A DNA stretch of 64,000 nucleotides, from assembly GCF_000264455.2 (NCBI RefSeq), contig NC_017956.1, forward strand, positions 124,001 through 188,000, given 5' to 3'. This DNA comes from Tistrella mobilis KA081020-065 (GTDB lineage: Bacteria; Pseudomonadota; Alphaproteobacteria; Tistrellales; Tistrellaceae). A model generated the notes under the pieces. That model did not search any database. It was not told the DNA's origin and was given only the letters and a program-made list of their open reading frames with translations. The translations under genes and the position numbers were made by a program. Shown here piece by piece: positions 1 through 64,000 of the stretch (position 1 is the stretch's first letter; every line of letters starts with the position of its first letter).

Positions 1-52
1 GATGCGACCGGACGACGTAGAGCCAAGAAACCCAACTGGAGTCGGGAGATCT

Positions 53-802
53 ATGAAGGTACTCGTCCCCGTCAAGCGCGTGGTCGACTATAACGTCAAG
101 GTCCGCGTCAAGGCTGACCAGACCGGCGTCGACCTCGCCAATGTCAAGATGTCGATGAACCCCTTCGACGAGATCGCGGTCGAGGAAGCCGTGCGGCTGA
201 AGGAAGCCGGCAAGGCCACCGAGATCGTGGTCGTGTCCATCGGCCCCAAGGGTGCACAGGAACAGATCCGCACGGCGCTGGCCATGGGCGCGGATCGCGG
301 CCTGCTGATCGAGACCGATGAAGAGGTCCAGCCGCTCGCCGTCGCCAAGCTGCTGAAGGCGGTGGCCGAGGCCGAGCAGCCGCAGCTGGTGGTGCTGGGC
401 AAGCAGGCGATCGACGACGACTCCAACCAGACCGGCCAGATGCTGGCGGCGCTGCTGGGCTGGGCCCAGGGCACCTTCGCATCGAAAGTCACCGTCGGTG
501 ACGGCGAGGTCGAGGTGATCCGCGAGATCGACGGTGGTCTCGAGACCGTCTCGCTCAAGCTGCCCGCGATCGTGACCACCGATCTGCGTCTCAACGAGCC
601 CCGCTACGCTTCGCTGCCGAACATCATGAAGGCGAAGAAGAAGCCGCTCGACACCAAGACCCCCGGTGATTTCGGCGTGGACGTGGCGCCGCGTCTGAAG
701 ACGCTGAAGGTCACCGAGCCGCCGAAGCGCAAGGGCGGCATCAAGGTGCCGGATATCGCGACGCTGGTGGACAAGCTGAAGAACGAGGCGGGGGTTATCT
801 GA
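53..802 (+). CDS. etfB: Electron transfer flavoprotein subunit beta
   Basis: Small subunit of the soluble ETF heterodimer. With EtfA it takes electrons from acyl-CoA and other flavin dehydrogenases and passes them to ETF:ubiquinone oxidoreductase. The 249-residue product has the usual family length and begins [13 protein letters not shown], typical of FixA/EtfB. An in-frame ATG exists at position 2, but the ATG at 53 has a GGGAG ribosome site just upstream (about 43-47) and matches the conserved N-terminus. etfA follows after 2 bases, so the two are co-transcribed. The neighbouring hbd gene suggests a role in short-chain acyl-CoA oxidation. Confidence 0.95.
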
Positions 803-804
803 CC

Positions 805-1737
805 ATGACGGTTCTCGTCATTGCCGATCACAACAACGCGTCGCTCGGCGCCGCGACCCTGAACGCCGTCACCGCCGGTGCGAAGCTGGGCGATGTGCAT
901 GTGCTGGTTGCCGGCAAGGATGCCGGTGCGGCCGCCGAGGCAGCCGCCAAGGTGCAGGGCGTCGCCAAGGTACTCCATGCCGAGGGCGACCAGTATCAGG
1001 GTGGCCTGCCCGAGAACCTGGCCCCGCTGATCGTGGGTCTGGCCGGCGACTACAGCCACATCGTCGCCTCGTCGAGCAGCGTTGCGAAGAACGTGCTGCC
1101 GCGCGTGGCTGCTCTGCTGGACGTCGCGCAGATTTCGGACGCCATTGAAATCGTGTCGGAAGACACCTTCGTCCGTCCGATCTATGCCGGCAATGCGCTG
1201 GCGACCGTGCAGTCCTCCGACAAGGTGAAGGTCCTCACCATCCGCGGCACCGCCTTCAAGGCGGCCGAGGCCGAGGGCGGTTCCGCCGCCGTCGAGACCA
1301 TCGCCGCCGGTGAGGATGCAGGCCTCAGCCGCTTCGTCGGCCAGAGCCTGAGCAAGTCCGAGCGTCCCGAACTCGCCAGCGCGAAGATCGTGGTGTCGGG
1401 TGGCCGCGGCGTCGGCAGCTCCGACAACTTCAAGATCATCGAAGGTCTGGCGGATGCCCTGGGCGCCGCCGTCGGCGCCAGCCGCGCGGCCGTCGATGCC
1501 GGCTATGTGCCGAACGACTACCAGGTCGGCCAGACCGGTAAGGTCGTCGCGCCGCAGCTTTATGTCGCGGTCGGCATTTCGGGTGCCATCCAGCATCTGG
1601 CCGGCATGAAGGACAGCAAGGTGATCGTGGCGATCAACAAGGACGAAGAGGCACCGATCTTCCAGGTCGCCGATTACGGCCTTGTGGGCGATCTGTTCAA
1701 GATCGTCCCCGAGCTGACCGAGACGCTGCAGAAGTGA
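805..1737 (+). CDS. etfA: Electron transfer flavoprotein subunit alpha
   Basis: Large ETF subunit, 310 residues, the normal length. It carries the C-terminal FAD-binding half, seen as the stretch [12 protein letters not shown] (about 198-209) and the later [21 protein letters not shown] region (about 241-261). It begins 2 bases after the etfB stop, so the subunits should be made stoichiometrically. It acts in the cytoplasm with EtfB as electron carrier for acyl-CoA dehydrogenases. No anomaly was seen. Confidence 0.96.
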
Positions 1738-1745
1738 AGTAACAT

Positions 1746-1768
1746 ATGACCGGAACGATGCCGGTCAT
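1746..1768 (+). terminator. Hairpin downstream of etfBA
   Basis: An 8-bp perfect stem, ATGACCGG (1746-1753) with CCGGTCAT (1761-1768), closes a 7-base loop just after the etfA stop. No T tract follows, so it may be a Rho-assisted or RNA-stabilising hairpin rather than a classical intrinsic terminator. Confidence 0.4.
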
Positions 1769-1871
1769 GTGAAAGAAAACCGAGCCCGGTGCGGGGTCTG
1801 GCGTAACTTGTGTAAAGCAAGCGACGCCGAGCCCTGTCCCGGGCTATCAAGTCGAAGAAGGTGCGGTCCTC

Positions 1872-2744
1872 ATGATCAGGAAGATCGGCGTCATCGGGGC
1901 AGGCCAGATGGGCCGCGGCATCGCGCATGTCTGCGCGCTCGCCGGCTACGACGTCACGATGGTCGACATTTCCGAGGCGCAGCTCGCCAAGGCGATGGAC
2001 CGGATCGAGCAGGCGCTCGACCGTCAGGTGTCGCGCAGCGAGATCGAGCCCGCGGACAAGCCCGCCGCTCTGTCCCGGATCAGGACGCAGGTCGGTTACA
2101 GCGGCTTCGAGACGATCGACCTGGTGATCGAGGCGGCCACCGAGAGCGAAGAACTGAAGCGGAAGATCTTTGCCGAGATCCGCGACATGCTGAAGGACGA
2201 GGTGATCGTCGCGACCAACACCTCGTCGCTGTCGATCACCCGCCTGGCTGCGACCATGCGTCACCCCGAGCGGTTCATGGGCATGCATTTCATGAACCCG
2301 GTGCCGCGCATGCAGCTGGTGGAACTGATCCGCGGCATCGCGACCGACAACCCGACCTACGAGGCGGTGCGCGAGCTGGTCTTCAAGCTCGACAAGACTC
2401 CGGCGGTGTCGGAAGACTTTCCGGCCTTCATCGTCAACCGCATCCTGCTGCCGATGATCAACGAGGCGATCTACACGCTCTACGAGGGCGTCGGTACGGT
2501 CGAGGCGATCGACACCGCGATGAAGCTGGGCGCGAACCATCCGATGGGTCCGCTCGAGCTGGCCGACTTCATCGGCCTCGATACCTGCCTGTCGATCATG
2601 CAGGTGCTGTATGACGGCCTGGCCGACAGCAAGTATCGCCCCTGCCCGCTGCTGGTGAAGTATGTCGAGGCCGGCTGGCTGGGTCGCAAAACCGATCGCG
2701 GCTTCTACGACTACCGCGGCGACGTTCCCGTGCCGACCCGCTGA
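1872..2744 (+). CDS. hbd: 3-hydroxybutyryl-CoA dehydrogenase
   Basis: NAD(P)-dependent oxidoreductase interconverting 3-hydroxybutyryl-CoA and acetoacetyl-CoA. The 290-residue length is that of stand-alone Hbd/PaaH enzymes rather than FadB fusions. The N-terminal Rossmann motif GAGQMGRGIA is at about 9-18. The catalytic-region stretch GMHFMNPVPRMQLVELI follows at about 137-153, and the C-terminal 3HCDH domain contains ANHPMGPLELADF. It lies 134 bases downstream of etfA on the same strand, in line with a shared acyl-CoA oxidation role. It could also act in butyrate/PHB turnover, given the pha genes elsewhere in the window. Confidence 0.93.
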   Translation: MIRKIGVIGAGQMGRGIAHVCALAGYDVTMVDISEAQLAKAMDRIEQALDRQVSRSEIEPADKPAALSRIRTQVGYSGFETIDLVIEAATESEELKRKIFAEIRDMLKDEVIVATNTSSLSITRLAATMRHPERFMGMHFMNPVPRMQLVELIRGIATDNPTYEAVRELVFKLDKTPAVSEDFPAFIVNRILLPMINEAIYTLYEGVGTVEAIDTAMKLGANHPMGPLELADFIGLDTCLSIMQVLYDGLADSKYRPCPLLVKYVEAGWLGRKTDRGFYDYRGDVPVPTR

Positions 2745-2770
2745 CGCGGCACAGGATCATCGAATCTTCT

Positions 2771-2793
2771 GGGGCCGCCTTCCGGGCGGCCCC
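2771..2793. terminator. GC-rich hairpin between convergent hbd and tlpA-like gene
   Basis: A 9-bp stem, GGGGCCGCC (2771-2779) with GGCGGCCCC (2785-2793), has a 5-base loop. It sits 26 bases after the hbd stop and 14 bases beyond the convergent minus-strand stop, so it can serve both transcripts. No strong T tract is visible. Confidence 0.55.
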
Positions 2794-2806
2794 TGCCGTT
2801 TGAACC

Positions 2807-3403
2807 TCAGCGGCCCGCCGCCGCTTTGCCGATGGCGGCGTTGATCAGGGCCACACCTTCGGGTGCATCCCAATGGGCGATGCCGACCAGCCGGGCGATC
2901 TCGCGGCCTTCGCGATCGATCAGCAGGGTGGTGGGCAGGCCGGCGACCCTGGTGGCCCCCAGCGTGCGCATGGGCTTGTCGATCGCAACCTCGATCCGGT
3001 CGAGATTCAGCTTTTCGAGGAAGGGGCCGACCACGGCCGCACCACCCTGATCGGCCGCGACCGCAAGCACGGTGAAGTCGGCGCCGCCGAGCGAGGCCTG
3101 TAGCCGGTTCAGGGCCGGCATTTCCTCGATACAGGGTGCGCACCACGTGGCCCAGAAGTTGAGCAGCACGACCTTGCCCCGGTAGTCGGCAAGCGTCACC
3201 GGGCTGCCGTCGAGCCTGGTCATTTCAAGTGCCGGCAGCGGAGCGGGCTGGTCCTGGACCTGAAGCTTCGCCAGACTGTCCCGTGCAAAGGAGGCATCGA
3301 TCCCACCCGGCTTGTCGGCGGGGCCGAAGCCGCGGTAGATAAGGACACCCGCCACGATGACGACGACGGCGGCGGCGAGAGCGGCGATGACCGGTTTCTT
3401 CAT
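2807..3403 (-). CDS. TlpA-family thiol:disulfide oxidoreductase
   Basis: Membrane-anchored periplasmic thioredoxin-like protein of 198 residues. A single N-terminal hydrophobic segment (about 4-23) is followed by a thioredoxin/AhpC-TSA fold with the redox motif WATWCAPC (cysteines at 88 and 91) and the cis-Pro stretch GLPTTLLID. Known TlpA proteins reduce partner proteins in cytochrome c or cytochrome oxidase assembly. The open frame extends much further upstream, but that part is antisense to argH. The ATG at 3403 has GGAG just before it and gives the signal-anchor N-terminus. Divergent from argH, with 129 bases between. Confidence 0.85.
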   Translation of the reverse strand: MKKPVIAALAAAVVVIVAGVLIYRGFGPADKPGGIDASFARDSLAKLQVQDQPAPLPALEMTRLDGSPVTLADYRGKVVLLNFWATWCAPCIEEMPALNRLQASLGGADFTVLAVAADQGGAAVVGPFLEKLNLDRIEVAIDKPMRTLGATRVAGLPTTLLIDREGREIARLVGIAHWDAPEGVALINAAIGKAAAGR

Positions 3404-3532
3404 GCGAGGCGGATCTCCGTGTGAGGAAGGGCTGTCGCGACTATCCGCCTGCCGCGCAATCGCCGTCCCCATCCGTCGAAACCCGGGGAGACCATCCAGG
3501 TCCCCCGACCTGCCAGGAAGCCGAGGAGCGAG

Positions 3533-4948
3533 ATGACCAGCGACAGCAAGGGCGGCGCCGGCCGCGCGAGCGGCGTGAACATGTGGGGCGGCCACTTCGA
3601 CAGCGCGCCCTCGGATCTGATGCAGGAGATTAACGCCTCCATCGATTTCGACAAGCGCCTCTACGCCCAGGACATCGCCGGCTCGCGCGCCCATGCCCGG
3701 ATGCTGGGCGCCAGGGGGATCCTCTCGGCCGAGGACGTGGCTGCGATCGAAAACGGGCTCGACCAGGTTCTGGCCGAGATCGAGGGCGGTGACTTTCCGT
3801 TCAGCCGCGAGCTTGAAGACATCCATATGAATGTCGAAGCCCGGCTGACCGAGATCATCGGCGATGCCGGCAAGCGGCTGCACACCGGCCGGTCGCGCAA
3901 CGATCAGGTCGCGACCGATTTCCGGCTGTGGCTGCGCGACATGCTCGACCGTTTCGACGGCCAGCTCCGCGATCTGCAGGCGGCGCTGATCGAGCGTGCG
4001 GAACAGCATGCCGAGACGGTGATGCCCGGCTTCACCCATCTCCAGACCGCCCAGCCGGTGACCTTCGGTCATCATCTTCTGGCCTATGTCGAGATGTTCG
4101 GTCGCGATCGCGGCCGGCTCTCCGATGCCCGCCGCCGGCTGAACGAAAGCCCGCTGGGGTCGGCGGCGCTGGCCGGCACCTCCTTCCCGATCGACCGGCA
4201 CATGACGGCCGCCGAACTCGGTTTCGACCGGCCGATGGCCAACTCGCTCGACGGCGTCTCGGCGCGCGATTTCGCGCTGGAGTTCCTGGGAGCGGCGGCC
4301 ATCTGCGGCACCCATCTTTCGCGCATTGCCGAAGAGCTGGTGATCTGGTCGTCGGCGCCCTTTCGCTTCGTGCGCATGTCCGACGCCTATACCACCGGCT
4401 CGTCGATCATGCCGCAGAAGCGCAACCCCGATGCGGCCGAACTGGTCCGCGCCAAGGTCGGCCGGATCATGGGCGCCCAGGTCGCGCTGATGACGGTGAT
4501 GAAGGGGCTGCCGCTCGCCTATTCGAAGGACATGCAGGAAGACAAGGAGCCGACCTTCGATGCGGTCGACGCCCTGTCGCTGGCCATCCAGGCCATGACC
4601 GGCATGATCCGCGATCTGACCATCAACCCCGATGCCATGCGTGCCCAGGCCTCGGGCGGCTATTCCACGGCGACCGATCTGGCCGACTGGCTGGTGCGGG
4701 TGGTGGGGCTGCCCTTCCGCGAGGCGCACCATCTGACCGGTCGCGTGGTCCGCGCCGCCGAGACCCGCGGGCTCCGGCTCGACGAACTTTCCGCCGAGGA
4801 TCTGGCGGCGGTGGATGCCCGGATCACGGCCGAGGCGATGGCGGTGCTGACCGTCGATGCCTCGGTGCGCAGCCGCACCTCGTTCGGCGGTACCGCGCCT
4901 GACGGCGTGCGTGCCCGTGCGGCCGAAGCCAGGGAGCGCTTTCTGTGA
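3533..4948 (+). CDS. argH: Argininosuccinate lyase
   Basis: Last step of arginine synthesis: cleaves argininosuccinate to arginine and fumarate. The 471-residue protein belongs to the fumarase/aspartase superfamily and carries its signature [12 protein letters not shown] near residues 285-296. The N-terminal [18 protein letters not shown] region and the THLQTAQP catalytic histidine stretch are also present. The start ATG at 3533 is preceded by GAGGAGCGAG, a good ribosome site. It overlaps the next gene by 4 bases (GTGA), giving an argH-lptM-lysA unit as in other proteobacteria. Confidence 0.96.
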
Positions 4949-5172
4949 GCCACTTCTCCATCCGCCTCCGATACCTCGTCCTGGCCCTGATGATGGCGAC
5001 GGCCCTTGCCGCCTGCGGCAAGAAGGGTGAACTGGTGCCGCCGATGGCGGTGAAATCCGACGGCACCGTCGACAAGGAGAAGATCCCCAACTATCCGGTG
5101 GGGTCCGACCCGAAGAGCCTGGTGACCCCGGGCCGCACCAATGGCCCCGGCCTTGGTGTGCCGCCCTACTGA
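4945..5172 (+). CDS. lptM: Small LptM/YifL-like lipoprotein
   Basis: A 75-residue lipoprotein starting with GTG that overlaps the argH stop. The signal peptide ends in a lipobox ATALAAC (Cys about 26), and the mature part begins [10 protein letters not shown], the pattern of LptM/YifL proteins encoded next to lysA. In Escherichia coli LptM assists maturation of the LptD/LptE lipopolysaccharide translocon; whether this homologue does the same is inferred. The tail is low-complexity and proline/glycine-rich. lysA follows after 20 bases. Confidence 0.8.
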
Positions 5173-5192
5173 CGCCCGATCCCGAGGACGAC

Positions 5193-6452
5193 ATGGATCA
5201 TTTCGAATACCGCAACGGCATCCTCCATGCCGAGGACGTGCCGCTGACCCGGATCGCGGCCGAGGTGGGCACCCCGGTCTACGTCTATTCCCGCGCGACC
5301 CTGACCCGCCATGCCCGCGTCTTTCGCGACGCGCTGGCGGGGCTGGATCCGCTGATCTGCTATGCCGTGAAGGCCAATGGCAATCAGGCGGTCCTGAAGC
5401 TGCTGGCGGCGGAGGGCTATGGCGCCGATGTCGTCTCGGCAGGCGAGATGAAGCGTGCTCTGGCTGCCGGCATCCCGGCCGGGAAGATCGTGTTCTCCGG
5501 CGTGGCCAAGACCGATGCCGAGATCCGCGCGGCGCTGGAGGCGGGCATCCTTCAGTTCAACGTCGAAAGCGACGCCGAACTGGACGCGATCGAGCAGGTG
5601 GCGGCAGCCATGGGGGTGACGGCGCGGGTGTCGCTGCGCATCAACCCCGATGTCGATGCCGGCACCCATGCCAAGATCACCACCGGCAAGGCCGACAACA
5701 AGTTCGGCATCGCCTGGGATCGCGCGATCGACGTCTACGCCCATGCCCGACGGCTGCCGCATGTCGAGGCGACCGGCATCGACCTGCATATCGGCTCGCA
5801 GCTTTCGAAGCTCGAACCCTTCGAGGCGGCTTTCACCCGCACGGTGGAGCTGATCCGCAGGCTCAAGGCCGAAGGTCACCCGATCCGCCATCTCGATCTG
5901 GGGGGCGGCCTCGGCATCCCCTATAGCGACGAGACGCCGCCTGCGCCCCAGGCCTATGCGGAGATGGTGCACCGGGTGACCGGCAACCTGGATCTGAAGC
6001 TGATTTTCGAGCCGGGCCGGGTGATCGTCGGCAATGCCGGGCTGATGCTCTCCGAGGTGGTCTATGTCAAGGAGACGGCGAGCAAGCGCTTCCTGATCCT
6101 GGATGCGGGCATGAACGACCTGATGCGTCCGGCCCTCTACGACGCCTATCACGAGGTGGTGGCTGTCAACGAGCCCGCGGCCGGGGCGCCGCGGGACCCG
6201 GTGGAGATCGTGGGCCCCGTCTGCGAGAGCACCGACGTCTTCGCCCGGGAGCGGCCGATGCCGCCGGTGGCGCGGGGCGATCTGGTCGCCTTCCGTTCTG
6301 CCGGTGCCTATGGCGCCACCATGTCCAACACCTACAATGCCCGCGAACTGGTGCCCGAGGTGCTGGTCGATGGCGACCGCTATGCCGTCATCCGTCCGCG
6401 CCAGACGGTCGACGAGCTGATCGCGATGGACCGTGTCCCCGACTGGATCTGA
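5193..6452 (+). CDS. lysA: Diaminopimelate decarboxylase
   Basis: PLP enzyme converting meso-diaminopimelate to lysine. The 419 residues have the normal length. The PLP-lysine motif YAVKANGN is at about 57-64, the glycine-rich GGGLGIPY and the IGSQ and CESTDVF motifs of fold-III decarboxylases follow, and the ATMSNTYN motif is near the C-terminus. A GAGGACGAC ribosome site precedes the ATG. It is the third gene of the argH-lptM-lysA unit and pathway-linked to dapF at 47.3-48.2 kb. A strong terminator follows. Confidence 0.96.
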   Translation: MDHFEYRNGILHAEDVPLTRIAAEVGTPVYVYSRATLTRHARVFRDALAGLDPLICYAVKANGNQAVLKLLAAEGYGADVVSAGEMKRALAAGIPAGKIVFSGVAKTDAEIRAALEAGILQFNVESDAELDAIEQVAAAMGVTARVSLRINPDVDAGTHAKITTGKADNKFGIAWDRAIDVYAHARRLPHVEATGIDLHIGSQLSKLEPFEAAFTRTVELIRRLKAEGHPIRHLDLGGGLGIPYSDETPPAPQAYAEMVHRVTGNLDLKLIFEPGRVIVGNAGLMLSEVVYVKETASKRFLILDAGMNDLMRPALYDAYHEVVAVNEPAAGAPRDPVEIVGPVCESTDVFARERPMPPVARGDLVAFRSAGAYGATMSNTYNARELVPEVLVDGDRYAVIRPRQTVDELIAMDRVPDWI

Positions 6453-6477
6453 GATCCGGCGGACCCGCGCATGAATG

Positions 6478-6514
6478 AAGAGGGCGGCAGCCGGTGACCG
6501 GCTGCCGCCCTCTT
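6478..6514. terminator. Strong bidirectional terminator between lysA and hpt
   Basis: Near-perfect palindrome: AAGAGGGCGGCAGCCGGT (6478-6495) pairs with 6497-6514. The stem is flanked by A's on the left and T's on the right, suiting termination in both directions for these convergent genes. Confidence 0.85.
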
Positions 6515-6544
6515 GCCGTTCGACCGCCGGGCTGCCGAGCGGGG

Positions 6545-7087
6545 TCAGCCCTCTTTGGGGGCCAGCACGCCGATAAAGGGCAGCTCGCGGAAATAATGAG
6601 CGTAGTCGAGGCCGTAGCCGATCACGAACAGGTCGTCGACGGTGAAGCCCACATGATCGGCCTGGAACTCCACCTTCGCCTTGCCGGGCTTGTGGAGCAG
6701 CACGCAGGATTTCACCTCCGCAGCGCCGCGCGACAGCAGGTGAGCGCGGGCGAAGCGCAGGGTGCGGCCGCTTTCCAGGATGTCGTCGATCAGCAGGATC
6801 TGGCGGCCCTCGACCGAGTCGGTCACGTCCTTGCGGATCTCGACCACGCCCGAGCTGGTGGTGCTGCGGCCATAGCTGGACAGCATCATGAAATCGACCT
6901 GAGGCTGCATGCCGGCGCCGTGCAGGCCCCGGATCAGATCGGCGCAGAAGACGAAGCTGCCCTTCAGGATGGCGACCAGCAATGGTTCCGGCCCCATGCT
7001 CGACGCGATCTCCGAGGAGAGCCCCTGGATCCTCTGGTCGATTTCGCCTCGGCTGATCAGGGTGCGGATGTCGCCTTCCGGACGCAT
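6545..7087 (-). CDS. hpt: Hypoxanthine phosphoribosyltransferase
   Basis: Purine salvage enzyme transferring the ribose phosphate of PRPP to hypoxanthine or guanine. The 180-residue length is typical. The PRPP loop ILLIDDILESGRTL is at about 97-110, and LLVAILKGSFVF and YGLDYAHYFRELPFIG match the type I PRTase core and C-terminal flap. It is transcribed toward lysA and ends at the shared terminator. The zinc-ribbon gene lies upstream on the same strand, 69 bases away. Confidence 0.94.
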   Translation of the reverse strand: MRPEGDIRTLISRGEIDQRIQGLSSEIASSMGPEPLLVAILKGSFVFCADLIRGLHGAGMQPQVDFMMLSSYGRSTTSSGVVEIRKDVTDSVEGRQILLIDDILESGRTLRFARAHLLSRGAAEVKSCVLLHKPGKAKVEFQADHVGFTVDDLFVIGYGLDYAHYFRELPFIGVLAPKEG

Positions 7088-7118
7088 GCGGTCTGGTCTC
7101 CAGATGTCGGGGATGGAT

Positions 7119-7149
7119 AAGGCGCCGCGCCTGGCGGCGGCGGCGCCTT
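7119..7149 (-). terminator. Hairpin between zinc-ribbon gene and hpt
   Basis: AAGGCGCCG (7119-7127) is complementary to CGGCGCCTT (7141-7149) with a 13-base GC-rich loop. It lies directly after the stop of the upstream minus-strand gene and before hpt. It may partly terminate that transcript; no T tract longer than three is present. Confidence 0.35.
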
Positions 7150-7156
7150 TGGGAGT

Positions 7157-7816
7157 CTATTCTGCGGCCGAGAAGCGCACGTCGAAGCGGACTGCCTCTC
7201 GCGGCGGATTTTCGACCCGCTGGTTGAAGCGTAGAACCTCGCCGGGCAGCATGCGGTTCGACGAGACGCTGAAGCTCGACGTTCCGAGTTCCTGACCGCC
7301 CGCGCCGTAATACATGATCGTGAGCGGCGGAACGGCCCGGACACCGTCGGAGAGATTGTAGATCTCGCCGTCGATTTCGAGGATCGGCCGTCCCTCGACC
7401 GTTTCGCCCCGGGCAACCAGGTTGCGAACCTCGAGCCCCAGCACCTCTCCCCCGACACCCAGGCCCAGCGTGCCATAGACGGCGGCGGTGAAGGGCAGGG
7501 CGCGTACCACCTGTTCCCGGCCCACGATCAGGCCGCCGATCATCGCGGCGATCACGATGCCGAGGGCGGTGAAGGCCGGCCAGCGCGGGCTGCGGGCGGG
7601 GGCCATATCCATGGCAACCGGGCGCCGCTCGTACAGGCTGGCGGGCTCGTCGGGGTTCTCGTCACGGGGCAGCGCCAGGGGGCGCGGCATGTCGGCCGGC
7701 GGGTCCTGGTGCCAGACATGGCCGCATTGGGTGCAACGCACCTTCCGGCCATCAGGGCCCAGGGACTGCGGGTCGAGCGTATAGCGGGTCGAACAGGCCG
7801 GGCAGGTCAGGATCAT
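7157..7816 (-). CDS. Zinc-ribbon (MJ0042-type) membrane protein
   Basis: A 219-residue protein whose N-terminus MILTCPACSTRYTL plus the later VRCTQCGHVW form a CxxC...CxxC zinc ribbon of the MJ0042 type. A single transmembrane helix (about 82-103) and a soluble C-terminal domain resembling DUF3426 follow. This architecture is common beside ftsE in alphaproteobacteria. Function is unknown; a regulatory or envelope-sensing role is speculation. The open frame continues upstream of 7816, but the ATG there starts the zinc ribbon exactly. Divergent from ftsE. Confidence 0.8.
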   Translation of the reverse strand: MILTCPACSTRYTLDPQSLGPDGRKVRCTQCGHVWHQDPPADMPRPLALPRDENPDEPASLYERRPVAMDMAPARSPRWPAFTALGIVIAAMIGGLIVGREQVVRALPFTAAVYGTLGLGVGGEVLGLEVRNLVARGETVEGRPILEIDGEIYNLSDGVRAVPPLTIMYYGAGGQELGTSSFSVSSNRMLPGEVLRFNQRVENPPREAVRFDVRFSAAE

Positions 7817-8045
7817 CGCTCGAAACCGAGGGTGTGCGGGGCGGCATGCGCCGTGCCGCCGGGCGGCCTGGCAGGGGAGGTCCTCGCGCCGGATGAACGG
7901 GTGCAGCCAAGGTTGCAGCCTCCGTCCGGGCGGGTTATAGGCTCCACCGGGTGCCGGTTGCAAGGCCACCGGCCCCGTGCCATGCTTCCCGCGGCGCGTC
8001 ATGAGGATACCCTCCTACGGAACCCCCTCGCAACAGGCAGGATCG

Positions 8046-8810
8046 ATGGCCGACGAGACGGCTCTAGTCCGGTTCGACGACGTCGGCATGCGGTATGACG
8101 GCGGCGCCGAGGTGCTGCACGGCGTCAGCTTCAGCCTCGCACCCGGCTCTTATCACTTTCTGACCGGCCCGAGCGGTGCCGGCAAGTCCACACTTCTGCG
8201 GCTGCTCTACCTGGCCCAGCGGCCGACGGCGGGGCAGATTTCGCTCTTCGGCCGGGATGTCCGCGAACTCGGCCGTGCCGATCGCGCACGCATGCGTCAG
8301 CGCATGGGCGTGGTCTTCCAGGATTTCCGCCTGCTGCCGCATCTGAGCGTGTTCGACAACGTCGCCCTGCCGTTGCGCATCCTGAAGGCGCCGGAGGCCG
8401 AGATCCGCCGCGATGTGGGGGAGCTGCTGGCCTGGGTGGGGCTGGGTGAGCATGAAGCGGCCTCACCCGCCACGCTGTCGGGTGGCCAGCAGCAGCGCCT
8501 GGCGATCGCCCGGGCGGTTGTGGTCCGGCCGCGGCTTCTGCTTGCCGACGAGCCGACCGGCAATCTGGATGCCGAGATGGGCCTGAAGCTGATGCACCTC
8601 TTCGAAGAGCTGAACAAGCTGGGCACGACCATCGTGATCGCCACCCATGACACGACCTTGCTTGCCCGCTTTCGCCATCCCCGCCTGGTGCTGACCGAGG
8701 GACGGCTGAAGACCATGCCGCCCGCCCCGCCGCCGCGGGGACCCGTGGTTCAGCGCACGGCGCCGGTGGCGCCACGCGCCGAAGACACGCGCGGGGAGGG
8801 GCGGTCATGA
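8046..8810 (+). CDS. ftsE: Cell-division ABC transporter ATP-binding protein FtsE
   Basis: ATPase of the FtsEX complex, which couples Z-ring assembly to activation of periplasmic peptidoglycan hydrolases. The 254 residues carry Walker A GPSGAGKST (about 39-47), the signature LSGGQQQRLAIARA and Walker B LLLADEPT. An upstream in-frame ATG at 7977 adds 23 residues lacking homology, so the ATG at 8046 is preferred. A roughly 25-residue proline-rich tail extends beyond the usual end. It overlaps ftsX by ATGA. Confidence 0.93.
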   Translation: MADETALVRFDDVGMRYDGGAEVLHGVSFSLAPGSYHFLTGPSGAGKSTLLRLLYLAQRPTAGQISLFGRDVRELGRADRARMRQRMGVVFQDFRLLPHLSVFDNVALPLRILKAPEAEIRRDVGELLAWVGLGEHEAASPATLSGGQQQRLAIARAVVVRPRLLLADEPTGNLDAEMGLKLMHLFEELNKLGTTIVIATHDTTLLARFRHPRLVLTEGRLKTMPPAPPPRGPVVQRTAPVAPRAEDTRGEGRS

Positions 8811-9694
8811 TCGGTCGTCGTGGTGCGGGCCTGCCGCTCGGCCGGGATCTGTCGGCGCGTTTTCTGCCCTGGCTGCTGGCGCCGATGGCGGCCCTGCTGG
8901 CGCTGGCCCTGATCGCGATCGGCACGGCCGACCGGGCGATCGATCGTTGGGCCGCGGCGCTCGGCGATCGGGCGACCATCTGGTTGCCGGCATCGGAAGA
9001 TCAGGATCACGGGCCCGATGCCCGGCTCGGGCCATTGATCGGGCTGCTGGAGGCCGAGCCGCTGGTGCGCGAGATCCGGCCGGTCCCGCGCGAGGATGCC
9101 GAAGCCCTGGTCTCCCCCTGGTTGGGGCCGGAACTGGCCGAGGTGGATCTGCCGCTGCCGACCCTGGTCGATCTGACGCTCGCACCGGCCCGGCCGGGGG
9201 AGATCGAGGCCTTGTCCGATCGCATCGCCGAGCTGATCGAGGGCGCCCGGCTGGAACGGCCGGGCGACTGGGTGGCGCGGCTGGCGGCGATCGGCCGCAC
9301 GGTGCAGGCAGCCGCGGCGGGGCTGGGCGCGCTCTTCGGGCTTGCCGCCGCGCTGGCGGTGATTTTTGCGGTCAAGACCGCGCTGGCCATCCATCGCGAG
9401 ACCATCGACATCCTCCATGTCATGGGCGCACCCGACGACTATGTCGCCCGGCAGTTCGCCATGCAGGGGCTCCGGGTCGGCTTCTGGGGCGGCCTGGCCG
9501 GCAGCCTGGTGGCGGCGGCGCTGGTCTTTGCCGCGGGCGCGGTTCTGCCCGAAACCTCGGCGCCGCTGCTGCCGCGGCTCGATCCCGGGCCGGTCGGCTG
9601 GGGCGGCCTCATTCTGGTGACGCCGGCCCTGGCGGTGGTGGCGGCATTGGTCGCCCGCATCACCGTCATCCGGCGCCTGAGGGCGATGCCGTGA
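8807..9694 (+). CDS. ftsX: Cell-division ABC transporter permease FtsX
   Basis: Membrane partner of FtsE, 295 residues. Four hydrophobic segments are visible (about 22-42, 167-192, 222-245, 262-287). The first loop (about 45-165) is the large periplasmic domain that contacts hydrolase activators. The ATG overlaps the ftsE stop by 4 bases, and the stop overlaps the next start (GTGA), so ftsE-ftsX-ydcF-plsC are translationally coupled. Confidence 0.9.
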   Translation: MIGRRGAGLPLGRDLSARFLPWLLAPMAALLALALIAIGTADRAIDRWAAALGDRATIWLPASEDQDHGPDARLGPLIGLLEAEPLVREIRPVPREDAEALVSPWLGPELAEVDLPLPTLVDLTLAPARPGEIEALSDRIAELIEGARLERPGDWVARLAAIGRTVQAAAAGLGALFGLAAALAVIFAVKTALAIHRETIDILHVMGAPDDYVARQFAMQGLRVGFWGGLAGSLVAAALVFAAGAVLPETSAPLLPRLDPGPVGWGGLILVTPALAVVAALVARITVIRRLRAMP

Positions 9695-10383
9695 GCCGCC
9701 GTGGCCGTGGGCGGCGGCTGGGCGGCGCATCGGCAGGGGGACCGCGACGGCGCCCCTGGCGGTTGCGCCTGCTGGTCTGGCGCCTGCTGCTGGTGGCGGT
9801 GGGGGCCTGGGCAGCCGGTTTCGTGATCTATGCCGAAACCCTACCGTCCGAAACCCCGCCCGACTGGCGGCGCACCGATGCAATCGTGGTGTTGACTGGC
9901 GGCGCCGACCGGCTGGGGGTGGGGCTGGATCTGCTGGATGCGGGGGCGGCTCCGCGGCTGTTCATTTCGGGTGTCGACCGCCGGGTCGACCTGCCTGGCC
10001 TGCTGAAAGCGTCGGGACGTGAGGCCGCAGACTATGCGGGGCGCGTGGTGCTGGGCTTTTCCGCCGGCGACACGGTGGGCAATGCCCGCGAGACCTGGGG
10101 CTGGGCAGAGGCGCAGGGCGTGCGCTCGATCCGCCTGGTCACGGCGTCCTATCATCTGCCGCGGGCTCTGATCGAGTTTCGCCGTGCCTTGCCGGGGGTG
10201 GAGATCCTGCCCCATCCGGTCATCCCGGAACATGTCAAGCAGGACGGCTGGTGGCGCTGGCCGGGCACGGCCGCGCTGTTCCTGGCCGAGTATCAGAAAT
10301 TCCTGGTCGCCTGGGCGCGGGACTGGCTGCTCCGCAAGCTGTTGCCCTGGCCGGCCGGCATGGTTGACGAGGTCGGGGCATGA
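9691..10383 (+). CDS. YdcF/DUF218-family membrane protein
   Basis: A 230-residue protein starting at GTG 9691, which overlaps the ftsX stop. An arginine-rich N-terminus is followed by a transmembrane segment (about 24-45) and a DUF218 fold with DAIVVLTGGADRL (about 63-75) and the LVTASYHLPRALIEF motif. SanA/ElyC/YdcF relatives act in envelope integrity or lipid-carrier metabolism, but substrates are mostly unproven. Overlap with plsC (ATGA) and its place after ftsX suggest an envelope role. The open frame runs upstream antisense-free into ftsX; coupling favours the GTG. Confidence 0.82.
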   Translation: MSRRGRGRRLGGASAGGPRRRPWRLRLLVWRLLLVAVGAWAAGFVIYAETLPSETPPDWRRTDAIVVLTGGADRLGVGLDLLDAGAAPRLFISGVDRRVDLPGLLKASGREAADYAGRVVLGFSAGDTVGNARETWGWAEAQGVRSIRLVTASYHLPRALIEFRRALPGVEILPHPVIPEHVKQDGWWRWPGTAALFLAEYQKFLVAWARDWLLRKLLPWPAGMVDEVGA

Positions 10384-11102
10384 CTGCGGTGCGGGCGCTG
10401 GTCTTCAGCCTGTTCTTCTATCTCTGGGGCACGGTGATCATGCTGGCGGCCCTGCCCGTCGCCTGGAGTCGGGGGGCGCTCTGGTGGCTGCGCCGGGTGT
10501 GGATCCGGGGGTTCCTGGCGGTGCTGAGGCTGCTGGTCGGCCTCAGGGTCGAGATCCGCGGCCGCGCGCATCTGCCGCCGGAGCCCTTCATCATCGCTGC
10601 CAAGCATCAGTCGATGCTGGAGACTTTCGTGCTGGGCGCGCTTTTCGACCGGCCGGCCTTCGTGCTCAAGCGGGAGCTGACCTCTATACCGGTCTTCGGC
10701 TGGTATCTGAAGCGGGTGGGCATGGTGCCGATCGACCGGGCGCGCGGACCGTCTGCGCTCAGGCGGATGCACACCGCTGCCCGGGCCTGTGCGGCCGAGC
10801 GCCGGCCCCTGATCATCTTTCCCGAAGGCACCCGCCGTGCGCCCGGTGCGCCGCCCGATTACAAGCGCGGGCTTGCCCTGGTGGCGCGGGCCACTCCCGA
10901 TCTGCCGGTGGTGCCGGTGGCGCTCAACACCGGCCTGTTCTGGGGCAAGGGCCTGCTGGACAAGCGGCCGGGGGTGACGGTGATCGAGATCCTGCCGCCG
11001 CTGGCCCCCGGGCTCCAGGGGGATGCGCTGCTCGATGCCGTCGCGGCGGTCATCGAGCCGGCCTCGGCCCGGTTGGCGCATGGATCATCCGGGGAGCGCT
11101 GA
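10380..11102 (+). CDS. plsC: 1-acyl-sn-glycerol-3-phosphate acyltransferase
   Basis: Acylates lysophosphatidic acid to phosphatidic acid at the inner membrane. The 240-residue protein has an N-terminal hydrophobic anchor (about 5-30). The usual HxxxxD motif is KHQSMLETF here (about 76-84), where the acidic residue is Glu, as in many bacterial PlsC variants. The acceptor-binding motif FPEGTRR (about 147-153) follows. It is the last gene of the ftsEX unit; the convergent gap with DnaA-like boxes starts right after its stop. Confidence 0.9.
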   Translation: MTAVRALVFSLFFYLWGTVIMLAALPVAWSRGALWWLRRVWIRGFLAVLRLLVGLRVEIRGRAHLPPEPFIIAAKHQSMLETFVLGALFDRPAFVLKRELTSIPVFGWYLKRVGMVPIDRARGPSALRRMHTAARACAAERRPLIIFPEGTRRAPGAPPDYKRGLALVARATPDLPVVPVALNTGLFWGKGLLDKRPGVTVIEILPPLAPGLQGDALLDAVAAVIEPASARLAHGSSGER

Positions 11103-11277
11103 GGTGATGCGACCATCCACCGCAGTCTGTGGATAACTCTGTGTATGATCTGGGGATCCGTGCGGGCATCCGGGCTGAACAGAGTCTGAGAGTCTTTTTA
11201 ACTCTTTGATCTGAAAAGGAGTCAGCGCCGGCATCCACATGTCGTCCGAAATGTGGATGAAATCCCCGGAGCCGTGT
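11103..11277. other. Candidate replication origin / DnaA-box cluster
   Basis: Intergenic gap between two convergent genes. It holds a perfect DnaA box (TTATCCACA on the minus strand, 11128-11136) and a one-mismatch box (TCATACACA, minus, 11140-11148) spaced 12 bases apart. A further one-mismatch box (TCATCCACA, minus, 11252-11260) and a two-mismatch box (GCATCCACA, plus, 11231-11239) follow. Between them, 11181-11222 is markedly AT-rich with a repeated AGAGTCT and several GATC sites. The layout TGTGGATAAC...GGATCC recalls bacterial oriC regions. No promoter is needed here, so binding sites must serve another purpose. Origin function is inference; strand bias of neighbouring genes gives no support. 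Confidence 0.45.
11232..11259. terminator. Hairpin formed by the two outer DnaA-like boxes
   Basis: CATCCACAT (11232-11240) pairs with ATGTGGATG (11251-11259) across a 10-base loop. It lies 18 bases beyond the stop of the minus-strand thioesterase gene, so it may simply be a 3'-end hairpin of that transcript rather than protein-binding sites. Confidence 0.4.
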
Positions 11278-11712
11278 TCAGTCGATCAGGAAATGTGCGA
11301 TGGCCGAGGCGATCGGGCGCGCCCGGTCTTCCTGCCATGCCGTGGTGTGAACATTGACCACCCGACGGCCCATCTTGGTGATCCGGCTGGTGGCATAGGT
11401 ATCCACGGCCCGGCCCGAGCGCAGATAGTCGATGGTGATGGTGATCGTCTTGGGCACGCGGACCTGCGACATCTCCCAGGTGACGTGGGAGAGGGCTGCG
11501 GTTTCCAGCAGCGAGCCGATGATCCCGCCATGCAGCGCCCGAAGCACCGGGTTGCCGATATGCTCCGGGCGATAGCCCATCCGGAAGACCAGTTCGTCCT
11601 CGACCAGATTGGCGGTGAGGTTCAGGAACCGGGCATAGGGCACCGCCTGGTTCAGGGGCGTGAAGTCGCCGGTGGCGCGCGACCGCTCGATGGCATCCTG
11701 AAGGCTGGTCAT
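11278..11712 (-). CDS. PaaI-family hotdog thioesterase (second of pair)
   Basis: A 144-residue hotdog-fold acyl-CoA thioesterase. The family core LHGGIIGSLLETAALSHV (about 69-86) and the tail ARVxxG-like DTYATSRITKMGRRVVNVHTTAW are clear. It begins at ATG 11712, overlapping the stop of the upstream thioesterase by ATGA, so the two are translationally coupled and probably arose by duplication. Substrate unknown; phenylacetyl- or medium-chain acyl-CoA are typical for the family. Confidence 0.86.
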   Translation of the reverse strand: MTSLQDAIERSRATGDFTPLNQAVPYARFLNLTANLVEDELVFRMGYRPEHIGNPVLRALHGGIIGSLLETAALSHVTWEMSQVRVPKTITITIDYLRSGRAVDTYATSRITKMGRRVVNVHTTAWQEDRARPIASAIAHFLID

Positions 11713-12197
11713 TCGGCGTCCTCGCGATGGGTCACCTTGGTGCCGATCATGAAGCTGCCGGCGGCGGTGGCGATGGGGCCGTCCTCGCCCTCGTGCCAGG
11801 CTTCGGCGGTGACGAAGGCAACATTGGGGGTGACGCGGGTTACCCGGGCGCGGGCGTGCAGCCATTTGTTCGGCGTGGACGGGCGCATATAGTCGATGCG
11901 CAGGTCGAGCGTCGCGATCGGCTGCAGCCGGGGCAGGGCGGTGAAAACCGCAATGCCGCAGGCGCTGTCGATCAGCGTGGTGACCACGCCGCCGTGCAGC
12001 ACGCCGGTCTCGGGGTTGCCGATCATGAAGCTGCGATAGGGCAGGCGCACCACCGCCAGACCCTTGTCGATCTCCAGCACTTCGAGACCGAAATGGCTGA
12101 TCAGCGGGTGGTCTTCGCCGAAGATCGCCCTGAGGGCGGGATTGTTGCCCGTATCGAGTGCCCCTTTTCCGGCGGGCGTTCCGTCCGTTTCGGTCAT
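11709..12197 (-). CDS. PaaI-family hotdog thioesterase (first of pair)
   Basis: A 162-residue hotdog thioesterase with the signature GNPETGVLHGGVVTTLIDSACGIAV (catalytic Asp within LIDSA) and the C-terminal ARVTRVTPNVAFVTAEAWHE strand. It is coupled to the downstream paralogue. The pair could form homo- or hetero-oligomers; hotdog enzymes act as dimers or tetramers. Located convergent to plsC and upstream of chaC on the same strand as chaC. Confidence 0.87.
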   Translation of the reverse strand: MTETDGTPAGKGALDTGNNPALRAIFGEDHPLISHFGLEVLEIDKGLAVVRLPYRSFMIGNPETGVLHGGVVTTLIDSACGIAVFTALPRLQPIATLDLRIDYMRPSTPNKWLHARARVTRVTPNVAFVTAEAWHEGEDGPIATAAGSFMIGTKVTHREDAE

Positions 12198-12245
12198 CGT
12201 CTGGCGGCCGTCCTGTGCGTTTCCATCGCCTTGGTTCTTCTGATC

Positions 12246-12860
12246 CTACACGTGCTTACCCGAGGTGGGCCCGGAAGGCAAATTTGTTGCGCGGGTGTAC
12301 TCCGCCGTCGGGACCTCGACGCCGCGTGCCACCGCGTCCAGAACGTCGCGGAGCGGGCCGCCATGCAGGCCCATCTCGGCCATCCGCTCCAGCGTCTGCG
12401 ACAGATAGTCCCGGGCCGTTCCCATCATGCCGGTGCCGGCGCGGACCAGCTCCGCCATGTGTTCCAGCCCCAGCCGGCCGGTATAGCGGGCGCCGTTGCG
12501 ATCGGCGACATAGGTGACGGCCGGTACCCGGCGGCCGTCGTCGAGCCGGACCGGCAGAATCCGGCGCAGATAGACCCGATCATCCTGGCCCATCTCGCGG
12601 TCGTCCAGATAGGCGAGCACGGTTCGGGTTTCGTCGGCCCGGATACGGAAGGCGATGCCCCGGCAGGCGCCGCCGCGATCCAGCCCCATCACCAGACCGG
12701 GCCGCTCGGGCGTGCCGCGATAGCGGGTGGAATAGATGCACAATGCGCGGTGATAGCCGTAGAGCAGCGCTGCCCGGGCCTCTGCCGGCTCGAAGCCCGG
12801 CCGCCACATCAGAGAGCCGTAGCCGAACACCCAGACGTCGCCACCGTCCATCGACATCAT
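12246..12860 (-). CDS. chaC: ChaC-type gamma-glutamylcyclotransferase
   Basis: Glutathione-degrading enzyme releasing 5-oxoproline and Cys-Gly. The substrate-loop motif VFGYGSLMWRPGF is close to the N-terminus, and the catalytic glutamate is in YLDDREM (about 88-94). An upstream in-frame ATG at 12872 has no ribosome site, whereas ATG 12860 is preceded by GGGAAGGCGG, so 204 residues is preferred. Neighbouring glutathione genes (gloB, GST) occur at 25-26.5 kb. Confidence 0.88.
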   Translation of the reverse strand: MMSMDGGDVWVFGYGSLMWRPGFEPAEARAALLYGYHRALCIYSTRYRGTPERPGLVMGLDRGGACRGIAFRIRADETRTVLAYLDDREMGQDDRVYLRRILPVRLDDGRRVPAVTYVADRNGARYTGRLGLEHMAELVRAGTGMMGTARDYLSQTLERMAEMGLHGGPLRDVLDAVARGVEVPTAEYTRATNLPSGPTSGKHV

Positions 12861-13088
12861 CCGCCTTCCCATGTCATGCCCGTCCGGCAGTTTCAGCCGT
12901 GCAGTCTACGCCGCGACCTGCGGGCGCGAAAAGCTTTGTGACCGTCTGGCTGTCCATGACCGGGCCGCAGCCCCGTGACCATTGAGGGGCGATCCTCCCA
13001 TATCTCGACCCCTGTTCCTCGCCGCGTTATACAGGCCCCAGCCGTGCCGCTCGTGGTGCTGCCGTCCAACGGAGAAAGCCCTGGCCTC

Positions 13089-14096
13089 ATGCGACTGAAG
13101 CGTGTGTTCGTTCTCCTTGCCATCCCGGTGGTCGCCCTTGGGGCCTGGACGGTGGTCTGGTTCCGCATCGCCGACGAGGTGAAGGCGTCCGTCGACGCCT
13201 TTGCGGCCGACCAGGCGACATCCGGGCGCAGTTTTGCGCATGGAGACGTGGCCGTGAACGGCTGGCCGTTCCGGGTGGAGGCGACCGTGCCGCAGCCGGT
13301 GCTGACGGCGGAGAACGGCCGCAATACCGTCCGGGCCGACCGGGTGGTGGTCTATGTGCAGCCCTTGCAGATGCGCCATCTGGTGGCGGTGATCGAGGGC
13401 CCGATCGCCTTTGCCGATGCCACGGCGCGGATCGAGCTCGAACCCGAACACGCCGCGTCGAGCCTGGTCTTCGACGAGGCCGGCCGGCTGGAGCGCGGGG
13501 CGCTCGACATGACGAAGATCAAGGGGCGCATGATCGAAGGCGATGCCCCGCCTGCCGCCTTCACCATGGAGCGGCTTCAGGTCCATGAGCGCCGCGAGGC
13601 CGAGGGTGGCGCCCGTGCGGCACTGGAGATGGAAGGGCTCGACCCCGAGGCAGAAGATTATCCGATGCTGTCGCGGCTGTTCATCGACGTCACCCGGCCG
13701 CAGCCGATCGACGAGCCGGTCGATCGTGCGGCGCTGGAACGCTGGCGCGATGCCGGGGGCACGGTCGACCTCACCCGCTTCGAGGCGATCGCCGGCGAGG
13801 TGACGGTGACCGGCGACGGCACGTTCGCGGTCGACAAACTGCTGAGGCCCGAGGGGGCGGCCTCCTTCCGCATCGCCGGCGCCGAGGAATTGCTCGCCCG
13901 GCTGGAACGGTCCGGCCGCATGACGCCGCAGGTCCGCACCATGCTGGAACAGATGCTGGGCCTGTTCGAACAGGTCGAGGAGGGCGGCCGCAAGGCGGTG
14001 CGGGTGCCGGTGACGATCCAGGCCGGCGTGCTGACCGTGGCCGGCCTGCCGATCGTGCCCGTTGCACCGCTGCTGCCGCCCGAGCAGCCGTCCTGA
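13089..14096 (+). CDS. DUF2125 domain-containing envelope protein
   Basis: A 335-residue protein with one N-terminal hydrophobic segment (about 6-24, signal anchor) and a long periplasmic region. The GWPFRVEATV motif at about 58-67 is typical of DUF2125 proteins, which are restricted mainly to alphaproteobacteria. Function unknown. The open frame begins at 12975, but the first 38 residues precede the hydrophobic anchor and lack family similarity, so the ATG at 13089 is chosen. Divergent from chaC; tyrA is convergent downstream. Confidence 0.82.
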   Translation: MRLKRVFVLLAIPVVALGAWTVVWFRIADEVKASVDAFAADQATSGRSFAHGDVAVNGWPFRVEATVPQPVLTAENGRNTVRADRVVVYVQPLQMRHLVAVIEGPIAFADATARIELEPEHAASSLVFDEAGRLERGALDMTKIKGRMIEGDAPPAAFTMERLQVHERREAEGGARAALEMEGLDPEAEDYPMLSRLFIDVTRPQPIDEPVDRAALERWRDAGGTVDLTRFEAIAGEVTVTGDGTFAVDKLLRPEGAASFRIAGAEELLARLERSGRMTPQVRTMLEQMLGLFEQVEEGGRKAVRVPVTIQAGVLTVAGLPIVPVAPLLPPEQPS

Positions 14097-14132
14097 CAAC
14101 GACCCGGAGGTGTTCTCAGGGTCGGAGGCGCG

Positions 14133-15029
14133 TCAGGCCTGGCGCGCCTCGATGATCGCCCGCCGGGCGTCGCGGGTGCGGGTGAACAAGGCTTCGAGCT
14201 TGTCCGCCTCGCCCCAGCGGATCGCCCGCTGCAGGGCCTGAAGATCCTCGGTGAAGCGGCCGAGCATTTCCAGCACCGCATCGCGGTTGTTCAGGAAGAC
14301 GTCACGCCACATCACCGGGTCGGACCCCGCCAGGCGCGAGAAATCGCGGAAGCCACCCGCGGCATATTTGAACACCTCCCAGTGGTGGTGCTCCTCCAGG
14401 TCCATGACCGTGCCGACGATGGTGTACGAGATCAGATGCGGCAGATGCGAGGTGATCGCCAGAACCGTGTCGTGGTGCTCGGGCGTCATCACGTCGACAT
14501 TGCTGCCCATCGCCCGCCAGAACCGGGTGCAGAGATCGACCGCACCGGCATCGGCCCCTTCGATCGAGGGCGGGGTCAGGATGCACCAGCGGCCGTCGAA
14601 CAGCGTGGCGAAGCCGTGCTCCGGGCCTGACTTTTCGGTGCCGGCAACCGGATGGGCGGGGACGAAATGGATGCCGGCCGGGACATGCGGGGCGACGTCG
14701 GCGACGACCGAGGTCTTGGTCGACCCCACATCTGAGAGGATGGCGCCGGGCCGCATGGCCGGGGCCGCGGCTGCGGCGATGCCGCCCATGGCACCCACCG
14801 GTGCGCAGATCAGCACCATGTCGGCATCGGCCACCGCATCCGCGATGCTGGTCGCGGCACGATCGATGGCCGAAAGCTCCAATGCCGTCGCCAGCCGTCC
14901 GGCATCCGGATCATAGGCCACCACCTCGCCCGCGGCGCCATACTGGCGGGCCGCCCGGGAGACGGAGCTGCCGATGAGGCCGATGCCGAGAATGGCAAGG
15001 CGGCCGATGACCGGGGGGTTCTTGACCAT
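14133..15029 (-). CDS. tyrA: Prephenate/arogenate dehydrogenase
   Basis: Oxidative decarboxylation step of tyrosine synthesis. The 298 residues begin with a Rossmann motif GIGLIGSS (about 15-22). HPVAGTEKSGPEHGF (about 126-140) and SHLPHLISY (about 194-202) contain the catalytic-histidine regions of the TyrA family. No chorismate mutase domain is fused. It is third in a minus-strand unit chorismate mutase-hisC-tyrA, so HisC-like transamination and TyrA may act on the same aromatic intermediates. Confidence 0.93.
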   Translation of the reverse strand: MVKNPPVIGRLAILGIGLIGSSVSRAARQYGAAGEVVAYDPDAGRLATALELSAIDRAATSIADAVADADMVLICAPVGAMGGIAAAAAPAMRPGAILSDVGSTKTSVVADVAPHVPAGIHFVPAHPVAGTEKSGPEHGFATLFDGRWCILTPPSIEGADAGAVDLCTRFWRAMGSNVDVMTPEHHDTVLAITSHLPHLISYTIVGTVMDLEEHHHWEVFKYAAGGFRDFSRLAGSDPVMWRDVFLNNRDAVLEMLGRFTEDLQALQRAIRWGEADKLEALFTRTRDARRAIIEARQA

Positions 15030-15107
15030 GAGACGGGTTCCGGAAGGCGGAGGGCAGGTGTCGGCAGCGGGACGAGGCGACCGGCGCCCCGTCCGCTACG
15101 GCGATGA

Positions 15108-16208
15108 TCAGTCGGCGTTGCGGCCCAGGATGTTCTTCAGCGAGGCCAGCATGATGTCGAGGCTGTCGGCGGCACCGATGGTGATGCGCAGGGCATTGGG
15201 CAGGCCGTAGCTCGCCATGGCGCGCAGGATGATGCCGTCGGCCATCAGCGCTTCGTAGACGCGGGCGGCGGTGTTCGGCCCTTCGGCGGGGAAGTCGACC
15301 AGCAGGAAATTGCCGTGGCTGGGATGGACGGTCAGGCCAAGGGCCGTCAGCTCGCCCGCAAGCCAGGTCCGCTTGGCGACCGTGTAGTCGCGCACCCGGG
15401 CTACATGTTCCTGGTCACGCACAGCGGCGGCGGCGGCGATCTGCGCCGGTAGCGGCACGTTGAACGGGTTGCGGATCCGGTTCAGCACGTCGGCGACGAC
15501 GGGCGAGCAATAGGCCCAGCCGACGCGCAGGGCGGCGAGGCCGTAGATCTTCGAGAAGGTCCGGGCCATCACGACATTGTCGGCGGCGTCGACCAGTTCG
15601 GTACCGGGCGAGTAGTCGGGGTCGGTGACGTATTCGGCATAGGCCGCGTCCAGCACCAGCAGGGTCGAGGCCGGCAGGCCGGCATGCAGGCGGCGGACCT
15701 CCGGGAACGGCAGCAGGCTGCCGGTCGGGTTGTTCGGGTTGGCCAGGAACACGATCCGGGTGTTCGGCGTGACCTTGGCCAGAAGCTGGTCGACATCGGC
15801 GACCAGCGCCTGTTCGGGGGCCGCTACCGGCTGCGCACCCACGCCCCTGGCATTCAGCGGATACATCAGGAAGCCGTACTGGCTGTAGAGGACGTGATCC
15901 TCGGGCCCCGCATAGGCGCGGGTCAGCAGGGTCAGCACTTCATCCGAGCCGCAGCCGGTGACGATCCGCGCGGGATCGAGCCCGTGCACCTCGGCAATCG
16001 CCTCGCGCAGGTCGTCGGCACCGCCTTCGGGATAGCGGTGCAGCATCGATGCACAGGAGAGATAGGCCTCCACCGCCTTGGGGCTGGGGCCCAGATCGTT
16101 CTCGTTCGAGGCGAGCTTGATCGACCGGACGGCGCCGTCGGCCGAATTCTTGCCACCGACATAGGGCTTGATGTCCATGATGCCCGGACGGGGCGTAAGG
16201 GCGGTCAT
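15108..16208 (-). CDS. hisC: Histidinol-phosphate aminotransferase (aromatic-cluster type)
   Basis: Class I/II PLP aminotransferase, 366 residues. The PLP-binding lysine is in TFSKIYGLAALRVGWAY, with LASNENDLGPSP near the N-terminus and FLANPNNPTG in the middle. Position between a chorismate mutase gene and tyrA suggests that it (also) transaminates prephenate or phenylpyruvate, as HisC2 paralogues do. The ATG at 16208 matches the family start; an upstream extension to 16319 lacks support. Confidence 0.9.
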   Translation of the reverse strand: MTALTPRPGIMDIKPYVGGKNSADGAVRSIKLASNENDLGPSPKAVEAYLSCASMLHRYPEGGADDLREAIAEVHGLDPARIVTGCGSDEVLTLLTRAYAGPEDHVLYSQYGFLMYPLNARGVGAQPVAAPEQALVADVDQLLAKVTPNTRIVFLANPNNPTGSLLPFPEVRRLHAGLPASTLLVLDAAYAEYVTDPDYSPGTELVDAADNVVMARTFSKIYGLAALRVGWAYCSPVVADVLNRIRNPFNVPLPAQIAAAAAVRDQEHVARVRDYTVAKRTWLAGELTALGLTVHPSHGNFLLVDFPAEGPNTAARVYEALMADGIILRAMASYGLPNALRITIGAADSLDIMLASLKNILGRNAD

Positions 16209-16337
16209 GCGGGGTCTCCACTCATCGTCAACCGCGGCCCGTGCAAGGCCGTGCGCAGGAATGTCGCGGCTGCCGGGCGGATCACTGTCTCTGGTCTTCT
16301 GGCCCGGGGGCGCGGGCACTCTGCCGATGCGGGGGCG

Positions 16338-16362
16338 GCCGCCGGCTTATTCGGCCGGCGGC
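16338..16362 (-). terminator. Hairpin at the end of the chorismate mutase gene
   Basis: GCCGCCGGC (16338-16346) pairs with GCCGGCGGC (16354-16362) across a 7-base loop that contains the stop codon of the minus-strand gene. It could attenuate transcription into hisC or stabilise the mRNA end. Confidence 0.35.
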
Positions 16363-17267
16363 GCGGGGTATCGCAGTTCCTCGGCCGAAAGCGGCGTGGC
16401 ATATCCGCCGATCGGGATCACCCGCACGGCCACGTCGTTGAAGCAGCCGGCCAGGCGGCCGAGCCGCTCGTCGCCGGCCCCGACGAATTCGGCCACTTCC
16501 AGAAGATGGGTGCGCAGATTCGCCGGGCCACCGGTCACGTGGCTGTCCACCCAGCGGGCCTTGAGCCCTGCGCGGTCGAAGCCTTCGAACAGCCGGTCGC
16601 GGCTGATTTCGGAGCCTTCGAGTTCGACCGCGATCAGGGTGCGGTCGTCGCCGGTTGCCTCGGGCTCGAGGGTGGCGATCACCAGGCCGTCCAGATCCTG
16701 AGCCCGGCTGTTGGGCATGCGGACGAAGGGCAGGCGGGCGATGACCTTGGGCGTGCCCGGCCGTTCGCTGAACAGACCGCGCCACCAATGGGCATCGCCA
16801 TCGGCACCGCCGGTCCCCGGAATGGGAAGGACGCCCACCGTGGCATTGCCCGAGCTGACCTCTGCCAGCACGTCGGAAGCGCTGCGCCAGGCATGCATCG
16901 GAGCGAAGGAGCCGAAATGGTCGCGGGAAAGATCCCAGTACTCGCCGTCGCCGCGCGTATCCAGCACCGCGACCGAGAACGGACCTTCCAGACACAGCGA
17001 CCCGATGATCATCTCGCGCCACAGCCGGAGCAGGACCGGTCGCGGGAAACGTCCGCGATGCTGGGCGTTCAGCCGGCGTAGCATGCGCGCCTCGCGGCCG
17101 GGGCGGATGAAGCTGACCTGCCCCCAGGCCTCGCGCTTGATCTCACCCACACGCTCCACCAGCTCCGTCCGGCGAACGATCAGGTCATGGAGATCGTCGT
17201 CGATGGTGTCGATCTGCCGGCGCAGCGCATCAAGGCGTTCTTCGGGCGTCGGTTCCGTGCTGGACAT
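16347..17267 (-). CDS. Chorismate mutase fused to a degenerate prephenate-dehydratase-like domain
   Basis: The N-terminal about 90 residues are an AroQ-type chorismate mutase: LRRQIDTID, the RRTELVERVGEIKRE stretch and RPGREA match the helix residues that bind chorismate. The remaining about 210 residues resemble prephenate dehydratase layout (a VGVLPIPGTGG segment, then an ACT-like DDRTLIAVELEG...GLKARWVDSH region). The catalytic Thr-Arg-Phe motif is not seen, so dehydratase activity is doubtful. It heads the unit with hisC and tyrA. ATG 17267 has GGAG 12 bases upstream; an alternative ATG lies at 17291. Confidence 0.82.
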   Translation of the reverse strand: MSSTEPTPEERLDALRRQIDTIDDDLHDLIVRRTELVERVGEIKREAWGQVSFIRPGREARMLRRLNAQHRGRFPRPVLLRLWREMIIGSLCLEGPFSVAVLDTRGDGEYWDLSRDHFGSFAPMHAWRSASDVLAEVSSGNATVGVLPIPGTGGADGDAHWWRGLFSERPGTPKVIARLPFVRMPNSRAQDLDGLVIATLEPEATGDDRTLIAVELEGSEISRDRLFEGFDRAGLKARWVDSHVTGGPANLRTHLLEVAEFVGAGDERLGRLAGCFNDVAVRVIPIGGYATPLSAEELRYPAPPAE

Positions 17268-17569
17268 GGGCGGCGCGATCTCCGGGAACACGCGAGGCGC
17301 GTGGGTGCGGCCGGCGCGGTCGATCGTGGACGAGGGGGGGCGGGCGGACGGGCATCGGACGGGAACGGTCGGCGCGGCAGGTGCGGCTGCGTGCAGACGC
17401 CGCGCGCCACCGATCGTCGGGCGTCCGCTGCCCGGCGTTCATTGATAGTCGCGGGCACGGTCAAAATCAAAGAAAACGTTGACACTGGCCGGGGGGCGGC
17501 CGCTAGCTGTCTTCCCAACTGGTCGTCATAATGCGATCAGGATGCAACCTGAGATGATGGGAGGCGTCC
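17268..17569. other. Divergent promoter region, chorismate mutase / metX
   Basis: 302 bases without a gene between divergently transcribed units. The metX-proximal part (about 17450-17570) is AT-richer and contains a -35-like TTGACA. I looked for the SAM-II riboswitch often found before alphaproteobacterial met genes and did not recognise its conserved core here. Confidence 0.5.
17479..17508 (+). promoter_or_regulatory. Putative metX promoter
   Basis: A perfect TTGACA -35 (17479-17484) is followed after 18 bases by CTAGCT (17503-17508), a weak -10 of the kind common in alphaproteobacteria. The predicted transcript would start about 55 bases before the metX ATG. Confidence 0.45.
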
Positions 17570-18784
17570 ATGGCCCCCGATGCCGGGCGGGCCCCAGACG
17601 GGCCGGAGGATCCGCCGCCGGAGGGTCCCGGACAGAATGACCGGTGGGCGCCCGACGGCGTCACCCGCATCGCATGTCTGGCCGTGGACAAACCGATGCC
17701 GCTCGATTGCGGCCGCAGCCTGGGGCCGATCGAGATCGCCTACACCACCTTTGGCCGGCTGAACGCGGCGCGGTCGAACGCCATCCTGATCTGTCATGCC
17801 CTGACCGGTGATCAGCATGTGCTCGGCACCCATCCGGTGACCGGCAAGCCCGGCTGGTGGGAAAACCTGGTCGGCCCCGGCCGGGCGATCGATACCAACC
17901 GCTACTTCCTGATCTGCTCCAACATCCTGGGCGGCTGCATGGGGTCCACCGGCCCTGCCGGCATTGATCCCGCGACCGGCCGGATCTGGGGGACCGGTTT
18001 CCCGGTCGTGACCATTGCCGACATGGTGCGTGCCCAGGCCCTGTTGATCGACCATCTGGGCATCGAGCGGCTGTTCGCGGTGGTGGGTGGTTCCATGGGC
18101 GGCATGCAGGTGCTGCAATGGGCGGCATCCCTGCCCGACCGGCTGTTCGCGGCGGTGCCGATCGCCACGGCGGCCCGTCATTCTGCGCAGAACATCGCCT
18201 TCCACGAAGTGGGGCGCCAGGCGATCATGGCCGATCCCGACTGGCATCACGGGCGCTATGCCGAGCATGGCAGCCGGCCGGTCAAGGGGCTGGCGGTGGC
18301 GCGGATGACCGCACACATCACCTATCTGTCCGAAATGGCGCTGCACAACAAATTCGGCCGGCGGTTGCAGGATCGGGGTGCGCGTTCCTATGGTTTCGAT
18401 GCGGATTTTCAGGTCGAAAGCTATCTGCGCCATCAGGGCAGCACCTTCGTCGACCGGTTCGACGCGAACAGCTATCTCTACATCACCCGCGCGATGGACT
18501 ATTTCGATCTGGCGGCCGATCACGGCGGGGTGCTGGCCCATGCCTTTCGCGGCAGCCGGGTCCGGTTCTGCGTGATCTCGTTCTCGTCGGACTGGCTGTT
18601 TCCGACGGCGGAGAGCCGTGCCGTGGCGCGCGCCATCGCGGCGGTTGCCGGCAATGTCAGCTTCACCGAGATCGAGACCGATCGCGGCCATGATGCCTTC
18701 CTGCTCGACGAGCCGGTCTTCGCCCGCATCGTCAAAGGCTTCCTGGACGGCGTGGCGGGGCATGCGGGGATCGACCGGACATGA
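17570..18784 (+). CDS. metX: Homoserine O-acyltransferase MetX
   Basis: First committed step of methionine synthesis, acylating homoserine (acetyl-CoA is the usual donor; a succinyl donor cannot be excluded). The 404-residue alpha/beta hydrolase has its nucleophile in GGSMGGMQ (about 172-179), the acid in SFSSDWLFP and the histidine in [10 protein letters not shown] roughly 30-residue acidic/proline-rich N-terminal extension precedes the domain. It overlaps metW by ATGA, the standard metXW pair. GGGAGG ribosome site is present. Confidence 0.93.
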
Positions 18785-19473
18785 CCGGATCCTTCTCCCC
18801 GCCGGCCGACGACCGGATCCGGCCGATGGGCCCGGGCGTCATCCGTGATGCGCACGGCTATCCGGCGCTGCGGCCCGATCTGGACCTGATCGCCGGCATG
18901 GTGGAGCCTCAGGCCCGGGTTCTCGACATCGGCTGCGGTGACGGGGTGTTGCTGCACTATCTGGACCGGGTGAAGGGCTGCGACGGCCGCGGCATCGAGA
19001 TCAGCCAGCAGGGTGTGCAGGAATCGGTCGCTCGTGGCCTGTCGGTGATCCAGGGCGATGCGGACCACGATCTCGACTTCTTCCCCGATGATGCCTTCGA
19101 CGTGGTCGTGCTGAGCCAGACCCTGCAGGCGACCCGGCGGCCGGACATGGTGATCCGCAATCTGGTGCGCATCGGCCGGCGGGCGATCGTCTCCTTCCCC
19201 AATTTCGGCCATTGGCGCTGCCGGACGCATCTTCTGATCCGCGGACGGATGCCGCGGACGCGCGGACTGCCCTATGCCTGGTACGACACGCCCAATATCC
19301 ATCTCTGTACGATCACCGATTTCGTCCGGTCCTGCGCCCATGCCGGGGTGCGGATCGAAATCTCGCTCGCGCTCGACAGTCGCGGCCGGGTGGTGCGCCG
19401 CAATGCGCCGGACGGCTATGCCAATCTGATCGGCGAGATCGGGATGTTCGTGCTGAGCCGCGACCGGGGGTGA
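18781..19473 (+). CDS. metW: Methionine biosynthesis protein MetW
   Basis: A 230-residue methyltransferase-fold protein with motif [10 protein letters not shown] (about 42-50), and the family-typical [16 protein letters not shown] and [11 protein letters not shown] stretches. MetW is co-encoded with MetX in many proteobacteria and is reported to activate it; its own enzymatic activity is uncertain. It starts within the metX stop (ATGA), so both are translated together. The convergent sensor-kinase gene ends 9 bases downstream. Confidence 0.93.
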
Positions 19474-19482
19474 TGCCGGTGG

Positions 19483-20745
19483 TCAGGCGGCGGGCAGGGT
19501 GACGCGAACCGTGGTTCCGATACCTTCGGTGCTGTCGATGTCGAGCCGGCCACCCTGCAATTCCATCAGGCTGCGCGAGATGTAGAGGCCAAGCCCCGTG
19601 CCCTGGTGCTTGTGATCGCTTTCCACCCGCACGAAAGGCTGGCCCAGACCGGCCAGCCGGCCGGCCGGGATGCCGATGCCCTCGTCACTGACCTCCAGCC
19701 CGGCATGATCCTGATCGGGCCTGAAGATCCGCAGGGTGACCCGGCCGTCGGGTCGGTTGAACTTGAGGGCATTGCTGACGAGGTTGAGCGCGACCTGGGT
19801 CAGCGCCCGCCGGTCGCCGCGGGCGGTGACCGGCGTATCCGGTGCCCTGATCTCTACCGCTTTCGCATCCGCCCCGGCCATCGCAAGGGCGTCTGCGGCA
19901 ACCCCTGCCAGGTCCACCGGTTCCGCAGCCAGCGTCATGCGTCCGGCCTCGATCTTGGACAGATCGAGAAGATCGTCGATCAGGGTGAGCAGGTGCCGAC
20001 CGCTGGTGGCGATGATCCGGGTATAATCCTGATAGCGCGGAGAGCCGAGGGGGCCGTACATCTCGGCCGACATGATTTCGGCGAAACCGATGATCGCGTT
20101 CAACGGCGTGCGCAGTTCGTGGCTCATGCCGGCCAGGAAGGTGGTCTTGGTCGCGCTGGCGGCCTCGGCGCGCGCCTTGGCTTCGAAAACCGCATCGTCT
20201 GCCCGCCGCCGCCCGATCGCCACGGCGGCGAGTGCAGCCATATGTGCGGCCGTCCGCAGATGCTGGCGGGTGGGACCGCGGCGGTCGGAGAAGTAGATCG
20301 CGAATGTGCCGATCGTCCGTCTTTCCGGATCACGGATCGGCGTAGACCAGCAGGCTCTGAGTCCAGCAGTCTCGGCCAGATCGCGATAGTCCACCCAAAG
20401 CGGGCTCTCGCGGATATCCTCGACCACGACCTGTCTGCCGGTATAGGCGGCGGTGCCGCATGAGCCAGCCGAAGGTCCGATCTCCAGGCCGTCGATGGCG
20501 GCGTTATAGGCCTGCGGGAGGTGCGGAGCCGCGCCGTGACGCAGCTTCCTGTCATCGTCGAGGATGAGGACCGAACAGGCAGATCCCTCGATCAGCCGTT
20601 CCATCGCCGTGCAGATGATGGTCAGCACCCGTTCAAGCGGCCATCCCCGGGCAAGTGCGCGCAAGGCTGCCCGATCGGCCGCGGCGAGCGTGCGCCGCCA
20701 GGCAGTATCGGGTTTGACCGGAAGATCTGGAGAGTTGCGGGTCAT
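19483..20745 (-). CDS. Soluble GAF-domain sensor histidine kinase
   Basis: A 420-residue kinase without transmembrane helices. A GAF domain (about 35-180) includes GPSAGSCGTAAYTGR and CWSTPIRD. HisKA follows with GMSHELRTPLNAIIGF (phospho-acceptor His about 209), then HATPase_c with LNLVSNALKFN, DEGIGIP and GTGLGLYIS. It presumably senses a small cytoplasmic ligand. No response regulator is adjacent; the divergent neighbour is the TRAP operon. An open frame reaches 20880, but ATG 20745 is the first sensible start. Confidence 0.87.
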   Translation of the reverse strand: MTRNSPDLPVKPDTAWRRTLAAADRAALRALARGWPLERVLTIICTAMERLIEGSACSVLILDDDRKLRHGAAPHLPQAYNAAIDGLEIGPSAGSCGTAAYTGRQVVVEDIRESPLWVDYRDLAETAGLRACWSTPIRDPERRTIGTFAIYFSDRRGPTRQHLRTAAHMAALAAVAIGRRRADDAVFEAKARAEAASATKTTFLAGMSHELRTPLNAIIGFAEIMSAEMYGPLGSPRYQDYTRIIATSGRHLLTLIDDLLDLSKIEAGRMTLAAEPVDLAGVAADALAMAGADAKAVEIRAPDTPVTARGDRRALTQVALNLVSNALKFNRPDGRVTLRIFRPDQDHAGLEVSDEGIGIPAGRLAGLGQPFVRVESDHKHQGTGLGLYISRSLMELQGGRLDIDSTEGIGTTVRVTLPAA

Positions 20746-21133
20746 GGGGGCGGCCGATCTGTGGTCGGACGCTCGCAGGATCACCCAGCCTGCCCGTTGT
20801 GCGCAACAGCAAAGGCCCTGCGATCTTCTTGCCGGGCCTCGGAAAAAGGCTCGGCCTCCACGCATGCGCTCGTCCAACATGTGGATCCAGGGGAGACATG
20901 GCCTCGCCCGCAGGATAAAACAGAAGAGCGCGACGATATGCCCCTTGGGAAAATATGCCTCTCGGGGGCGTGCTCCTTGGGGAAGGAGCCCTGGTAGATG
21001 GGGATTGTCGTCGCCGCACCGGAACGAGCCGCGGCCAACGGCGGCCGGGGGACGGAGTTCCGGCGCTTTGCGCCTGAACCGGCCCCGCCGGACGATGAGA
21101 AGAACGAGGGACCTTAGAGGGAGGAACGTCCTG
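20746..21133. other. 388-bp divergent intergenic region upstream of dctPQM
   Basis: No gene is supported. The region holds a small hairpin GCTCCTT (20972-20978) / AAGGAGC (20983-20989) with a GGGG loop, and an AT-richer patch at about 20930-20970 where a promoter for the TRAP genes may lie. A strong ribosome site GGGAGGAA occurs at about 21119-21126. Confidence 0.4.
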
Positions 21134-22123
21134 ATGAAACCGACGATGCTCGGAACGGCTGCGGCCGCCCTGCTCGGGATGGTGATGTTCGGCGGTGCTG
21201 CGGTTGCGGCCGATCCTGTGACACTGAAACTGGGCTACAGCCTGCCGGCCACGTCGCATTACGGCGTCGGTGCCCAGGCTTTCGCGGATGCGCTGGCGGA
21301 AAAGACCGATGGCCGGTTCAAGGTGGAGATGTTCCCCTCGAACGCGCTGGGCGGTGAGCGCGAGATGATCGAGGGCGCTCAGTTCGGGACCATCGACCTG
21401 GTGGTGACCTCGACCGGCCCCGTGGGCAATTTCGTGCCCGAGACCCTGGTCTTCGACATCCCCTTCCTGTTCCGTGACTACGCCCATGCCCGCGGCGTGC
21501 TCGACGGCGAGATCGGTCAGGAAGTGCTGGACAAGTTCCCCGAGCGGGGCCTGATCGCGCTGGCCTGGGCGGAGAACGGCTTCCGCCATCTGACCAACAG
21601 CAAGCAGGCGGTGACCGAGCCCGAGGACGTCAAAGGCCTGAAGATCCGCACCATGCAGAACGACGTGCATATGCGGGCCTTCACCACGCTCGGCGCCCTG
21701 CCGACGCCGATGGCCTTCCCCGAGGTGTTCACAGCCCTCCAGCAGCACACCATCGACGGCCAGGAAAACCCGATCCCGGTGATCGTGTCGGGCAATTTCG
21801 CCCAGGTGCAGAAGTACCTGTCGCTCACCGGTCATGTCTATTCGCCGGCCCTGTTCATCATGGCGCCGTCGCGCTGGGAGGAGCTGTCGGACGAGGATAA
21901 GGCGGCCTTCAAGGCAGCGGCCAAGATCGGTGCCAATGCCATGCGCAAGCAGGTGGAAACCTTCGAAGCCGACGGCATCGCCAAGCTCGAAGCCGCCGGC
22001 ATGACGGTGGTCGAGCATCCCGACAAGGCGCGTTTCCTGGAAGAGCTGAAGCCGGCCTATGCCGAATACGAGAAGCGGTTCGATCCGGAGCTGATCAAGC
22101 GCATCCGCGACTGGAAGCAGTGA
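21134..22123 (+). CDS. dctP: TRAP transporter substrate-binding protein DctP
   Basis: Periplasmic receptor of a tripartite ATP-independent transporter for organic acids. The signal peptide (about 1-26, cleavage near AVAAD) is followed by a DctP fold. GLKIRTMQND (about 173-182) contains the conserved arginine that binds the substrate carboxylate. AFPEVFTALQQHTIDGQENP is also diagnostic. Length 329 residues. A very strong ribosome site precedes ATG 21134. dctQ and dctM follow after a hairpin. The substrate (C4-dicarboxylate or other acid) cannot be told from sequence alone. Confidence 0.93.
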   Translation: MKPTMLGTAAAALLGMVMFGGAAVAADPVTLKLGYSLPATSHYGVGAQAFADALAEKTDGRFKVEMFPSNALGGEREMIEGAQFGTIDLVVTSTGPVGNFVPETLVFDIPFLFRDYAHARGVLDGEIGQEVLDKFPERGLIALAWAENGFRHLTNSKQAVTEPEDVKGLKIRTMQNDVHMRAFTTLGALPTPMAFPEVFTALQQHTIDGQENPIPVIVSGNFAQVQKYLSLTGHVYSPALFIMAPSRWEELSDEDKAAFKAAAKIGANAMRKQVETFEADGIAKLEAAGMTVVEHPDKARFLEELKPAYAEYEKRFDPELIKRIRDWKQ

Positions 22124-22153
22124 TCCTCTCCCGCCGGACCTGACCCGTGGCGG

Positions 22154-22193
22154 CCCGGTCCGCCGCCCCTCGTATCCCGGGGCGGCGACCGGG
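22154..22193 (+). terminator. Intercistronic hairpin between dctP and dctQ
   Basis: CCCGGT (22154-22159) pairs with ACCGGG (22188-22193). After a one-base bulge, CGCCGCCCC (22161-22169) pairs with GGGGCGGCG (22179-22187). The 15-bp stem without a long T tract probably stabilises or partly terminates the dctP message, raising receptor over permease. Confidence 0.6.
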
Positions 22194-22222
22194 TCGTTCA
22201 CGCCTCCGATCGGTGGGGCCAC

Positions 22223-22735
22223 ATGATCATTCGTCTGATTCTCGCCGCAGACCGGGTGTTGACCGGTCTTGCGGTTCTCACCGCCATGATCGCACTCGCC
22301 CTGGCGGTTCTCCTGGGGTTCTGGCAGGTGGTGGCGCGTTTCGTGCTGGCCCAGCCCAGCCCCTGGACCGAAGTCGCCATCCAGCTGCTCATCGCCTGGA
22401 TGGTGTTTCTCGGCGCCGCCGGTGCCTTCCGGACCGGCGCCGCTGTGTCGGTGGATCTGGCGCGCCGAGCGCTCAAGGGTCGTGCCCGGCTTGTGCTGGA
22501 TGTCGTCATCGCGGCCGCATCGACCGGTTTCCTGGTACTCGTCGTCTGGCAGGGCTGGATCGTGGTCCGCAGAGTCCGGTTCCAGAATCTGGCGGGTCTC
22601 GACATCCCGGTCAGCTATGCCTATGCCGCTCTGCCGGTCGGGGCGGCCTTCTGCATGATTGCGGTGCTGGCGCGGCTGCTCGATCCCGAAAGCCGGCGCG
22701 AGGAAACCGATCCCTCGCTCGAAACGCAGGTCTGA
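22223..22735 (+). CDS. dctQ: TRAP transporter small permease DctQ
   Basis: A 170-residue four-helix membrane protein (hydrophobic segments about 13-36, 48-67, 88-110, 127-150) of the DctQ family. The PSPWTEVAIQLLIAWMVFLGAA stretch is the family hallmark. It binds DctM and DctP to form the sodium-driven symporter. It lies 4 bases before dctM. Confidence 0.9.
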   Translation: MIIRLILAADRVLTGLAVLTAMIALALAVLLGFWQVVARFVLAQPSPWTEVAIQLLIAWMVFLGAAGAFRTGAAVSVDLARRALKGRARLVLDVVIAAASTGFLVLVVWQGWIVVRRVRFQNLAGLDIPVSYAYAALPVGAAFCMIAVLARLLDPESRREETDPSLETQV

Positions 22736-22739
22736 CGCC

Positions 22740-24017
22740 ATGACCGCGGGTATGCTCATCGCCATGCTGGTGCTGCTCGGGCTCTCCGTCCCGGTCGGCA
22801 TCTCCGTCGGTCTGGCCGCCGCCGTCGGCGTCTATGCCTTCACCAAACTGCCACTGCTGATCGTGGTGCAGCAGCTGTTCATTGCCGTCGACAAGTTCCC
22901 GCTCGTCGCCGTGCCCTTCTTCATCCTGGCCGGCAACGTCATGGAGCGGGCGGGGATTTCTCAGCGTCTGGTGGACTTCGCCAAGGCGCTGGTCGGCGGC
23001 CTGCGCGGCGGCCTCGCCGTCACCTGCGTCCTGACCTGCATGATCTTCGCCGCGATCTCGGGCTCGTCGGTCGCCACCACCTTCGCCATCGGTGCGATCC
23101 TGATCCCCGCGCTTGCCCGCCATGGCTATCCCAGGCCGCACGCCGCCTCGCTGCAGGCGGTCTCGGCCGAGCTGGGGGTGATCGTGCCGCCCTCGATTCC
23201 GCTGATCCTCTATGGTGTGTCGGCGGAGGTATCGATCGGCGAGCTGTTCATCGCCGGGTTCGGCCCCGGGCTTCTGATTGCCTCGGCACTTGCGGCGACC
23301 GTGCTGATCTGGTGCCGGATCAAGGGCTGGGGCGCGCGCGACGGCGAAGACCGGCTGCCGCTCTTCACCGCCGGCCGGCGAGCCTTTGCCTCGCTGATGC
23401 TACCGGTGGTGGTTTTGGGCGGCATCTATGGCGGTGTCTTCACGCCGACGGAAGCCTCGGTCATCGCCGTAGTGGCGGCGCTGGTGATCGGTTTCGTTTT
23501 TCACCGCGAACTGAAGCTTCGTGATCTGCCGGTGATTTTCCGCAAGTCGGTGATCTCGTCATCGGTGATCATGTTCATCATCGCGGCGGCGGGGCTGTTC
23601 TCGTATCTGATCACGCAGGCAGGCGTGCCGGCGGCTCTGGGGCGGTATCTGGCCGACACCTTCTCGGGCCCCTGGGCCTTCCTGATCGCGGTCAATGTGG
23701 TGCTGTTCGTGGTCGGCATGTTCATCGAGACCTCCGCCTCGATCATCGTGCTCGCACCGATCCTGGCGCCGGTCGCGATCGCCTTCGGCATCGATCCGGT
23801 GCATTTCGGTATCATCATGGTGGTCAATCTGGCGATGGGCATGTTCACCCCGCCCTTTGGCGTGAACCTGTTCGCAGCCAGCGCCGTGGCCCGGGTGCCG
23901 TTGAACCGGATGGTGCCCTATCTGCTGCCCTTCATCGGGGTGGTGATGCTGTGTCAGGCGGTCATCACCTACTGGTCGCCGCTGGCGCTCACCCTTCGCG
24001 ATCTCGTCTATCGCTGA
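22740..24017 (+). CDS. dctM: TRAP transporter large permease DctM
   Basis: Twelve-or-so-helix permease, 425 residues, the normal length. FFILAGNVMERAG, AAISGSSVATTFAIG and PPSIPLILYGV are typical DctM motifs, and the C-terminal PPFGVNLFAASAVA repeats the pattern of the inverted second half. An open frame starts inside dctQ, but ATG 22740, 4 bases after the dctQ stop, is the natural start. Its 3' end overlaps the convergent methyltransferase gene by 29 bases. Confidence 0.94.
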   Translation: MTAGMLIAMLVLLGLSVPVGISVGLAAAVGVYAFTKLPLLIVVQQLFIAVDKFPLVAVPFFILAGNVMERAGISQRLVDFAKALVGGLRGGLAVTCVLTCMIFAAISGSSVATTFAIGAILIPALARHGYPRPHAASLQAVSAELGVIVPPSIPLILYGVSAEVSIGELFIAGFGPGLLIASALAATVLIWCRIKGWGARDGEDRLPLFTAGRRAFASLMLPVVVLGGIYGGVFTPTEASVIAVVAALVIGFVFHRELKLRDLPVIFRKSVISSSVIMFIIAAAGLFSYLITQAGVPAALGRYLADTFSGPWAFLIAVNVVLFVVGMFIETSASIIVLAPILAPVAIAFGIDPVHFGIIMVVNLAMGMFTPPFGVNLFAASAVARVPLNRMVPYLLPFIGVVMLCQAVITYWSPLALTLRDLVYR

Positions 24018-24765
24018 GCGTGGCCGTGCGCGCCGGGGCCCAGGCCCCGCGCGCACGGCTGCGGACCGCCAGCCGGGCCGGCGCCCGACGCCCCCCGGGC
24101 GGGGTGGCGGCATAGACCTGCTTTTGTGCCTCGATAACCACGACACCGCCCACCGCCGGCAGCCAGCGCCGGCCGAAATGCTCGATCGGTCCCGCCAGCC
24201 GCAGGAACAGTCCGCGCTCGGCAGGCGGGGCGAACAGGGCGGTCTCGGGGGCGCCGGTCACGAACATGGCATTGCGCAGCAGCCGGGTCAGCTGTCCGGT
24301 GCTGAAGGGGTGGCCGTGGCCGAAGGGGGTGCGGTCGACCCGCGCCCAGATACCGCGCCGGTTCGGCACCACCACCACCAGCCGGCCCGAGGGGCGCAGC
24401 ACCCGCCAGCATTCCCGCAGCAGGGTCTGGGCGGCGGGCGCGAACTCCAGCGCATGGACCATCAGCAGCCGGTCGATGCTCTGGTCGGGATAGGGCAGCT
24501 CTGCCTCTTCGACCAGCGTCACCAGATTGGGCCCCTCATGGGGCCAGACATGGCCGCCCTGAGGGGCGGGCATGGCGGCGATCACCCGGCCGGCCTCGCC
24601 CAGAAAGGGGCGCAGGAACGGCGTGGCGTAGCCGAGGCCCAGCAGGGTTTCGGCCGGTCCGATTCGCGGCCAGATCCGGCGGACCTCGCGACGGAGCAGG
24701 CGCTGGGCGATCCGGCCGCCACGCGACTGGTAGAAGTTCCTGAGATCGATGATGTCGTGCCACAT
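23989..24765 (-). CDS. Class I SAM-dependent methyltransferase
   Basis: A 258-residue Methyltransf_11-like protein. The SAM-binding core is partly degenerate (LLGLGYATPF at about 41-50 replaces a classical glycine loop). DRLLMVHALEFAP and LRECWRVLRPSGRLVVVVPNRRG are clear. This family is regularly encoded divergently from gloB in alphaproteobacteria; the substrate is unknown. The C-terminal 40 residues are arginine-rich and overlap the 3' end of dctM. ATG 24765 begins the conserved MWHDIIDLRNFY. Confidence 0.85.
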   Translation of the reverse strand: MWHDIIDLRNFYQSRGGRIAQRLLRREVRRIWPRIGPAETLLGLGYATPFLRPFLGEAGRVIAAMPAPQGGHVWPHEGPNLVTLVEEAELPYPDQSIDRLLMVHALEFAPAAQTLLRECWRVLRPSGRLVVVVPNRRGIWARVDRTPFGHGHPFSTGQLTRLLRNAMFVTGAPETALFAPPAERGLFLRLAGPIEHFGRRWLPAVGGVVVIEAQKQVYAATPPGGRRAPARLAVRSRARGAWAPARTATLSDRRDREG

Positions 24766-24964
24766 GGTGGCGCGATCCTCCGGCGGCGGGTTCGGACGGC
24801 GTGCCCTGGCGGCATGTCCGGCAGCAGCCCCCAAGATGGGGCCGCGAAGAGCCCCCGGCAAGGCGCCGCACCGCCGCACGGCGGCTGACCGGACGTGTTA
24901 TGATGATGGAAAATGGCCGGCATGAAGCCGGGCCACCCCTTCCGGAACCTCAAGGACGAGCCAG

Positions 24965-25744
24965 ATGATCCGCATCGATGTCGAACGCATTCCCTGCCTC
25001 TCGGACAATTATGTCTGGATGATCAAGGTCGACGACGACGATCAGCCCACCGCGACCGCGATCGTCGATCCGGCCGAGGTCGGGCCGGTGGTGGCGGCGC
25101 TGGAGCGTGCCGGGCGGCAGCCGACCCATATCCTGAACACCCATCACCATGGTGATCATGTCGGTGGCAATCTGGAGCTGAAAGCGCGCTATGGGCTGAC
25201 CATCGTCGGACCTGCGGCAGATCGGGCACGCATCCCCGGCATCGATCTCGCGCTCGCCCAGGATGATGCCTATGATCTGGGGGGCGCTGTGGCACGGGTT
25301 CTGGACGTGCCCGGCCATACATCGGGCCATATCGCGTGGTATTTCGAGCGACACGGCGCGCTGTTCTGTGGCGACACCCTGTTTGCGCTGGGCTGCGGCC
25401 GGGTGTTCGAGGGCACGATGCCCCAGATGTGGCAGTCGCTGCTGAAGCTGCGCGATCTGCCGGACGACACCACCGTCTACTGCGCCCATGAATACACCCT
25501 GTCCAATGCCCGGTTCGCGCGCGGCATCGATCCGTCCAATCCCGCTTTGGCGGTTCGGGCGGAGGCGGTGGCACGGGCACGGGAAGAGGGGCGGGCCACC
25601 GTGCCGTCGCGTCTTGGCGACGAAAAGGAGACCAACCCTTTCCTGCGGGCCGACGATCCGGTTCTTGCGGCGGCGATGGGGCTTGCCGGTCGACCGGCCG
25701 AGGATGTCTTCGCGGCGATCCGCAGTGCCAAGGATCGGGCTTGA
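24965..25744 (+). CDS. gloB: Hydroxyacylglutathione hydrolase (glyoxalase II)
   Basis: Second enzyme of the glyoxalase system, hydrolysing S-D-lactoylglutathione. The 259 residues contain the binuclear metal motif THHHGDHVGG (about 57-66), the bridging aspartate in FCGDTLFALGCGR and the histidine in CAHEYT. Divergent from the methyltransferase gene and followed by a glutathione transferase gene, making a small glutathione detoxification group. Confidence 0.94.
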   Translation: MIRIDVERIPCLSDNYVWMIKVDDDDQPTATAIVDPAEVGPVVAALERAGRQPTHILNTHHHGDHVGGNLELKARYGLTIVGPAADRARIPGIDLALAQDDAYDLGGAVARVLDVPGHTSGHIAWYFERHGALFCGDTLFALGCGRVFEGTMPQMWQSLLKLRDLPDDTTVYCAHEYTLSNARFARGIDPSNPALAVRAEAVARAREEGRATVPSRLGDEKETNPFLRADDPVLAAAMGLAGRPAEDVFAAIRSAKDRA

Positions 25745-25897
25745 GCGGCGCCTGCGCCCGGGGGCTGCGGCCGATCGGTGGTTCCACCTGATCGGGATCT
25801 GCTCTACCGTTCTCGACCGGGAGAAACGCCAGGATTTCCTGCCCGACATTCCGCGTCGGGCCGGGAAGATGTGGCCGATCAGAGAGACCTGCGGTCC

Positions 25898-26503
25898 ATG
25901 AAGCTGTACTACACGAACACCTCGCCCTTTGCGCGTATCGTGCGCCTTGCGATTCTCGAACTCGGCATCGCGGATCGGCTGGAGATGGCGATCGCAGACC
26001 CCTGGACCGAAGAGTCGGGGCTCTACCGGGTGAACCCTCTCGAGAAGGTGCCCGCGCTCGAGTTGGATGACGGTCGGGTTCTGGTCGACAGCCTGACGAT
26101 CGCCGAATATCTGGACCGTAGTTTCGGCGAGAACCGGCTGCTGCCGCTCGATCCCGCGGGCTGGGTGAGCGAACGCCGTCTGGCGGCGCTTGCTCATGGC
26201 GTCATCGAGGCCGGCGTCGCCCGGCTGATCGAGCGGTTGCGCCGGCCGGAGCCCTATCGTTGGGCGGGTTGGGACGCGCGGCAGAAGGCGAAGATCGTGC
26301 GTACGCTCGACCTGCTGGAGGGCGAGGTGGCGGGCTTTGCCGGAACGGAGCCCGGGCTCGGCCGGATCGCGCTTGCCGCGGCACTCGGTTACATGGACTT
26401 CCGCTTTGCAGATGATGCCTGGCGTGAGGGGCGGCCGAAGCTGGCGGCATGGTATGCGGCAGTGGCCGATCGCCCTGCCATGCAGCAGACCATGCCGGGG
26501 TGA
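25898..26503 (+). CDS. Glutathione S-transferase family protein
   Basis: A 201-residue protein with an N-terminal thioredoxin-like domain: YYTNTSPFARIVRLAI (about 4-19), VNPLEKVPALELDDG with the cis-proline, and DSLTIAEYLD for glutathione binding. An all-helical C-terminal domain follows. Serine in TSPFAR is the likely glutathione-activating residue. The frame opens at 25778, but ATG 25898 gives the conserved start. Physiological substrate unknown. Confidence 0.9.
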   Translation: MKLYYTNTSPFARIVRLAILELGIADRLEMAIADPWTEESGLYRVNPLEKVPALELDDGRVLVDSLTIAEYLDRSFGENRLLPLDPAGWVSERRLAALAHGVIEAGVARLIERLRRPEPYRWAGWDARQKAKIVRTLDLLEGEVAGFAGTEPGLGRIALAAALGYMDFRFADDAWREGRPKLAAWYAAVADRPAMQQTMPG

Positions 26504-26543
26504 CGGCAGGGCGCCCACGCATCTGGTCCAGACTTACTCCGGC

Positions 26544-26954
26544 CTACTCCGGCCGGTCGGCAAGCCATGCTTCGAGGGCATCGCGGTCTCCGGCCGGCAC
26601 CAGCAGCCAGCCTGCCTCGGCATCGACCTGGGTCAGGGTCGGCGCGAAATAACGCTTGAGGCCTGCATGATGACAAGCGGCCTGAAAAGCCGCCGCCTGA
26701 TCTGCCGGTAACCCTGCCTGCCCAGCTTCCATGGCCGCTTCGCGCGCCTGTTCGTACCAGAGCTGCATCTGCTCAAGCAGGAGGAGCAGCTCGTCAATGA
26801 CCGCTTCCAGCAGAGCGTCGTTGCCTCGGGCATTCGTGTGTTCGATGACGTCGAGCTGCCGCTCGAGGTCGGCAAAGGTGTCGCTCAGATACGCATGGAA
26901 CCGGGGCGAGGCATCAAGAAGTGCCAGGAAGGAGAAGGGGGCGAACGGGGGCAT
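26544..26954 (-). CDS. Uncharacterised helical protein
   Basis: A 136-residue soluble protein I do not recognise. It has no signal peptide or transmembrane helix. Residues about 25-75 are strongly amphipathic and leucine/glutamate-rich (ELLLLLEQMQLWYEQ), compatible with a helical bundle. The C-terminal part is acidic and contains AGWLLVPAGDRDALEAWL. Codon use resembles its neighbours, and the open frame fills the space between the GST gene (convergent) and the SIMPL gene upstream on the same strand, so it is probably real. Confidence 0.6.
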   Translation of the reverse strand: MPPFAPFSFLALLDASPRFHAYLSDTFADLERQLDVIEHTNARGNDALLEAVIDELLLLLEQMQLWYEQAREAAMEAGQAGLPADQAAAFQAACHHAGLKRYFAPTLTQVDAEAGWLLVPAGDRDALEAWLADRPE

Positions 26955-27015
26955 TTGTGGCTCGGGGGCTGGTTGCCGACCTCGTCACTTTGCCGGGTTC
27001 GTGAGCGTGGTGCAG

Positions 27016-27053
27016 CCCCGGTGTTGCGGCCGCATGTGGCCGCAACACCGGGG
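27016..27053. terminator. Perfect 16-bp hairpin between SIMPL gene and unknown gene
   Basis: CCCCGGTGTTGCGGCC (27016-27031) is fully complementary to 27038-27053 with a 6-base loop. It begins 7 bases beyond the stop of the minus-strand SIMPL gene and likely ends that transcript, although no T tract follows. Confidence 0.6.
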
Positions 27054-27059
27054 CGCATC

Positions 27060-27812
27060 TCAGGGCTCCAGAAGCAGTTCGGCCTGAACCGTCAGACGCA
27101 GCGTGCGTTCGCCCGGCTCGATGGACGGAGCCGCCATATCCGAGGCGGCCATCGCTTCCATGCGCATCGCCTTGAACGGGATCGGCTGGGGCGTTCCGGG
27201 GCCGCTTCCCGGGCTCAGCGCCCGGATCTTCACGGTGCGGGTCCCGATTTCCTTGCCGATCAGATCGGCACGGGCACGGATCTGACGAATGGCCTCAAGC
27301 GTCAGCTTGTCACTTTCCGCCCGGGCGCGTTCTTCCGAGACATAGGTCGACAGATCCTGCAGCACCAGACCCTGAGCCTGGAGCTTGCCCGCAAGCTCGG
27401 CGAGCGCGGTCATGTCGGCGCTGTCGAGTTCGATCGTCTGGCGGCCGTTCCAGACGCGGGCCTGGCCCTCCTGGTCGATCGGATAGACGCCATAACCGCC
27501 GGTTTCGACCTTCACGGGCGCCGCGTCACGCGCCAGATTGAGGGCGGCTTCGATCTTTCGGTTGATATCGGCCTGAACTTTCGCCGCATCGGCGCCGCGT
27601 TCCTCCGCCGCCAGTGTCGCCCGTGCACGATCGGCGGCGACAGTGGTGGTGGCGGTCTCCGACAGGGTCAGCACGGTGGCTGCGTCGGGCACATCGCGTT
27701 CGGCGCGGGCGGGCGAGGGCGAGGCGGCGGCCAGGGCCGCCAGCAGGGCACCAAGGGCGACCGCAGCGCGCAGGCGGCGGGTCGGCGACAGGGTGGCGAG
27801 GGGGCTGGTCAT
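27060..27812 (-). CDS. SIMPL (DUF541) domain periplasmic protein
   Basis: A 250-residue exported protein: signal peptide about 1-38 (ending near PARAE) and a SIMPL/DUF541 domain. LSETATTTVAADRARATLAAEERG (about 49-72) and the later RADLIGKEIGTR stretch are typical. Relatives such as YggE and BP26 form ring-like periplasmic or outer-membrane oligomers and have been linked to oxidative-stress protection; the role here is unproven. Last gene downstream of phaB, separated by a GC-rich hairpin. Confidence 0.85.
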   Translation of the reverse strand: MTSPLATLSPTRRLRAAVALGALLAALAAASPSPARAERDVPDAATVLTLSETATTTVAADRARATLAAEERGADAAKVQADINRKIEAALNLARDAAPVKVETGGYGVYPIDQEGQARVWNGRQTIELDSADMTALAELAGKLQAQGLVLQDLSTYVSEERARAESDKLTLEAIRQIRARADLIGKEIGTRTVKIRALSPGSGPGTPQPIPFKAMRMEAMAASDMAAPSIEPGERTLRLTVQAELLLEP

Positions 27813-27871
27813 GGGTCGGTGTCACCTTCCGATGATGGATCGGCAGTGCGGCAACCGGCCCCGAAGCGGGG

Positions 27872-27900
27872 GCCCGCCGGCCACGAGTGGGCCGGCGGGC
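27872..27900 (-). terminator. Hairpin after phaB
   Basis: GCCCGCCGGCC (27872-27882) pairs perfectly with GGCCGGCGGGC (27890-27900), loop 7 bases, 9 bases beyond the phaB stop. No T run follows on the minus strand. Confidence 0.55.
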
Positions 27901-27908
27901 GGAACCGG

Positions 27909-28634
27909 TCAGCCGGCGATGTACTGGGCGCCGTTGACGGTGAGGGTGGCGCCGGTGATGAAGCCGGCATCCTCGGCAGTGAGGAAGCTCACCGCGCGGG
28001 CGATCTCTTCGGCCTTGCCCAGGCGGCCGACGGGAATGGTCCCGATAATCTTCTGCAGCACTGCCTCGGGAACCGCCGCAACCATTTCTGTGTCAACATA
28101 ACCGGGGGCGATCACGTTCACGGTGATGCCCTTGGACGCGGCTTCCTGTGCCAGCGCCTTGGTGAAGCCGATCATGCCGGCCTTGGCGGCCGAATAATTG
28201 GCCTGGCCGATCTGGCCCTTCTGGCCGTTGATCGAGCTGATGTTGACGATGCGGCCATAGCTGCGGGCGCGCATGCCCTCGATCACCAGGCGGCACATGT
28301 TGAAGATCGAGGTCAGGTCGGTGCGGATGACGTCGTCCCACTGGGCCTGGGTCATCTTGTGCAGGGTGGCGTCGCGGGTGATGCCGGCGTTGTTGACCAC
28401 CACGTCCACCGGCCCGAGATCCGCCTCGACCTTGGCGATGCCCTCGGCGCAGGCCTCGTAGCTGCCCACGTCCCACTTGTAGACGGCGATGCCGGTCTCC
28501 GACGAGAACGCCTGTGCCGCGGCGTCGTTGCCGGCATAATTGGCGGCGACGGTGAACCCGTCCGCCTTCAGACGCTCCGAAATCGCACGGCCGATACCAC
28601 GCGTACCGCCGGTGACGATTGCCACTCGTGCCAT
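27909..28634 (-). CDS. phaB: Acetoacetyl-CoA reductase
   Basis: NADPH-dependent reductase producing (R)-3-hydroxybutyryl-CoA, the monomer for PHB. The 241 residues form a short-chain dehydrogenase: TGGTRGIGRAI (about 8-18), VNNAGITRD, and the catalytic YSAAKAGM (Tyr-x-x-x-Lys) about 150-157. The C-terminus NGAQYIAG is that of PhaB. An AGGAGG-like ribosome site precedes ATG 28634. It follows phaA on the same strand with 186 AT-richer bases between, which probably hold its own promoter. Confidence 0.94.
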   Translation of the reverse strand: MARVAIVTGGTRGIGRAISERLKADGFTVAANYAGNDAAAQAFSSETGIAVYKWDVGSYEACAEGIAKVEADLGPVDVVVNNAGITRDATLHKMTQAQWDDVIRTDLTSIFNMCRLVIEGMRARSYGRIVNISSINGQKGQIGQANYSAAKAGMIGFTKALAQEAASKGITVNVIAPGYVDTEMVAAVPEAVLQKIIGTIPVGRLGKAEEIARAVSFLTAEDAGFITGATLTVNGAQYIAG

Positions 28635-28820
28635 CTTCCCTGGCCTCCTGGATCTAGGCTTATTGGACTGCTCTGGGTCTCGCTCCCCGCCGGACCCGCC
28701 GCCTGAGCATGACGGTGGGCCCGGCGCCCCCGGGAAACGATGCTACGTTACGAAGGTTGGTTTCGAAATAAAATGACTTTTTCGTGAACCAGACACTTCA
28801 AAACGTAACCGGCTGATCTA

Positions 28821-29993
28821 TCAGCGCTCCACCAGCATGGCGATGCCCTGGCCGCCGCCGATGCACAGCGTGGCGAGACCGCGGCGGGCGTCGCGCTTCT
28901 TCATCTCGAAGAGCAGGGTGGTGAGGATGCGGGTGCCGCTGGCGCCGATGGGGTGGCCGATGGCGATGGCGCCGCCATTGACGTTGAGCTTCGCGGGATC
29001 GAAGCCCAGATCCTTGCCGACCGCCAGCGCCTGGGCGGCGAAGGCCTCGTTGGCCTCGATCAGATCCAGATCGTCGATGGTCCAGCCGGCCTTGGCCAGG
29101 GCCGCGCGCGTGGCCGGGATCGGGCCCGAGCCCATGATCGCCGGGTCGACGCCCGCCTGCGCCCAGGCGACGATGCGGCCCAGCGGCTCGAGCCCGCGGC
29201 GCTCCGCTTCCTCTGCCGACATCACGATGGTCGCCGCGGCGCCGTCATTGATGCCCGAGGCGGAGCCGGCGGTGACGCTGCCGGCCTTGTCGAAGGCGGG
29301 CTTCAGCTTGGTCAGCATATCGAGCGTGGTGCCGTGGCGCGGATATTCATCGGTGTCGATGACGACATCGCCCTTCCGGCCGGCGATGGTGACGGGCACG
29401 ATCTCGTCGGCGAAGCGCCCGGCCTTCTGGGCCGCCTCGGCCTTGGTCTGCGAGGCCAGGGCGAATTCGTCCTGCTCCTCACGCGTGATCTGCCACTGGC
29501 GTGCCACGTTCTCGGCGGTGTTGCCCATGTGATAGCCGTTGAAGGCGCACCACAGGCCGTCCTTGATCATGGTGTCGACCAGCGACAGATCGCCCATCTT
29601 CTTGCCCTGGCGCAGCGGGGCTGCGTGCGGAGCATTCGACATGCTCTCCTGGCCGCCGGCGACGACGATCTTCGCCTCGCCCGACTTGATGGCCTGAGCG
29701 GCCAGCGCCACGGTCTTCAGGCCCGAACCGCAGACATGGTTCACGACCCAGGCCGGCACTTCCTGCGGGACGCCCGCATGGAGCGAGGCCTGACGGGCGG
29801 GGTTCTGGCCGGCAGCGGCGGTCAGAACCTGGCCCATGATCACTTCGGACACGTCGGCGGCATCGACGCCGGCGCGGGCAATGGCCTCGCGGATGGCGAT
29901 GGTGCCCAGCTCGGCGGCGGAAAGCGGCGCGAGCGCGCCGTTGAAGGCACCGACCGGGGTGCGGGCGGCGGCAACGATGACGGCGTCGGTCAT
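28821..29993 (-). CDS. phaA: Acetyl-CoA acetyltransferase (beta-ketothiolase)
   Basis: Condenses two acetyl-CoA into acetoacetyl-CoA, the first step of PHB synthesis. The 390 residues have the nucleophilic Cys in [11 protein letters not shown] (about 85-95), GHPIGASG with the catalytic His (about 346-353) and CIGGGQG with the second Cys (about 376-382). It lies between phaC and phaB. A TATAGT -10-like element at 30085-30090 upstream suggests a separate promoter. Confidence 0.95.
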
Positions 29994-30090
29994 GGGAGAC
30001 TGTCTCCTGTTCTGTCGCGCGGGGCGCGCAGGCTGCGGGGACGGGTTGGTCCTCTCCGTGCCCGCAGATCGTTATTCGGTTCCTACTATA

Positions 30091-30108
30091 CCGGCGTTTT
30101 CTCGCCGG
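30091..30108 (-). terminator. Short hairpin after phaC, before phaA
   Basis: CCGGCG (30091-30096) pairs with CGCCGG (30103-30108), loop 6 bases, followed on the minus strand by TATAGT. It lies 28 bases beyond the phaC stop and could partly terminate phaC; the TATAGT may serve as the phaA -10. Confidence 0.35.
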
Positions 30109-30135
30109 AAAAGCGTGGCGGGAGGTCGCGGTACC

Positions 30136-31482
30136 CTACTTTCGAGGGGGGCTGCGCCGTCGTCGCCGCGCTGCCGGGGCCGGCTCTTCGCACAGCCAGT
30201 GCGCGAGCGGTTCCCAGAGTTCTTTCGCTGAACGACTGCCCACCATCATGCCGATATGTCCGGCTGCCGGCCGGATCAGCCGGGCGTCGGGCAGAACACC
30301 GGCCAGGGCGGCTGCGGTCGGGGGAGGCACGATCCGGTCGCGTTCCGGCACGGCCACGAGCACCGGCATCGGGGCCAGAACCCCGGGATCGATGATCTCT
30401 CCCGCCACCTCCCAGCAACCTTCTGCCGGTTTGTTGGTGCCGTACCAGTCGTGGACCACCGTGCGGGCGACCGGCCCCGCCAGCGGTACGCCGTCGTTCA
30501 GCCAGTCTTCGAGGGCTACGAAATCCCGGGCGGCATCGCTTTCCGGGTCAAGGGCTGCGAAATCGCGGAATTTGCGCGGCACCATGGCCGGGTCGGTGGC
30601 CACGAACAGGATCTGGAGCATGTCGACCGGCATGCTGCCGGTCTGCTCCACCGTCTTCAGGATGGACCGACCCAATACGCGGATCAGGCGGCGCTCTGCG
30701 GTATCGCCGGCGGCGAAATCCCAGGGCGTCGCCATCAGCGCCATGCGGGCGACGCGCTCCCGTGCCAGCTGCACGCCCGCGATGGTCAACAGCCCACCCA
30801 TGCAATAACCAACGACCGGGACGGGCGCCCCCGCGAGATCCGAGGCATGGGCGATCATCGCACCCAGCCGGCGGGCGACATAGTCCTCGATGGACAGGTT
30901 GAGTTCGGTGCCGGTCGGGACGCCCCAATCCACCAGCAGGGGGCGGAAGCCGCGGACCATCAGCCAGCGCATCAGGCTGCGCCGGCGGGACAGGTCCATC
31001 ACATAGTGGCGGTTGACCAGCGAGGGCACGAACAGGGCGATGCGGCCGTCGCCCCTGAGACCGTCATCGCCGGGGGTGAAACCGAGCGGATCGGCAGCAC
31101 CATAGTCCAGCAGACGGGTCGCACCCTCCTGCCAGATGACCGGCGGGTCGGGGAGATCGCGGACATAGGGGTGATCGCGATAGCGGTTGACGCCTGCGAG
31201 CAGAGCTTCCAGCCGGCGTTTCGCTTCGGCCGCGACCTCGGCGCCGATGACGGCGGGATCAAGCCCCTGCAGCACCTGGGTCAGATGCGCCCCCCGTGCC
31301 GCCAGATGCGGAGCCCAGGGCAGAGAGCCGTCGCGCAGCATCGGCAAGGCCGCGACTGAGCTGGTCAGCAAGGCGCTGGTCATCCCCAGATGATAGGGCA
31401 TCGGCCGTGGTCCCTTGCGGGGGAACAGCGTCTCCGCCGGTGGCGGCAGGGGCTCCGGTGCGGGTGTTGTCGTGGTTTGCAT
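30136..31482 (-). CDS. phaC: Polyhydroxyalkanoate synthase
   Basis: Polymerises (R)-3-hydroxyacyl-CoA into granule PHB. The alpha/beta-hydrolase core has the PHA-synthase lipase box GYCMGG with cysteine as nucleophile (about 227), the acid in VPERDRIVPP (Asp about 382) and the histidine in AAGHIGMM (about 409). At about 400-450 residues it is shorter than class I PhaC. FVPSLVNRHYVMDL is strongly PhaC-like. The basic tail ends RRRRRSPPRK. The start is uncertain: ATG 31482 (448 residues) is chosen because the conserved GPRPMPYHL region must be inside; alternatives are 31401, 31599 and 31671. A second frame overlaps its 5' end. Confidence 0.88.
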   Translation of the reverse strand: MQTTTTPAPEPLPPPAETLFPRKGPRPMPYHLGMTSALLTSSVAALPMLRDGSLPWAPHLAARGAHLTQVLQGLDPAVIGAEVAAEAKRRLEALLAGVNRYRDHPYVRDLPDPPVIWQEGATRLLDYGAADPLGFTPGDDGLRGDGRIALFVPSLVNRHYVMDLSRRRSLMRWLMVRGFRPLLVDWGVPTGTELNLSIEDYVARRLGAMIAHASDLAGAPVPVVGYCMGGLLTIAGVQLARERVARMALMATPWDFAAGDTAERRLIRVLGRSILKTVEQTGSMPVDMLQILFVATDPAMVPRKFRDFAALDPESDAARDFVALEDWLNDGVPLAGPVARTVVHDWYGTNKPAEGCWEVAGEIIDPGVLAPMPVLVAVPERDRIVPPPTAAALAGVLPDARLIRPAAGHIGMMVGSRSAKELWEPLAHWLCEEPAPAARRRRRSPPRK

Positions 31483-31777
31483 TGTCCGGGGCTTGGTCAC
31501 CCGCTTGCGTGACCGTGGACGCGCTCCGGGCGGTGTTTCCGCCTCTGCCGCGGTCTGGAGCGTCGGTTCCGGCTGGGGTCGGATTGCGGCTCGGCTCATC
31601 GGGAGAGGGGGTCCTCGACGGATCAGACGCGCTGTTGCCGCCCGAACGGGCGGCGGCGACCGCTGCGGCATCGATCGCCTTGGCGAGATTGATGTCGGTC
31701 ACCATCGCCGACGCCTGGCGCTCCCAGAGGTCGAGAAATGCAGCGGCGGTTGCCGGTATGCCAGATGGGGTCGACAT
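31259..31777 (-). CDS. Unknown ORF overlapping the 5' end of phaC
   Basis: A 172-codon frame, out of phase with phaC, overlaps its 5' part. The first about 45 residues look like a genuine helical protein (FLDLWERQASAMVTDINLAKAI), reminiscent of phasin/PHA-synthase partner segments; the rest is Ser/Gly/Pro/Asp-rich and disordered. In the shared stretch my third-position GC counts are about equal for both frames. It may be a real overlapping gene coupled to phaC, or the true phaC N-terminus displaced by a frameshift. A TATACT 6 bases before the ATG would allow a leaderless transcript. Moderate doubt remains. Confidence 0.45.
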   Translation of the reverse strand: MSTPSGIPATAAAFLDLWERQASAMVTDINLAKAIDAAAVAAARSGGNSASDPSRTPSPDEPSRNPTPAGTDAPDRGRGGNTARSASTVTQAGDQAPDNANHDNTRTGAPAATGGDAVPPQGTTADALSSGDDQRLADQLSRGLADAARRLSALGSASGGTGGASDPGAAGA

Positions 31778-32092
31778 GGCCAGAGTATACCGATCCGGGG
31801 GCCTGTGCGAAAGCGCCAGAGGGGTGCGATCATGCGATCGCCGGTACCCCGTTCCCCCGCGCTGCGGTCCCTCTTGTTGCGGTGCGGATCAACCCTGTGA
31901 TTTAATCACTCATGCTGCGTCTCTTGTCGGTTTTGCCGTGCAGCAAGGCTCCGGTCGCTCACGCGCAGGGAGACCCCCATGGCAGATGCGGCGACATTGC
32001 CCGACACCGATACGGGCCGATAACGATACAGGATCCATGAGGCGCGGGATCCGTGTCCCGCGGACATGGCCCGATGAATGCGCGGGGAGAGA
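31778..32092. promoter_or_regulatory. Divergent control region between phaC unit and phaR
   Basis: 315 bases without a gene. On the minus side TATACT (31784-31789) sits immediately before the ATG at 31777. On the plus side TTGCCC (31997-32002) and TAACGA (32021-32026), 18 bases apart, form a weak promoter for phaR, and GGGGAGAGA precedes its ATG. GCTGC and GCAGC half-sites near 31915-31945 could be read as a PhaR operator, but the spacing is wide and I give that little weight. Confidence 0.4.
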
Positions 32093-32713
32093 ATGACCGA
32101 GAAGTCTGAAGCGACCGCCGGGCGGACCGAAAAGGTAAAGGTCAAGATCAAGAAGTACGCCAATCGGCGGCTTTACAATACCGCGACCAGCAGCTACGTC
32201 ACGCTCGATCATCTGTCGCAGATGGTGAAGGACGATATCGACTTCATCGTCAATGATGCGAAGACGGGTGAGGACATCACCCATCAGGTTCTGACCCAGA
32301 TTATCGTCGAGGAAGAAGGCAAGGGGCGCAACCTGTTGCCGACCAGCTTCCTGCGTCAACTGATCTCCTTTTACGGCGACAGTCTGCAGGCCTTCGTGCC
32401 GCGCTATCTGGAAATGTCGATGGAGTCGCTTGCCCGGAATCAGGAGCAGGTGCGCCGGACCTTCGGCAATCTGTTTCCTTTCCCCTCGATCGAGGAGATG
32501 AGCAAGCAGAACATGCAGATGATGGAACAGGCCATGCGCATGTTCGCAGGTGGTCTGCGCATGCCCGAGACGCCGCGCACCGACGAGACCGAGGAGCGGC
32601 CAGCGGCCCCACCTCCGGCACCGGCCGCCGGTGAGGATATCAAGCTGCTGGCCGACAAGCTCAACGATCTGCAGAAGCAGATCGAAGCCCTGACTCGCGA
32701 TCGTGACAAGTAA
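32093..32713 (+). CDS. phaR: PHB synthesis regulator PhaR
   Basis: Granule- and DNA-binding repressor of phasin and pha genes. The 206-residue protein has the N-terminal PHB/PHA accumulation DNA-binding domain: KIKKYANRRLYNTATSSYVTL (about 18-38), DFIVNDAKTGEDIT and the following VLTQIIVEEE. The PHB_acc region continues to about 140, and a predicted coiled coil (DKLNDLQKQIEALTRD) ends the protein. ATG 32093 has a GGGGAGAGA ribosome site. Divergent from phaC. No phasin gene is in the window. Confidence 0.94.
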   Translation: MTEKSEATAGRTEKVKVKIKKYANRRLYNTATSSYVTLDHLSQMVKDDIDFIVNDAKTGEDITHQVLTQIIVEEEGKGRNLLPTSFLRQLISFYGDSLQAFVPRYLEMSMESLARNQEQVRRTFGNLFPFPSIEEMSKQNMQMMEQAMRMFAGGLRMPETPRTDETEERPAAPPPAPAAGEDIKLLADKLNDLQKQIEALTRDRDK

Positions 32714-32767
32714 GACGCGCGGCCAGGTGAGACGCTGAGGGCTTCCCGAGGCCTGCCGCGTGGGCAC

Positions 32768-32777
32768 GTGACGTCAC
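32768..32777. repeat. 10-bp perfect palindrome GTGACGTCAC
   Basis: A perfect palindrome centred on TGACGTCA, immediately preceded by an overlapping CACGTG, in the gap after phaR. It may be a regulator half-site pair; nothing else supports this. Confidence 0.25.
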
Positions 32778-32801
32778 AGTTCTGAATGCTAAAAAGTAAG
32801 T

Positions 32802-32829
32802 CCCGATCAGGTGAAGCCGCCTGATCGGG
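32802..32829. terminator. Hairpin downstream of phaR
   Basis: CCCGATCAGG (32802-32811) pairs perfectly with CCTGATCGGG (32820-32829), loop 8 bases. It lies about 90 bases after the phaR stop and before the convergent minus-strand gene, so it probably serves as terminator. Confidence 0.6.
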
Positions 32830-32913
32830 AGATGTCCTATATTGTGTCAGAAAAATTGGCCCCGTTTTCTATGGGGTGAAGCACATGGGTGCGGTTCTGG
32901 ACCGATTACCCGG

Positions 32914-33735
32914 TCAATAGCGGCCGAGACTGATCACGGATCGGCCGAGCACGTCGCCTTTGGTGACGGCAAGACGCATCCCGGGCAACGGCAAAGGCGT
33001 GCGCAGGGCCAGGATCTCTGCGGAATAATGATTGCCGGTGCCGCCTGAACAGGGGCCGAGATACGCCGTGCCGGGTGAGAGTCGCCCACGATGAGGGGCA
33101 ATCATCGTCACTCCCTTGGGCAGAGCCGCCGTTTCCCCTGGAACGGCGGGGACCACGGCCCAGCCGGTGTCGCCTTCCGCTGCGATCGCGATCATGCCAT
33201 GGCCGCCATCGGTCGCGAGCGGCCGATAGCTGTCGTCATTGAAGGCGACGGCAATCATACGGGTGCCTTCCGGCAGGCCGGTGACGATCAGTTCGGGGGA
33301 AGCGCCGGCCGGACCATAGCGGCTGCAACGGGCATGGTCGGGAATGGTGACACCGTTCCATGCAGGGTCGGCGAAGCGGACATGCAGGCCGGACGAGCCG
33401 GACCAGGGTGTGCCCGATGGCGATGTGCCCGACGGCAATGTGCCCGACGGCGATATGCCGGAGGCTGCCAGATCACTGCTCCATGACGAACTCGCCGAAG
33501 GCGTATGGCCGACACCTGCCATCAGGCTGCCGGCGACCAGCAGACCAGCTGCAAAGGCGCCGAAGGCAATCGCCAGAATGGTAAATGCCCATTTGTTGCT
33601 GCCATCGGCCCGTTCGGTTCCCCGGGGGGCCTGAAGGATGTTTCCGGCCACGTCCCTGACAATCGGGCCGACGCCGATGTCGGCCACAGCGCCATGGGAC
33701 GTGGCGTTTTGGACGCCATCGTCGATCTGGGCCAT
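32914..33735 (-). CDS. Membrane-anchored protein, faintly PEBP-like
   Basis: A 273-residue protein I cannot name with confidence. The N-terminal about 45 residues are cytoplasmic, one transmembrane helix follows (about 49-72), then a Ser/Gly/Pro linker built from repeats of SPSGT. The C-terminal domain (about 120-273) has ELIVTGLPEGTRMIAVAFNDD and YLGPCSGGTGNHYSAEILALR, a pattern that recalls phosphatidylethanolamine-binding (YbhB/Raf-inhibitor) proteins. That assignment is tentative. The promoter region is unusually AT-rich for this window. Orphan between phaR and a hybrid sensor kinase. Confidence 0.6.
   Translation of the reverse strand: MAQIDDGVQNATSHGAVADIGVGPIVRDVAGNILQAPRGTERADGSNKWAFTILAIAFGAFAAGLLVAGSLMAGVGHTPSASSSWSSDLAASGISPSGTLPSGTSPSGTPWSGSSGLHVRFADPAWNGVTIPDHARCSRYGPAGASPELIVTGLPEGTRMIAVAFNDDSYRPLATDGGHGMIAIAAEGDTGWAVVPAVPGETAALPKGVTMIAPHRGRLSPGTAYLGPCSGGTGNHYSAEILALRTPLPLPGMRLAVTKGDVLGRSVISLGRY
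33410..33454 (-). repeat. Three tandem 15-bp units in the linker of the PEBP-like gene
   Basis: Three successive 15-bp copies of GTGCCCGAYGGCRAT (33410-33424, 33425-33439, 33440-33454), with a decayed fourth, encode the SPSGT-type linker on the minus strand. The unit is a multiple of three, so copy-number change would keep the frame. Confidence 0.75.
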
Positions 33736-33815
33736 GGATTGCCCCGTTCCCGTTTATGCCTGGTGGCTTGTGCCTGGTGGCGGGGGTCGTGATCGGCGCC
33801 CCCTGCTTCTCTCGT

Positions 33816-33843
33816 ATCCTACCAATAAGAGTTATTGTTTCAA
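33816..33843 (-). promoter_or_regulatory. Putative promoter and operator of the PEBP-like gene
   Basis: On the minus strand TTGAAA (33838-33843) and TAGGAT (33816-33821) are 16 bases apart. The -35 lies inside one arm of an imperfect inverted repeat (33829-33843 with 33868-33879, sharing GAGTT...GTTTCAA), which may be an operator. Confidence 0.45.
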
Positions 33844-33890
33844 ACAAATATTGCGTTATGCGTGCAATTGAAACAACTCAAAGGGGAAGG

Positions 33891-36800
33891 TCAGCGATCG
33901 CTGCCACGGGCCAGATCCGGCGGAGATGTGTCGTCGTCAAGGCCGTCATGCGGCTGTCCGGCCCGGCCTTCTCCACCAGGGAGCCAGCGCCGCACGGCTG
34001 CCACCAGGTCGTCACGCCGGAAGGGTTTCGAGAGATGATCATCCATGCCCGCTGCGCGACAGATTTCCGCGGCTTCCCGGCCGGCGTTCGCCGTCAGCGC
34101 CAGGATCGGGGTGCGACCCCGCGGCCCCTCGAGGGACCGGATGCGACGAGTGGCTTCCAGTCCGCTCAGGCCCGGCATCTGTACGTCCATCAGGATCAGA
34201 TCGTAATCCTGGCTGGTTGCCGCTTCGACTGCGGCATTGCCCTCGCTCACGCTGTCAACCGTATAGCCGGCCCGTTGCAGAGCACGAGCGGTCAGCATCT
34301 GGTTCATGGCGTTGTCCTCGGCAAGCAGGATGCGGATGGCGGGGTCGGCGGGTAACGCATCCGTGTCGGCATGTCGGGGCATGGTCTCCGGTCCTGGATA
34401 TCGTCGGGGCGGGATCCTGGAAGGCTCGGGAGCCAACAGGGGATGAGCACTGGCCAGACTGCGCGGCGAAGGCAGGACCGCCGGAAGTTCGAACCAGAAG
34501 CGGCTGCCCTCTCCGGCAACGCTGTCGCAACCGATGCGCCCACCAAGGAGTTCGGTCAGGCGCCGGACGATCGCCAGCCCGAGGCCGGCGCCCCGCGCCA
34601 TGGCAGCCGCCTGATCCGCGCCGGCCTGATAATATTCCTCGAACAGCAGTCGGGTCTGCTCGGGCGGGATGCCGACGCCGGTATCGATCACGTCGATCCG
34701 CAAGACGGGTGCTCCTCCCGACGACGCCGCCAGCAGATCAAGAGAGAGCGTGATCCGGCCGGTGTCGGTGAATTTCACCGCATTGCCGGTCAGGTTCACC
34801 AGGATCTGGCGCAACCGCCGCTGATCCCCCATCAGCCGCGGAGGGACCGCCGGCCCCGCCTCCACGGTAATCTCCAATCCCTTGCGCCGGGCCTGGGGGT
34901 CATACATCGCCTTCACGTCGCGGGCGAGGGCAACGGGGTCGAAGGGTTTGGGATCGACCGCCAGTTTTCCTGCCTCGATCCGCGACAGATCCAACACGTC
35001 GTCGAGCAGGTCGAGCAGCAGTTCCGAGGCCCGGCGCATGATTTGCGCCAGACCGGCCTGTTCGGGATCGAGATCGGTGTCTTCCAGGAAGTGCAGGGCG
35101 TTCAGGATTGCGTTCAGCGGGTTGCGGATCTCGTGGGACACCGTCGCCAGAAAGCGCGACCGCGCCTCTGCAGCGCCGATGGCCCGCTCCCGCGCATCTT
35201 CCAGCGCGTCCTGCATGCGACGGCGATCGGTGACGTCGGTGTAGATGGTCAGTGTGCCACCATCGTCGACCGGCAGGCGGATCAGCTCCAGCCGGCGGCC
35301 GTCGGGGCGGACATGTTCCACCGGTTGCCCGAGCAGCGCCGGATCGCGCATCCGGGCGAGCCAGGCTTCTGCCAGCCGTTCCGGATCGCCGGGGCCGAAT
35401 TCGCCGCGACGGGCGACGAACCGGACCAGTTCGGTCATCGGGTTGCCGGGTCGGGCAATGCCGCTTGGGATTTCAAGTAACTCCTGAAAGCGACGATTGA
35501 CCACCACGATGTCGAGGGCGCGGTCCACCAGCATCAGCCCCTGTTCCATCGCATCGACGGTCAGGCGCAGCACCTCGGTCTGGCGGGCCAGTTCGCGCTC
35601 GGCGGCGCGTCTGGTCGTGACGTCGGTGAAGGTCATCACCAGCCCGCCGCCGGGAAAGGGCGCGCTCGCCATCTCCAAGACCGTCCCGTCGGGCCGCCGG
35701 CGTTCCCAGCTTTGCGGCCAGGGCCGGCGCAGCGCCGAAAGCCGCCGCGTCACCTCGGTGAAGGCTGATCCGGCGCCGAATTCTCCACGCCGGGCCATCA
35801 GGTGCATCAGCTGTTCGAAATCAGCCAGAGGCGGGCAGTCCTCGGCCATCAGGCCGTTCATCTCCAGGAAGCGCCGATTGTGGAGCACCACACGGAATTC
35901 CGCGTCGAGCAGGCACAGCCCCTGACGCATGCTGTCCAGCGTGGTCGAGAGCAAACGGGAATTCTCGGTGGCGGCCCGGTCGGCGGCGACCCGTTCGCCG
36001 ACATCGCGCAGGCTGGCGTGGAATTCGGCGGGGGCACCTGTACGCGGGTCGCGGATCATCCGGGCCCCGGCCTCGACCCAGACGGGGCGCCCCGTCGCGT
36101 GGCGCATGCGCAGGGTCGCCCGATCGCGACCATGCTCGACAAGCGCGGTCATGTGGGCGGCAAGCACGTCGGCATCCTCGGTCGCGACCAGGTCGGCGAG
36201 ACGCCGGCCGATCAGCCGGTCGGGCTCCAGCCCCAAAAGGGGCTGCGACGCCGGAGAGGCGTAGAGGATGGTACCTTCCGGATCCTGACGCAGGATCAGG
36301 TCCCCGGCATTCTCGGCCAGCAGCCGGTAGCGCCATTCGCTGTCGCGCAGCGCCGCATCGATCTGGCGTGCTTCGGTGACGTCTTCATAGATCGCGACCG
36401 AGCCGCCATCGGCCATGGGATTGTGGGTGATACGAACTACCCGCCCCTGGGCAGAGGTTTCGGTCAGCGTGGCGGTTTCGCGCATCCGGGCAAGGGTCAG
36501 CCGCTTTTCGATCCGCTCCGGTCGCGTTGTCTCGGCCACCTCGTAAAGCGCCTGTTCCGCAATTCTGGCAAGTGGTGTACCCGGCCGTGTCAGCTCTTCG
36601 GGAACCCCCATCAGCCCGGCATAGCGTCGATTGCAGGCAACGAGCACCAGGTCCCGGTCGAAGATCGCAATCCCATGGCCAAGCGCTGCGAAGGCCCCGT
36701 CCAGCAGCCGGCCACGATCGGCCGCTTCAGCCGTGCGGGCGGCGACTTCTCCTTCAAGATCACGGGTGTGGCGATCAAGAGCGGCGCGCATGTGCTCGAT

Positions 36801-37874
36801 GCCGTCTGCCAGTTCGACGATCTCCCGCGCGCCGCCGACGGCAGGTACTTCCCGGATCGTGTTGCCGCCGCCAAGCTCCGCCACCGCCGCATGCAGCCGG
36901 GCGATCGGCACCACGATGCGCCGGCGGATCAAAAGCAGCATGACGGAGAGCACCGCTGCTGCCACCGCCAGCAGGATCAGATCGGCTATGCGAGCCTCCG
37001 CCCAGGCCGCGCGGATATCGGCGAGTGACAGGCCTGCGGCGACGGCCAGCGGCCGCCCCGGGACATCGGCAAGACCATAAAGACGCGTCACGCCGTCATC
37101 GGGATCGACGATCGCGCGGTCTGGTGCGATGCGCGTCGGGTCGGTCCAGGCACGGCCGAGGCCGGCAGGATTGCGGGGGCCGGTCACGCTTCCGGCCGCA
37201 CGTCCGGTTGGGGCTCCACCGTCCGGTACGCTGCCGAGCTTGCGGCCGTCGGTATCGAGCAGCAGCAGGCGGCCGCCGGGGCCGACATCGACTGAACGGT
37301 AGACCTGAATAAAGTAGGCGGGATCGACCGCGGCGGCCACGACCCCCAGAAGCCTGTTGTCGATCGTCCGGATCGCGCGGGCTGCCGGGACGTACCATTT
37401 GCCGGTCAGGACTCCCTCGACCGGCTGATCGATGATCAGCCCGTCGGCGCCGGCCGCGGCCCGGGCGAAATAGGTCCGATCGGTCGCTGTCAGCTCCGGT
37501 GCCGGCCAGTCATGGGTCACCTGCACGATCCGGCCGGCCGGATCGATCAGCCAGAGTGCCCGGATCTGCGGCGTCTCGTCGGCGATGTGGCGCAGCCGGT
37601 CGAACCAGAGTTTGTCCTGACGATCCGGCAGCCGGTTCTCATTGCGGATCTGATCGGCGATGCGGGCAACCTCGATGTCGACGGCATCCATGGCCCGGGC
37701 GGCATGCTCGGCCAGAAGCAGCGCCAGTCCGGTTGCGCGGCGGCCGGCCTCGGTCTTCGCAGTCTCGTAGGATCGCCAGGCCAGACCTGCCGCGACCACG
37801 GTCAGCAGCGCGCCCAGCGCCAGGGCAGCGATGGTGAGCGATCGGGCAAGGGCGGCGGGTCGATCCTGGTGCAT
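33891..37874 (-). CDS. Multi-PAS hybrid sensor histidine kinase with receiver
   Basis: A very large (about 1327-residue) hybrid kinase. An N-terminal helix (about 13-33), a periplasmic Cache-like sensor (with TDRTYFARAAAG), a second helix near 295-315 and HAMP are followed by about four PAS domains (about 390-880). HisKA has ATVSHEIRNPLNAI (His about 914), HATPase_c has DTGVGIP and GAGLGLAIV, and a C-terminal receiver has LILMDVQMPG (Asp about 1230). There is no HPt domain. ATG 37976 would add 34 residues before the first helix; neither start has a good ribosome site. Orphan, so its phosphorelay partner must be elsewhere. Confidence 0.88.
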   Translation of the reverse strand: MHQDRPAALARSLTIAALALGALLTVVAAGLAWRSYETAKTEAGRRATGLALLLAEHAARAMDAVDIEVARIADQIRNENRLPDRQDKLWFDRLRHIADETPQIRALWLIDPAGRIVQVTHDWPAPELTATDRTYFARAAAGADGLIIDQPVEGVLTGKWYVPAARAIRTIDNRLLGVVAAAVDPAYFIQVYRSVDVGPGGRLLLLDTDGRKLGSVPDGGAPTGRAAGSVTGPRNPAGLGRAWTDPTRIAPDRAIVDPDDGVTRLYGLADVPGRPLAVAAGLSLADIRAAWAEARIADLILLAVAAAVLSVMLLLIRRRIVVPIARLHAAVAELGGGNTIREVPAVGGAREIVELADGIEHMRAALDRHTRDLEGEVAARTAEAADRGRLLDGAFAALGHGIAIFDRDLVLVACNRRYAGLMGVPEELTRPGTPLARIAEQALYEVAETTRPERIEKRLTLARMRETATLTETSAQGRVVRITHNPMADGGSVAIYEDVTEARQIDAALRDSEWRYRLLAENAGDLILRQDPEGTILYASPASQPLLGLEPDRLIGRRLADLVATEDADVLAAHMTALVEHGRDRATLRMRHATGRPVWVEAGARMIRDPRTGAPAEFHASLRDVGERVAADRAATENSRLLSTTLDSMRQGLCLLDAEFRVVLHNRRFLEMNGLMAEDCPPLADFEQLMHLMARRGEFGAGSAFTEVTRRLSALRRPWPQSWERRRPDGTVLEMASAPFPGGGLVMTFTDVTTRRAAERELARQTEVLRLTVDAMEQGLMLVDRALDIVVVNRRFQELLEIPSGIARPGNPMTELVRFVARRGEFGPGDPERLAEAWLARMRDPALLGQPVEHVRPDGRRLELIRLPVDDGGTLTIYTDVTDRRRMQDALEDARERAIGAAEARSRFLATVSHEIRNPLNAILNALHFLEDTDLDPEQAGLAQIMRRASELLLDLLDDVLDLSRIEAGKLAVDPKPFDPVALARDVKAMYDPQARRKGLEITVEAGPAVPPRLMGDQRRLRQILVNLTGNAVKFTDTGRITLSLDLLAASSGGAPVLRIDVIDTGVGIPPEQTRLLFEEYYQAGADQAAAMARGAGLGLAIVRRLTELLGGRIGCDSVAGEGSRFWFELPAVLPSPRSLASAHPLLAPEPSRIPPRRYPGPETMPRHADTDALPADPAIRILLAEDNAMNQMLTARALQRAGYTVDSVSEGNAAVEAATSQDYDLILMDVQMPGLSGLEATRRIRSLEGPRGRTPILALTANAGREAAEICRAAGMDDHLSKPFRRDDLVAAVRRWLPGGEGRAGQPHDGLDDDTSPPDLARGSDR

Positions 37875-38126
37875 GAACCCCGGGGCGGACGAGCGTGCAA
37901 CTGGAAAAAACGTCGATCTGCGCGCAGAGGGCGCGCCACATGCGGGATCATCGCGCGCCAGGGCGGTTTCCGTCAAACCGCATCGGATGAGTCATTGGGC
38001 ACCGGAACCGACGGAAGCCGTAACGCCCTGTGCAAACAGGGGCTTGACCCGTGCGCGCTTCATCACGATATCTGACGCGAGCACGGGTGATCGATGTCGC
38101 CCGTACCGAGGTTACGGAGCACGGCC

Positions 38127-38324
38127 ATGCAGATCCCACCCACCGCCGCTTTCCTGAACGCGCAGACCGTGGCGCCGACCCAGGTCGCAGGCTATGCCGA
38201 CCCGCGTGGCACGCAGACCGTCGAGGCGGTGCCTGCCGCCGGCAAGGCGGAAAACCCGGCCGACCGTCAGCCCCCGCCGCCCCAGGCCAGCGGGCGCGGC
38301 AGCGTGCTCGACATCACCGTCTGA
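38127..38324 (+). CDS. Small uncharacterised alphaproteobacterial-type protein
   Basis: A 65-residue ORF, Ala/Pro/Gln-rich, starting MQIPPTAAFLNAQ and ending GRGSVLDITV. No signal peptide or helix of membrane type. A ribosome site ACGGAGC precedes ATG 38127, and a textbook intrinsic terminator starts 26 bases after the stop, which argues for a real transcript. Short proteins with a similar basic C-terminal RGxxxDI.V ending occur in related bacteria as far as I recall, but function is unknown. Divergent from the giant sensor kinase. Confidence 0.6.
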   Translation: MQIPPTAAFLNAQTVAPTQVAGYADPRGTQTVEAVPAAGKAENPADRQPPPPQASGRGSVLDITV

Positions 38325-38350
38325 ACGTCGTCCCGTCGAGATGTCCTTCC

Positions 38351-38385
38351 CACCGCCGGTTCCGCAGGGGCCGGCGGTGTTTTTG
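38351..38385 (+). terminator. Intrinsic terminator after the 65-residue ORF
   Basis: CACCGCCGG (38351-38359) pairs with CCGGCGGTG (38371-38379) across an 11-base loop, followed by TTTTTG. Classical Rho-independent structure. Confidence 0.85.
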
Positions 38386-38638
38386 TGGCATGCATCCCTG
38401 TTTTCGTGTGGGTGACCATGCCCATGCCCGGTCTGCGTGCATCGGGCGCCGATGGATCGCCGGGTGCGCTTGACCCGCTGCGCAGGCCATGGGCATCCTT
38501 GTGCCAGCGCGCATACGGCCGGTCAGCCGCCGTGGGAGATGGCGGTTGTCCCCGTGTCGGCCGCACGCGAAAAAGACGAGGGACCGCGGCGCGGGGACGC
38601 TGCCGCGCCACAACGACACCAGGGAAGGGCGTCTTTCC
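38386..38638. other. Leader region before the ABC binding-protein gene
   Basis: About 250 bases (314 counting the terminator before it) with no gene I can support. It presumably contains the promoter of the ABC operon, and AGGGAAGGG at about 38621-38629 is the ribosome site of the next gene. No riboswitch was recognised. Confidence 0.4.
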
Positions 38639-39628
38639 ATGACCATGATCACCCGCCGCCGGACCACGCGGATCGCGGCATCGCTTGCCGGGCTCGCCAT
38701 TGCGGGCCTCGCCGCCGGCACCAGCCTTGCGGCCGAGGAGAAGTCCGTGGCGATCACCCAGATCGTCGAGCATCCGGCGCTGGATGCCACCCGCCAGGGC
38801 GTGCAGGATGCGCTGAAGGCGGCCGGCTGGGAGGTCGGCAAGAACCTGACATGGGACTATCAGAACGCGCAGGGCAATGTCGCGACCGCGGCCCAGATCG
38901 CCCGCAAATTCGTGGGTGAGCAGCCGGATGCGATCGTCGCCATCGCGACGCCGTCGGCCCAGGCGGTTGCGGCGGCCACCCGCGACATTCCGGTCGTGTT
39001 CTCGGCCGTGACCGATCCGGTCGGTGCCAAGCTGGTGAGCAGCATGGAGAAGCCGGGCGGCAACGTCACCGGCGTCTCGGACCTGTCGCCGATGGACGAA
39101 CATCTGAAGCTGATCACCCGGATCACCCCCAACGTGAAGCGTCTGGGCGTGATCTACAATCCGGGTGAGGCGAATGCGGTGGCCCTGGTCGACCTGGTGG
39201 AGAAGACCGCCGGCCAGTTCGGCATGACGGTCGAGAAGGCCGCCTCGCCCAAGTCGAGCGACGTGCTCACCGCCGCCCGGTCGCTGGTCGGCAAGGTCGA
39301 CGCGATCTATGTGCCGACCGACAACACCGTGGTCTCGGCGATCGAGAGCGTGGTGAAGGTCGGCCAGGATGCCGACATTCCGGTCTATGCCGGTGACACC
39401 AACTCGGTCGGCCGTGGCGCGATCGCGGCGGTCGGCTTCAACTACTACGACGTCGGCGTCCAGACCGGCGAGATGGTCGCCAAGATCCTGGCGGGCGCCA
39501 AGCCCGGCGACATTCCGGCCTCGACCGTCTCCAAGCTCGAGCTTTACCTGAATCCGGGTTCGGCCAAGGAGATGGGCGTCACCATCCCCGAGGCGGTGAT
39601 CGCCGACGCCAAGGAAGTGGTGAAGTGA
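38639..39628 (+). CDS. ABC transporter substrate-binding protein (PF04392 type)
   Basis: A 329-residue periplasmic binding protein of the ABC_sub_bind family, whose studied members bind tryptophan or tyrosine. Signal peptide about 1-32 (ending SLAAEE). The two-lobed fold includes VAITQIVEHPALD at the start of lobe one, VFSAVTDPVGAKLV (about 121-134) and YVPTDNTVVSA. Permease and ATPase follow. A near-perfect terminator after the gene should make it the most abundant product. Exact ligand unknown. Confidence 0.9.
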   Translation: MTMITRRRTTRIAASLAGLAIAGLAAGTSLAAEEKSVAITQIVEHPALDATRQGVQDALKAAGWEVGKNLTWDYQNAQGNVATAAQIARKFVGEQPDAIVAIATPSAQAVAAATRDIPVVFSAVTDPVGAKLVSSMEKPGGNVTGVSDLSPMDEHLKLITRITPNVKRLGVIYNPGEANAVALVDLVEKTAGQFGMTVEKAASPKSSDVLTAARSLVGKVDAIYVPTDNTVVSAIESVVKVGQDADIPVYAGDTNSVGRGAIAAVGFNYYDVGVQTGEMVAKILAGAKPGDIPASTVSKLELYLNPGSAKEMGVTIPEAVIADAKEVVK

Positions 39629-39660
39629 TCTGACGGCCGGTTCGGGTCGCAGGCTGCAGG

Positions 39661-39690
39661 ATGCCGCCCGGTTCGCCGGGCGGCATTTTT
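39661..39690 (+). terminator. Intrinsic terminator between binding protein and permease
   Basis: ATGCCGCCCGG (39661-39671) pairs perfectly with CCGGGCGGCAT (39676-39686) around a stable TTCG loop, then TTTT. A strong terminator; permease and ATPase need read-through or their own promoter. Confidence 0.9.
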
Positions 39691-40037
39691 GCTGGGGCAT
39701 CCGCATTGTCCCTGCCGGATCGGTCTTCGCGAAATAGTTTCATTCGTTCTACACTTCTGATATGGACTTGCGATCCGCTTGCGGCACGGGGGGTGATCCG
39801 CTACCACTGCCCCGTCACCCTGGCGGCACGACTGCCGAGCCGTCGGGGGAGACGGCGGCCGGCGGCATCAGAGGCCCGCGGCACGGCCGCAACGGGCCCT
39901 TCGGACCTGTGGGGATCACACGCGGCCCGGGCTTCGGAGACAGGCCCGGCGGACGCGGCAGACGGGAACGCAACCGACATGCTGCACGCATGCCTTCCGG
40001 CGCAGGGCTGCGCCGGGCGCCTCGGGGGAGGGGCGCG
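39691..40037. other. 347-bp gap before the permease gene
   Basis: No gene is supported. An AT-richer patch at 39721-39765 (containing AAATAGTTTCATTCG and CTGATATGG) is the most likely place for a separate permease promoter. The rest is GC-rich with no feature I can name. GGGGGAGGGG (about 40024-40033) is the ribosome site of the permease. Confidence 0.4.
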
Positions 40038-40925
40038 ATGAGCCTGATCGCCTGGATGGGTGCGATCGAGACCGGCTTCGTCTACGCCCTGGTGGCGCTC
40101 GGGGTCTTTCTCTCCTTCCGCATCCTGGATTTTCCGGATCTGACCGTCGACGGCAGCTTTCCGCTGGGGGCCGCGGTCGCCGCCACTGCGATCGTCGGCG
40201 GCTGGGATCCCTTCCTGTCGACGGCCCTTGCCTTCGTCGCGGGCTGCATCGCGGGCAGCATCACGGCCTGGCTGAATGTCCGGCTCAAGATCCTGAACCT
40301 GCTCGCCTCGATTCTGATGATGATCGCACTCTATTCGATCAATCTCCGGATCATGGGCCGGCCCAATGTGGCGCTGCTGGGCGAACGGACCGTGCTGACC
40401 CCGTTCGAGGGTCTGGGTCTGCCGTTTTATCTGCTCACGCCCCTGGTTTTCGCCGTGGTGGTGATCGCGGCGATGATCCTGCTGATCCGTTTTCTGAACA
40501 GCGAGATGGGGCTCGCCATGCGGGCGACCGGCGCCAATGCGCGCATGGCCCGCGCCCAGGGCATCAACACCGCCGCGATGACGTTGCTCGGCATGGCCCT
40601 GTCCAACGGCCTGGTCGCCATCGGCGGCGCGCTCTTCGCCCAGTCCCAGGGCAGTGCCGATGTCACCATGGGTGTCGGCACCATCGTGGTGGGCCTGGCC
40701 TCGGTGATCGGCGGCGAGGCGGTGATGTCGACCCGCACCATCGCCCGGGCGATCATCGCCTGCCTGGTCGGCGCCATTCTCTATCGCGTTGCGGTGGCGC
40801 TGGCCTTGAATGCCGGCTTCCTGGGCCTGACCGCCTCGGACCTCAATCTGGTGACCGCCGTGCTGGTCGCCGCCGCCATGGTGCTGCCGCGGGTGCTGGC
40901 CCAGCGGCGGCGCAAGGCCGCCTGA
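40038..40925 (+). CDS. ABC transporter permease
   Basis: A 295-residue inner-membrane permease with about 8-9 hydrophobic segments, of the branched-chain/TrpY-like class. FRILDFPDLTVDGSFPLGAAV (about 28-48) and AMRATGANARMARAQGI, the cytoplasmic coupling stretch, are characteristic. Paired with the ATPase 18 bases downstream and the binding protein upstream. An open frame extends to 39762, but ATG 40038 has the ribosome site and the membrane start. Confidence 0.9.
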   Translation: MSLIAWMGAIETGFVYALVALGVFLSFRILDFPDLTVDGSFPLGAAVAATAIVGGWDPFLSTALAFVAGCIAGSITAWLNVRLKILNLLASILMMIALYSINLRIMGRPNVALLGERTVLTPFEGLGLPFYLLTPLVFAVVVIAAMILLIRFLNSEMGLAMRATGANARMARAQGINTAAMTLLGMALSNGLVAIGGALFAQSQGSADVTMGVGTIVVGLASVIGGEAVMSTRTIARAIIACLVGAILYRVAVALALNAGFLGLTASDLNLVTAVLVAAAMVLPRVLAQRRRKAA

Positions 40926-40943
40926 GCCGGGAGGGATGATCCG

Positions 40944-41738
40944 ATGATCGAAGCCAAGGGCCTTCAGGTCACCTTCAATCCGGGCACGCCGCTTGAGACG
41001 CGGGCGCTGCGCGGGCTCGACCTCACCATCGGCGAGGGTGAATTCGTCTGTGTGATCGGCTCCAACGGTGCCGGCAAGTCGACCTTCCTGAACGCGCTGT
41101 CGGGCGAAATCGGGGTGGATGAGGGCCGGATCGTGATCGACGGCACCGACGTCACCCGCTGGCCGGCACGGCGTCGCGCCGGGCTGATGGCGCGGGTGTT
41201 CCAGGATCCGATGGCCGGCACCTGCGAGAAGCTGTCGATCGAAGAGAACATGGCGCTCGCCTTCTCCCGCGGGGCCAATCGCGGGCTGGGGGCCGCCGTG
41301 CGCGCCGATCGCCGCGACCGCTTTCGCGCGGCGCTGAAGCGGCTCGACCTCGGCCTCGACAAGCGGCTGGGGGATCGCATGGGGCTGCTCTCGGGCGGTC
41401 AGCGTCAGGCGGTCAGTCTGCTGATGGCGACGCTTCAGCCGATGAAGATCCTGCTGCTGGACGAGCACACCGCAGCGCTGGATCCGCGCACGGCGGATTT
41501 CGTGCTTCAGCTCACCCGCGATATTGTCGACGAAGGCCGGCTGACCACGCTGATGGTCACCCACAGCATGAAGCAGGCGCTGGATTTCGGCACACGCACG
41601 GTAATGCTGCACGAAGGGCGGGTGGTGTTCGACGTGTCGGGGGAACAGCGTCAGGGTCTGCAGGTCGAAGATCTGCTGGCCATGTTCAAGCGCGTGCGCG
41701 GCGAGGAACTGGCCGACGACGCGCTGCTGCTCGGCTGA
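40944..41738 (+). CDS. ABC transporter ATP-binding protein
   Basis: A 264-residue ATPase: Walker A GSNGAGKST (about 38-46), signature LSGGQRQAVSLLMA, Walker B ILLLDEHTAALDP and the switch histidine in MVTHSMKQAL. Drives the adjacent permease/binding-protein importer for an amino-acid-like substrate. Slightly longer than usual because of an insertion after the Q-loop (residues about 108-125). Confidence 0.93.
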   Translation: MIEAKGLQVTFNPGTPLETRALRGLDLTIGEGEFVCVIGSNGAGKSTFLNALSGEIGVDEGRIVIDGTDVTRWPARRRAGLMARVFQDPMAGTCEKLSIEENMALAFSRGANRGLGAAVRADRRDRFRAALKRLDLGLDKRLGDRMGLLSGGQRQAVSLLMATLQPMKILLLDEHTAALDPRTADFVLQLTRDIVDEGRLTTLMVTHSMKQALDFGTRTVMLHEGRVVFDVSGEQRQGLQVEDLLAMFKRVRGEELADDALLLG

Positions 41739-41844
41739 TCGCCGGCCGACACGATGACCGGTGGCGGGGCTTGCCCGGCCCCGCCCGGGCTGTCACTCTG
41801 ATCGGACCCGATTGCACCCGCCATCCGCCCGGAGGTTCCCGGCC

Positions 41845-42438
41845 TTGGACTATTGCTCGTCCTGCGGCGGCCGCGTCACCCTGCGCATCCCCCAGGGCGA
41901 CAGCCGGCCGCGCCACGTCTGCACCCAATGCGGCATGATCCACTACCAGAACCCGAATATGGTGGTGGGGGCGGTCTGTATGTGGGAAGACCGCATCCTG
42001 CTCGCCCGGAGGGCGATCGCCCCCCGTGAAGGCTTCTGGACGATCCCGGCCGGGTTCCTCGAGAACGGCGAAAGCACGGCCGACGGCGCCCTGCGCGAGG
42101 TGTTCGAGGAAGCCGGCGCCCGCGCCGAGATCGAGCGTCTGCTTGCGGTCTATGACATCCCCGAAATCCATCAGGTCCAGATCTTCTACCTGGCCCGGAT
42201 GACGCGGGCCGAAATTTCGGCCGGCATCGAAAGCCTTGAGGTCGGCCTGTTCACCTGGGACGAGATCCCCTGGGGCGAACTCGCCTTCCCCACGGTCAAG
42301 GCGATCCTGAAGGACTGGCAGCGCCTGCACCAGGGCGATGCCGTTTCCCGCCGGGACTTCTGGCGTCCCAGACCGCCGGAACCCGAGCGGAAACCCGAGC
42401 TGGTGCCCGAGACGGAGTCGCCACCGGCGCAGGCCTGA
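41845..42438 (+). CDS. NUDIX hydrolase with zinc ribbon (NudC-like)
   Basis: A 197-residue NUDIX pyrophosphohydrolase. The N-terminal CSSCGG...CTQCGM zinc ribbon resembles that of NADH pyrophosphatase. The NUDIX box runs from GFLENGES to REVFEEAGA (about 71-93). The TTG at 41845 is chosen as start because GGAGG lies 9 bases before it and it places the zinc ribbon at residue 4. A GTG 84 bases upstream has no ribosome site. The C-terminal 30 residues are a proline/glutamate tail. Substrate not predictable. Confidence 0.83.
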   Translation: MDYCSSCGGRVTLRIPQGDSRPRHVCTQCGMIHYQNPNMVVGAVCMWEDRILLARRAIAPREGFWTIPAGFLENGESTADGALREVFEEAGARAEIERLLAVYDIPEIHQVQIFYLARMTRAEISAGIESLEVGLFTWDEIPWGELAFPTVKAILKDWQRLHQGDAVSRRDFWRPRPPEPERKPELVPETESPPAQA

Positions 42439-42620
42439 CCTCGCCCGACCTCCGGCGAGCCAACGCCGCTTCCGACAGTGTCTGAAGCGAACGTCATATC
42501 AAATCGGGGGCGGCACGCCCTCGGCTCTGGCAGGTGAGACAAATCCCGCGCATGATCCATATCGGAGAAGCGTCCGGCCAAGACCGGATGCCCCGGATCA
42601 TCCGCAGAGGAAACGTCCCA

Positions 42621-44297
42621 ATGTCTCTCAGCTTCAAGCGGTGGCTCGCCGCCGGGGTGGCCGCGGCCGCACTGGTGCCGGGCCTGGCGGCAGCGCAGAG
42701 CGCGCCGGTCGCCGAATGGCAGCTCGACACCATCATTCAGCCCTCGCCGTTCCGCGGTGTGCACGGTCTGGCGGTCGCCCCCGACGGCGAAGTGCTCGGC
42801 GGCAGCGTGGTCGGCCAGCAGATCATCGGCGTCGACCCGGTCAGCGGCAAGGCCCGGGTGATCGTCGACCGGCCCGCCGGCCAGGCCGACGATCTGGTGA
42901 TCGCGCCCGACGGCCGCATCGTCTGGACGGCTTTCCTGTCCGGCGAGGTCCGGGCCATCTCGGGCGATGCGCTTCAGGGCAAGGCGGCACCGGTGCAGGT
43001 GCTGGCGACGGGCCTTCCCGGCATCAACTCACTCGACTTCGATGACGGCGGCCGGCTCTACGCGACCCGGGTGTTCCTGGGCGATGCGCTATACGAGATC
43101 GACCCGACCGGGGCGACGCCGGCAAAGCAGCTCCTGGAAGGCATGGGCGGGCTCAACGGCTTCGAGATCCGCGGTCGCACGCTCACCGGACCGCTCTGGT
43201 TCAAGGGCAAGCTTGCCCGGGTGAACCTGGACGATCCGAAAGTCGAGGCCTTTGCCGAAGGCTTCAAGGTGCCGGCTGCGGCCAATCTGGAAGCCGATGG
43301 CAAGGTGGTGGCACTCGATACCGTCACGGGCGAGGTCAAGCGCGTCGACCCGATGACGGGCGCGGCCACCGTGATCACAAAGCTCAATCCGGCGCTCGAT
43401 AACCTCGCCATCGGCGAGGACGGCACGATCTATGTCTCGAACATGGCGGAGGGGGCGATCTTCCAGATCGACCCGAAGACCGGCGGGACGCATACGATCA
43501 TCAAGGGCGATCTGGCGGTGCCGGGCGGTCTGGTGGCCGTTCCCAAGGCCGGCGGCGGCTCGACACTGCACCTGGCCGATCTCTTCGCCTATCGCACCAT
43601 CGACGGGGCGACAGGCAAGGTGACCGACGTCGCGCGTGCCTATGCGAGCAATCTCGAAAACCCGATGAATGCCAATTACGACGGCGGCCGGATCCTGCTG
43701 ACCAGCTGGTTTGCGGGCGGGGTGCAGATGTTCGATCCCGCGACCGGTGCCGAGCTTGGCCATGTCAACAAGCTGGCCGCGCCCATGGATGCGCTGATGG
43801 CGGATGACGGCCATCTGCTGGTCCTGACCGCCGGCGGAACCATCCACAAGGCAGCGCTGGACGGCAGTGCGGCCCCGGCTGATCAGAAGCCGGTGGTGGA
43901 GCATCTGGTCATGCCGACCCGCATGATCTGGTCGGGGCCCGATCACAGATCGGTCTATGTGGCCGAAACCGGTGCCGGCCGGATTGTCGAAGTGCCGGTC
44001 GACGGTCAGGCGCTTCGGGTCGTCGTGGGCGATCTGAAGGCCCCCGAGGGCCTTGCCCGCCTGCCCGATGGCCGACTGGTGACCGTGGAAACCGGCACGG
44101 GGCAGGTGCTGGCCTTCGATCCTGAAACGGCGAAGGGCGAACTGATTTCGACCGGCCTCAAGGGCCGGGTCGGGCTGGAAGGGACCGCCGGCATGCCGCC
44201 GGCCTATATCCCGACCGGGATCGCGGTGGATGATGCCGGCCGCATCTGGGTGGCGGGCGACCGCGACGGCAGCCTGATGCGCCTCAGCCCGCGCTGA
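42621..44297 (+). CDS. Periplasmic SMP-30/NHL-type beta-propeller protein
   Basis: A 558-residue exported protein: signal peptide about 1-26 (ending AAAQS), then roughly ten propeller-blade repeats. Each carries a PDG or DDG turn (for example GLAVAPDGEV, LVIAPDGRIV, LAIGEDGTIY, LARLPDGRLV, IAVDDAGRIW). Length suggests two propellers or one large one. Relatives include gluconolactonases and strictosidine-synthase-like proteins, but I do not see enough to assign an activity. Convergent with yciB. Confidence 0.8.
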   Translation: MSLSFKRWLAAGVAAAALVPGLAAAQSAPVAEWQLDTIIQPSPFRGVHGLAVAPDGEVLGGSVVGQQIIGVDPVSGKARVIVDRPAGQADDLVIAPDGRIVWTAFLSGEVRAISGDALQGKAAPVQVLATGLPGINSLDFDDGGRLYATRVFLGDALYEIDPTGATPAKQLLEGMGGLNGFEIRGRTLTGPLWFKGKLARVNLDDPKVEAFAEGFKVPAAANLEADGKVVALDTVTGEVKRVDPMTGAATVITKLNPALDNLAIGEDGTIYVSNMAEGAIFQIDPKTGGTHTIIKGDLAVPGGLVAVPKAGGGSTLHLADLFAYRTIDGATGKVTDVARAYASNLENPMNANYDGGRILLTSWFAGGVQMFDPATGAELGHVNKLAAPMDALMADDGHLLVLTAGGTIHKAALDGSAAPADQKPVVEHLVMPTRMIWSGPDHRSVYVAETGAGRIVEVPVDGQALRVVVGDLKAPEGLARLPDGRLVTVETGTGQVLAFDPETAKGELISTGLKGRVGLEGTAGMPPAYIPTGIAVDDAGRIWVAGDRDGSLMRLSPR

Positions 44298-44309
44298 GCG
44301 GCAAGAAAC

Positions 44310-44936
44310 TCACCCCTGGCCGCCGGTGTCGCCACCGGTGGCCAGGGTGTGACGCTGGATCAGCGGCACCTGCGAGATGCTGAACAGCAGCGTCAGCGGC
44401 ATGATGCCGAACAGCTTGAAGCCGACCCAGAAATCGGTGGAGAAATTCCGCCAGACCACCTCGTTGATCACCGCCAGCAGCAGGAAGAACAGGCCCCAGT
44501 TGCGGGTGATCTTCAGCCAGCCCTGATGGTCCAGAAGGAAGGCCCAACCGACCAGCGGCTTGAGCAGCGGCCGCCCGAGCGCCAGACCGCCCAGCAGGAT
44601 GACACCGAACAGCGTGTTGACCACGGTCGGCTTGATCTTGATGAACAGCTCGTCGTCGAAGATCAGCGCCAGCCCGCCGAAGCCCAGCACGAACACGCCC
44701 GAGACCAGCGGCAGGATCGGCACCCGCCGCTCGCGCACCCACGAGACGGTGAGCGCAATGGCGGTAGCAGCCATCCAGCCGGCGGTGCCGGTCATCAGGC
44801 CGAATTTCGCATTCAGCACGAAGAACACCACCAGCGGCCCGGCTTCGAGCGCCAGACGCATCAAGCCGGTGCCGGCATCGGCCGGGCGTTGCTCCGTGGG
44901 GCGGGCTTCGATGCCCTCGTTCGGCTTGTCGGTCAT
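44310..44936 (-). CDS. yciB: Septation-related inner-membrane protein YciB
   Basis: Intracellular septation protein A family (IspZ), 208 residues with five or six hydrophobic segments. GPLVVFFVLNAKFGLMTGT (about 33-51), KPTVVNTLFGVILLGGL and the WRNFSTDFWVGFKLFG stretch are diagnostic. Homologues influence envelope width and division. The protein starts 4 bases after the ftsY stop and is last in the dapF-mtaB-ftsY-yciB unit. Its last codons form part of a hairpin. Confidence 0.92.
   Translation of the reverse strand: MTDKPNEGIEARPTEQRPADAGTGLMRLALEAGPLVVFFVLNAKFGLMTGTAGWMAATAIALTVSWVRERRVPILPLVSGVFVLGFGGLALIFDDELFIKIKPTVVNTLFGVILLGGLALGRPLLKPLVGWAFLLDHQGWLKITRNWGLFFLLLAVINEVVWRNFSTDFWVGFKLFGIMPLTLLFSISQVPLIQRHTLATGGDTGGQG
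44314..44347. terminator. Hairpin between yciB and the propeller gene, partly coding
   Basis: A 15-bp stem with one mismatch (44314-44328 with 44333-44347), 4-base loop. It contains the last codons of yciB and lies just beyond the convergent propeller stop, so it may terminate the plus-strand gene. Confidence 0.5.
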
Positions 44937-44940
44937 CGGG

Positions 44941-45885
44941 TCAGGTCTCCAGTCCGACGAGGGCGCGGGCGAAGGCCCGGGCCTCGAAGGGCTTCAGGTC
45001 ATCAATGCCTTCTCCGACGCCCACCGCATGGACCGGCAGGCCGAAGCGGTCTGCCAGCGCCACCAGCACGCCGCCCTTGGCGGTTCCGTCCAGCTTGGTC
45101 AGCACCAGGCCGGTCAGGGGCACCATCGACTTGAAGGTTTCCACCTGATTGATCGCGTTCTGGCCGGTGGTCGCATCCAGCGCCAGCACGATCTCGTGCG
45201 GTGCCTCGGGGTCGACCTTGCCGATCACGCGGACGATCTTCTGCAACTCGGCCATCAGCCCGGCCTTATTGTGCAGCCGGCCGGCGGTGTCGATGAACAC
45301 CAGATCCATGCCGTCTCGGCGGCCGCGCTCTACCGCGTCGAAGGCGAGGCCCGCCGCATCGGCGCCGGTTTCACGCTTCAGCACCGGCACGCCGGCGCGC
45401 TGACCCCAGACTTCCAGCTGTTCCACGGCAGCCGCACGGAAGGTGTCGCCGGCGGCAAGCAGCACCCTGCGGCGCTGGGCGACGGCGGCGGACGAGAGCT
45501 TGCCGAGCGTGGTGGTCTTGCCCGTGCCGTTGACGCCCACCATGACCACGACCCGCGGGCCCGAGGCGGCCGGGGCGAAGTTCAGCGGCTGCGCCACCGG
45601 CTCCAGGATCTTGGCGATCTCGTCCGCCAGCAGAGCCTTGATCTCGTCCAGCCCCAGATCCTGACCATAGCGGCCCTTGGCAAGGCCGGCGGTGACCTTC
45701 GCCGCCGTCGCCGGGCCCAGATCTGCCTGGATCAGCAGCTCTTCCAGCTCTTCCAGCGTCTCGGCGTCGAGCTTGCGCTTGGTGAAGATGCCGACCAGAC
45801 CGTCGCCGATGCGGCTGCTGGTCTTCTTCAGCCCGGCCCGAAGGCGGGACAGCCAGCCGCCTTTGCTCGTCTGCTCCTCGCTCAA
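44941..45885 (-). CDS. ftsY: Signal recognition particle receptor FtsY
   Basis: GTPase that docks SRP-ribosome complexes at the membrane. The 314-residue protein has the short N-terminal region typical of alphaproteobacteria, the helical N domain (about 25-95) and the G domain with VVMVGVNGTGKTTTLGKL (about 106-123), DTFRAAA, VFIDTAGR and LTKLDGTAKGG. ATG 45885 overlaps the mtaB stop by 4 bases. Confidence 0.96.
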   Translation of the reverse strand: MSEEQTSKGGWLSRLRAGLKKTSSRIGDGLVGIFTKRKLDAETLEELEELLIQADLGPATAAKVTAGLAKGRYGQDLGLDEIKALLADEIAKILEPVAQPLNFAPAASGPRVVVMVGVNGTGKTTTLGKLSSAAVAQRRRVLLAAGDTFRAAAVEQLEVWGQRAGVPVLKRETGADAAGLAFDAVERGRRDGMDLVFIDTAGRLHNKAGLMAELQKIVRVIGKVDPEAPHEIVLALDATTGQNAINQVETFKSMVPLTGLVLTKLDGTAKGGVLVALADRFGLPVHAVGVGEGIDDLKPFEARAFARALVGLET

Positions 45886-47300
45886 GCGGTCGCCCTCCCT
45901 GCGGCGTCGATACGGGGGTGGTCATGGGTGCGGCTGTGGTCGGCCGCATGATGCGGCAGGATCACGCCCGCCAGGGTTTCGTCGTCGGCTGCGGTGATCC
46001 GGGCGGTCACGATCCCCCCGACCAACGCCGGATCGACCGGTGTCGCCAGACGCACGAGGGCGAAACCTTCGCTGCGGCCGGTATCCGGGGTCTCGAGCAG
46101 GACCGGCAGCTCGGCGCCGATCTGGGTCTTGAGCCAGCCGCGAAGCCCGGCAGCGCCGGCCTCACGCAGGGCCCGCGCCCGTTCGCGGCGCACGGCTACC
46201 GGCACCTGGGGCATGCGCGCGGCCGGGGTGCCGGTGCGGGCGGAATAGGGGAAGACGTGCAGATGCACCAGCCCCATCTCCTCCACCAGCTTCAGGCTGT
46301 TGGCGAACATCTCGTCGGTTTCGGTCGGGAAGCCGGCGATCAGGTCGGCGCCGAAGACGACATCGGGACGGATGCGGCGCACGGCCTCGGCGAAGGCGAT
46401 CGCCTGGGCCCGGTTGTGCCGGCGCTTCATCCGCTTCAGAACCATGTCGTCGCCGGCCTGGAGCGAGAGATGCAGATGCGGCATCAGCCGTGGCTCTTCC
46501 GCCAGCGCCTGCATCAGATCGGGGTCGATCTCGGCGGAATCGATCGAGGACAGCCGGAGCCTGGGCAGATCGGGCACCAGCTTCAGCACCCGGCGCACCA
46601 GATTGCCCAGGCTTGGGCGACCGGGCAGATCGGCGCCGTAAGAGGTGATGTCCACGCCGGTCAGCACGACCTCGGCATAGCCGCGGGCCGCCAGTTCGCG
46701 CACCTGGGCCACCACCTCGCCCAGGGGCACCGAGCGGCTGTTGCCGCGACCATAGGGAATGATGCAGAAGGTGCAGCGGTGGTCGCAGCCGTTCTGAACC
46801 TGTACGAAGGCCCGGGCACGGCCGTCCAGCCCCTCGACCAGATGGCCGGCGGTTTCACGCACCGCCATGATGTCGTCGACGAAGATCCGGGCGGGTTCGG
46901 TCGCGCCCACGAAATCCGGACCCGCCGCCGCGACCGGAGCCGACGGGGCGAGGCGATTGGGTGTGGTGGCGAGGGCGGCGGCGAAGCGGTCGGCCTTCAG
47001 CTTGTCCTCGTTGCCGAGGACGGCGTCGACTTCCGGCATATCCGCCCAGGCTTCGGGCCGGATCTGGGCCGCGCAGCCGGTGACGACGATGCGGGCCTCG
47101 GGATCCTCGCGCCGTGCCCGGCGGATGGCCTGGCGGGCCTGACGCTCCGCCTCTGCCGTGACCGCGCAGGTGTTGAACACGATCGTCCGCCCGTCCGACG
47201 CCCCGTCACGGGCATGGCCGCGCATCACCTCGCTCTCATAGGCATTGAGGCGACAGCCGAAGGTGATGATCCGCAGAGGATCGTCAGTCTGGTCGGACAT
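45882..47300 (-). CDS. mtaB: tRNA N6-threonylcarbamoyladenosine methylthiotransferase MtaB
   Basis: Radical SAM enzyme adding a methylthio group to t6A37 of tRNA. The N-terminal UPF0004 domain starts with TFGCRLNAYESE and holds three cysteines (also NTCAVT and VTGCAAQ). The radical SAM loop NGCDHRCTFCIIPYGRG is near residues 170-186, and a TRAM-like C-terminal domain follows. The 472-residue length is slightly long. It lies between dapF (31 bases upstream) and ftsY (overlapping). Confidence 0.94.
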   Translation of the reverse strand: MSDQTDDPLRIITFGCRLNAYESEVMRGHARDGASDGRTIVFNTCAVTAEAERQARQAIRRARREDPEARIVVTGCAAQIRPEAWADMPEVDAVLGNEDKLKADRFAAALATTPNRLAPSAPVAAAGPDFVGATEPARIFVDDIMAVRETAGHLVEGLDGRARAFVQVQNGCDHRCTFCIIPYGRGNSRSVPLGEVVAQVRELAARGYAEVVLTGVDITSYGADLPGRPSLGNLVRRVLKLVPDLPRLRLSSIDSAEIDPDLMQALAEEPRLMPHLHLSLQAGDDMVLKRMKRRHNRAQAIAFAEAVRRIRPDVVFGADLIAGFPTETDEMFANSLKLVEEMGLVHLHVFPYSARTGTPAARMPQVPVAVRRERARALREAGAAGLRGWLKTQIGAELPVLLETPDTGRSEGFALVRLATPVDPALVGGIVTARITAADDETLAGVILPHHAADHSRTHDHPRIDAAGRATA

Positions 47301-47331
47301 GAGGGCGGAAAACCGGATGAGGAAGCGAAGG

Positions 47332-48204
47332 TCAGGCGAGCAGGGACGGGTGGAGCGTCCCCTCGAAACTGGTCGCGACCGGGCCCGACATCAAGACGCG
47401 ATCGTCTTCGGTCCAGGTGATGACCAGCGGGCCGCCGTCGAGCACGATCTCGACCGTGCGACCCGTGAGGCCGCGGCGGATGGCCGCGACGGCCGTGGCG
47501 CAGGCGCCGGTGCCGCAGGCGGCGGTGATGCCGGCGCCGCGCTCCCAGACCCGCATGCGCAGCCTGTCGGGGCCCAGAAGATGGGCGACTTCGACATTTG
47601 TGCGCTCAGGGAAGGTGGGATGACGCTCGATCATCGGCCCCCAGCGGGTGAGATCGATCGCCTCGGCATCGTCGACGAAAAAGACCGCATGCGGGTTGCC
47701 GACATTGACCGCCACCGGCAGCTTCAACGGCCCGACTTCCACGCCCTCCACGGCCAACGTGTCGGCGGGGGCCGCCAGCGGAATCTGCCGCCAGTCGAGC
47801 CGGGCGGGGCCCATGTCGACGGTGACCGTGCCAGCTTCGTGCTGCTCTGCATCGCGGCTTGCCCGGAGCAGGCCCGAGATCGTGGCGATGGTCGCGCGGC
47901 CGAGCCCGCTTTCGTCCATCAGCAGGGCCCCGACACAGCGGGTGGCGTTGCCGCAGGCACCGACCTCGCCACCATCGGCATTGTGGATGCGCATCACCGC
48001 ATCGGCACCGCCGGCGGCGATCGGGTCGTCGTCGGTCGGATCGATCAGAATGAACTGGTCACAGCCGACGCCGAGCCGCCGGTCCGAGATCCGGCGGATG
48101 GTCGCGTCATCGAGCACGAGGCCCCGGGCCGGGCCGCTCCGTCGGTCGATGATGACGAAGTCGTTGCCGAGCCCGTGCATCTTGAGGAACGGGATCCTGA
48201 TCAT
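47332..48204 (-). CDS. dapF: Diaminopimelate epimerase
   Basis: Converts L,L- to meso-diaminopimelate for lysine and peptidoglycan. The 290 residues contain both catalytic cysteines, in GACGNATRCVG (about 82-92) and ACGTGACA (about 231-238), and the start IRIPFLKMHGLGNDFVI. ATG 48204 is chosen over 48243 on that basis. First gene of the dapF-mtaB-ftsY-yciB unit. Confidence 0.95.
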   Translation of the reverse strand: MIRIPFLKMHGLGNDFVIIDRRSGPARGLVLDDATIRRISDRRLGVGCDQFILIDPTDDDPIAAGGADAVMRIHNADGGEVGACGNATRCVGALLMDESGLGRATIATISGLLRASRDAEQHEAGTVTVDMGPARLDWRQIPLAAPADTLAVEGVEVGPLKLPVAVNVGNPHAVFFVDDAEAIDLTRWGPMIERHPTFPERTNVEVAHLLGPDRLRMRVWERGAGITAACGTGACATAVAAIRRGLTGRTVEIVLDGGPLVITWTEDDRVLMSGPVATSFEGTLHPSLLA

Positions 48205-48281
48205 AGCTCCGATCTTATAGGCTTCGGCCCGGCTGCCGTCCAATCAATTCGCGGCCGTCACGGCAGGGTTGCAGGCGGCGA

Positions 48282-50357
48282 TCAGGCCGGAATTTCAGTC
48301 TGTTGACTGGTCAGAGGCGGGGCTGCCGCCGGTGCCTGCACCGGCAAGAGGCAGGTGATCCGCGCGCCGCCCCCCGGGGCATCGTCGATCCGGATCCGGC
48401 CGCCATGCAGCTCGATCAGGCTGCGGGCAAGCGGCAGACCGAGACCCACCCCGGCCTTGCGTTCGCCGCGGCGACGGCGCCAGAAGCGCTCGAAGACCTG
48501 TTCGCGCTCTTCCTCGGGGATGCCGGGGCCCTGGTCGGAAATGATCAACGCCACCATCGACGGGCCGCCTTCCGGATCCGCGGGGCGGGCTTCGGCTGCC
48601 ATGCGGATCCGGGTGTCGACGGGGGTGAATCGCAGCGCATTGCCGAGCAGGTTGTAGAGAGCCTGACGCAGGCGCAGGCCGTCGGCATCGATCGTGCCGC
48701 ACTCAGGCGGGCAGTCCAGATCGATCGACACCGAGGCGGCCTTGGCACGCTGGCGGGCGAGATCCGCTACCGACCGCAAAAGCTGGCAGACATCGACCGG
48801 ACGACGATTAAGGGTGACGTCACCGGCATCGATCGAGGCAAGGTCGATCATGTCGTTGATCAGCACCAGCAGATGTTCCGAGGCATGCACGATGTCTTCG
48901 GCATAGCCGCGCTGGCGCAGGTTCAGCGGCCCTGCCATTTCGCTGGCAAGAAGCTGGGCGAAGCCGATCACCGAATTCAACGGTGTGCGCAGTTCGTAGG
49001 AGACATGAGCGACGAATTCGGATTTGAGGCGATCGGCTTCGGCAAGTGCCGCGGCCCGGTCACGGAGGGCGCGCTGCACCCGGATGGTGTCGGTGACATC
49101 GGCAAGCGACACCAGTGCGGCCCCGTCCGGGAGCGGGGTGGCGGCAATGGAGAAGAAACGATCGCCGGCGAGTTCGAGCGTCATCTCGCCGCGGCGGCGT
49201 TCGACCAGAGCCTCGTCCACCACCTGCCGGACGAGATCCAGATCGTCGGCACGGGTGGCGAGGGGGCGCGCGGCATCCAGCAGCTGGCCGAGCGGCGTCT
49301 CGATCGAGACCTGATCGGGCCGTACTTCCAGCAATCGGGCGAAGGTCTGGTTGGCGAGGCCGAGCCGGCCATCGGACCGGAACACGGCCAGCCCTTCGGC
49401 CAGGGCATCGATGGTCGCGCGCTGCACGGCGATCAGGGTGTTGTAGGACCGCTCCAGCGCCAGCCGGTCGCTGACATCCTCGTAGATGTGGACCAGCCCG
49501 CCCTGGCGGTGGGGCGCGATGATGACATGGAGCGTGCGGCCGTCGGGCAGATGGACCAGTTCTTCCATCGGCGCAAACAGGCTGGTGTAGAGGGCCAGCC
49601 GGTCGCGTTTCCAGGCCGGAAAATTCACGACTTCCGGCAGGCGCCGGCTTTCTCGCAGACGTTCAAGCAGTTCGCCCTCACGTGGGCGCTGGTCCAGAAA
49701 GGCGGCATTCAGATGCCACAGCCGGGCAAAAGCCCCGTTCCAGAAGGTCAGGCGCATATCGGCGCCGAAGACCGCAATGCCGCTGGTGACGCTTTCGAAG
49801 GCTTCGATATAGCCGGCTTCCACCCGCTCCATCGCCGCTTCCGCTTCGGCGAGCGCCGTGGCGTCGAGAGCGAGGCCCACGGCAGGTCGGTCGGTTCCGG
49901 GCGGAATCTCCAGGATCTCGTATACCCGGCGCACGCCGTCGGTGACCACGGCGCGGCGTTCGCGCATCGGCAGACCGCGATCGCGGGCGGTGCGGGCCAG
50001 GGCGCGGGCTTGGGCGATCAGGGCACGGTTGGCGAATTCCGGTCGTTCATGCCCGTCATCGCCCAGTTGGAAGGCATCGAAAGCGGCGTTGTGGCCGCCG
50101 ATCGCGCCGCTGATGTCGCGCCACCAGACCGGCAGAGGCAGCGCGTCGAGCAGGGCCGTGGCGGCATCTGCCCGTGCCGAGGCGGTTTCGGCGGCGACGG
50201 CAGCAGCTTCATGGGCGCGGCGTTCGGCGGCAAGCTCACGCTCGGACGATTGCAGGCGATCGGCAACGGCTCGCCCACGCGCACGCAGCCTGATTGCGTA
50301 CACGGCGAGGCCGGCCGAAAGGGCCGTCATGACTGCGGCGACGACGATCGGATCCAT
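48282..50357 (-). CDS. PAS-domain sensor histidine kinase downstream of ahcY
   Basis: A 691-residue membrane kinase: one helix (about 5-23), an alanine-rich coiled coil (about 30-70), three PAS regions (about 70-165, 180-295, 310-425), HisKA with AHVSYELRTPLNSVIGF (His about 451), and HATPase_c with DQGPGIP and VGLGLPLARS. The VSYELRTP H-box resembles the DivL/PAS-kinase group, but here the histidine is present. Such kinases often sit beside ahcY in alphaproteobacteria; the signal and regulator are unknown. Confidence 0.87.
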   Translation of the reverse strand: MDPIVVAAVMTALSAGLAVYAIRLRARGRAVADRLQSSERELAAERRAHEAAAVAAETASARADAATALLDALPLPVWWRDISGAIGGHNAAFDAFQLGDDGHERPEFANRALIAQARALARTARDRGLPMRERRAVVTDGVRRVYEILEIPPGTDRPAVGLALDATALAEAEAAMERVEAGYIEAFESVTSGIAVFGADMRLTFWNGAFARLWHLNAAFLDQRPREGELLERLRESRRLPEVVNFPAWKRDRLALYTSLFAPMEELVHLPDGRTLHVIIAPHRQGGLVHIYEDVSDRLALERSYNTLIAVQRATIDALAEGLAVFRSDGRLGLANQTFARLLEVRPDQVSIETPLGQLLDAARPLATRADDLDLVRQVVDEALVERRRGEMTLELAGDRFFSIAATPLPDGAALVSLADVTDTIRVQRALRDRAAALAEADRLKSEFVAHVSYELRTPLNSVIGFAQLLASEMAGPLNLRQRGYAEDIVHASEHLLVLINDMIDLASIDAGDVTLNRRPVDVCQLLRSVADLARQRAKAASVSIDLDCPPECGTIDADGLRLRQALYNLLGNALRFTPVDTRIRMAAEARPADPEGGPSMVALIISDQGPGIPEEEREQVFERFWRRRRGERKAGVGLGLPLARSLIELHGGRIRIDDAPGGGARITCLLPVQAPAAAPPLTSQQTEIPA

Positions 50358-50496
50358 GACCTGAGTTTAGCAGTCATGGCCGGGGCCGCAATCACGACAC
50401 CGCAGGGATCGTGTCATTGGCCGTGAACGCAACGCCGCCGCCGGGCGGACCCGGCGGCGGCGCAACGGTGGTGCGATCCCACGAGATGGGCGGTAC

Positions 50497-51792
50497 TCAG
50501 TAGCGGTAGTATTCCGGCTTGAACGGGCCTTCCGCCGGCACGCCGATATACTGGGCCTGCTTGTCGCTGAGCCTGGTCAGCTTCACGCCCAGCTTGTCGA
50601 GATGCAGCGCCGCCACCTTCTCGTCCAGATGCTTGGGCAGGGTGTAGACCTTGCGCTCATAGGCCTGGGCGTTGTTCCAGAGTTCGATCTGGGCCAGGAC
50701 CTGATTGGTGAACGACGCGCTCATCACGAAGCTCGGATGGCCGGTGGCGCAGCCAAGGTTCACAAGGCGGCCCTTGGCAAGCAGGATCAGGCGCTTGCCG
50801 CCGGGCAGCGTGATCTCGTCGACCTGCGGCTTGATCTCGTTCCACTCGTAATTGTGCAGGGCCGAGACCTGAATTTCGCTGTCGAAGTGGCCGATATTGC
50901 AGACGATCGCCCGGTCCTTCATCTCACGCATATGGTCGAGCGTGATGATGTCGACATTGCCGGTGGCGGTGACGAAGATGTCGCCCTGCGGCGCCGCCTC
51001 ATCCATGGTCGTGACCTGATAGCCGTCCATGGCGGCCTGCAGGGCGCAGATCGGGTCGATCTCGGTGACCAGCACCCGGGCGCCCTGGCCGCGCAGTGCC
51101 TCGGCCGAGCCCTTGCCGACATCGCCATAGCCCGCCACCACGGCGACCTTGCCGGCCAGCATCACGTCGGTCGCGCGCTTGATGCCGTCGATCAGGCTTT
51201 CGCGGCAGCCATAGAGGTTGTCGAACTTCGACTTGGTGACGCTGTCGTTCACATTGATCGCCGGGCAGGCCAGCTTGCCGGTCTTGGCCATCTCGTAGAG
51301 GCGCAGCACGCCGGTGGTGGTCTCTTCCGAGATGCCGCGGACCTCGTTCATCAGCTCCGGATACTTCTGGTGCATGATGAGGGTCAGGTCGCCGCCGTCG
51401 TCCAGGATCATGTTCGGGGTCCAGCCATCGGGCCCCTTGATGGTCTGCTCGACGCACCACTCGTATTCCTCTTCGGTCTCACCCTTCCAGGCGAAGACCG
51501 GGATGCCGGCGGCGGCGATGCCGGCTGCCGCCTGATCCTGGGTCGAAAAGATGTTGCACGACGACCAGCGGACCTCGGCGCCCAGCGCGATCAGGGTTTC
51601 GATCAGCACGGCGGTCTGAATGGTCATGTGCAGGCAGCCGGCGATCCGCGCACCCGCCAGCGGCTTCGACGCGCCATATTCATCGCGCAGCGCCATCAGC
51701 CCCGGCATTTCGGTCTCGGCCAGCGAGATCTCCTTGCGGCCCCACTCGGCGAGGGCGATGTCCTTGACCTTGTAGTCCGTGAACGTGGTCAT
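50497..51792 (-). CDS. ahcY: Adenosylhomocysteinase
   Basis: Hydrolyses S-adenosylhomocysteine to adenosine and homocysteine, keeping the methyl cycle running. The 431-residue protein has the substrate regions [15 protein letters not shown] and [11 protein letters not shown], the NAD loop [12 protein letters not shown] and the C-terminal [11 protein letters not shown] 51792 is preceded by AGGAG; an in-frame ATG at 51852 is less likely. A 20-bp palindrome lies 97-116 bases upstream. Pathway partner of metX/metW. Confidence 0.96.
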
Positions 51793-51888
51793 CGAGGGCG
51801 CTCCTGATGGGCATAGCGGCTTTGCCGGGAAACCGGCAGACGTCTCTCCCACTGGTTATAGCCCTGGCTGCCCTGATCGGGCAAGGGA

Positions 51889-51908
51889 ATATAAAGCTAT
51901 CTTTATAT
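51889..51908. promoter_or_regulatory. Palindromic operator upstream of ahcY
   Basis: ATATAAAG (51889-51896), CTAT, CTTTATAT (51901-51908): an 8-bp perfect inverted repeat, strikingly AT-rich in this GC-rich DNA. From memory, ATATAAAG/CTTTATAT palindromes precede methyl-cycle genes in proteobacteria and are bound by ArsR-family SAM/SAH-responsive regulators (SahR/SamR). Function is inferred. Confidence 0.6.
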
Positions 51909-51942
51909 GGTAATATGCCGCCGCATGCCGGGCCGGGCCATG

Positions 51943-51965
51943 AAAAAACCCGCCGGAACGGCGGG
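51943..51965 (-). terminator. Intrinsic terminator after ptsH
   Basis: On the minus strand CCCGCC, a 5-base loop and GGCGGG (51949-51965) are followed by six T's (51943-51948). It ends the PTS operon 29 bases beyond the ptsH stop and separates it from ahcY. Confidence 0.9.
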
Positions 51966-51994
51966 TCGGCAGGGCCGGATGCGCGGAAGACCGG

Positions 51995-52294
51995 CTATTC
52001 ATCCTCGTCGAAGCGGTTGCCGATCAGCGTCACCAGGGCATCCATGGCCTGGGGGGCGTCGGCGCCTGCGGCCTCGATATCGATGGTGCAGCCCGGGCTT
52101 GCGGCCAGCATCATCAGCCCCATGATCGACCGGCCGGACACGGTCTGGCCGCAGCGGGTGACCTCGATGTCGGCCGAGAAGCTGTCGGCCGTCTTGACGA
52201 ATTTCGCTGCCGCGCGTGCATGCAGGCCGCGGCGATTGATGATCTCGACGGTGCGCTTCAGGCGATCGCCGGAGGGCGCGGCGGACTGGTTCAT
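51995..52294 (-). CDS. ptsH: Phosphocarrier protein HPr (PTS-Ntr type)
   Basis: A 99-residue HPr with phosphorylatable His25 in RRGLHARAAAKF and the regulatory Ser about 56 in SGRSIMGLMMLAA. It passes phosphate from EI to EIIA proteins and is a likely target of the HprK encoded upstream. No sugar EIIB or EIIC gene is near, so a regulatory role is likely. The surrounding open frame extends far upstream but ATG 52294 is the family start; the EIIA gene ends 20 bases before it. Confidence 0.95.
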   Translation of the reverse strand: MNQSAAPSGDRLKRTVEIINRRGLHARAAAKFVKTADSFSADIEVTRCGQTVSGRSIMGLMMLAASPGCTIDIEAAGADAPQAMDALVTLIGNRFDEDE

Positions 52295-52314
52295 CGGGCG
52301 GGGGCTCCCTCGGA

Positions 52315-52737
52315 TCAGCGGCCGTCGCCGGCGAGCAGGGTGCTCGCGACGTTGATGTATTTGCGCCCGGCATCCTGGGCGCTGGCCACGGCCTTGGCGA
52401 GCGGCTCGGTCTCGCGCACGCTGGCGAGCTTGATCAGCATCGGCAGGTTCACGCCGGCGATCACCTCGACATGAGCCCGATCCAGGATTGAGATCGCGAG
52501 GTTGGACGGAGTGCCACCGAACATGTCTGTCAGAACGATCACGCCATCGCCGCCGTCGACGGCGGCCACCGCGTCGATGATGTCCTGGCGGCGCTTTTCC
52601 ATGTCGTCGTCGGGGCCGATGCAGATCGCCTTCATGGCCTTCTGAGGGCCGACGACATGTTCGGTTGCTGCCACGAATTCGTCGGCGAGCCGGCCGTGCG
52701 TCACCAGTACCAGACCGATCATCGGTTCCGTCGTCAC
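52315..52737 (-). CDS. PTS EIIA-mannose family component
   Basis: A 140-residue EIIA(Man)-like protein. The phospho-acceptor His14 lies in LVLVTHGRLADE, and VLTDMFGGTPSN and AGVNLPMLIKLA follow the fold. In alphaproteobacteria this stand-alone EIIA accompanies HPr and HprK and acts in regulation rather than transport. Known as ManX or PtsM in related organisms. Confidence 0.92.
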   Translation of the reverse strand: MTTEPMIGLVLVTHGRLADEFVAATEHVVGPQKAMKAICIGPDDDMEKRRQDIIDAVAAVDGGDGVIVLTDMFGGTPSNLAISILDRAHVEVIAGVNLPMLIKLASVRETEPLAKAVASAQDAGRKYINVASTLLAGDGR

Positions 52738-52837
52738 CTTGTTGTGGAGGCACCGGCACCGCCCGCCATCGTGGCCGCGCGCCGGGGCCCCTCAGTTCAG
52801 GGGCAGCCACCTGCCGGCGAAGGCGCGCAGTGCCGCC

Positions 52838-53782
52838 TCAGACCGGTTTCGCAGCCGGGGATCCCGTTCGCGCCAGATCCGCGTCGGGCATGTCGCGATG
52901 GCGTACTGTAACCCGCCACCCGTCCTGCCTCAATTCCTCTGCGAGACGTTCGGTGACGAAGACAGAGCGGTGTTTGCCACCGGTGCAGCCCACCGCCACC
53001 GTCAGATAGGATTTTCCCTCGCGGGCATAGGCCGGCAGCAGCAGGCGGATGAGGTCCAGCATCCGGTCGAAGAAGGGGGTGAACAGCGGATCGGCCGCGA
53101 CATGGGCGCCTACCGCCGGATCCTGACCGGTGAGCGGCCGGAGCAGCGGATCGTAATGCGGATTGGCCAGGAAGCGCACGTCGAAGACCAGATCGGCATC
53201 GCGCGGCAGGCCGTTGCGGAAACCGAAGGAGGTGACCGAGAGCTGCAGCCCCGGAGAGCCGCCGAAGGCGAACAGCTCGGACGCCTTGCGCCTGAGGTCG
53301 GTCAGGCTGAACTCGCTGGTGTCGAGCACCACATCGGCGCGGTCGCGCAAGGGGGCGATCAGCGCCCGCTCGTCGCGGATGCCGTCTTCGACCGGGCGAT
53401 CGGTTGCGCTGGCGAGCGGATGCCGGCGCCTGGTCTCGGTGTAGCGGCGGTAGAGCACCTCGTCGTCGCAGTCCAGAAAGACGACCGTGGCGGCAAGCCC
53501 GGGCAGAGCGGCGACCTGGCTCAGCGCCTGATCGACCGCGGCGGCATCGAAGCCGCGGGTACGCACGTCCACGCCCACCGCCAGCGCCTCGCCTGGCGCC
53601 ATGGCTTCGACCGCAGGCGCCATCAGCCGGACGGGCATATTGTCGATCGTCTCGTAGCCCAGATCCTCCAGTGCCTTCAGCAGCGAGGTCCGGCCGGCGC
53701 CGGACAGGCCTGTGATCACCAGCAGGCGGGCAGGGCCGTTCGCATCGGGTCGGGCTGCAGCGGACCGGGGGATCGGTGTCAT
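52838..53782 (-). CDS. rapZ: RapZ/YvcJ-family nucleotide-binding protein
   Basis: A 314-residue P-loop protein (Walker A GLSGAGRT about 25-32, Walker B-like VVFLDCDDEVLYRRY) with the C-terminal RapZ domain (VAVGCTGGKHRSVF). In Escherichia coli RapZ guides RNase E to small RNAs controlling amino-sugar synthesis; in other bacteria its role is less clear. It starts within the hprK stop (ATGA), so they are coupled. Confidence 0.93.
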   Translation of the reverse strand: MTPIPRSAAARPDANGPARLLVITGLSGAGRTSLLKALEDLGYETIDNMPVRLMAPAVEAMAPGEALAVGVDVRTRGFDAAAVDQALSQVAALPGLAATVVFLDCDDEVLYRRYTETRRRHPLASATDRPVEDGIRDERALIAPLRDRADVVLDTSEFSLTDLRRKASELFAFGGSPGLQLSVTSFGFRNGLPRDADLVFDVRFLANPHYDPLLRPLTGQDPAVGAHVAADPLFTPFFDRMLDLIRLLLPAYAREGKSYLTVAVGCTGGKHRSVFVTERLAEELRQDGWRVTVRHRDMPDADLARTGSPAAKPV

Positions 53783-54240
53783 GTATGCCTCTGAAGCGGA
53801 TCGAGCACGGCAGCCAGGGCGGCGCGCAACTTGGCCGGCGCCGAGGCCTCCACCGCCACCAGATCGATCACCGGGACGGCGGCGCCGGCAAGCATGACGG
53901 CATGGGGCATGGGCAGGCGCTCAATCCTGTGCCCCGGCGGATGGAGCCGGACCGCCAGACGCACCGGGACGGGTGCCGACATATCGCTGCGCAGGATGCC
54001 GACCCCGCGTACCTCGATCAAGCCGCAAAGCGCCGCAGGGGCAGAGGCGACAGGCCATGGTGCATCCGGTGTTCCTGCCGCCTGCAGCACCACGCGGTCG
54101 TCGGCGACCAGCCGGGCGCCGGCATCGATCAGTCGCAGGGCCAGATCGGATTTGCCCACGCCGCTCGGCCCGGTCAGCAGGACGCCGGCCGGGCCGATGC
54201 AGATGCAGGTGGCGTGAATGGTCTGCGGGTCCGTCGCCAT
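53779..54240 (-). CDS. hprK: HPr kinase/phosphorylase, short alphaproteobacterial form
   Basis: A 153-residue protein corresponding only to the C-terminal catalytic half of Gram-positive HprK. The P-loop is GPSGVGKS (about 24-31), ADDRVVL holds the acidic residue, and EVRGVGIL the signature. It should phosphorylate HPr on serine. The missing N-terminal domain is normal in alphaproteobacteria. The frame upstream of 54240 is unsupported. It overlaps rapZ by 4 bases. Confidence 0.9.
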   Translation of the reverse strand: MATDPQTIHATCICIGPAGVLLTGPSGVGKSDLALRLIDAGARLVADDRVVLQAAGTPDAPWPVASAPAALCGLIEVRGVGILRSDMSAPVPVRLAVRLHPPGHRIERLPMPHAVMLAGAAVPVIDLVAVEASAPAKLRAALAAVLDPLQRHT

Positions 54241-54295
54241 GGCAAGGTTGCGCCCCTCGGTCCGGTCGCGCGCGCGGCCCGTGTTCAGGCGGCGT

Positions 54296-54760
54296 TCAGG
54301 CGGCCTTGCTCGATGCGTCGTCGGTGAGCAGTGCGTAGAGCGCTTCGGCCGTGTCGGAGCCGCGAAGCTTGTCGCAGACCCGTTCATCCCGCAGCAGCCG
54401 CGACACCCGCGCCAGTGCCTTCAGATGGTCCGCCCCGGCAGATTCCGGGGCCAGCAGCAGGAAGATCAGATCGACCGGCTGGTCGTCCACGGCGTCGAAA
54501 TCGATCGGGCGCTCCAGGCGGGCGAACAGGCCCTGGACCCGGTCCAACCCGCCCAGCCGGCCATGGGGAATGGCGACGCCGTTGCCGACGCCGGTGGTCC
54601 CCAGGCGCTCGCGCTCGAGCAGCGTCTCGAAGATGGTGCGTTCGTCGATGCCTGTCAGATCGGCCGCCCGTTGCGACAGATCCTGAAGAACCTGCTTCTT
54701 GCTGCTGGACTTCAGGGATGCAAAGACCCCCTCCGGGCGCAGCAGATCCGCGATCTCCAT
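54296..54760 (-). CDS. ptsN: PTS nitrogen-regulatory EIIA (PtsN)
   Basis: EIIA(Ntr), 154 residues, with active-site His66 in NGVAIPHGRLGG and the LIFLLLAPESAGADHLKALA region. Regulates potassium and nitrogen responses in its phosphorylated or unphosphorylated state. The gene lies between hpf and hprK in the rpoN block. ATG 54760 gives the conserved MEIADLLRPEGV start. The preceding hairpin ends only about 25 bases before it. Confidence 0.94.
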   Translation of the reverse strand: MEIADLLRPEGVFASLKSSSKKQVLQDLSQRAADLTGIDERTIFETLLERERLGTTGVGNGVAIPHGRLGGLDRVQGLFARLERPIDFDAVDDQPVDLIFLLLAPESAGADHLKALARVSRLLRDERVCDKLRGSDTAEALYALLTDDASSKAA

Positions 54761-54783
54761 GACGATCGAAACCTCTTGTGGGA

Positions 54784-54812
54784 AAGCCGGGGCGCCCGTG
54801 CGGCCCCGGCTT
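54784..54812 (-). terminator. Hairpin between hpf and ptsN
   Basis: AAGCCGGGG (54784-54792) pairs with CCCCGGCTT (54804-54812), loop 11 bases; on the minus strand TTT follows. It may reduce read-through from hpf into ptsN. Confidence 0.55.
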
Positions 54813-54926
54813 ACACGTCGGATGGCCCCTCCGGGACCGGGAGCGGCGATCCGGTGGTCGCCGGGCCGGATGCCGCGACCGGCCCGGTACCGACGTTCCG
54901 GCGTCTCCGCCGTTCGACGTCGACCC

Positions 54927-55526
54927 TCAGGCCGGCTGGCGCGGATCGACCCAGCCGATATTCCCGTCCTCGCGACGGTAGACCAGATTGAGCCCGCCAT
55001 GTGCCTTGTTGCGGAACAGCAGCGCAGCCTGATCTGCCAGGTCCATGCGCATCACCGCCTCTCCCACGGTCAGGGACAGGATGGCGGTGTCGGTTTCCGC
55101 AATCACCACCGGGTGGCCGTCGGCCACGTCCTCACGCTCGACCGTCTCGTCCTCCTCGGCGGCGAGAACGTAGGCGCGGGCCGGGATGGATGCAAATGAA
55201 TTCTGTGCAGCATCGGCCCGCGCGTCAGTGCGGTGATGATCCCGCAGGCGCCGCTTGTAGCGCCGAAGCTGCTTTTCTGCGCGGGAGAGCGCCTGATCGA
55301 AGGCGACATAGATCTCGTCGGAGGCGCCGCTGGCCTTCATCATGACGCCGCGGCGGGCGTGGACCGAAATATCGCAGCGGAACAGATGAGCATCGCGGCC
55401 AAAGGCGACATGGGCGTCGATGGCGTCGTCGAAATACTTGCTGACGCCGCGGTCCAGTTCCTCGGAGACGTGGTCGCGCAGGGCGTCGCCGACGTCGATC
55501 TGCTTGCCCGTAACGGTAAGCTGCAT
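54927..55526 (-). CDS. hpf: Long-form ribosome hibernation factor HPF
   Basis: A 199-residue long HPF. The N-terminal S30AE domain (about 1-105; LTVTGKQIDVGDALRDHV and RRYKRRLRDHH) binds the 30S decoding site. A linker follows, then a C-terminal dimerisation domain with MRMDLADQAALLFRNK and GGLNLVYRREDGNIGWVDP. It mediates 100S ribosome dimers in stationary phase. Located directly downstream of rpoN as usual; its 168-base upstream gap probably holds a promoter. Confidence 0.93.
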   Translation of the reverse strand: MQLTVTGKQIDVGDALRDHVSEELDRGVSKYFDDAIDAHVAFGRDAHLFRCDISVHARRGVMMKASGASDEIYVAFDQALSRAEKQLRRYKRRLRDHHRTDARADAAQNSFASIPARAYVLAAEEDETVEREDVADGHPVVIAETDTAILSLTVGEAVMRMDLADQAALLFRNKAHGGLNLVYRREDGNIGWVDPRQPA

Positions 55527-55694
55527 GTTCCCTCGCCTGTCGCTTGTCCGCATCCGGCGTCTGCGATGGGGGCAGAGCGTGACAGACTGCCACGCGCCCT
55601 GCACCGGCGCATTGCCGGGGGCGGATCGTTGACGGGGCCGTCGGGCCGGCCGGCCTCCCTTCCGGCAGGTCCGCAGTGGGGTCCGATTCCAGTA

Positions 55695-57269
55695 TCAGCG
55701 CCTGGCCATCTTGGCCCGGCGGCGCTGGACCGAGGATCCGATCCCCATCCCCTCCCGATACTTTGCGACAGTTCGGCGCGCGATGTCGATGCCATCCGCA
55801 GCCAGCAGCTCGACCAGCTTGTCGTCGGACAGAATCGCATCGGCGCTCTCGCCGTCGATCAGTTCCTTGATCCGATGCCTCACCGCCTCGGCCGAGACCG
55901 ATCCGGAGCCGTCGGCGGTGGCGATCGCGGCGGTGAAGAAGAACTTGAGTTCGAACAGGCCCCGGGGCGTGGCCATGTACTTGTTGGCAGTGACCCGGCT
56001 GACCGTGCTTTCATGCATGCCGATCGCATCGGCGATGTCGCGCAGGGTCAGCGGCCGCAGATGGCGGATGCCATGGGCGAAGAAGCCGTCCTGCTGGCGT
56101 ACCAGCTCGCTGCCCACCTTCAGGATCGTGCGGGCGCGCTGGTCCAGCGCCTTCACCAGCCAGCTTGCGGTCTGCATCCGCTCGGAAATGTATTCGCGCT
56201 CCGCCTTGGACTTCGCCTGGGCCGTGATGGTGGTTGCATAGGCATGATCCACCAGAACCCGGGGCAGGGTCTCGGGGTTGAGCTCGATCTGCCAGCCACC
56301 ATCGGGGCGGGGGCGGAGCAGGATGTCGGGCACCACGGTCTGCAGCGGGTCCGCGCTGAAGCGCAGGCCGGGGCGCGGATCCAGGGCGCGCAGCTCGCGG
56401 ATCATGTCGTCGAGGTCTTCATCGTCGACCCCGGTCACCCGCTTCAGCCGGGTCCGGTCGCCCTGGGCCAGCAGGTCCAGATTGGCGAGCAATGCCTGCA
56501 TGGCCGGATCCAGGCGATCACGCTCAGCCAGCTGCAGGCCAAGACATTCGGCCAGATCCCGGGCGAAGACGCCGGTCGGGTCCAGCCCCTTCAGCCTGGT
56601 CAGCACCGCCTCGACGCGTGTGGTGTCGATCCCGATCAGCTGGGCCGCCTCGACCGGGGTCATGGTCAGATAGCCGTTCTCGTCCAGCAGGCCGGCGAGC
56701 ACGGTCGCGATCGCCCGCTCCATCCCCTCCGGGATCTCGACCGCGATCTGTTCCTCAAGATGGCGGGCAAGGGTGGTGGCCTCGCTGGTGCGGGCTTCGA
56801 AGCCCTCGTCGTCGCCATCGAAATTCATGTCGCCGCCGCGGCCGACCGGCCCGCCGGCATCGAAGCCGAGGCCCGGATCCAGGTCCATCTCGCGCTGTGC
56901 AGGGGTTTCCTGGGATGGTGCCGGGCCGTCGCTCTCGAACATGCCGGCGATATCGGTGTCGAGGGGGGCGTGCTCTGAATCCGGCATGACGCCGCTGCCG
57001 ACCAGTTCGGTCAGCTCGGTGCGGGCTCCCGGTTCGAAAGCGGGGTCCTGGCCCCGCGGATCGTCGCCGGCGTCGCCGGTCGCGAGGGCCGTCAGCGGTT
57101 CGTCGCGCTCTTCGGCACGGACCAGCAACGGGTTCTGCAGCAGCTCTTCGTCCACGAAGGCGCCGAGTTCGATATTGTTCAGCTGCAGCAGCTTGATGGC
57201 CTGCTGCAGCTGGGGCGTCATGACCAGCGCCTGGGAGAGCTTGATGTCCAGTCTCTGGCTGAGCGCCAT
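55695..57269 (-). CDS. rpoN: RNA polymerase sigma-54 factor
   Basis: Sigma-54, 524 residues. The N-terminal glutamine/leucine-rich activator region (SQALVMTPQLQQAIKLLQL, about 12-30) is followed by an acidic region, the core-binding domain and the HTH with GMHESTVSRVTANKY. The RpoN box ARRTVAKYRE (about 498-507) lies near the C-terminus. lptB lies 10 bases upstream on the same strand, hpf downstream. It drives nitrogen and other enhancer-dependent promoters. Confidence 0.96.
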   Translation of the reverse strand: MALSQRLDIKLSQALVMTPQLQQAIKLLQLNNIELGAFVDEELLQNPLLVRAEERDEPLTALATGDAGDDPRGQDPAFEPGARTELTELVGSGVMPDSEHAPLDTDIAGMFESDGPAPSQETPAQREMDLDPGLGFDAGGPVGRGGDMNFDGDDEGFEARTSEATTLARHLEEQIAVEIPEGMERAIATVLAGLLDENGYLTMTPVEAAQLIGIDTTRVEAVLTRLKGLDPTGVFARDLAECLGLQLAERDRLDPAMQALLANLDLLAQGDRTRLKRVTGVDDEDLDDMIRELRALDPRPGLRFSADPLQTVVPDILLRPRPDGGWQIELNPETLPRVLVDHAYATTITAQAKSKAEREYISERMQTASWLVKALDQRARTILKVGSELVRQQDGFFAHGIRHLRPLTLRDIADAIGMHESTVSRVTANKYMATPRGLFELKFFFTAAIATADGSGSVSAEAVRHRIKELIDGESADAILSDDKLVELLAADGIDIARRTVAKYREGMGIGSSVQRRRAKMARR

Positions 57270-57279
57270 GCGCGGGCTC

Positions 57280-58134
57280 CTAGAGGCTGAACCGGTCGCC
57301 GAGATAGACGCGGCGCACGTCGTCGTTGGCGACGATGTCTTCGGGGGCGCCCTCCATCAGCACGGTGCCGTCGTGCAGGATGTAGGCGCGATCGATGATG
57401 TCGAGCGTTTCACGGACATTGTGGTCGGTGATCAGTACGCCGATGCCGCGATGCTTCAGATGCGAGACCAGATCGCGGATATCGGCCACCGCGATCGGAT
57501 CGATGCCCGCCAGCGGCTCGTCGAGCAGCACGAAAGCCGGGCTGGTCGCCAGCGCGCGCGCAATCTCCACCCGCCGCCGCTCACCGCCCGAGAGTGCAAT
57601 GGCGGGCGTGCGGCGCAGATGGCTGATCGAGAACTCGGCCAGCAGTTCGTCCAGCATGGTCTCGCGCTTGTCGCGCACGGGCTCGGCCACTTCCAGGGTC
57701 GCGCGGATGTTGTCTTCCACCGTCAGCCCGCGGAAAATCGAGGCTTCCTGCGGCAGATAGCCGATGCCCAGGCGCGCACGCCGGTACATCGGCAGGGTGG
57801 TCACGTCGTCGCCGTCGAGCAGGATCCGGCCGTAATCGGCCGAGATCAGCCCGGTGATGATGTAGAAGCAGGTAGTCTTGCCGGCACCGTTCGGGCCAAG
57901 CAGCCCCACCGCTTCCCCGCGGGCGACGTTGAGCGACACGTCGCGCAGCACGGGGCGCTTGCGGTAGTGCTTGCCCAGCGACTGGGCGACCAGCCCCGCC
58001 GGCACATCGCCGCCCGCATCCGCGCGCTCGGGCGCGTCGGCGGCAAGCCTGCCGGGTATGTCCTGATGGCCAGAGGTCAAGGGCTCGGTGTTCCTCGTCG
58101 ATGATGCGGCCCTGTCGGCGGGCCGCCGCGTCAC
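57280..58134 (-). CDS. lptB: Lipopolysaccharide export ATPase LptB
   Basis: ATPase of the LptB2FGC complex that extracts lipopolysaccharide from the inner membrane. Walker A GPNGAGKT (about 79-86), signature [14 protein letters not shown], Walker [14 protein letters not shown]. Family members are about 240 residues; here a roughly 45-residue unstructured N-terminal extension precedes the domain, so a downstream start is possible. It sits between lptA and rpoN. Confidence 0.94.
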
Positions 58135-58147
58135 GTCTTGTCGGTCA

Positions 58148-58789
58148 TCACTTCTTTTCAGGCACGAACAGGCCGCGCACCGGGCCCTTGCGACCGCTTT
58201 CCAGCGTGCTGCGGCCCTTGTTCAGGTCGAGCACCAGCCGCTCGCCTTCAAGCTGGCTGCGGCCCTGGGTGAGCTTTACCGCGCCGGTCAGCGTGATCAT
58301 GCCCTTGTTGACATCATAGACGCCGACATCGCCGCGGGCGCTCTCATTCGGGGTGATGATCTGCACATGGCCGTCGGCCTCGATCTTCGAGATCTCGCCG
58401 GCGGCATCGGCAAGACCGCCGCCCTGCTGCCCTTCACCCTGCTGCCCCTCACTCTGGCCCGCCTCCGGCGGGGCCTGCTTCGCACCCTTCGCGCCGGGCT
58501 GGGCGACATGGACCTTCAGTGTGTCGGCATAAAGGGTCATGGTGCCCTGAACCGCCTTCACCTCGCCGCGAAACGTCGCCACCCGCTCGACATCCGCCCA
58601 TTCGAGCGAGTCCTGGGCGGTGATTTCGATCGGCTGCGAGGTGTCGATGCTGGAGGTGCGGATGGCGCTCTGCGCCGCAGCCGGCACGGGGGCGAGCACC
58701 GGGATCACGGCGGCCGCCGATCCAAGGGCCGTCACCAGCAGGGCGAGGGCCGCACCGTGACGGCGGCCCGTGGAAAGGCTGAAGGGCAT
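58148..58789 (-). CDS. lptA: Lipopolysaccharide transport periplasmic protein LptA
   Basis: A 213-residue OstA/LptA beta-jellyroll protein bridging inner and outer membranes. Signal peptide about 1-41 (ending AAAQS), then paired strands such as [20 protein letters not shown] and [18 protein letters not shown] Gln/Gly-rich insert (about 122-137) interrupts the domain. ATG 58789 has AGGAG 5 bases upstream; ATG 58807 overlapping lptC (ATGA) is an alternative. Confidence 0.9.
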
Positions 58790-58803
58790 GCGCGCTCCTG
58801 ACG

Positions 58804-59529
58804 TCATCTCTCAACACCCGGATAGCCCGTCACGCGGACAGGGCCATCGAAGGTGATGGTGTCATTTTCCCGCCGGGCGGTGAAGCCGGCGGCGTCGATG
58901 CTTCCCACCGGGCCATGCGCCACCACCGGGCTGTCGCTCCGGATGGTTCCGCTGCCCAGCTCGGCGTCCACCCGTTGGGTCGACATGGCGTAGCCTGTCT
59001 CGGCGATCACCTCGACATCGCCCTCGAGCTTCAGCCGTTCGGCATCACGATCGAAGGCGCCCGTCTTGGCCCGGATGGCGAGCCAGGTTCCGTCCGAGGC
59101 GGTCATGTCGGCGCGGATGGTCTTGAGCGTGATCTGCGAACTGTCGACCGACGGCTGGGTCGCCTCGTCGGCTTCCACCCGGAATGGCCGGCCGTCCGCA
59201 TCCACACCCGTAAATCTGGGTTCCAGCATCCGGAGCGCATCCACATCGTCCCGGACGATCTTCGAATATCCTATACGGGCATCGCCGCCGATGCCCGACA
59301 ATTGCGACCACACGAGCACCAGCACGATCAGCCCGGCGCCGACCGCGGGCAGCAGGATCCGCGCCAGCCGTACGAACCGGCTGTAGCGGCTGCGCCGGCG
59401 CGGGGCCCGGGGGCCCGTCGGCAAGGGGGGCATTCTGGGCGTCTCGGCCATGGTCGGCTCGTCTTGCTCCGGGCGGGACAGGCTGGGGAGAGGAGGGCGA
59501 GATAAGGGCTGGGGCGCCGTTCGGTCCAT
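58804..59529 (-). CDS. lptC: Lipopolysaccharide export protein LptC
   Basis: Single-pass inner-membrane protein receiving LPS from LptB2FG and handing it to LptA. 241 residues: a proline-rich cytoplasmic N-terminus, a transmembrane helix (about 57-76) and the periplasmic LptC fold (MLEPRFTGVDADGRPFRVEADEA). The N-terminal extension is longer than in enterobacteria; an internal ATG at 59451 is possible. It follows kdsD by 8 bases. Confidence 0.88.
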   Translation of the reverse strand: MDRTAPQPLSRPPLPSLSRPEQDEPTMAETPRMPPLPTGPRAPRRRSRYSRFVRLARILLPAVGAGLIVLVLVWSQLSGIGGDARIGYSKIVRDDVDALRMLEPRFTGVDADGRPFRVEADEATQPSVDSSQITLKTIRADMTASDGTWLAIRAKTGAFDRDAERLKLEGDVEVIAETGYAMSTQRVDAELGSGTIRSDSPVVAHGPVGSIDAAGFTARRENDTITFDGPVRVTGYPGVER

Positions 59530-59537
59530 ACCGACCT

Positions 59538-60530
59538 TCAGGCCACGCCGGCCCTCAGGCAGTCGTGGACGTGGAGGATACCCACGGGCCGGCCGTCGTC
59601 ATCCACCGCAAACAGGGCGGTGATCTTGTAGGCATTCATGATCGCCAGCGCCTCGGCGGCCAGGGCGCGGGCGCGGATGGTCTTGGGCGCGGCCGTCATC
59701 ACCTCCGACACCTTGCGGGCGGCGAGATCGGGGCCCATGTGGCGGCGCAGGTCGCCGTCGGTCACGATGCCGGCAAGCCGGCCGGCATCATCCGTCACGC
59801 CGACGCAGCCGAAGCTTCTGGCGCTGATTTCGATCAGCGCCTCGGCCATCGGGCGGTCCGGGGTGATCAGCGGCAGGTCCTGGGGGCCGTGCATGATGTC
59901 GGCCACCTTCACCAGCCGCGCACCCAGCTTGCCGCCCGGGTGGAAGACGCGGAAATCCTCGGCGGTGAAGCCGCGCCGGTCGAGCAGCGCCATCGCGATC
60001 GCATCCCCCAGCGCCAGCGTCATGGTGGTGGAGGTGGTGGGGGCAAGCTGCAGCGGGCAGGCCTCCGGTGCCGGCGGCAGGATCAGCGCCACATCGGCGG
60101 CCTCGGCCAGCGGGCTGGCGCTGCGGGCGGTGATGCCCACCAGCGGGATGCCGAAGCGCCGGCTATGGGCCAGAATATCCGACAGCTCCGGCGTCGCCCC
60201 GGAATTGGACAGGGCCAGAATGGCATCCTGGCGGGTGATCATGCCGAGGTCGCCATGGCTCGCCTCGGCCGGGTGCACGAACTGGGCGGGTGTGCCGGTG
60301 GAGGCGAGCGTGGCGGCGATCTTGGCGCCGACATGGCCGCTCTTGCCCATGCCGGTGACGATCACCCGGCCTTTCGTGGCGTAAAGCAGGTTCACCGCGC
60401 GCGCGAAATCGGGCCCCAGCCCGGCGCGCAGGGCTTCGAGCCCGGCGATCTCGAGCGCGAGCGCCTGTTCGGCCGCGGCAAGGGCGCGGCCGTCATCGGC
60501 GGCGGTGTGGGGGGCGGTCTCGGCGGTCAT
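59538..60530 (-). CDS. kdsD: Arabinose-5-phosphate isomerase
   Basis: Makes D-arabinose 5-phosphate for KDO, the inner sugar of lipopolysaccharide. The 330 residues have a SIS domain (VIVTGMGKSGHVGAKIA and FVHPAEASHGDLGMI, about 54-105), LALSNSGATPE, and a pair of CBS domains (about 205-330). Upstream of lptC, consistent with a KDO/LPS export operon. ATG 60530 is preferred; the frame continues upstream without support. Confidence 0.94.
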   Translation of the reverse strand: MTAETAPHTAADDGRALAAAEQALALEIAGLEALRAGLGPDFARAVNLLYATKGRVIVTGMGKSGHVGAKIAATLASTGTPAQFVHPAEASHGDLGMITRQDAILALSNSGATPELSDILAHSRRFGIPLVGITARSASPLAEAADVALILPPAPEACPLQLAPTTSTTMTLALGDAIAMALLDRRGFTAEDFRVFHPGGKLGARLVKVADIMHGPQDLPLITPDRPMAEALIEISARSFGCVGVTDDAGRLAGIVTDGDLRRHMGPDLAARKVSEVMTAAPKTIRARALAAEALAIMNAYKITALFAVDDDGRPVGILHVHDCLRAGVA

Positions 60531-60676
60531 CGGCACGGTGTCCCGTGGTCGTGTGCGGGGGGCATGTGCGGCAGAGGGCGGCACATGCGGATCAATATGG
60601 TTGGCCCGCCTGCCGCGTGAAAGGGCAGTCGCGGCCGCATGTTCCGCCGGGCGGAATGAGCGGCGGGCCTGGCCGG

Positions 60677-61288
60677 TCAATGGGCGAAGATGTCGGGCTC
60701 TTCCCAGCCCAGCAGATCCAGCCGGGCGCGGGCCGGCAGGAAATCGAAGCAGGCGCGGGCCAGATCGGTGCGGCCCTCGCGCGCGAGCATTTCGTCGAGC
60801 ACGCGCTTCACCGCGTGCAGATGCAGCACATCGCCGGCGGCATAGCTCTGCTGTTCGGGGGTCAGCTGATCCGCGCCCCAGTCGGACGATTGCTGCTGCT
60901 TGGAGATCTCGACGCCGATCGTCTCGCGCAGCAGGTCGCGCAGGCCGTGCCGGTCGGTATAGGTCCGGATCAGCTTGGATGCGATCTTGGTGCAGTAGAC
61001 CGGCCGGCAGTCGATGCCGAGCCGTTCATGCAGCACCGCCAGATCGAACCGGGCGAAGTGGAAGATCTTGAGAACGTCCGGATCTTCCAGCAGGGCGGCC
61101 AGCCGCGGCGCCGTGGTCTGGCCGCGGGCGATGCGCACCAGATGGGCGTCGCCGTCGCCGGTTGAAATCTGCACCAGGCACAGCCGGTCCCGATGCGGCT
61201 TCAGCCCCATGGTTTCGGTGTCGATGGCGATCGATGCCGGCCGACCGAAATCCTCGGGCAGGTCGCCTTCGTACAGGTGAATGGTCAT
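60677..61288 (-). CDS. rnd: Ribonuclease D-like 3'-5' exonuclease, short form
   Basis: A 203-residue DEDDy exonuclease: exo I AIDTETMGL (about 21-29), exo II KIFHFARFDLAVL and exo III SYAAGDVLHLH. RNase D of enterobacteria is about 375 residues with two HRDC domains; these are missing here, as is usual for this alphaproteobacterial family. It should trim tRNA or other small RNA 3' ends. It heads the kdsD-lpt-rpoN block, with a 146-base gap to kdsD. Confidence 0.9.
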   Translation of the reverse strand: MTIHLYEGDLPEDFGRPASIAIDTETMGLKPHRDRLCLVQISTGDGDAHLVRIARGQTTAPRLAALLEDPDVLKIFHFARFDLAVLHERLGIDCRPVYCTKIASKLIRTYTDRHGLRDLLRETIGVEISKQQQSSDWGADQLTPEQQSYAAGDVLHLHAVKRVLDEMLAREGRTDLARACFDFLPARARLDLLGWEEPDIFAH

Positions 61289-61544
61289 CCGGCCGCGCCT
61301 CCGCTGTCGTCACGGCAGACCCACTGCCTGCCGAGGCAAGGTTTTAGCGCAAGCCGATCCCCCCCGCCAAGTGGGGATGGCCGCTGCCGGACGTCATCCG
61401 ATCGTCATCAAGCCGCGGCCGGATCATGACTTTCCGTCGCATCGGGCGGCTCCGGCGTTGCGTCGCGGCACCCGCCGGATTATGTGTAGCCCCAGGTTTG
61501 CGCGACCGGCGGTGCCGGACCAGGAGAGGGAGACTTTGATCGCC

Positions 61545-62507
61545 ATGAAGGATCGGCTCGTCACGGTATTCGGCGGCTCGGGCTTCCTCGGCCGCTATGT
61601 CGTCGCGCGGCTTGCCCGCACCGGCGTGCGGATCAGGGTGGCGGTGCGTGATGCGGACCGGGCCCTGTTCCTGAAGCCTGCGGGTGATGTCGGCCAGATC
61701 GCGATCATGTCCTGCGACGTGACCGACGCAGCCCAGGTGCGGGCGGCGCTCGCCGACGCTTCGGCGGCGATCAATCTGACCGGGATCCTGGCAGAAGGCT
61801 GGGGCGCCACCTTCGACGGCGTCCATGTCCAGGGCGCCGGCAACATCGCGAAGGCTGCGGCTGACGCCGGACTCGGGTCCCTGGTCCATGTCTCGGCGAT
61901 CGGCGCCGATCCGGAAAGCAGCTCGGCCTATGGGCGGACCAAGGCCGCCGGAGAGGCGGCGGTGCGCGAGGCCTTCCCGACGGCGGTGATCCTGCGTCCC
62001 AGCATCCTGTTCGGCCCCGAGGACGACTTCTTCAACCGTTTCGCCGGGATGACCCGCATCTCCCCGGCCCTGCCGCTGATCGGTGGTGGCCAGACCCGCT
62101 TCCAGCCGGTCTGGGTGGTGGATGTCGCCGAGGCCGTGGTCCGCTCGCTCGACGAGCCGGAATTTGCCGGTCGGACCTTCGAACTGGGCGGCCCCAAGGT
62201 CTACAGCTTCGCCCAGATCCTGGAATACATTCTCGCCACCGTGCGCAAGCATCGCGGTCTGGTGCCGATGCCCTGGGCGCTTGCCGGGGTGGTGGCCCGC
62301 TTCGGCGATCTGCTGCCCGGCGGCATGGCGCCGCTGACCACGGACCAGCTGCGGATGCTGAAGCGCGACAATGTCGTGACCGAGGGTGCTGAAGGGTTTG
62401 CCGCCTTCGGCATCCGCCCGACCCCGGTCGAGGCGGTGGTGCCGGACTATCTGGCCCGCTATCGCGCCTGGATCCATCGGCCGCGCGACGGCCGCGCGGG
62501 GAACTGA
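61545..62507 (+). CDS. NAD-binding NDUFA9-like dehydrogenase
   Basis: A 320-residue atypical short-chain dehydrogenase related to the NDUFA9 subunit of complex I. Rossmann motif FGGSGFLGRYV (about 9-19), INLTGIL, HVSAIGADPESSSAYGRTKAAGE with the Tyr-x-x-x-Lys pair (about 125-135). Free-standing alphaproteobacterial homologues have unclear substrates. A TTG three codons upstream (61536), 9 bases after AGGAG, is a serious alternative start. Strong terminator follows. Confidence 0.85.
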   Translation: MKDRLVTVFGGSGFLGRYVVARLARTGVRIRVAVRDADRALFLKPAGDVGQIAIMSCDVTDAAQVRAALADASAAINLTGILAEGWGATFDGVHVQGAGNIAKAAADAGLGSLVHVSAIGADPESSSAYGRTKAAGEAAVREAFPTAVILRPSILFGPEDDFFNRFAGMTRISPALPLIGGGQTRFQPVWVVDVAEAVVRSLDEPEFAGRTFELGGPKVYSFAQILEYILATVRKHRGLVPMPWALAGVVARFGDLLPGGMAPLTTDQLRMLKRDNVVTEGAEGFAAFGIRPTPVEAVVPDYLARYRAWIHRPRDGRAGN

Positions 62508-62533
62508 GCTGCTTTTCAGCGCCGAGACCTGAT

Positions 62534-62570
62534 ATGCGGCCGGCCCCGACGGGGCCGGCCGCATGCTTTT
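62534..62570 (+). terminator. Intrinsic terminator after the NDUFA9-like gene
   Basis: ATGCGGCCGGCCCC (62534-62547) pairs perfectly with GGGGCCGGCCGCAT (62551-62564) around GAC, followed by GCTTTT. 26 bases beyond the stop. Confidence 0.88.
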
Positions 62571-63192
62571 CCGGGGGATGGCATGGCCGCACGGTGCCGG
62601 ATGGCCGATCTGGGCCTTGCTGACCATCAATCCTTCTGAAACAAAAGCTTGTGGTGATATAGGTCAGGAAATGCGACCATTATCTCGACAAGCATCGCGG
62701 ATCTACCTGCGAATCGCTCGCAACCCAGGGGCATCGGAAGAAAAGTAGTCCAGTTTCGGACCTTTCATCACGTTTTTACTCGCCAGGCGGTCTGGAAAGG
62801 CGTATATGACCTTCGAAGGCCTCCGTGCGCGCAAGGGGCGGGGTCCGGCCGTGTCGATCTGTCGGTGGAATGACCGGGATCGGGCGGGATGGATCCCTGA
62901 CCAGCCTCCCCGGCGTTCGCGTCGTCTTCCGCCCGCCCGAGGCGGACCCTGACGCGACCGCAGACGACATGCCCGCAGCCAGGAACAGCCCCGGACCCGC
63001 CCGACCTGGCGGGTTGCCGATGCAGAACCCTGCCGGCACGGACGCCACCCTGACAAAGACGTCGCCCGCGACCCGTCTGTGGATCCCGGGCGGCACCGAA
63101 CCGATCCGCGGCGCGGCCCCGGCCGAAGCGCGCGGACACCCAACCCCCTGCCGGGCAGGACATGCCCGGCCCACGGTCGAAGGACGAGGACC
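62571..63192. other. 622-bp leader region upstream of gltD
   Basis: No gene I can support; open frames on both strands here have poor composition. 62620-62820 is AT-richer than the surroundings and is the likely promoter area, with stretches such as GTGGTGATATAGG and GGAAAGGCGTATATGACC. About 370 GC-rich bases then lead to gltD, so a long 5' untranslated region is possible. GAGGACC before the ATG is the ribosome site. Confidence 0.45.
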
Positions 63193-64000
63193 ATGGCGCG
63201 CAAGCTGATGCAGTTCACCCGTATCGAGCAGAAGATGCCCGAGAAGCGAACCGCTCAAACCCGCGCCAAAGATTTCGGCGAGATCTATGCGGGGTTTGCG
63301 CCGGAACAGGCGGCCACCCAGGCCTCGCGCTGCTCCCAGTGCGGCATTCCGTTCTGCCAGGTGCATTGCCCGCTGCAGAACAACATCCCCGACTGGCTGA
63401 AGCTGACCGCCGAAGGCCGGCTGGAAGAGGCCTATACCATCTCGTCGGCGACCAACACCTTCCCCGAGATCTGCGGCCGCATCTGCCCGCAGGATCGTCT
63501 GTGCGAGGGCAACTGCGTCATCGAGAAGGGCTTCAACTCGGTGACCATCGGGTCGGTGGAGAAGTACATCACCGAGACCGCCTTCGAGAACGGCTGGGTC
63601 AAGGCGCCGAAGCCGGAGCGCGAGCTGGGCCTGTCGATCGGCATCGTTGGTGCCGGGCCGGCCGGCCTTGCGGCGGCCGAAATGCTGCGCCGCCGGGGCT
63701 ACGAGATCCATGTCTATGATCGCTACGACCGCGTCGGCGGGCTGCTGATCTATGGCATCCCCAATTTCAAGCTCGACAAGCAGGTCGTGCTGCGGCGCTG
63801 GAAGCTGCTTGAAGAGGGGGGGATCAAGTTCCACCTTGGCGTCGATATCGGTCGCGACGTGACGATCGAGGAGCTGCGCCAGCGTCACGAGGCGGTGCTG
63901 ATCGCGACCGGCGTTTATCAGTCGCGTGAGATCAAGGTGCCGGGCGTGGGGCTTCAGGGTGTCGAGAAGGCGCTCGACTTCCTGACCGTCTCCGACCGGC
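63193..64000 (+). CDS. gltD: Glutamate synthase small subunit, 5' part (cut by window end)
   Basis: First 269 codons of the NADPH-dependent glutamate synthase beta subunit; the gene continues past the window. Two N-terminal cysteine clusters that bind [4Fe-4S] are visible: CSQCGIPFCQVHC (Cys about 47, 50, 55, 59) and CGRICPQDRLCEGNC (94, 98, 104, 108). The FAD-binding GIVGAGPAGLAAAEML (about 150-165) and GGLLIYGIPNFKLDK follow. Starts MARKLMQFTRIEQK. gltB probably lies further downstream. It assimilates ammonia with the large subunit. Confidence 0.95.
   Translation, partial: MARKLMQFTRIEQKMPEKRTAQTRAKDFGEIYAGFAPEQAATQASRCSQCGIPFCQVHCPLQNNIPDWLKLTAEGRLEEAYTISSATNTFPEICGRICPQDRLCEGNCVIEKGFNSVTIGSVEKYITETAFENGWVKAPKPERELGLSIGIVGAGPAGLAAAEMLRRRGYEIHVYDRYDRVGGLLIYGIPNFKLDKQVVLRRWKLLEEGGIKFHLGVDIGRDVTIEELRQRHEAVLIATGVYQSREIKVPGVGLQGVEKALDFLTVSDR

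Follow-up and report, generated by a model that had tools for sequence, protein, structure and literature searches.

What does a cluster of DnaA boxes do in a short gap between the ends of two converging genes: does it mark the replication origin of the chromosome, or is it a DnaA site of some other kind? The gap in question (175 nt; positions 11103 to 11277) lies in a 64,000-nt stretch of DNA (hereafter, the window; G000:C1:124001-188000), which belongs to contig C1 (3,919,492 bases) of a genome comprising 6,506,598 bases in 5 contigs. It is flanked by the 3' ends of plsC (plus strand) and a thioesterase gene (minus strand) that converge on it; the original prediction had likewise placed it between two gene ends. 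The features of the locus are as follows.

10380 to 11102, plus strand: plsC-like acyltransferase gene (Pfam PF01553), the recurring neighbor of the box in the class-wide loci.
11113 to 11166: block conserved within the genus, spanning the two tandem boxes and a hairpin (ATCCAC, 8 nt, GTGGAT) that is weak and predicted by folding.
11128 to 11136, minus strand: perfect DnaA box TTATCCACA (on the plus strand, TGTGGATAA), 25 nt past the plsC stop codon.
11140 to 11148, minus strand: further DnaA-like box TCATACACA with two mismatches, pointing in the same direction as the perfect box and spaced 12 bp from it.
11181 to 11222: AT-rich patch with three GANTC sites (11182, 11190, and 11219), as a whole not conserved.
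11231 to 11239, plus strand: DnaA-like box GCATCCACA with two mismatches, which overlaps the left hairpin arm.
11232 to 11259: 9-bp perfect inverted repeat, CATCCACAT / ATGTGGATG.
11252 to 11260, minus strand: DnaA-like box TCATCCACA, one mismatch, overlapping the right arm of the hairpin.
11278 to 11712, minus strand: 4HBT thioesterase gene (Pfam PF03061/PF13622), converging on the gap.

Most of the sequence elements named in the original prediction were found again. The perfect box is present on the minus strand at 11128 to 11136, and the mismatch counts given for the boxes at 11252 to 11260 (one) and 11231 to 11239 (two) are correct; these two boxes overlap the arms of the 9-bp inverted repeat and can form the hairpin that had been suspected. 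The box at 11140 to 11148 had been credited with one mismatch but has two. The AT-rich segment (11181 to 11222) is 64% AT, a level attained by 0.13% of the 42-nt stretches of the window, and contains two copies of AGAGTCT, a repeat found nowhere else in the window on the plus strand. The GATC sites that were pointed out exist, but they are not enriched (3 in the gap versus an expectation of 2.2 based on the window).

The number of boxes in the window is unremarkable, with two boxes having no more than one mismatch (two or more occurred in 80 of 100 shuffles). The box-cluster score of the gap (i.e., 7) was reached by none of 5,000 first-order Markov resamples of the gap, and 40 other stretches of C1, each of approximately 20 kb, had a top score of 5, except for a score of 12 at a cluster next to hemE. 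When the surroundings of the nine perfect boxes of the genome were scored, the hemE cluster obtained 10 (in a cropped stretch), the gap 7, and the next, located on C4, 6. Nine perfect boxes in 6.5 Mb compare with 12 for the reversed control; thus, the perfect box of the gap is not part of a general excess. Two side observations were made on the same genome: one of the sampled stretches (L014; G000:C1:400001-420000) is a 20-kb island with a G+C content of 34.6%, versus mostly 66 to 71% in the other samples, and weak DnaA-family matches of equal score and frame length occur on two replicons (L034, G000:C1:893627; L035, G000:C4:1796), possibly representing a repeated mobile element.

A class-wide search with plsC covered 387 genomes, of which 348 had a match. 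Reading was limited to the 90 genomes that ranked highest in plsC similarity, which biases the sample toward relatives, and 22 hand-picked loci from a set of 53 named loci were added. The counts omit G001 and G002, with the genus of the window entered once, and ignore kinship, some genomes sharing a family (e.g., f116, f82, and f31); locus L185, with less than 60 nt covered before the stop codon, was dropped where 109 rather than 110 loci are given. Within -60 to +110 of the plsC stop, TGTGGATAA occurs in 22 of 109 loci and its reverse orientation in none of the 109, and allowing up to one mismatch yields 34 loci versus 4 in the opposite orientation. No other 9-mer is as common as the perfect box within the 100 nt that follow plsC (15 of 110 loci), with the subsequent 100-nt steps containing it in 0 of 108, 3 of 108, and 1 of 107 loci, whereas 200 permuted 9-mers were present in that first stretch in a mean of 0.04 loci (maximum, 1). 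When a single mismatch is tolerated, the count is 25 of 110 loci for the box, versus a mean of 0.93 for permuted 9-mers; the highest permuted values (19 and 18) belong to 9-mers that represent the box shifted by one base, and the next highest is 5.

The spacing of the two tandem boxes recurs as well. A second box-like 9-mer (up to three mismatches) is positioned exactly 12 bp downstream in 13 of the 34 loci whose box has no more than one mismatch, the same offset as that of the second box of the window, and 12 bp upstream in four of the 34; 96 control offsets (13 to 60 bp on either side) gave a mean of 0.54 and a maximum of 4. Apart from this 12-bp tandem, the box arrangement varies between genomes. 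The 19 genomes with a perfect box from the class-wide search belong to 15 different families, out of 50 covered by the reading. In the set of 22 named loci, a perfect box is present in this stretch in just three, 7, 9, and 44 nt past the plsC stop (Azospirillum L070 and L072 and a Rhodospirillales metagenome-assembled genome, L069), and none was found near the plsC stop in the rhizobial, rhodobacterial, caulobacterial, and hyphomonad named loci read. Farther from plsC, at 231 to 317 nt, perfect boxes in the same orientation were also detected in five loci (four with nrdJ). The original prediction had offered a DnaA-titration site as its second option. The recurrence of orientation, position, and 12-bp tandem across alphaproteobacteria gives good support to a predicted DnaA site outside oriC, which might titrate DnaA, reactivate it, or regulate transcription.

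The box is frequently accompanied by nrdJ, encoding a class II ribonucleotide reductase. With the downstream gene defined as the first recognized of five reference genes sought, nrdJ lies downstream on the same strand in 48 of the 109 loci, including 18 with a perfect box, 10 with a one-mismatch box, and 20 with neither. These loci hold 18 of the 22 perfect boxes, and the 61 loci without nrdJ hold four perfect and two one-mismatch boxes. Where nrdJ is present, the box is located on average 16 nt (standard deviation [SD], 37) past the plsC stop and 199 nt (SD, 36) ahead of the aligned nrdJ start, and the gene order in several relatives is plsC, nrdJ, GGCT, and then DUF2125, tyrA, or hisC. Loci of four families carry the box without an adjacent nrdJ (those of the genus of the window, G033, G378, and G237). 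Both G033 and G378 lack nrdJ in the plsC-GGCT order, and GGCT converges on the box. A ribonucleotide reductase gene is not directly downstream of the window gap, on which the thioesterase gene converges instead, and two thioesterase genes separate the gap from GGCT. Neither GGCT nor nrdJ matches were found at the plsC locus of G237, where the box could serve the same-strand frame that follows it. G378 shares its family with G176, and both have the box, with nrdJ absent in the former and present in the latter; nrdJ either arrived beside an existing site or left the site behind.

The nrdJ gene of the window genome is located on C4, and the 1,500 bp upstream of its match contain no perfect box and a single one-mismatch box. 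This C4 region matches 11 records of a plasmid collection, all from rhizobial or methylotroph genera, at 60 to 80% identity; among the five plasmid matches listed, identity is 74 to 77%, and one is annotated there as a vitamin B12-dependent ribonucleotide reductase. The open frame of this gene (L177; G000:C4:882717) has 1,227 codons and is longer than the 769-amino-acid plsC-linked nrdJ of Azospirillum. The nrdJ of L069 (3897 to 6713) presumably contains an intein, judging from its motifs, and tblastn spans of 3.4 to 3.7 kb in G035, G359, and G155 (L260, L261, and L267) suggest insertions.

GANTC, which we take to be a CcrM-type site, is enriched in the gap (3 versus 0.11 expected), with the three sites falling within 42 nt and two of them being found in both relatives from the genus. 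The first 170 nt of the nrdJ loci contain 3.7 GANTC sites per kb, versus 2.1 to 2.2 for two control palindromes. Box-bearing loci (3.5 per kb) are no richer than boxless nrdJ loci (4.3 per kb), and GANTC was rejected as a general mark of the plsC site, the association being weak.

Conservation was then assessed within the genus (i.e., one label common to the window genome, G000, and to G001 and G002). The gap is 95% and 83% identical in the two other genomes, of which G002 is the more distant. The box block (11113 to 11166) differs at 2 of 54 sites in G002 and 1 of 54 in G001, versus 20 of 66 and 8 of 66, respectively, in the middle of the gap (11167 to 11232), which holds the AT-rich patch (Fisher test, P = 0.0001 for G002 and P = 0.04 for G001). 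Between 11233 and 11271, 3 of 39 sites differ in G002, all within the hairpin loop, with the stem unchanged. The boxes at 11128 to 11136, 11140 to 11148, and 11252 to 11260 are identical in both relatives, and the first base of the box at 11231 to 11239 differs in G002. Against a baseline of third codon positions in plsC (31 of 241 differing in G002), the box block of these three close genomes is only moderately more conserved (P = 0.024 for G002 and P = 0.08 for G001). Within the surrounding 3 kb, which is mostly coding, one or no differences are seen in 30% of 54-nt stretches and two or fewer in 50%, so high identity by itself is not unusual at this locus. Six of the nine perfect boxes of the genome, including those of the gap and hemE, are matched in the perfect-box loci of both relatives. 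The surroundings of four other perfect boxes, at C1:345564, C1:602121, C1:3892156, and C4:137865, match perfect-box loci in both relatives, and the frame after the C4:137865 box is presumably uvrC, which its translation resembles.

From the sequence of the site, its position, orientation, spacing, and recurrence, together with an origin-like region elsewhere on the chromosome, we infer that the gap is probably, though by no means certainly, a conserved chromosomal DnaA-binding element outside oriC that would regulate nrdJ in genomes with this gene beside it and serve as a free-standing binding or titration site in the window. DnaA is predicted to occupy the perfect box at 11128 to 11136 with high affinity and then to extend onto the second box 12 bp away. 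Between plsC and nrdJ, the site would most likely let DnaA adjust the expression of the class II reductase, by analogy with nrdAB in Escherichia coli, whose promoter has three DnaA boxes through which, in the relevant passages of PMC8203912, DnaA is described as raising or lowering expression. The lineage of the window does not have nrdJ here, yet its box block varies little, and the site would most likely be free-standing on an origin-proximal part of the chromosome, holding some DnaA. Since no reductase gene is adjacent and both neighbors end in the gap, holding DnaA would be the simplest remaining role. Passages of PMC12371093 state that E. coli DnaA boxes are dense near the origin, that the chromosome is reported to titrate DnaA, and that datA and the DARS sites account for a large fraction of this titration. 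Counting against this explanation are the rarity of the perfect box outside nrdJ contexts (4 of 61 loci), the 20 of 48 nrdJ loci that are boxless even at one mismatch, and the lack of a perfect box in the 1,500 bp upstream of the nrdJ match on C4.

The boxes may instead be purely an nrdJ promoter element, in which case the window copy would be a slowly decaying relic left after the loss of nrdJ. This would fit the location of 18 of the 22 perfect boxes upstream of nrdJ (a mean of 199 nt before its aligned start), the placement of nrdJ in several relatives between plsC and GGCT-DUF2125-tyrA-hisC, like the genes beyond the window gap, and the presence of the window genome's own nrdJ on another replicon, in a region matching rhizobial and methylotroph plasmid records. 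However, loci of four families have a perfect box with no nrdJ alongside, compared with a mean of 0.04 of 110 loci for permuted 9-mers, and in the genomes of the genus proportionally fewer changes fall in the box block than in the middle of the gap; we therefore regard a relic as a serious but rather doubtful explanation.

A more elaborate version of the DnaA-binding element is that in some alphaproteobacteria the plsC-side site is a dedicated replication-control site, a counterpart of datA or DARS, at which the tandem boxes would bind DnaA and set the timing of initiation; nrdJ, adjacent in many species, would couple the supply of building blocks to the DnaA pool, and the site would outlive nrdJ where this gene is lost. 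We put this forward tentatively, as a possibility on the unlikely side. That the gap is a datA- or DARS-like site that alters the nucleotide state of DnaA is improbable. Its boxes, a strong one plus several weaker ones, are clustered in noncoding DNA in both tandem and inverted arrangement and share a chromosome with oriC, but beyond the 12-bp tandem the box arrangement differs among genomes.

An ordinary explanation is that two convergent transcripts share their 3' ends in the gap, with hairpins that terminate them and a chance resemblance to DnaA boxes. The flanking genes are indeed convergent, the 9-bp inverted repeat (11232 to 11259) could be a shared transcript-end hairpin as well as a pair of converging boxes, and a scan of 601 nt detected one weak terminator-like pattern (11171 to 11188), versus 0.2 expected. 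However, the perfect box lies outside the repeat, no U run follows the repeat, the gap folds only modestly better than shuffled sequences do (z scores of -1.87 and -2.58), and the box sequence, its orientation, and its 12-bp partner recur beside plsC where the next gene is codirectional, all of which makes a shared 3' end quite improbable. A search around the gap for sigma-70-type promoters found none. Other candidates for the gap were also rejected, including a known RNA (the single Rfam match scored 13.6 bits, below the gathering score of 53.5, and the plsC-nrdJ regions of nine loci had no Rfam match at gathering thresholds) and a repeated element (a search of its own genome with the gap gave one match at an E value of ≤0.001).

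The first option of the original prediction was oriC itself. A denser DnaA-box cluster is present at C1:3739008-3739387, where nine boxes with up to two mismatches occupy the gap between hemE (match start, C1:3739709) and a gene that we take to be PpsR/DUF299-like from its translation; a ParB match lies 15 kb beyond. The hemE cluster scores 12, versus 7 for the window gap, among the 40 stretches plus the window (approximately one-fifth of C1), and the two are approximately 316 kb apart with C1 taken as circular. In 20-kb samples, the GC skew is negative between 2.0 and 3.74 Mb and close to zero in the next stretch, up to 3.80 Mb; beyond this point and past the zero coordinate to 1.82 Mb, it is mostly positive, with two stretches at 40 to 80 kb (skews of -0.078 and -0.045) contrary to the positive arm. 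The running skew sum has a flat and noisy bottom between 3.68 and 3.80 Mb (minimum, 3.795 Mb), so this turn is located only to within about 60 kb. The sampled turn is thus at approximately 3.74 to 3.80 Mb of C1 and not at the window, which has positive skew in each of its four 16-kb quarters (although a few individual 2-kb bins fall below zero) and places the gap on the mostly positive arm. Among the long parts of the gap, the one that contains the AT-rich patch varies most; not being conserved as a whole, the patch is a poor candidate for an unwinding element. Passages of PMC4741004 report an oriC near hemE for most Sphingomonadaceae in DoriC and propose the hemE-region gene cluster as a marker of alphaproteobacterial origins. 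Although a DnaA-box cluster is combined with an AT-rich patch in the gap, the GC skew and the hemE cluster lead us to reject oriC at this locus, and the gap is very unlikely to be the chromosomal replication origin.

The DnaA-binding element that we favor is hemE-proximal wherever both were found on one contig. Six genomes have hemE and the site on one contig (contigs of 3.9 to 4.9 Mb and one fragment of 344 kb), and the distances from the hemE match start to the site are approximately 315 kb in G000 (C1 circular), 341 kb in G002, 384 kb in G254, 243 kb in G033, 96 kb in G035, and 14 kb in G237; this proximity in six of six genomes may only reflect the location of plsC. In 13 genomes, each selected because a perfect box accompanies plsC, the 1,500 bp before the hemE match contain a perfect box in 2 cases and at least a one-mismatch box in 11; thus, the box at plsC is often nearer to the consensus than any box there.

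To our knowledge, initiation-controlling DnaA sites other than oriC itself have been characterized in just a small number of model species. Our searches of the open-access literature found no paper on a DnaA site beside plsC and none on DnaA-reactivating sites in Alphaproteobacteria, and the papers on DnaA and nrdJ that were consulted do not describe such a site. Present in 15 of 50 families with a fixed orientation and spacing, the plsC-side site is a concrete target for tests, in alphaproteobacteria, of DnaA titration and of a possible control of class II ribonucleotide reductase by DnaA.

Three known systems can be compared with the locus. The alphaproteobacterial oriC at hemE resembles the gap in having DnaA boxes within a short intergenic region and differs from it in having more boxes and in lying about 316 kb away (C1 circular). 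The datA, DARS1, and DARS2 sites of E. coli are, like the gap, noncoding box clusters located off oriC on the same chromosome and kept in evolution, but they have defined box sets with flanking or IHF/Fis requirements. The nrdAB operon of E. coli encodes a class Ia enzyme, whereas the gene of the relatives is the class II nrdJ, with boxes beside plsC and approximately 200 nt before its aligned start, and the boxes of the window have no adjacent reductase gene; nevertheless, the nrdJ-bearing relatives share with the nrdAB promoter the presence of DnaA boxes upstream of a ribonucleotide reductase gene.
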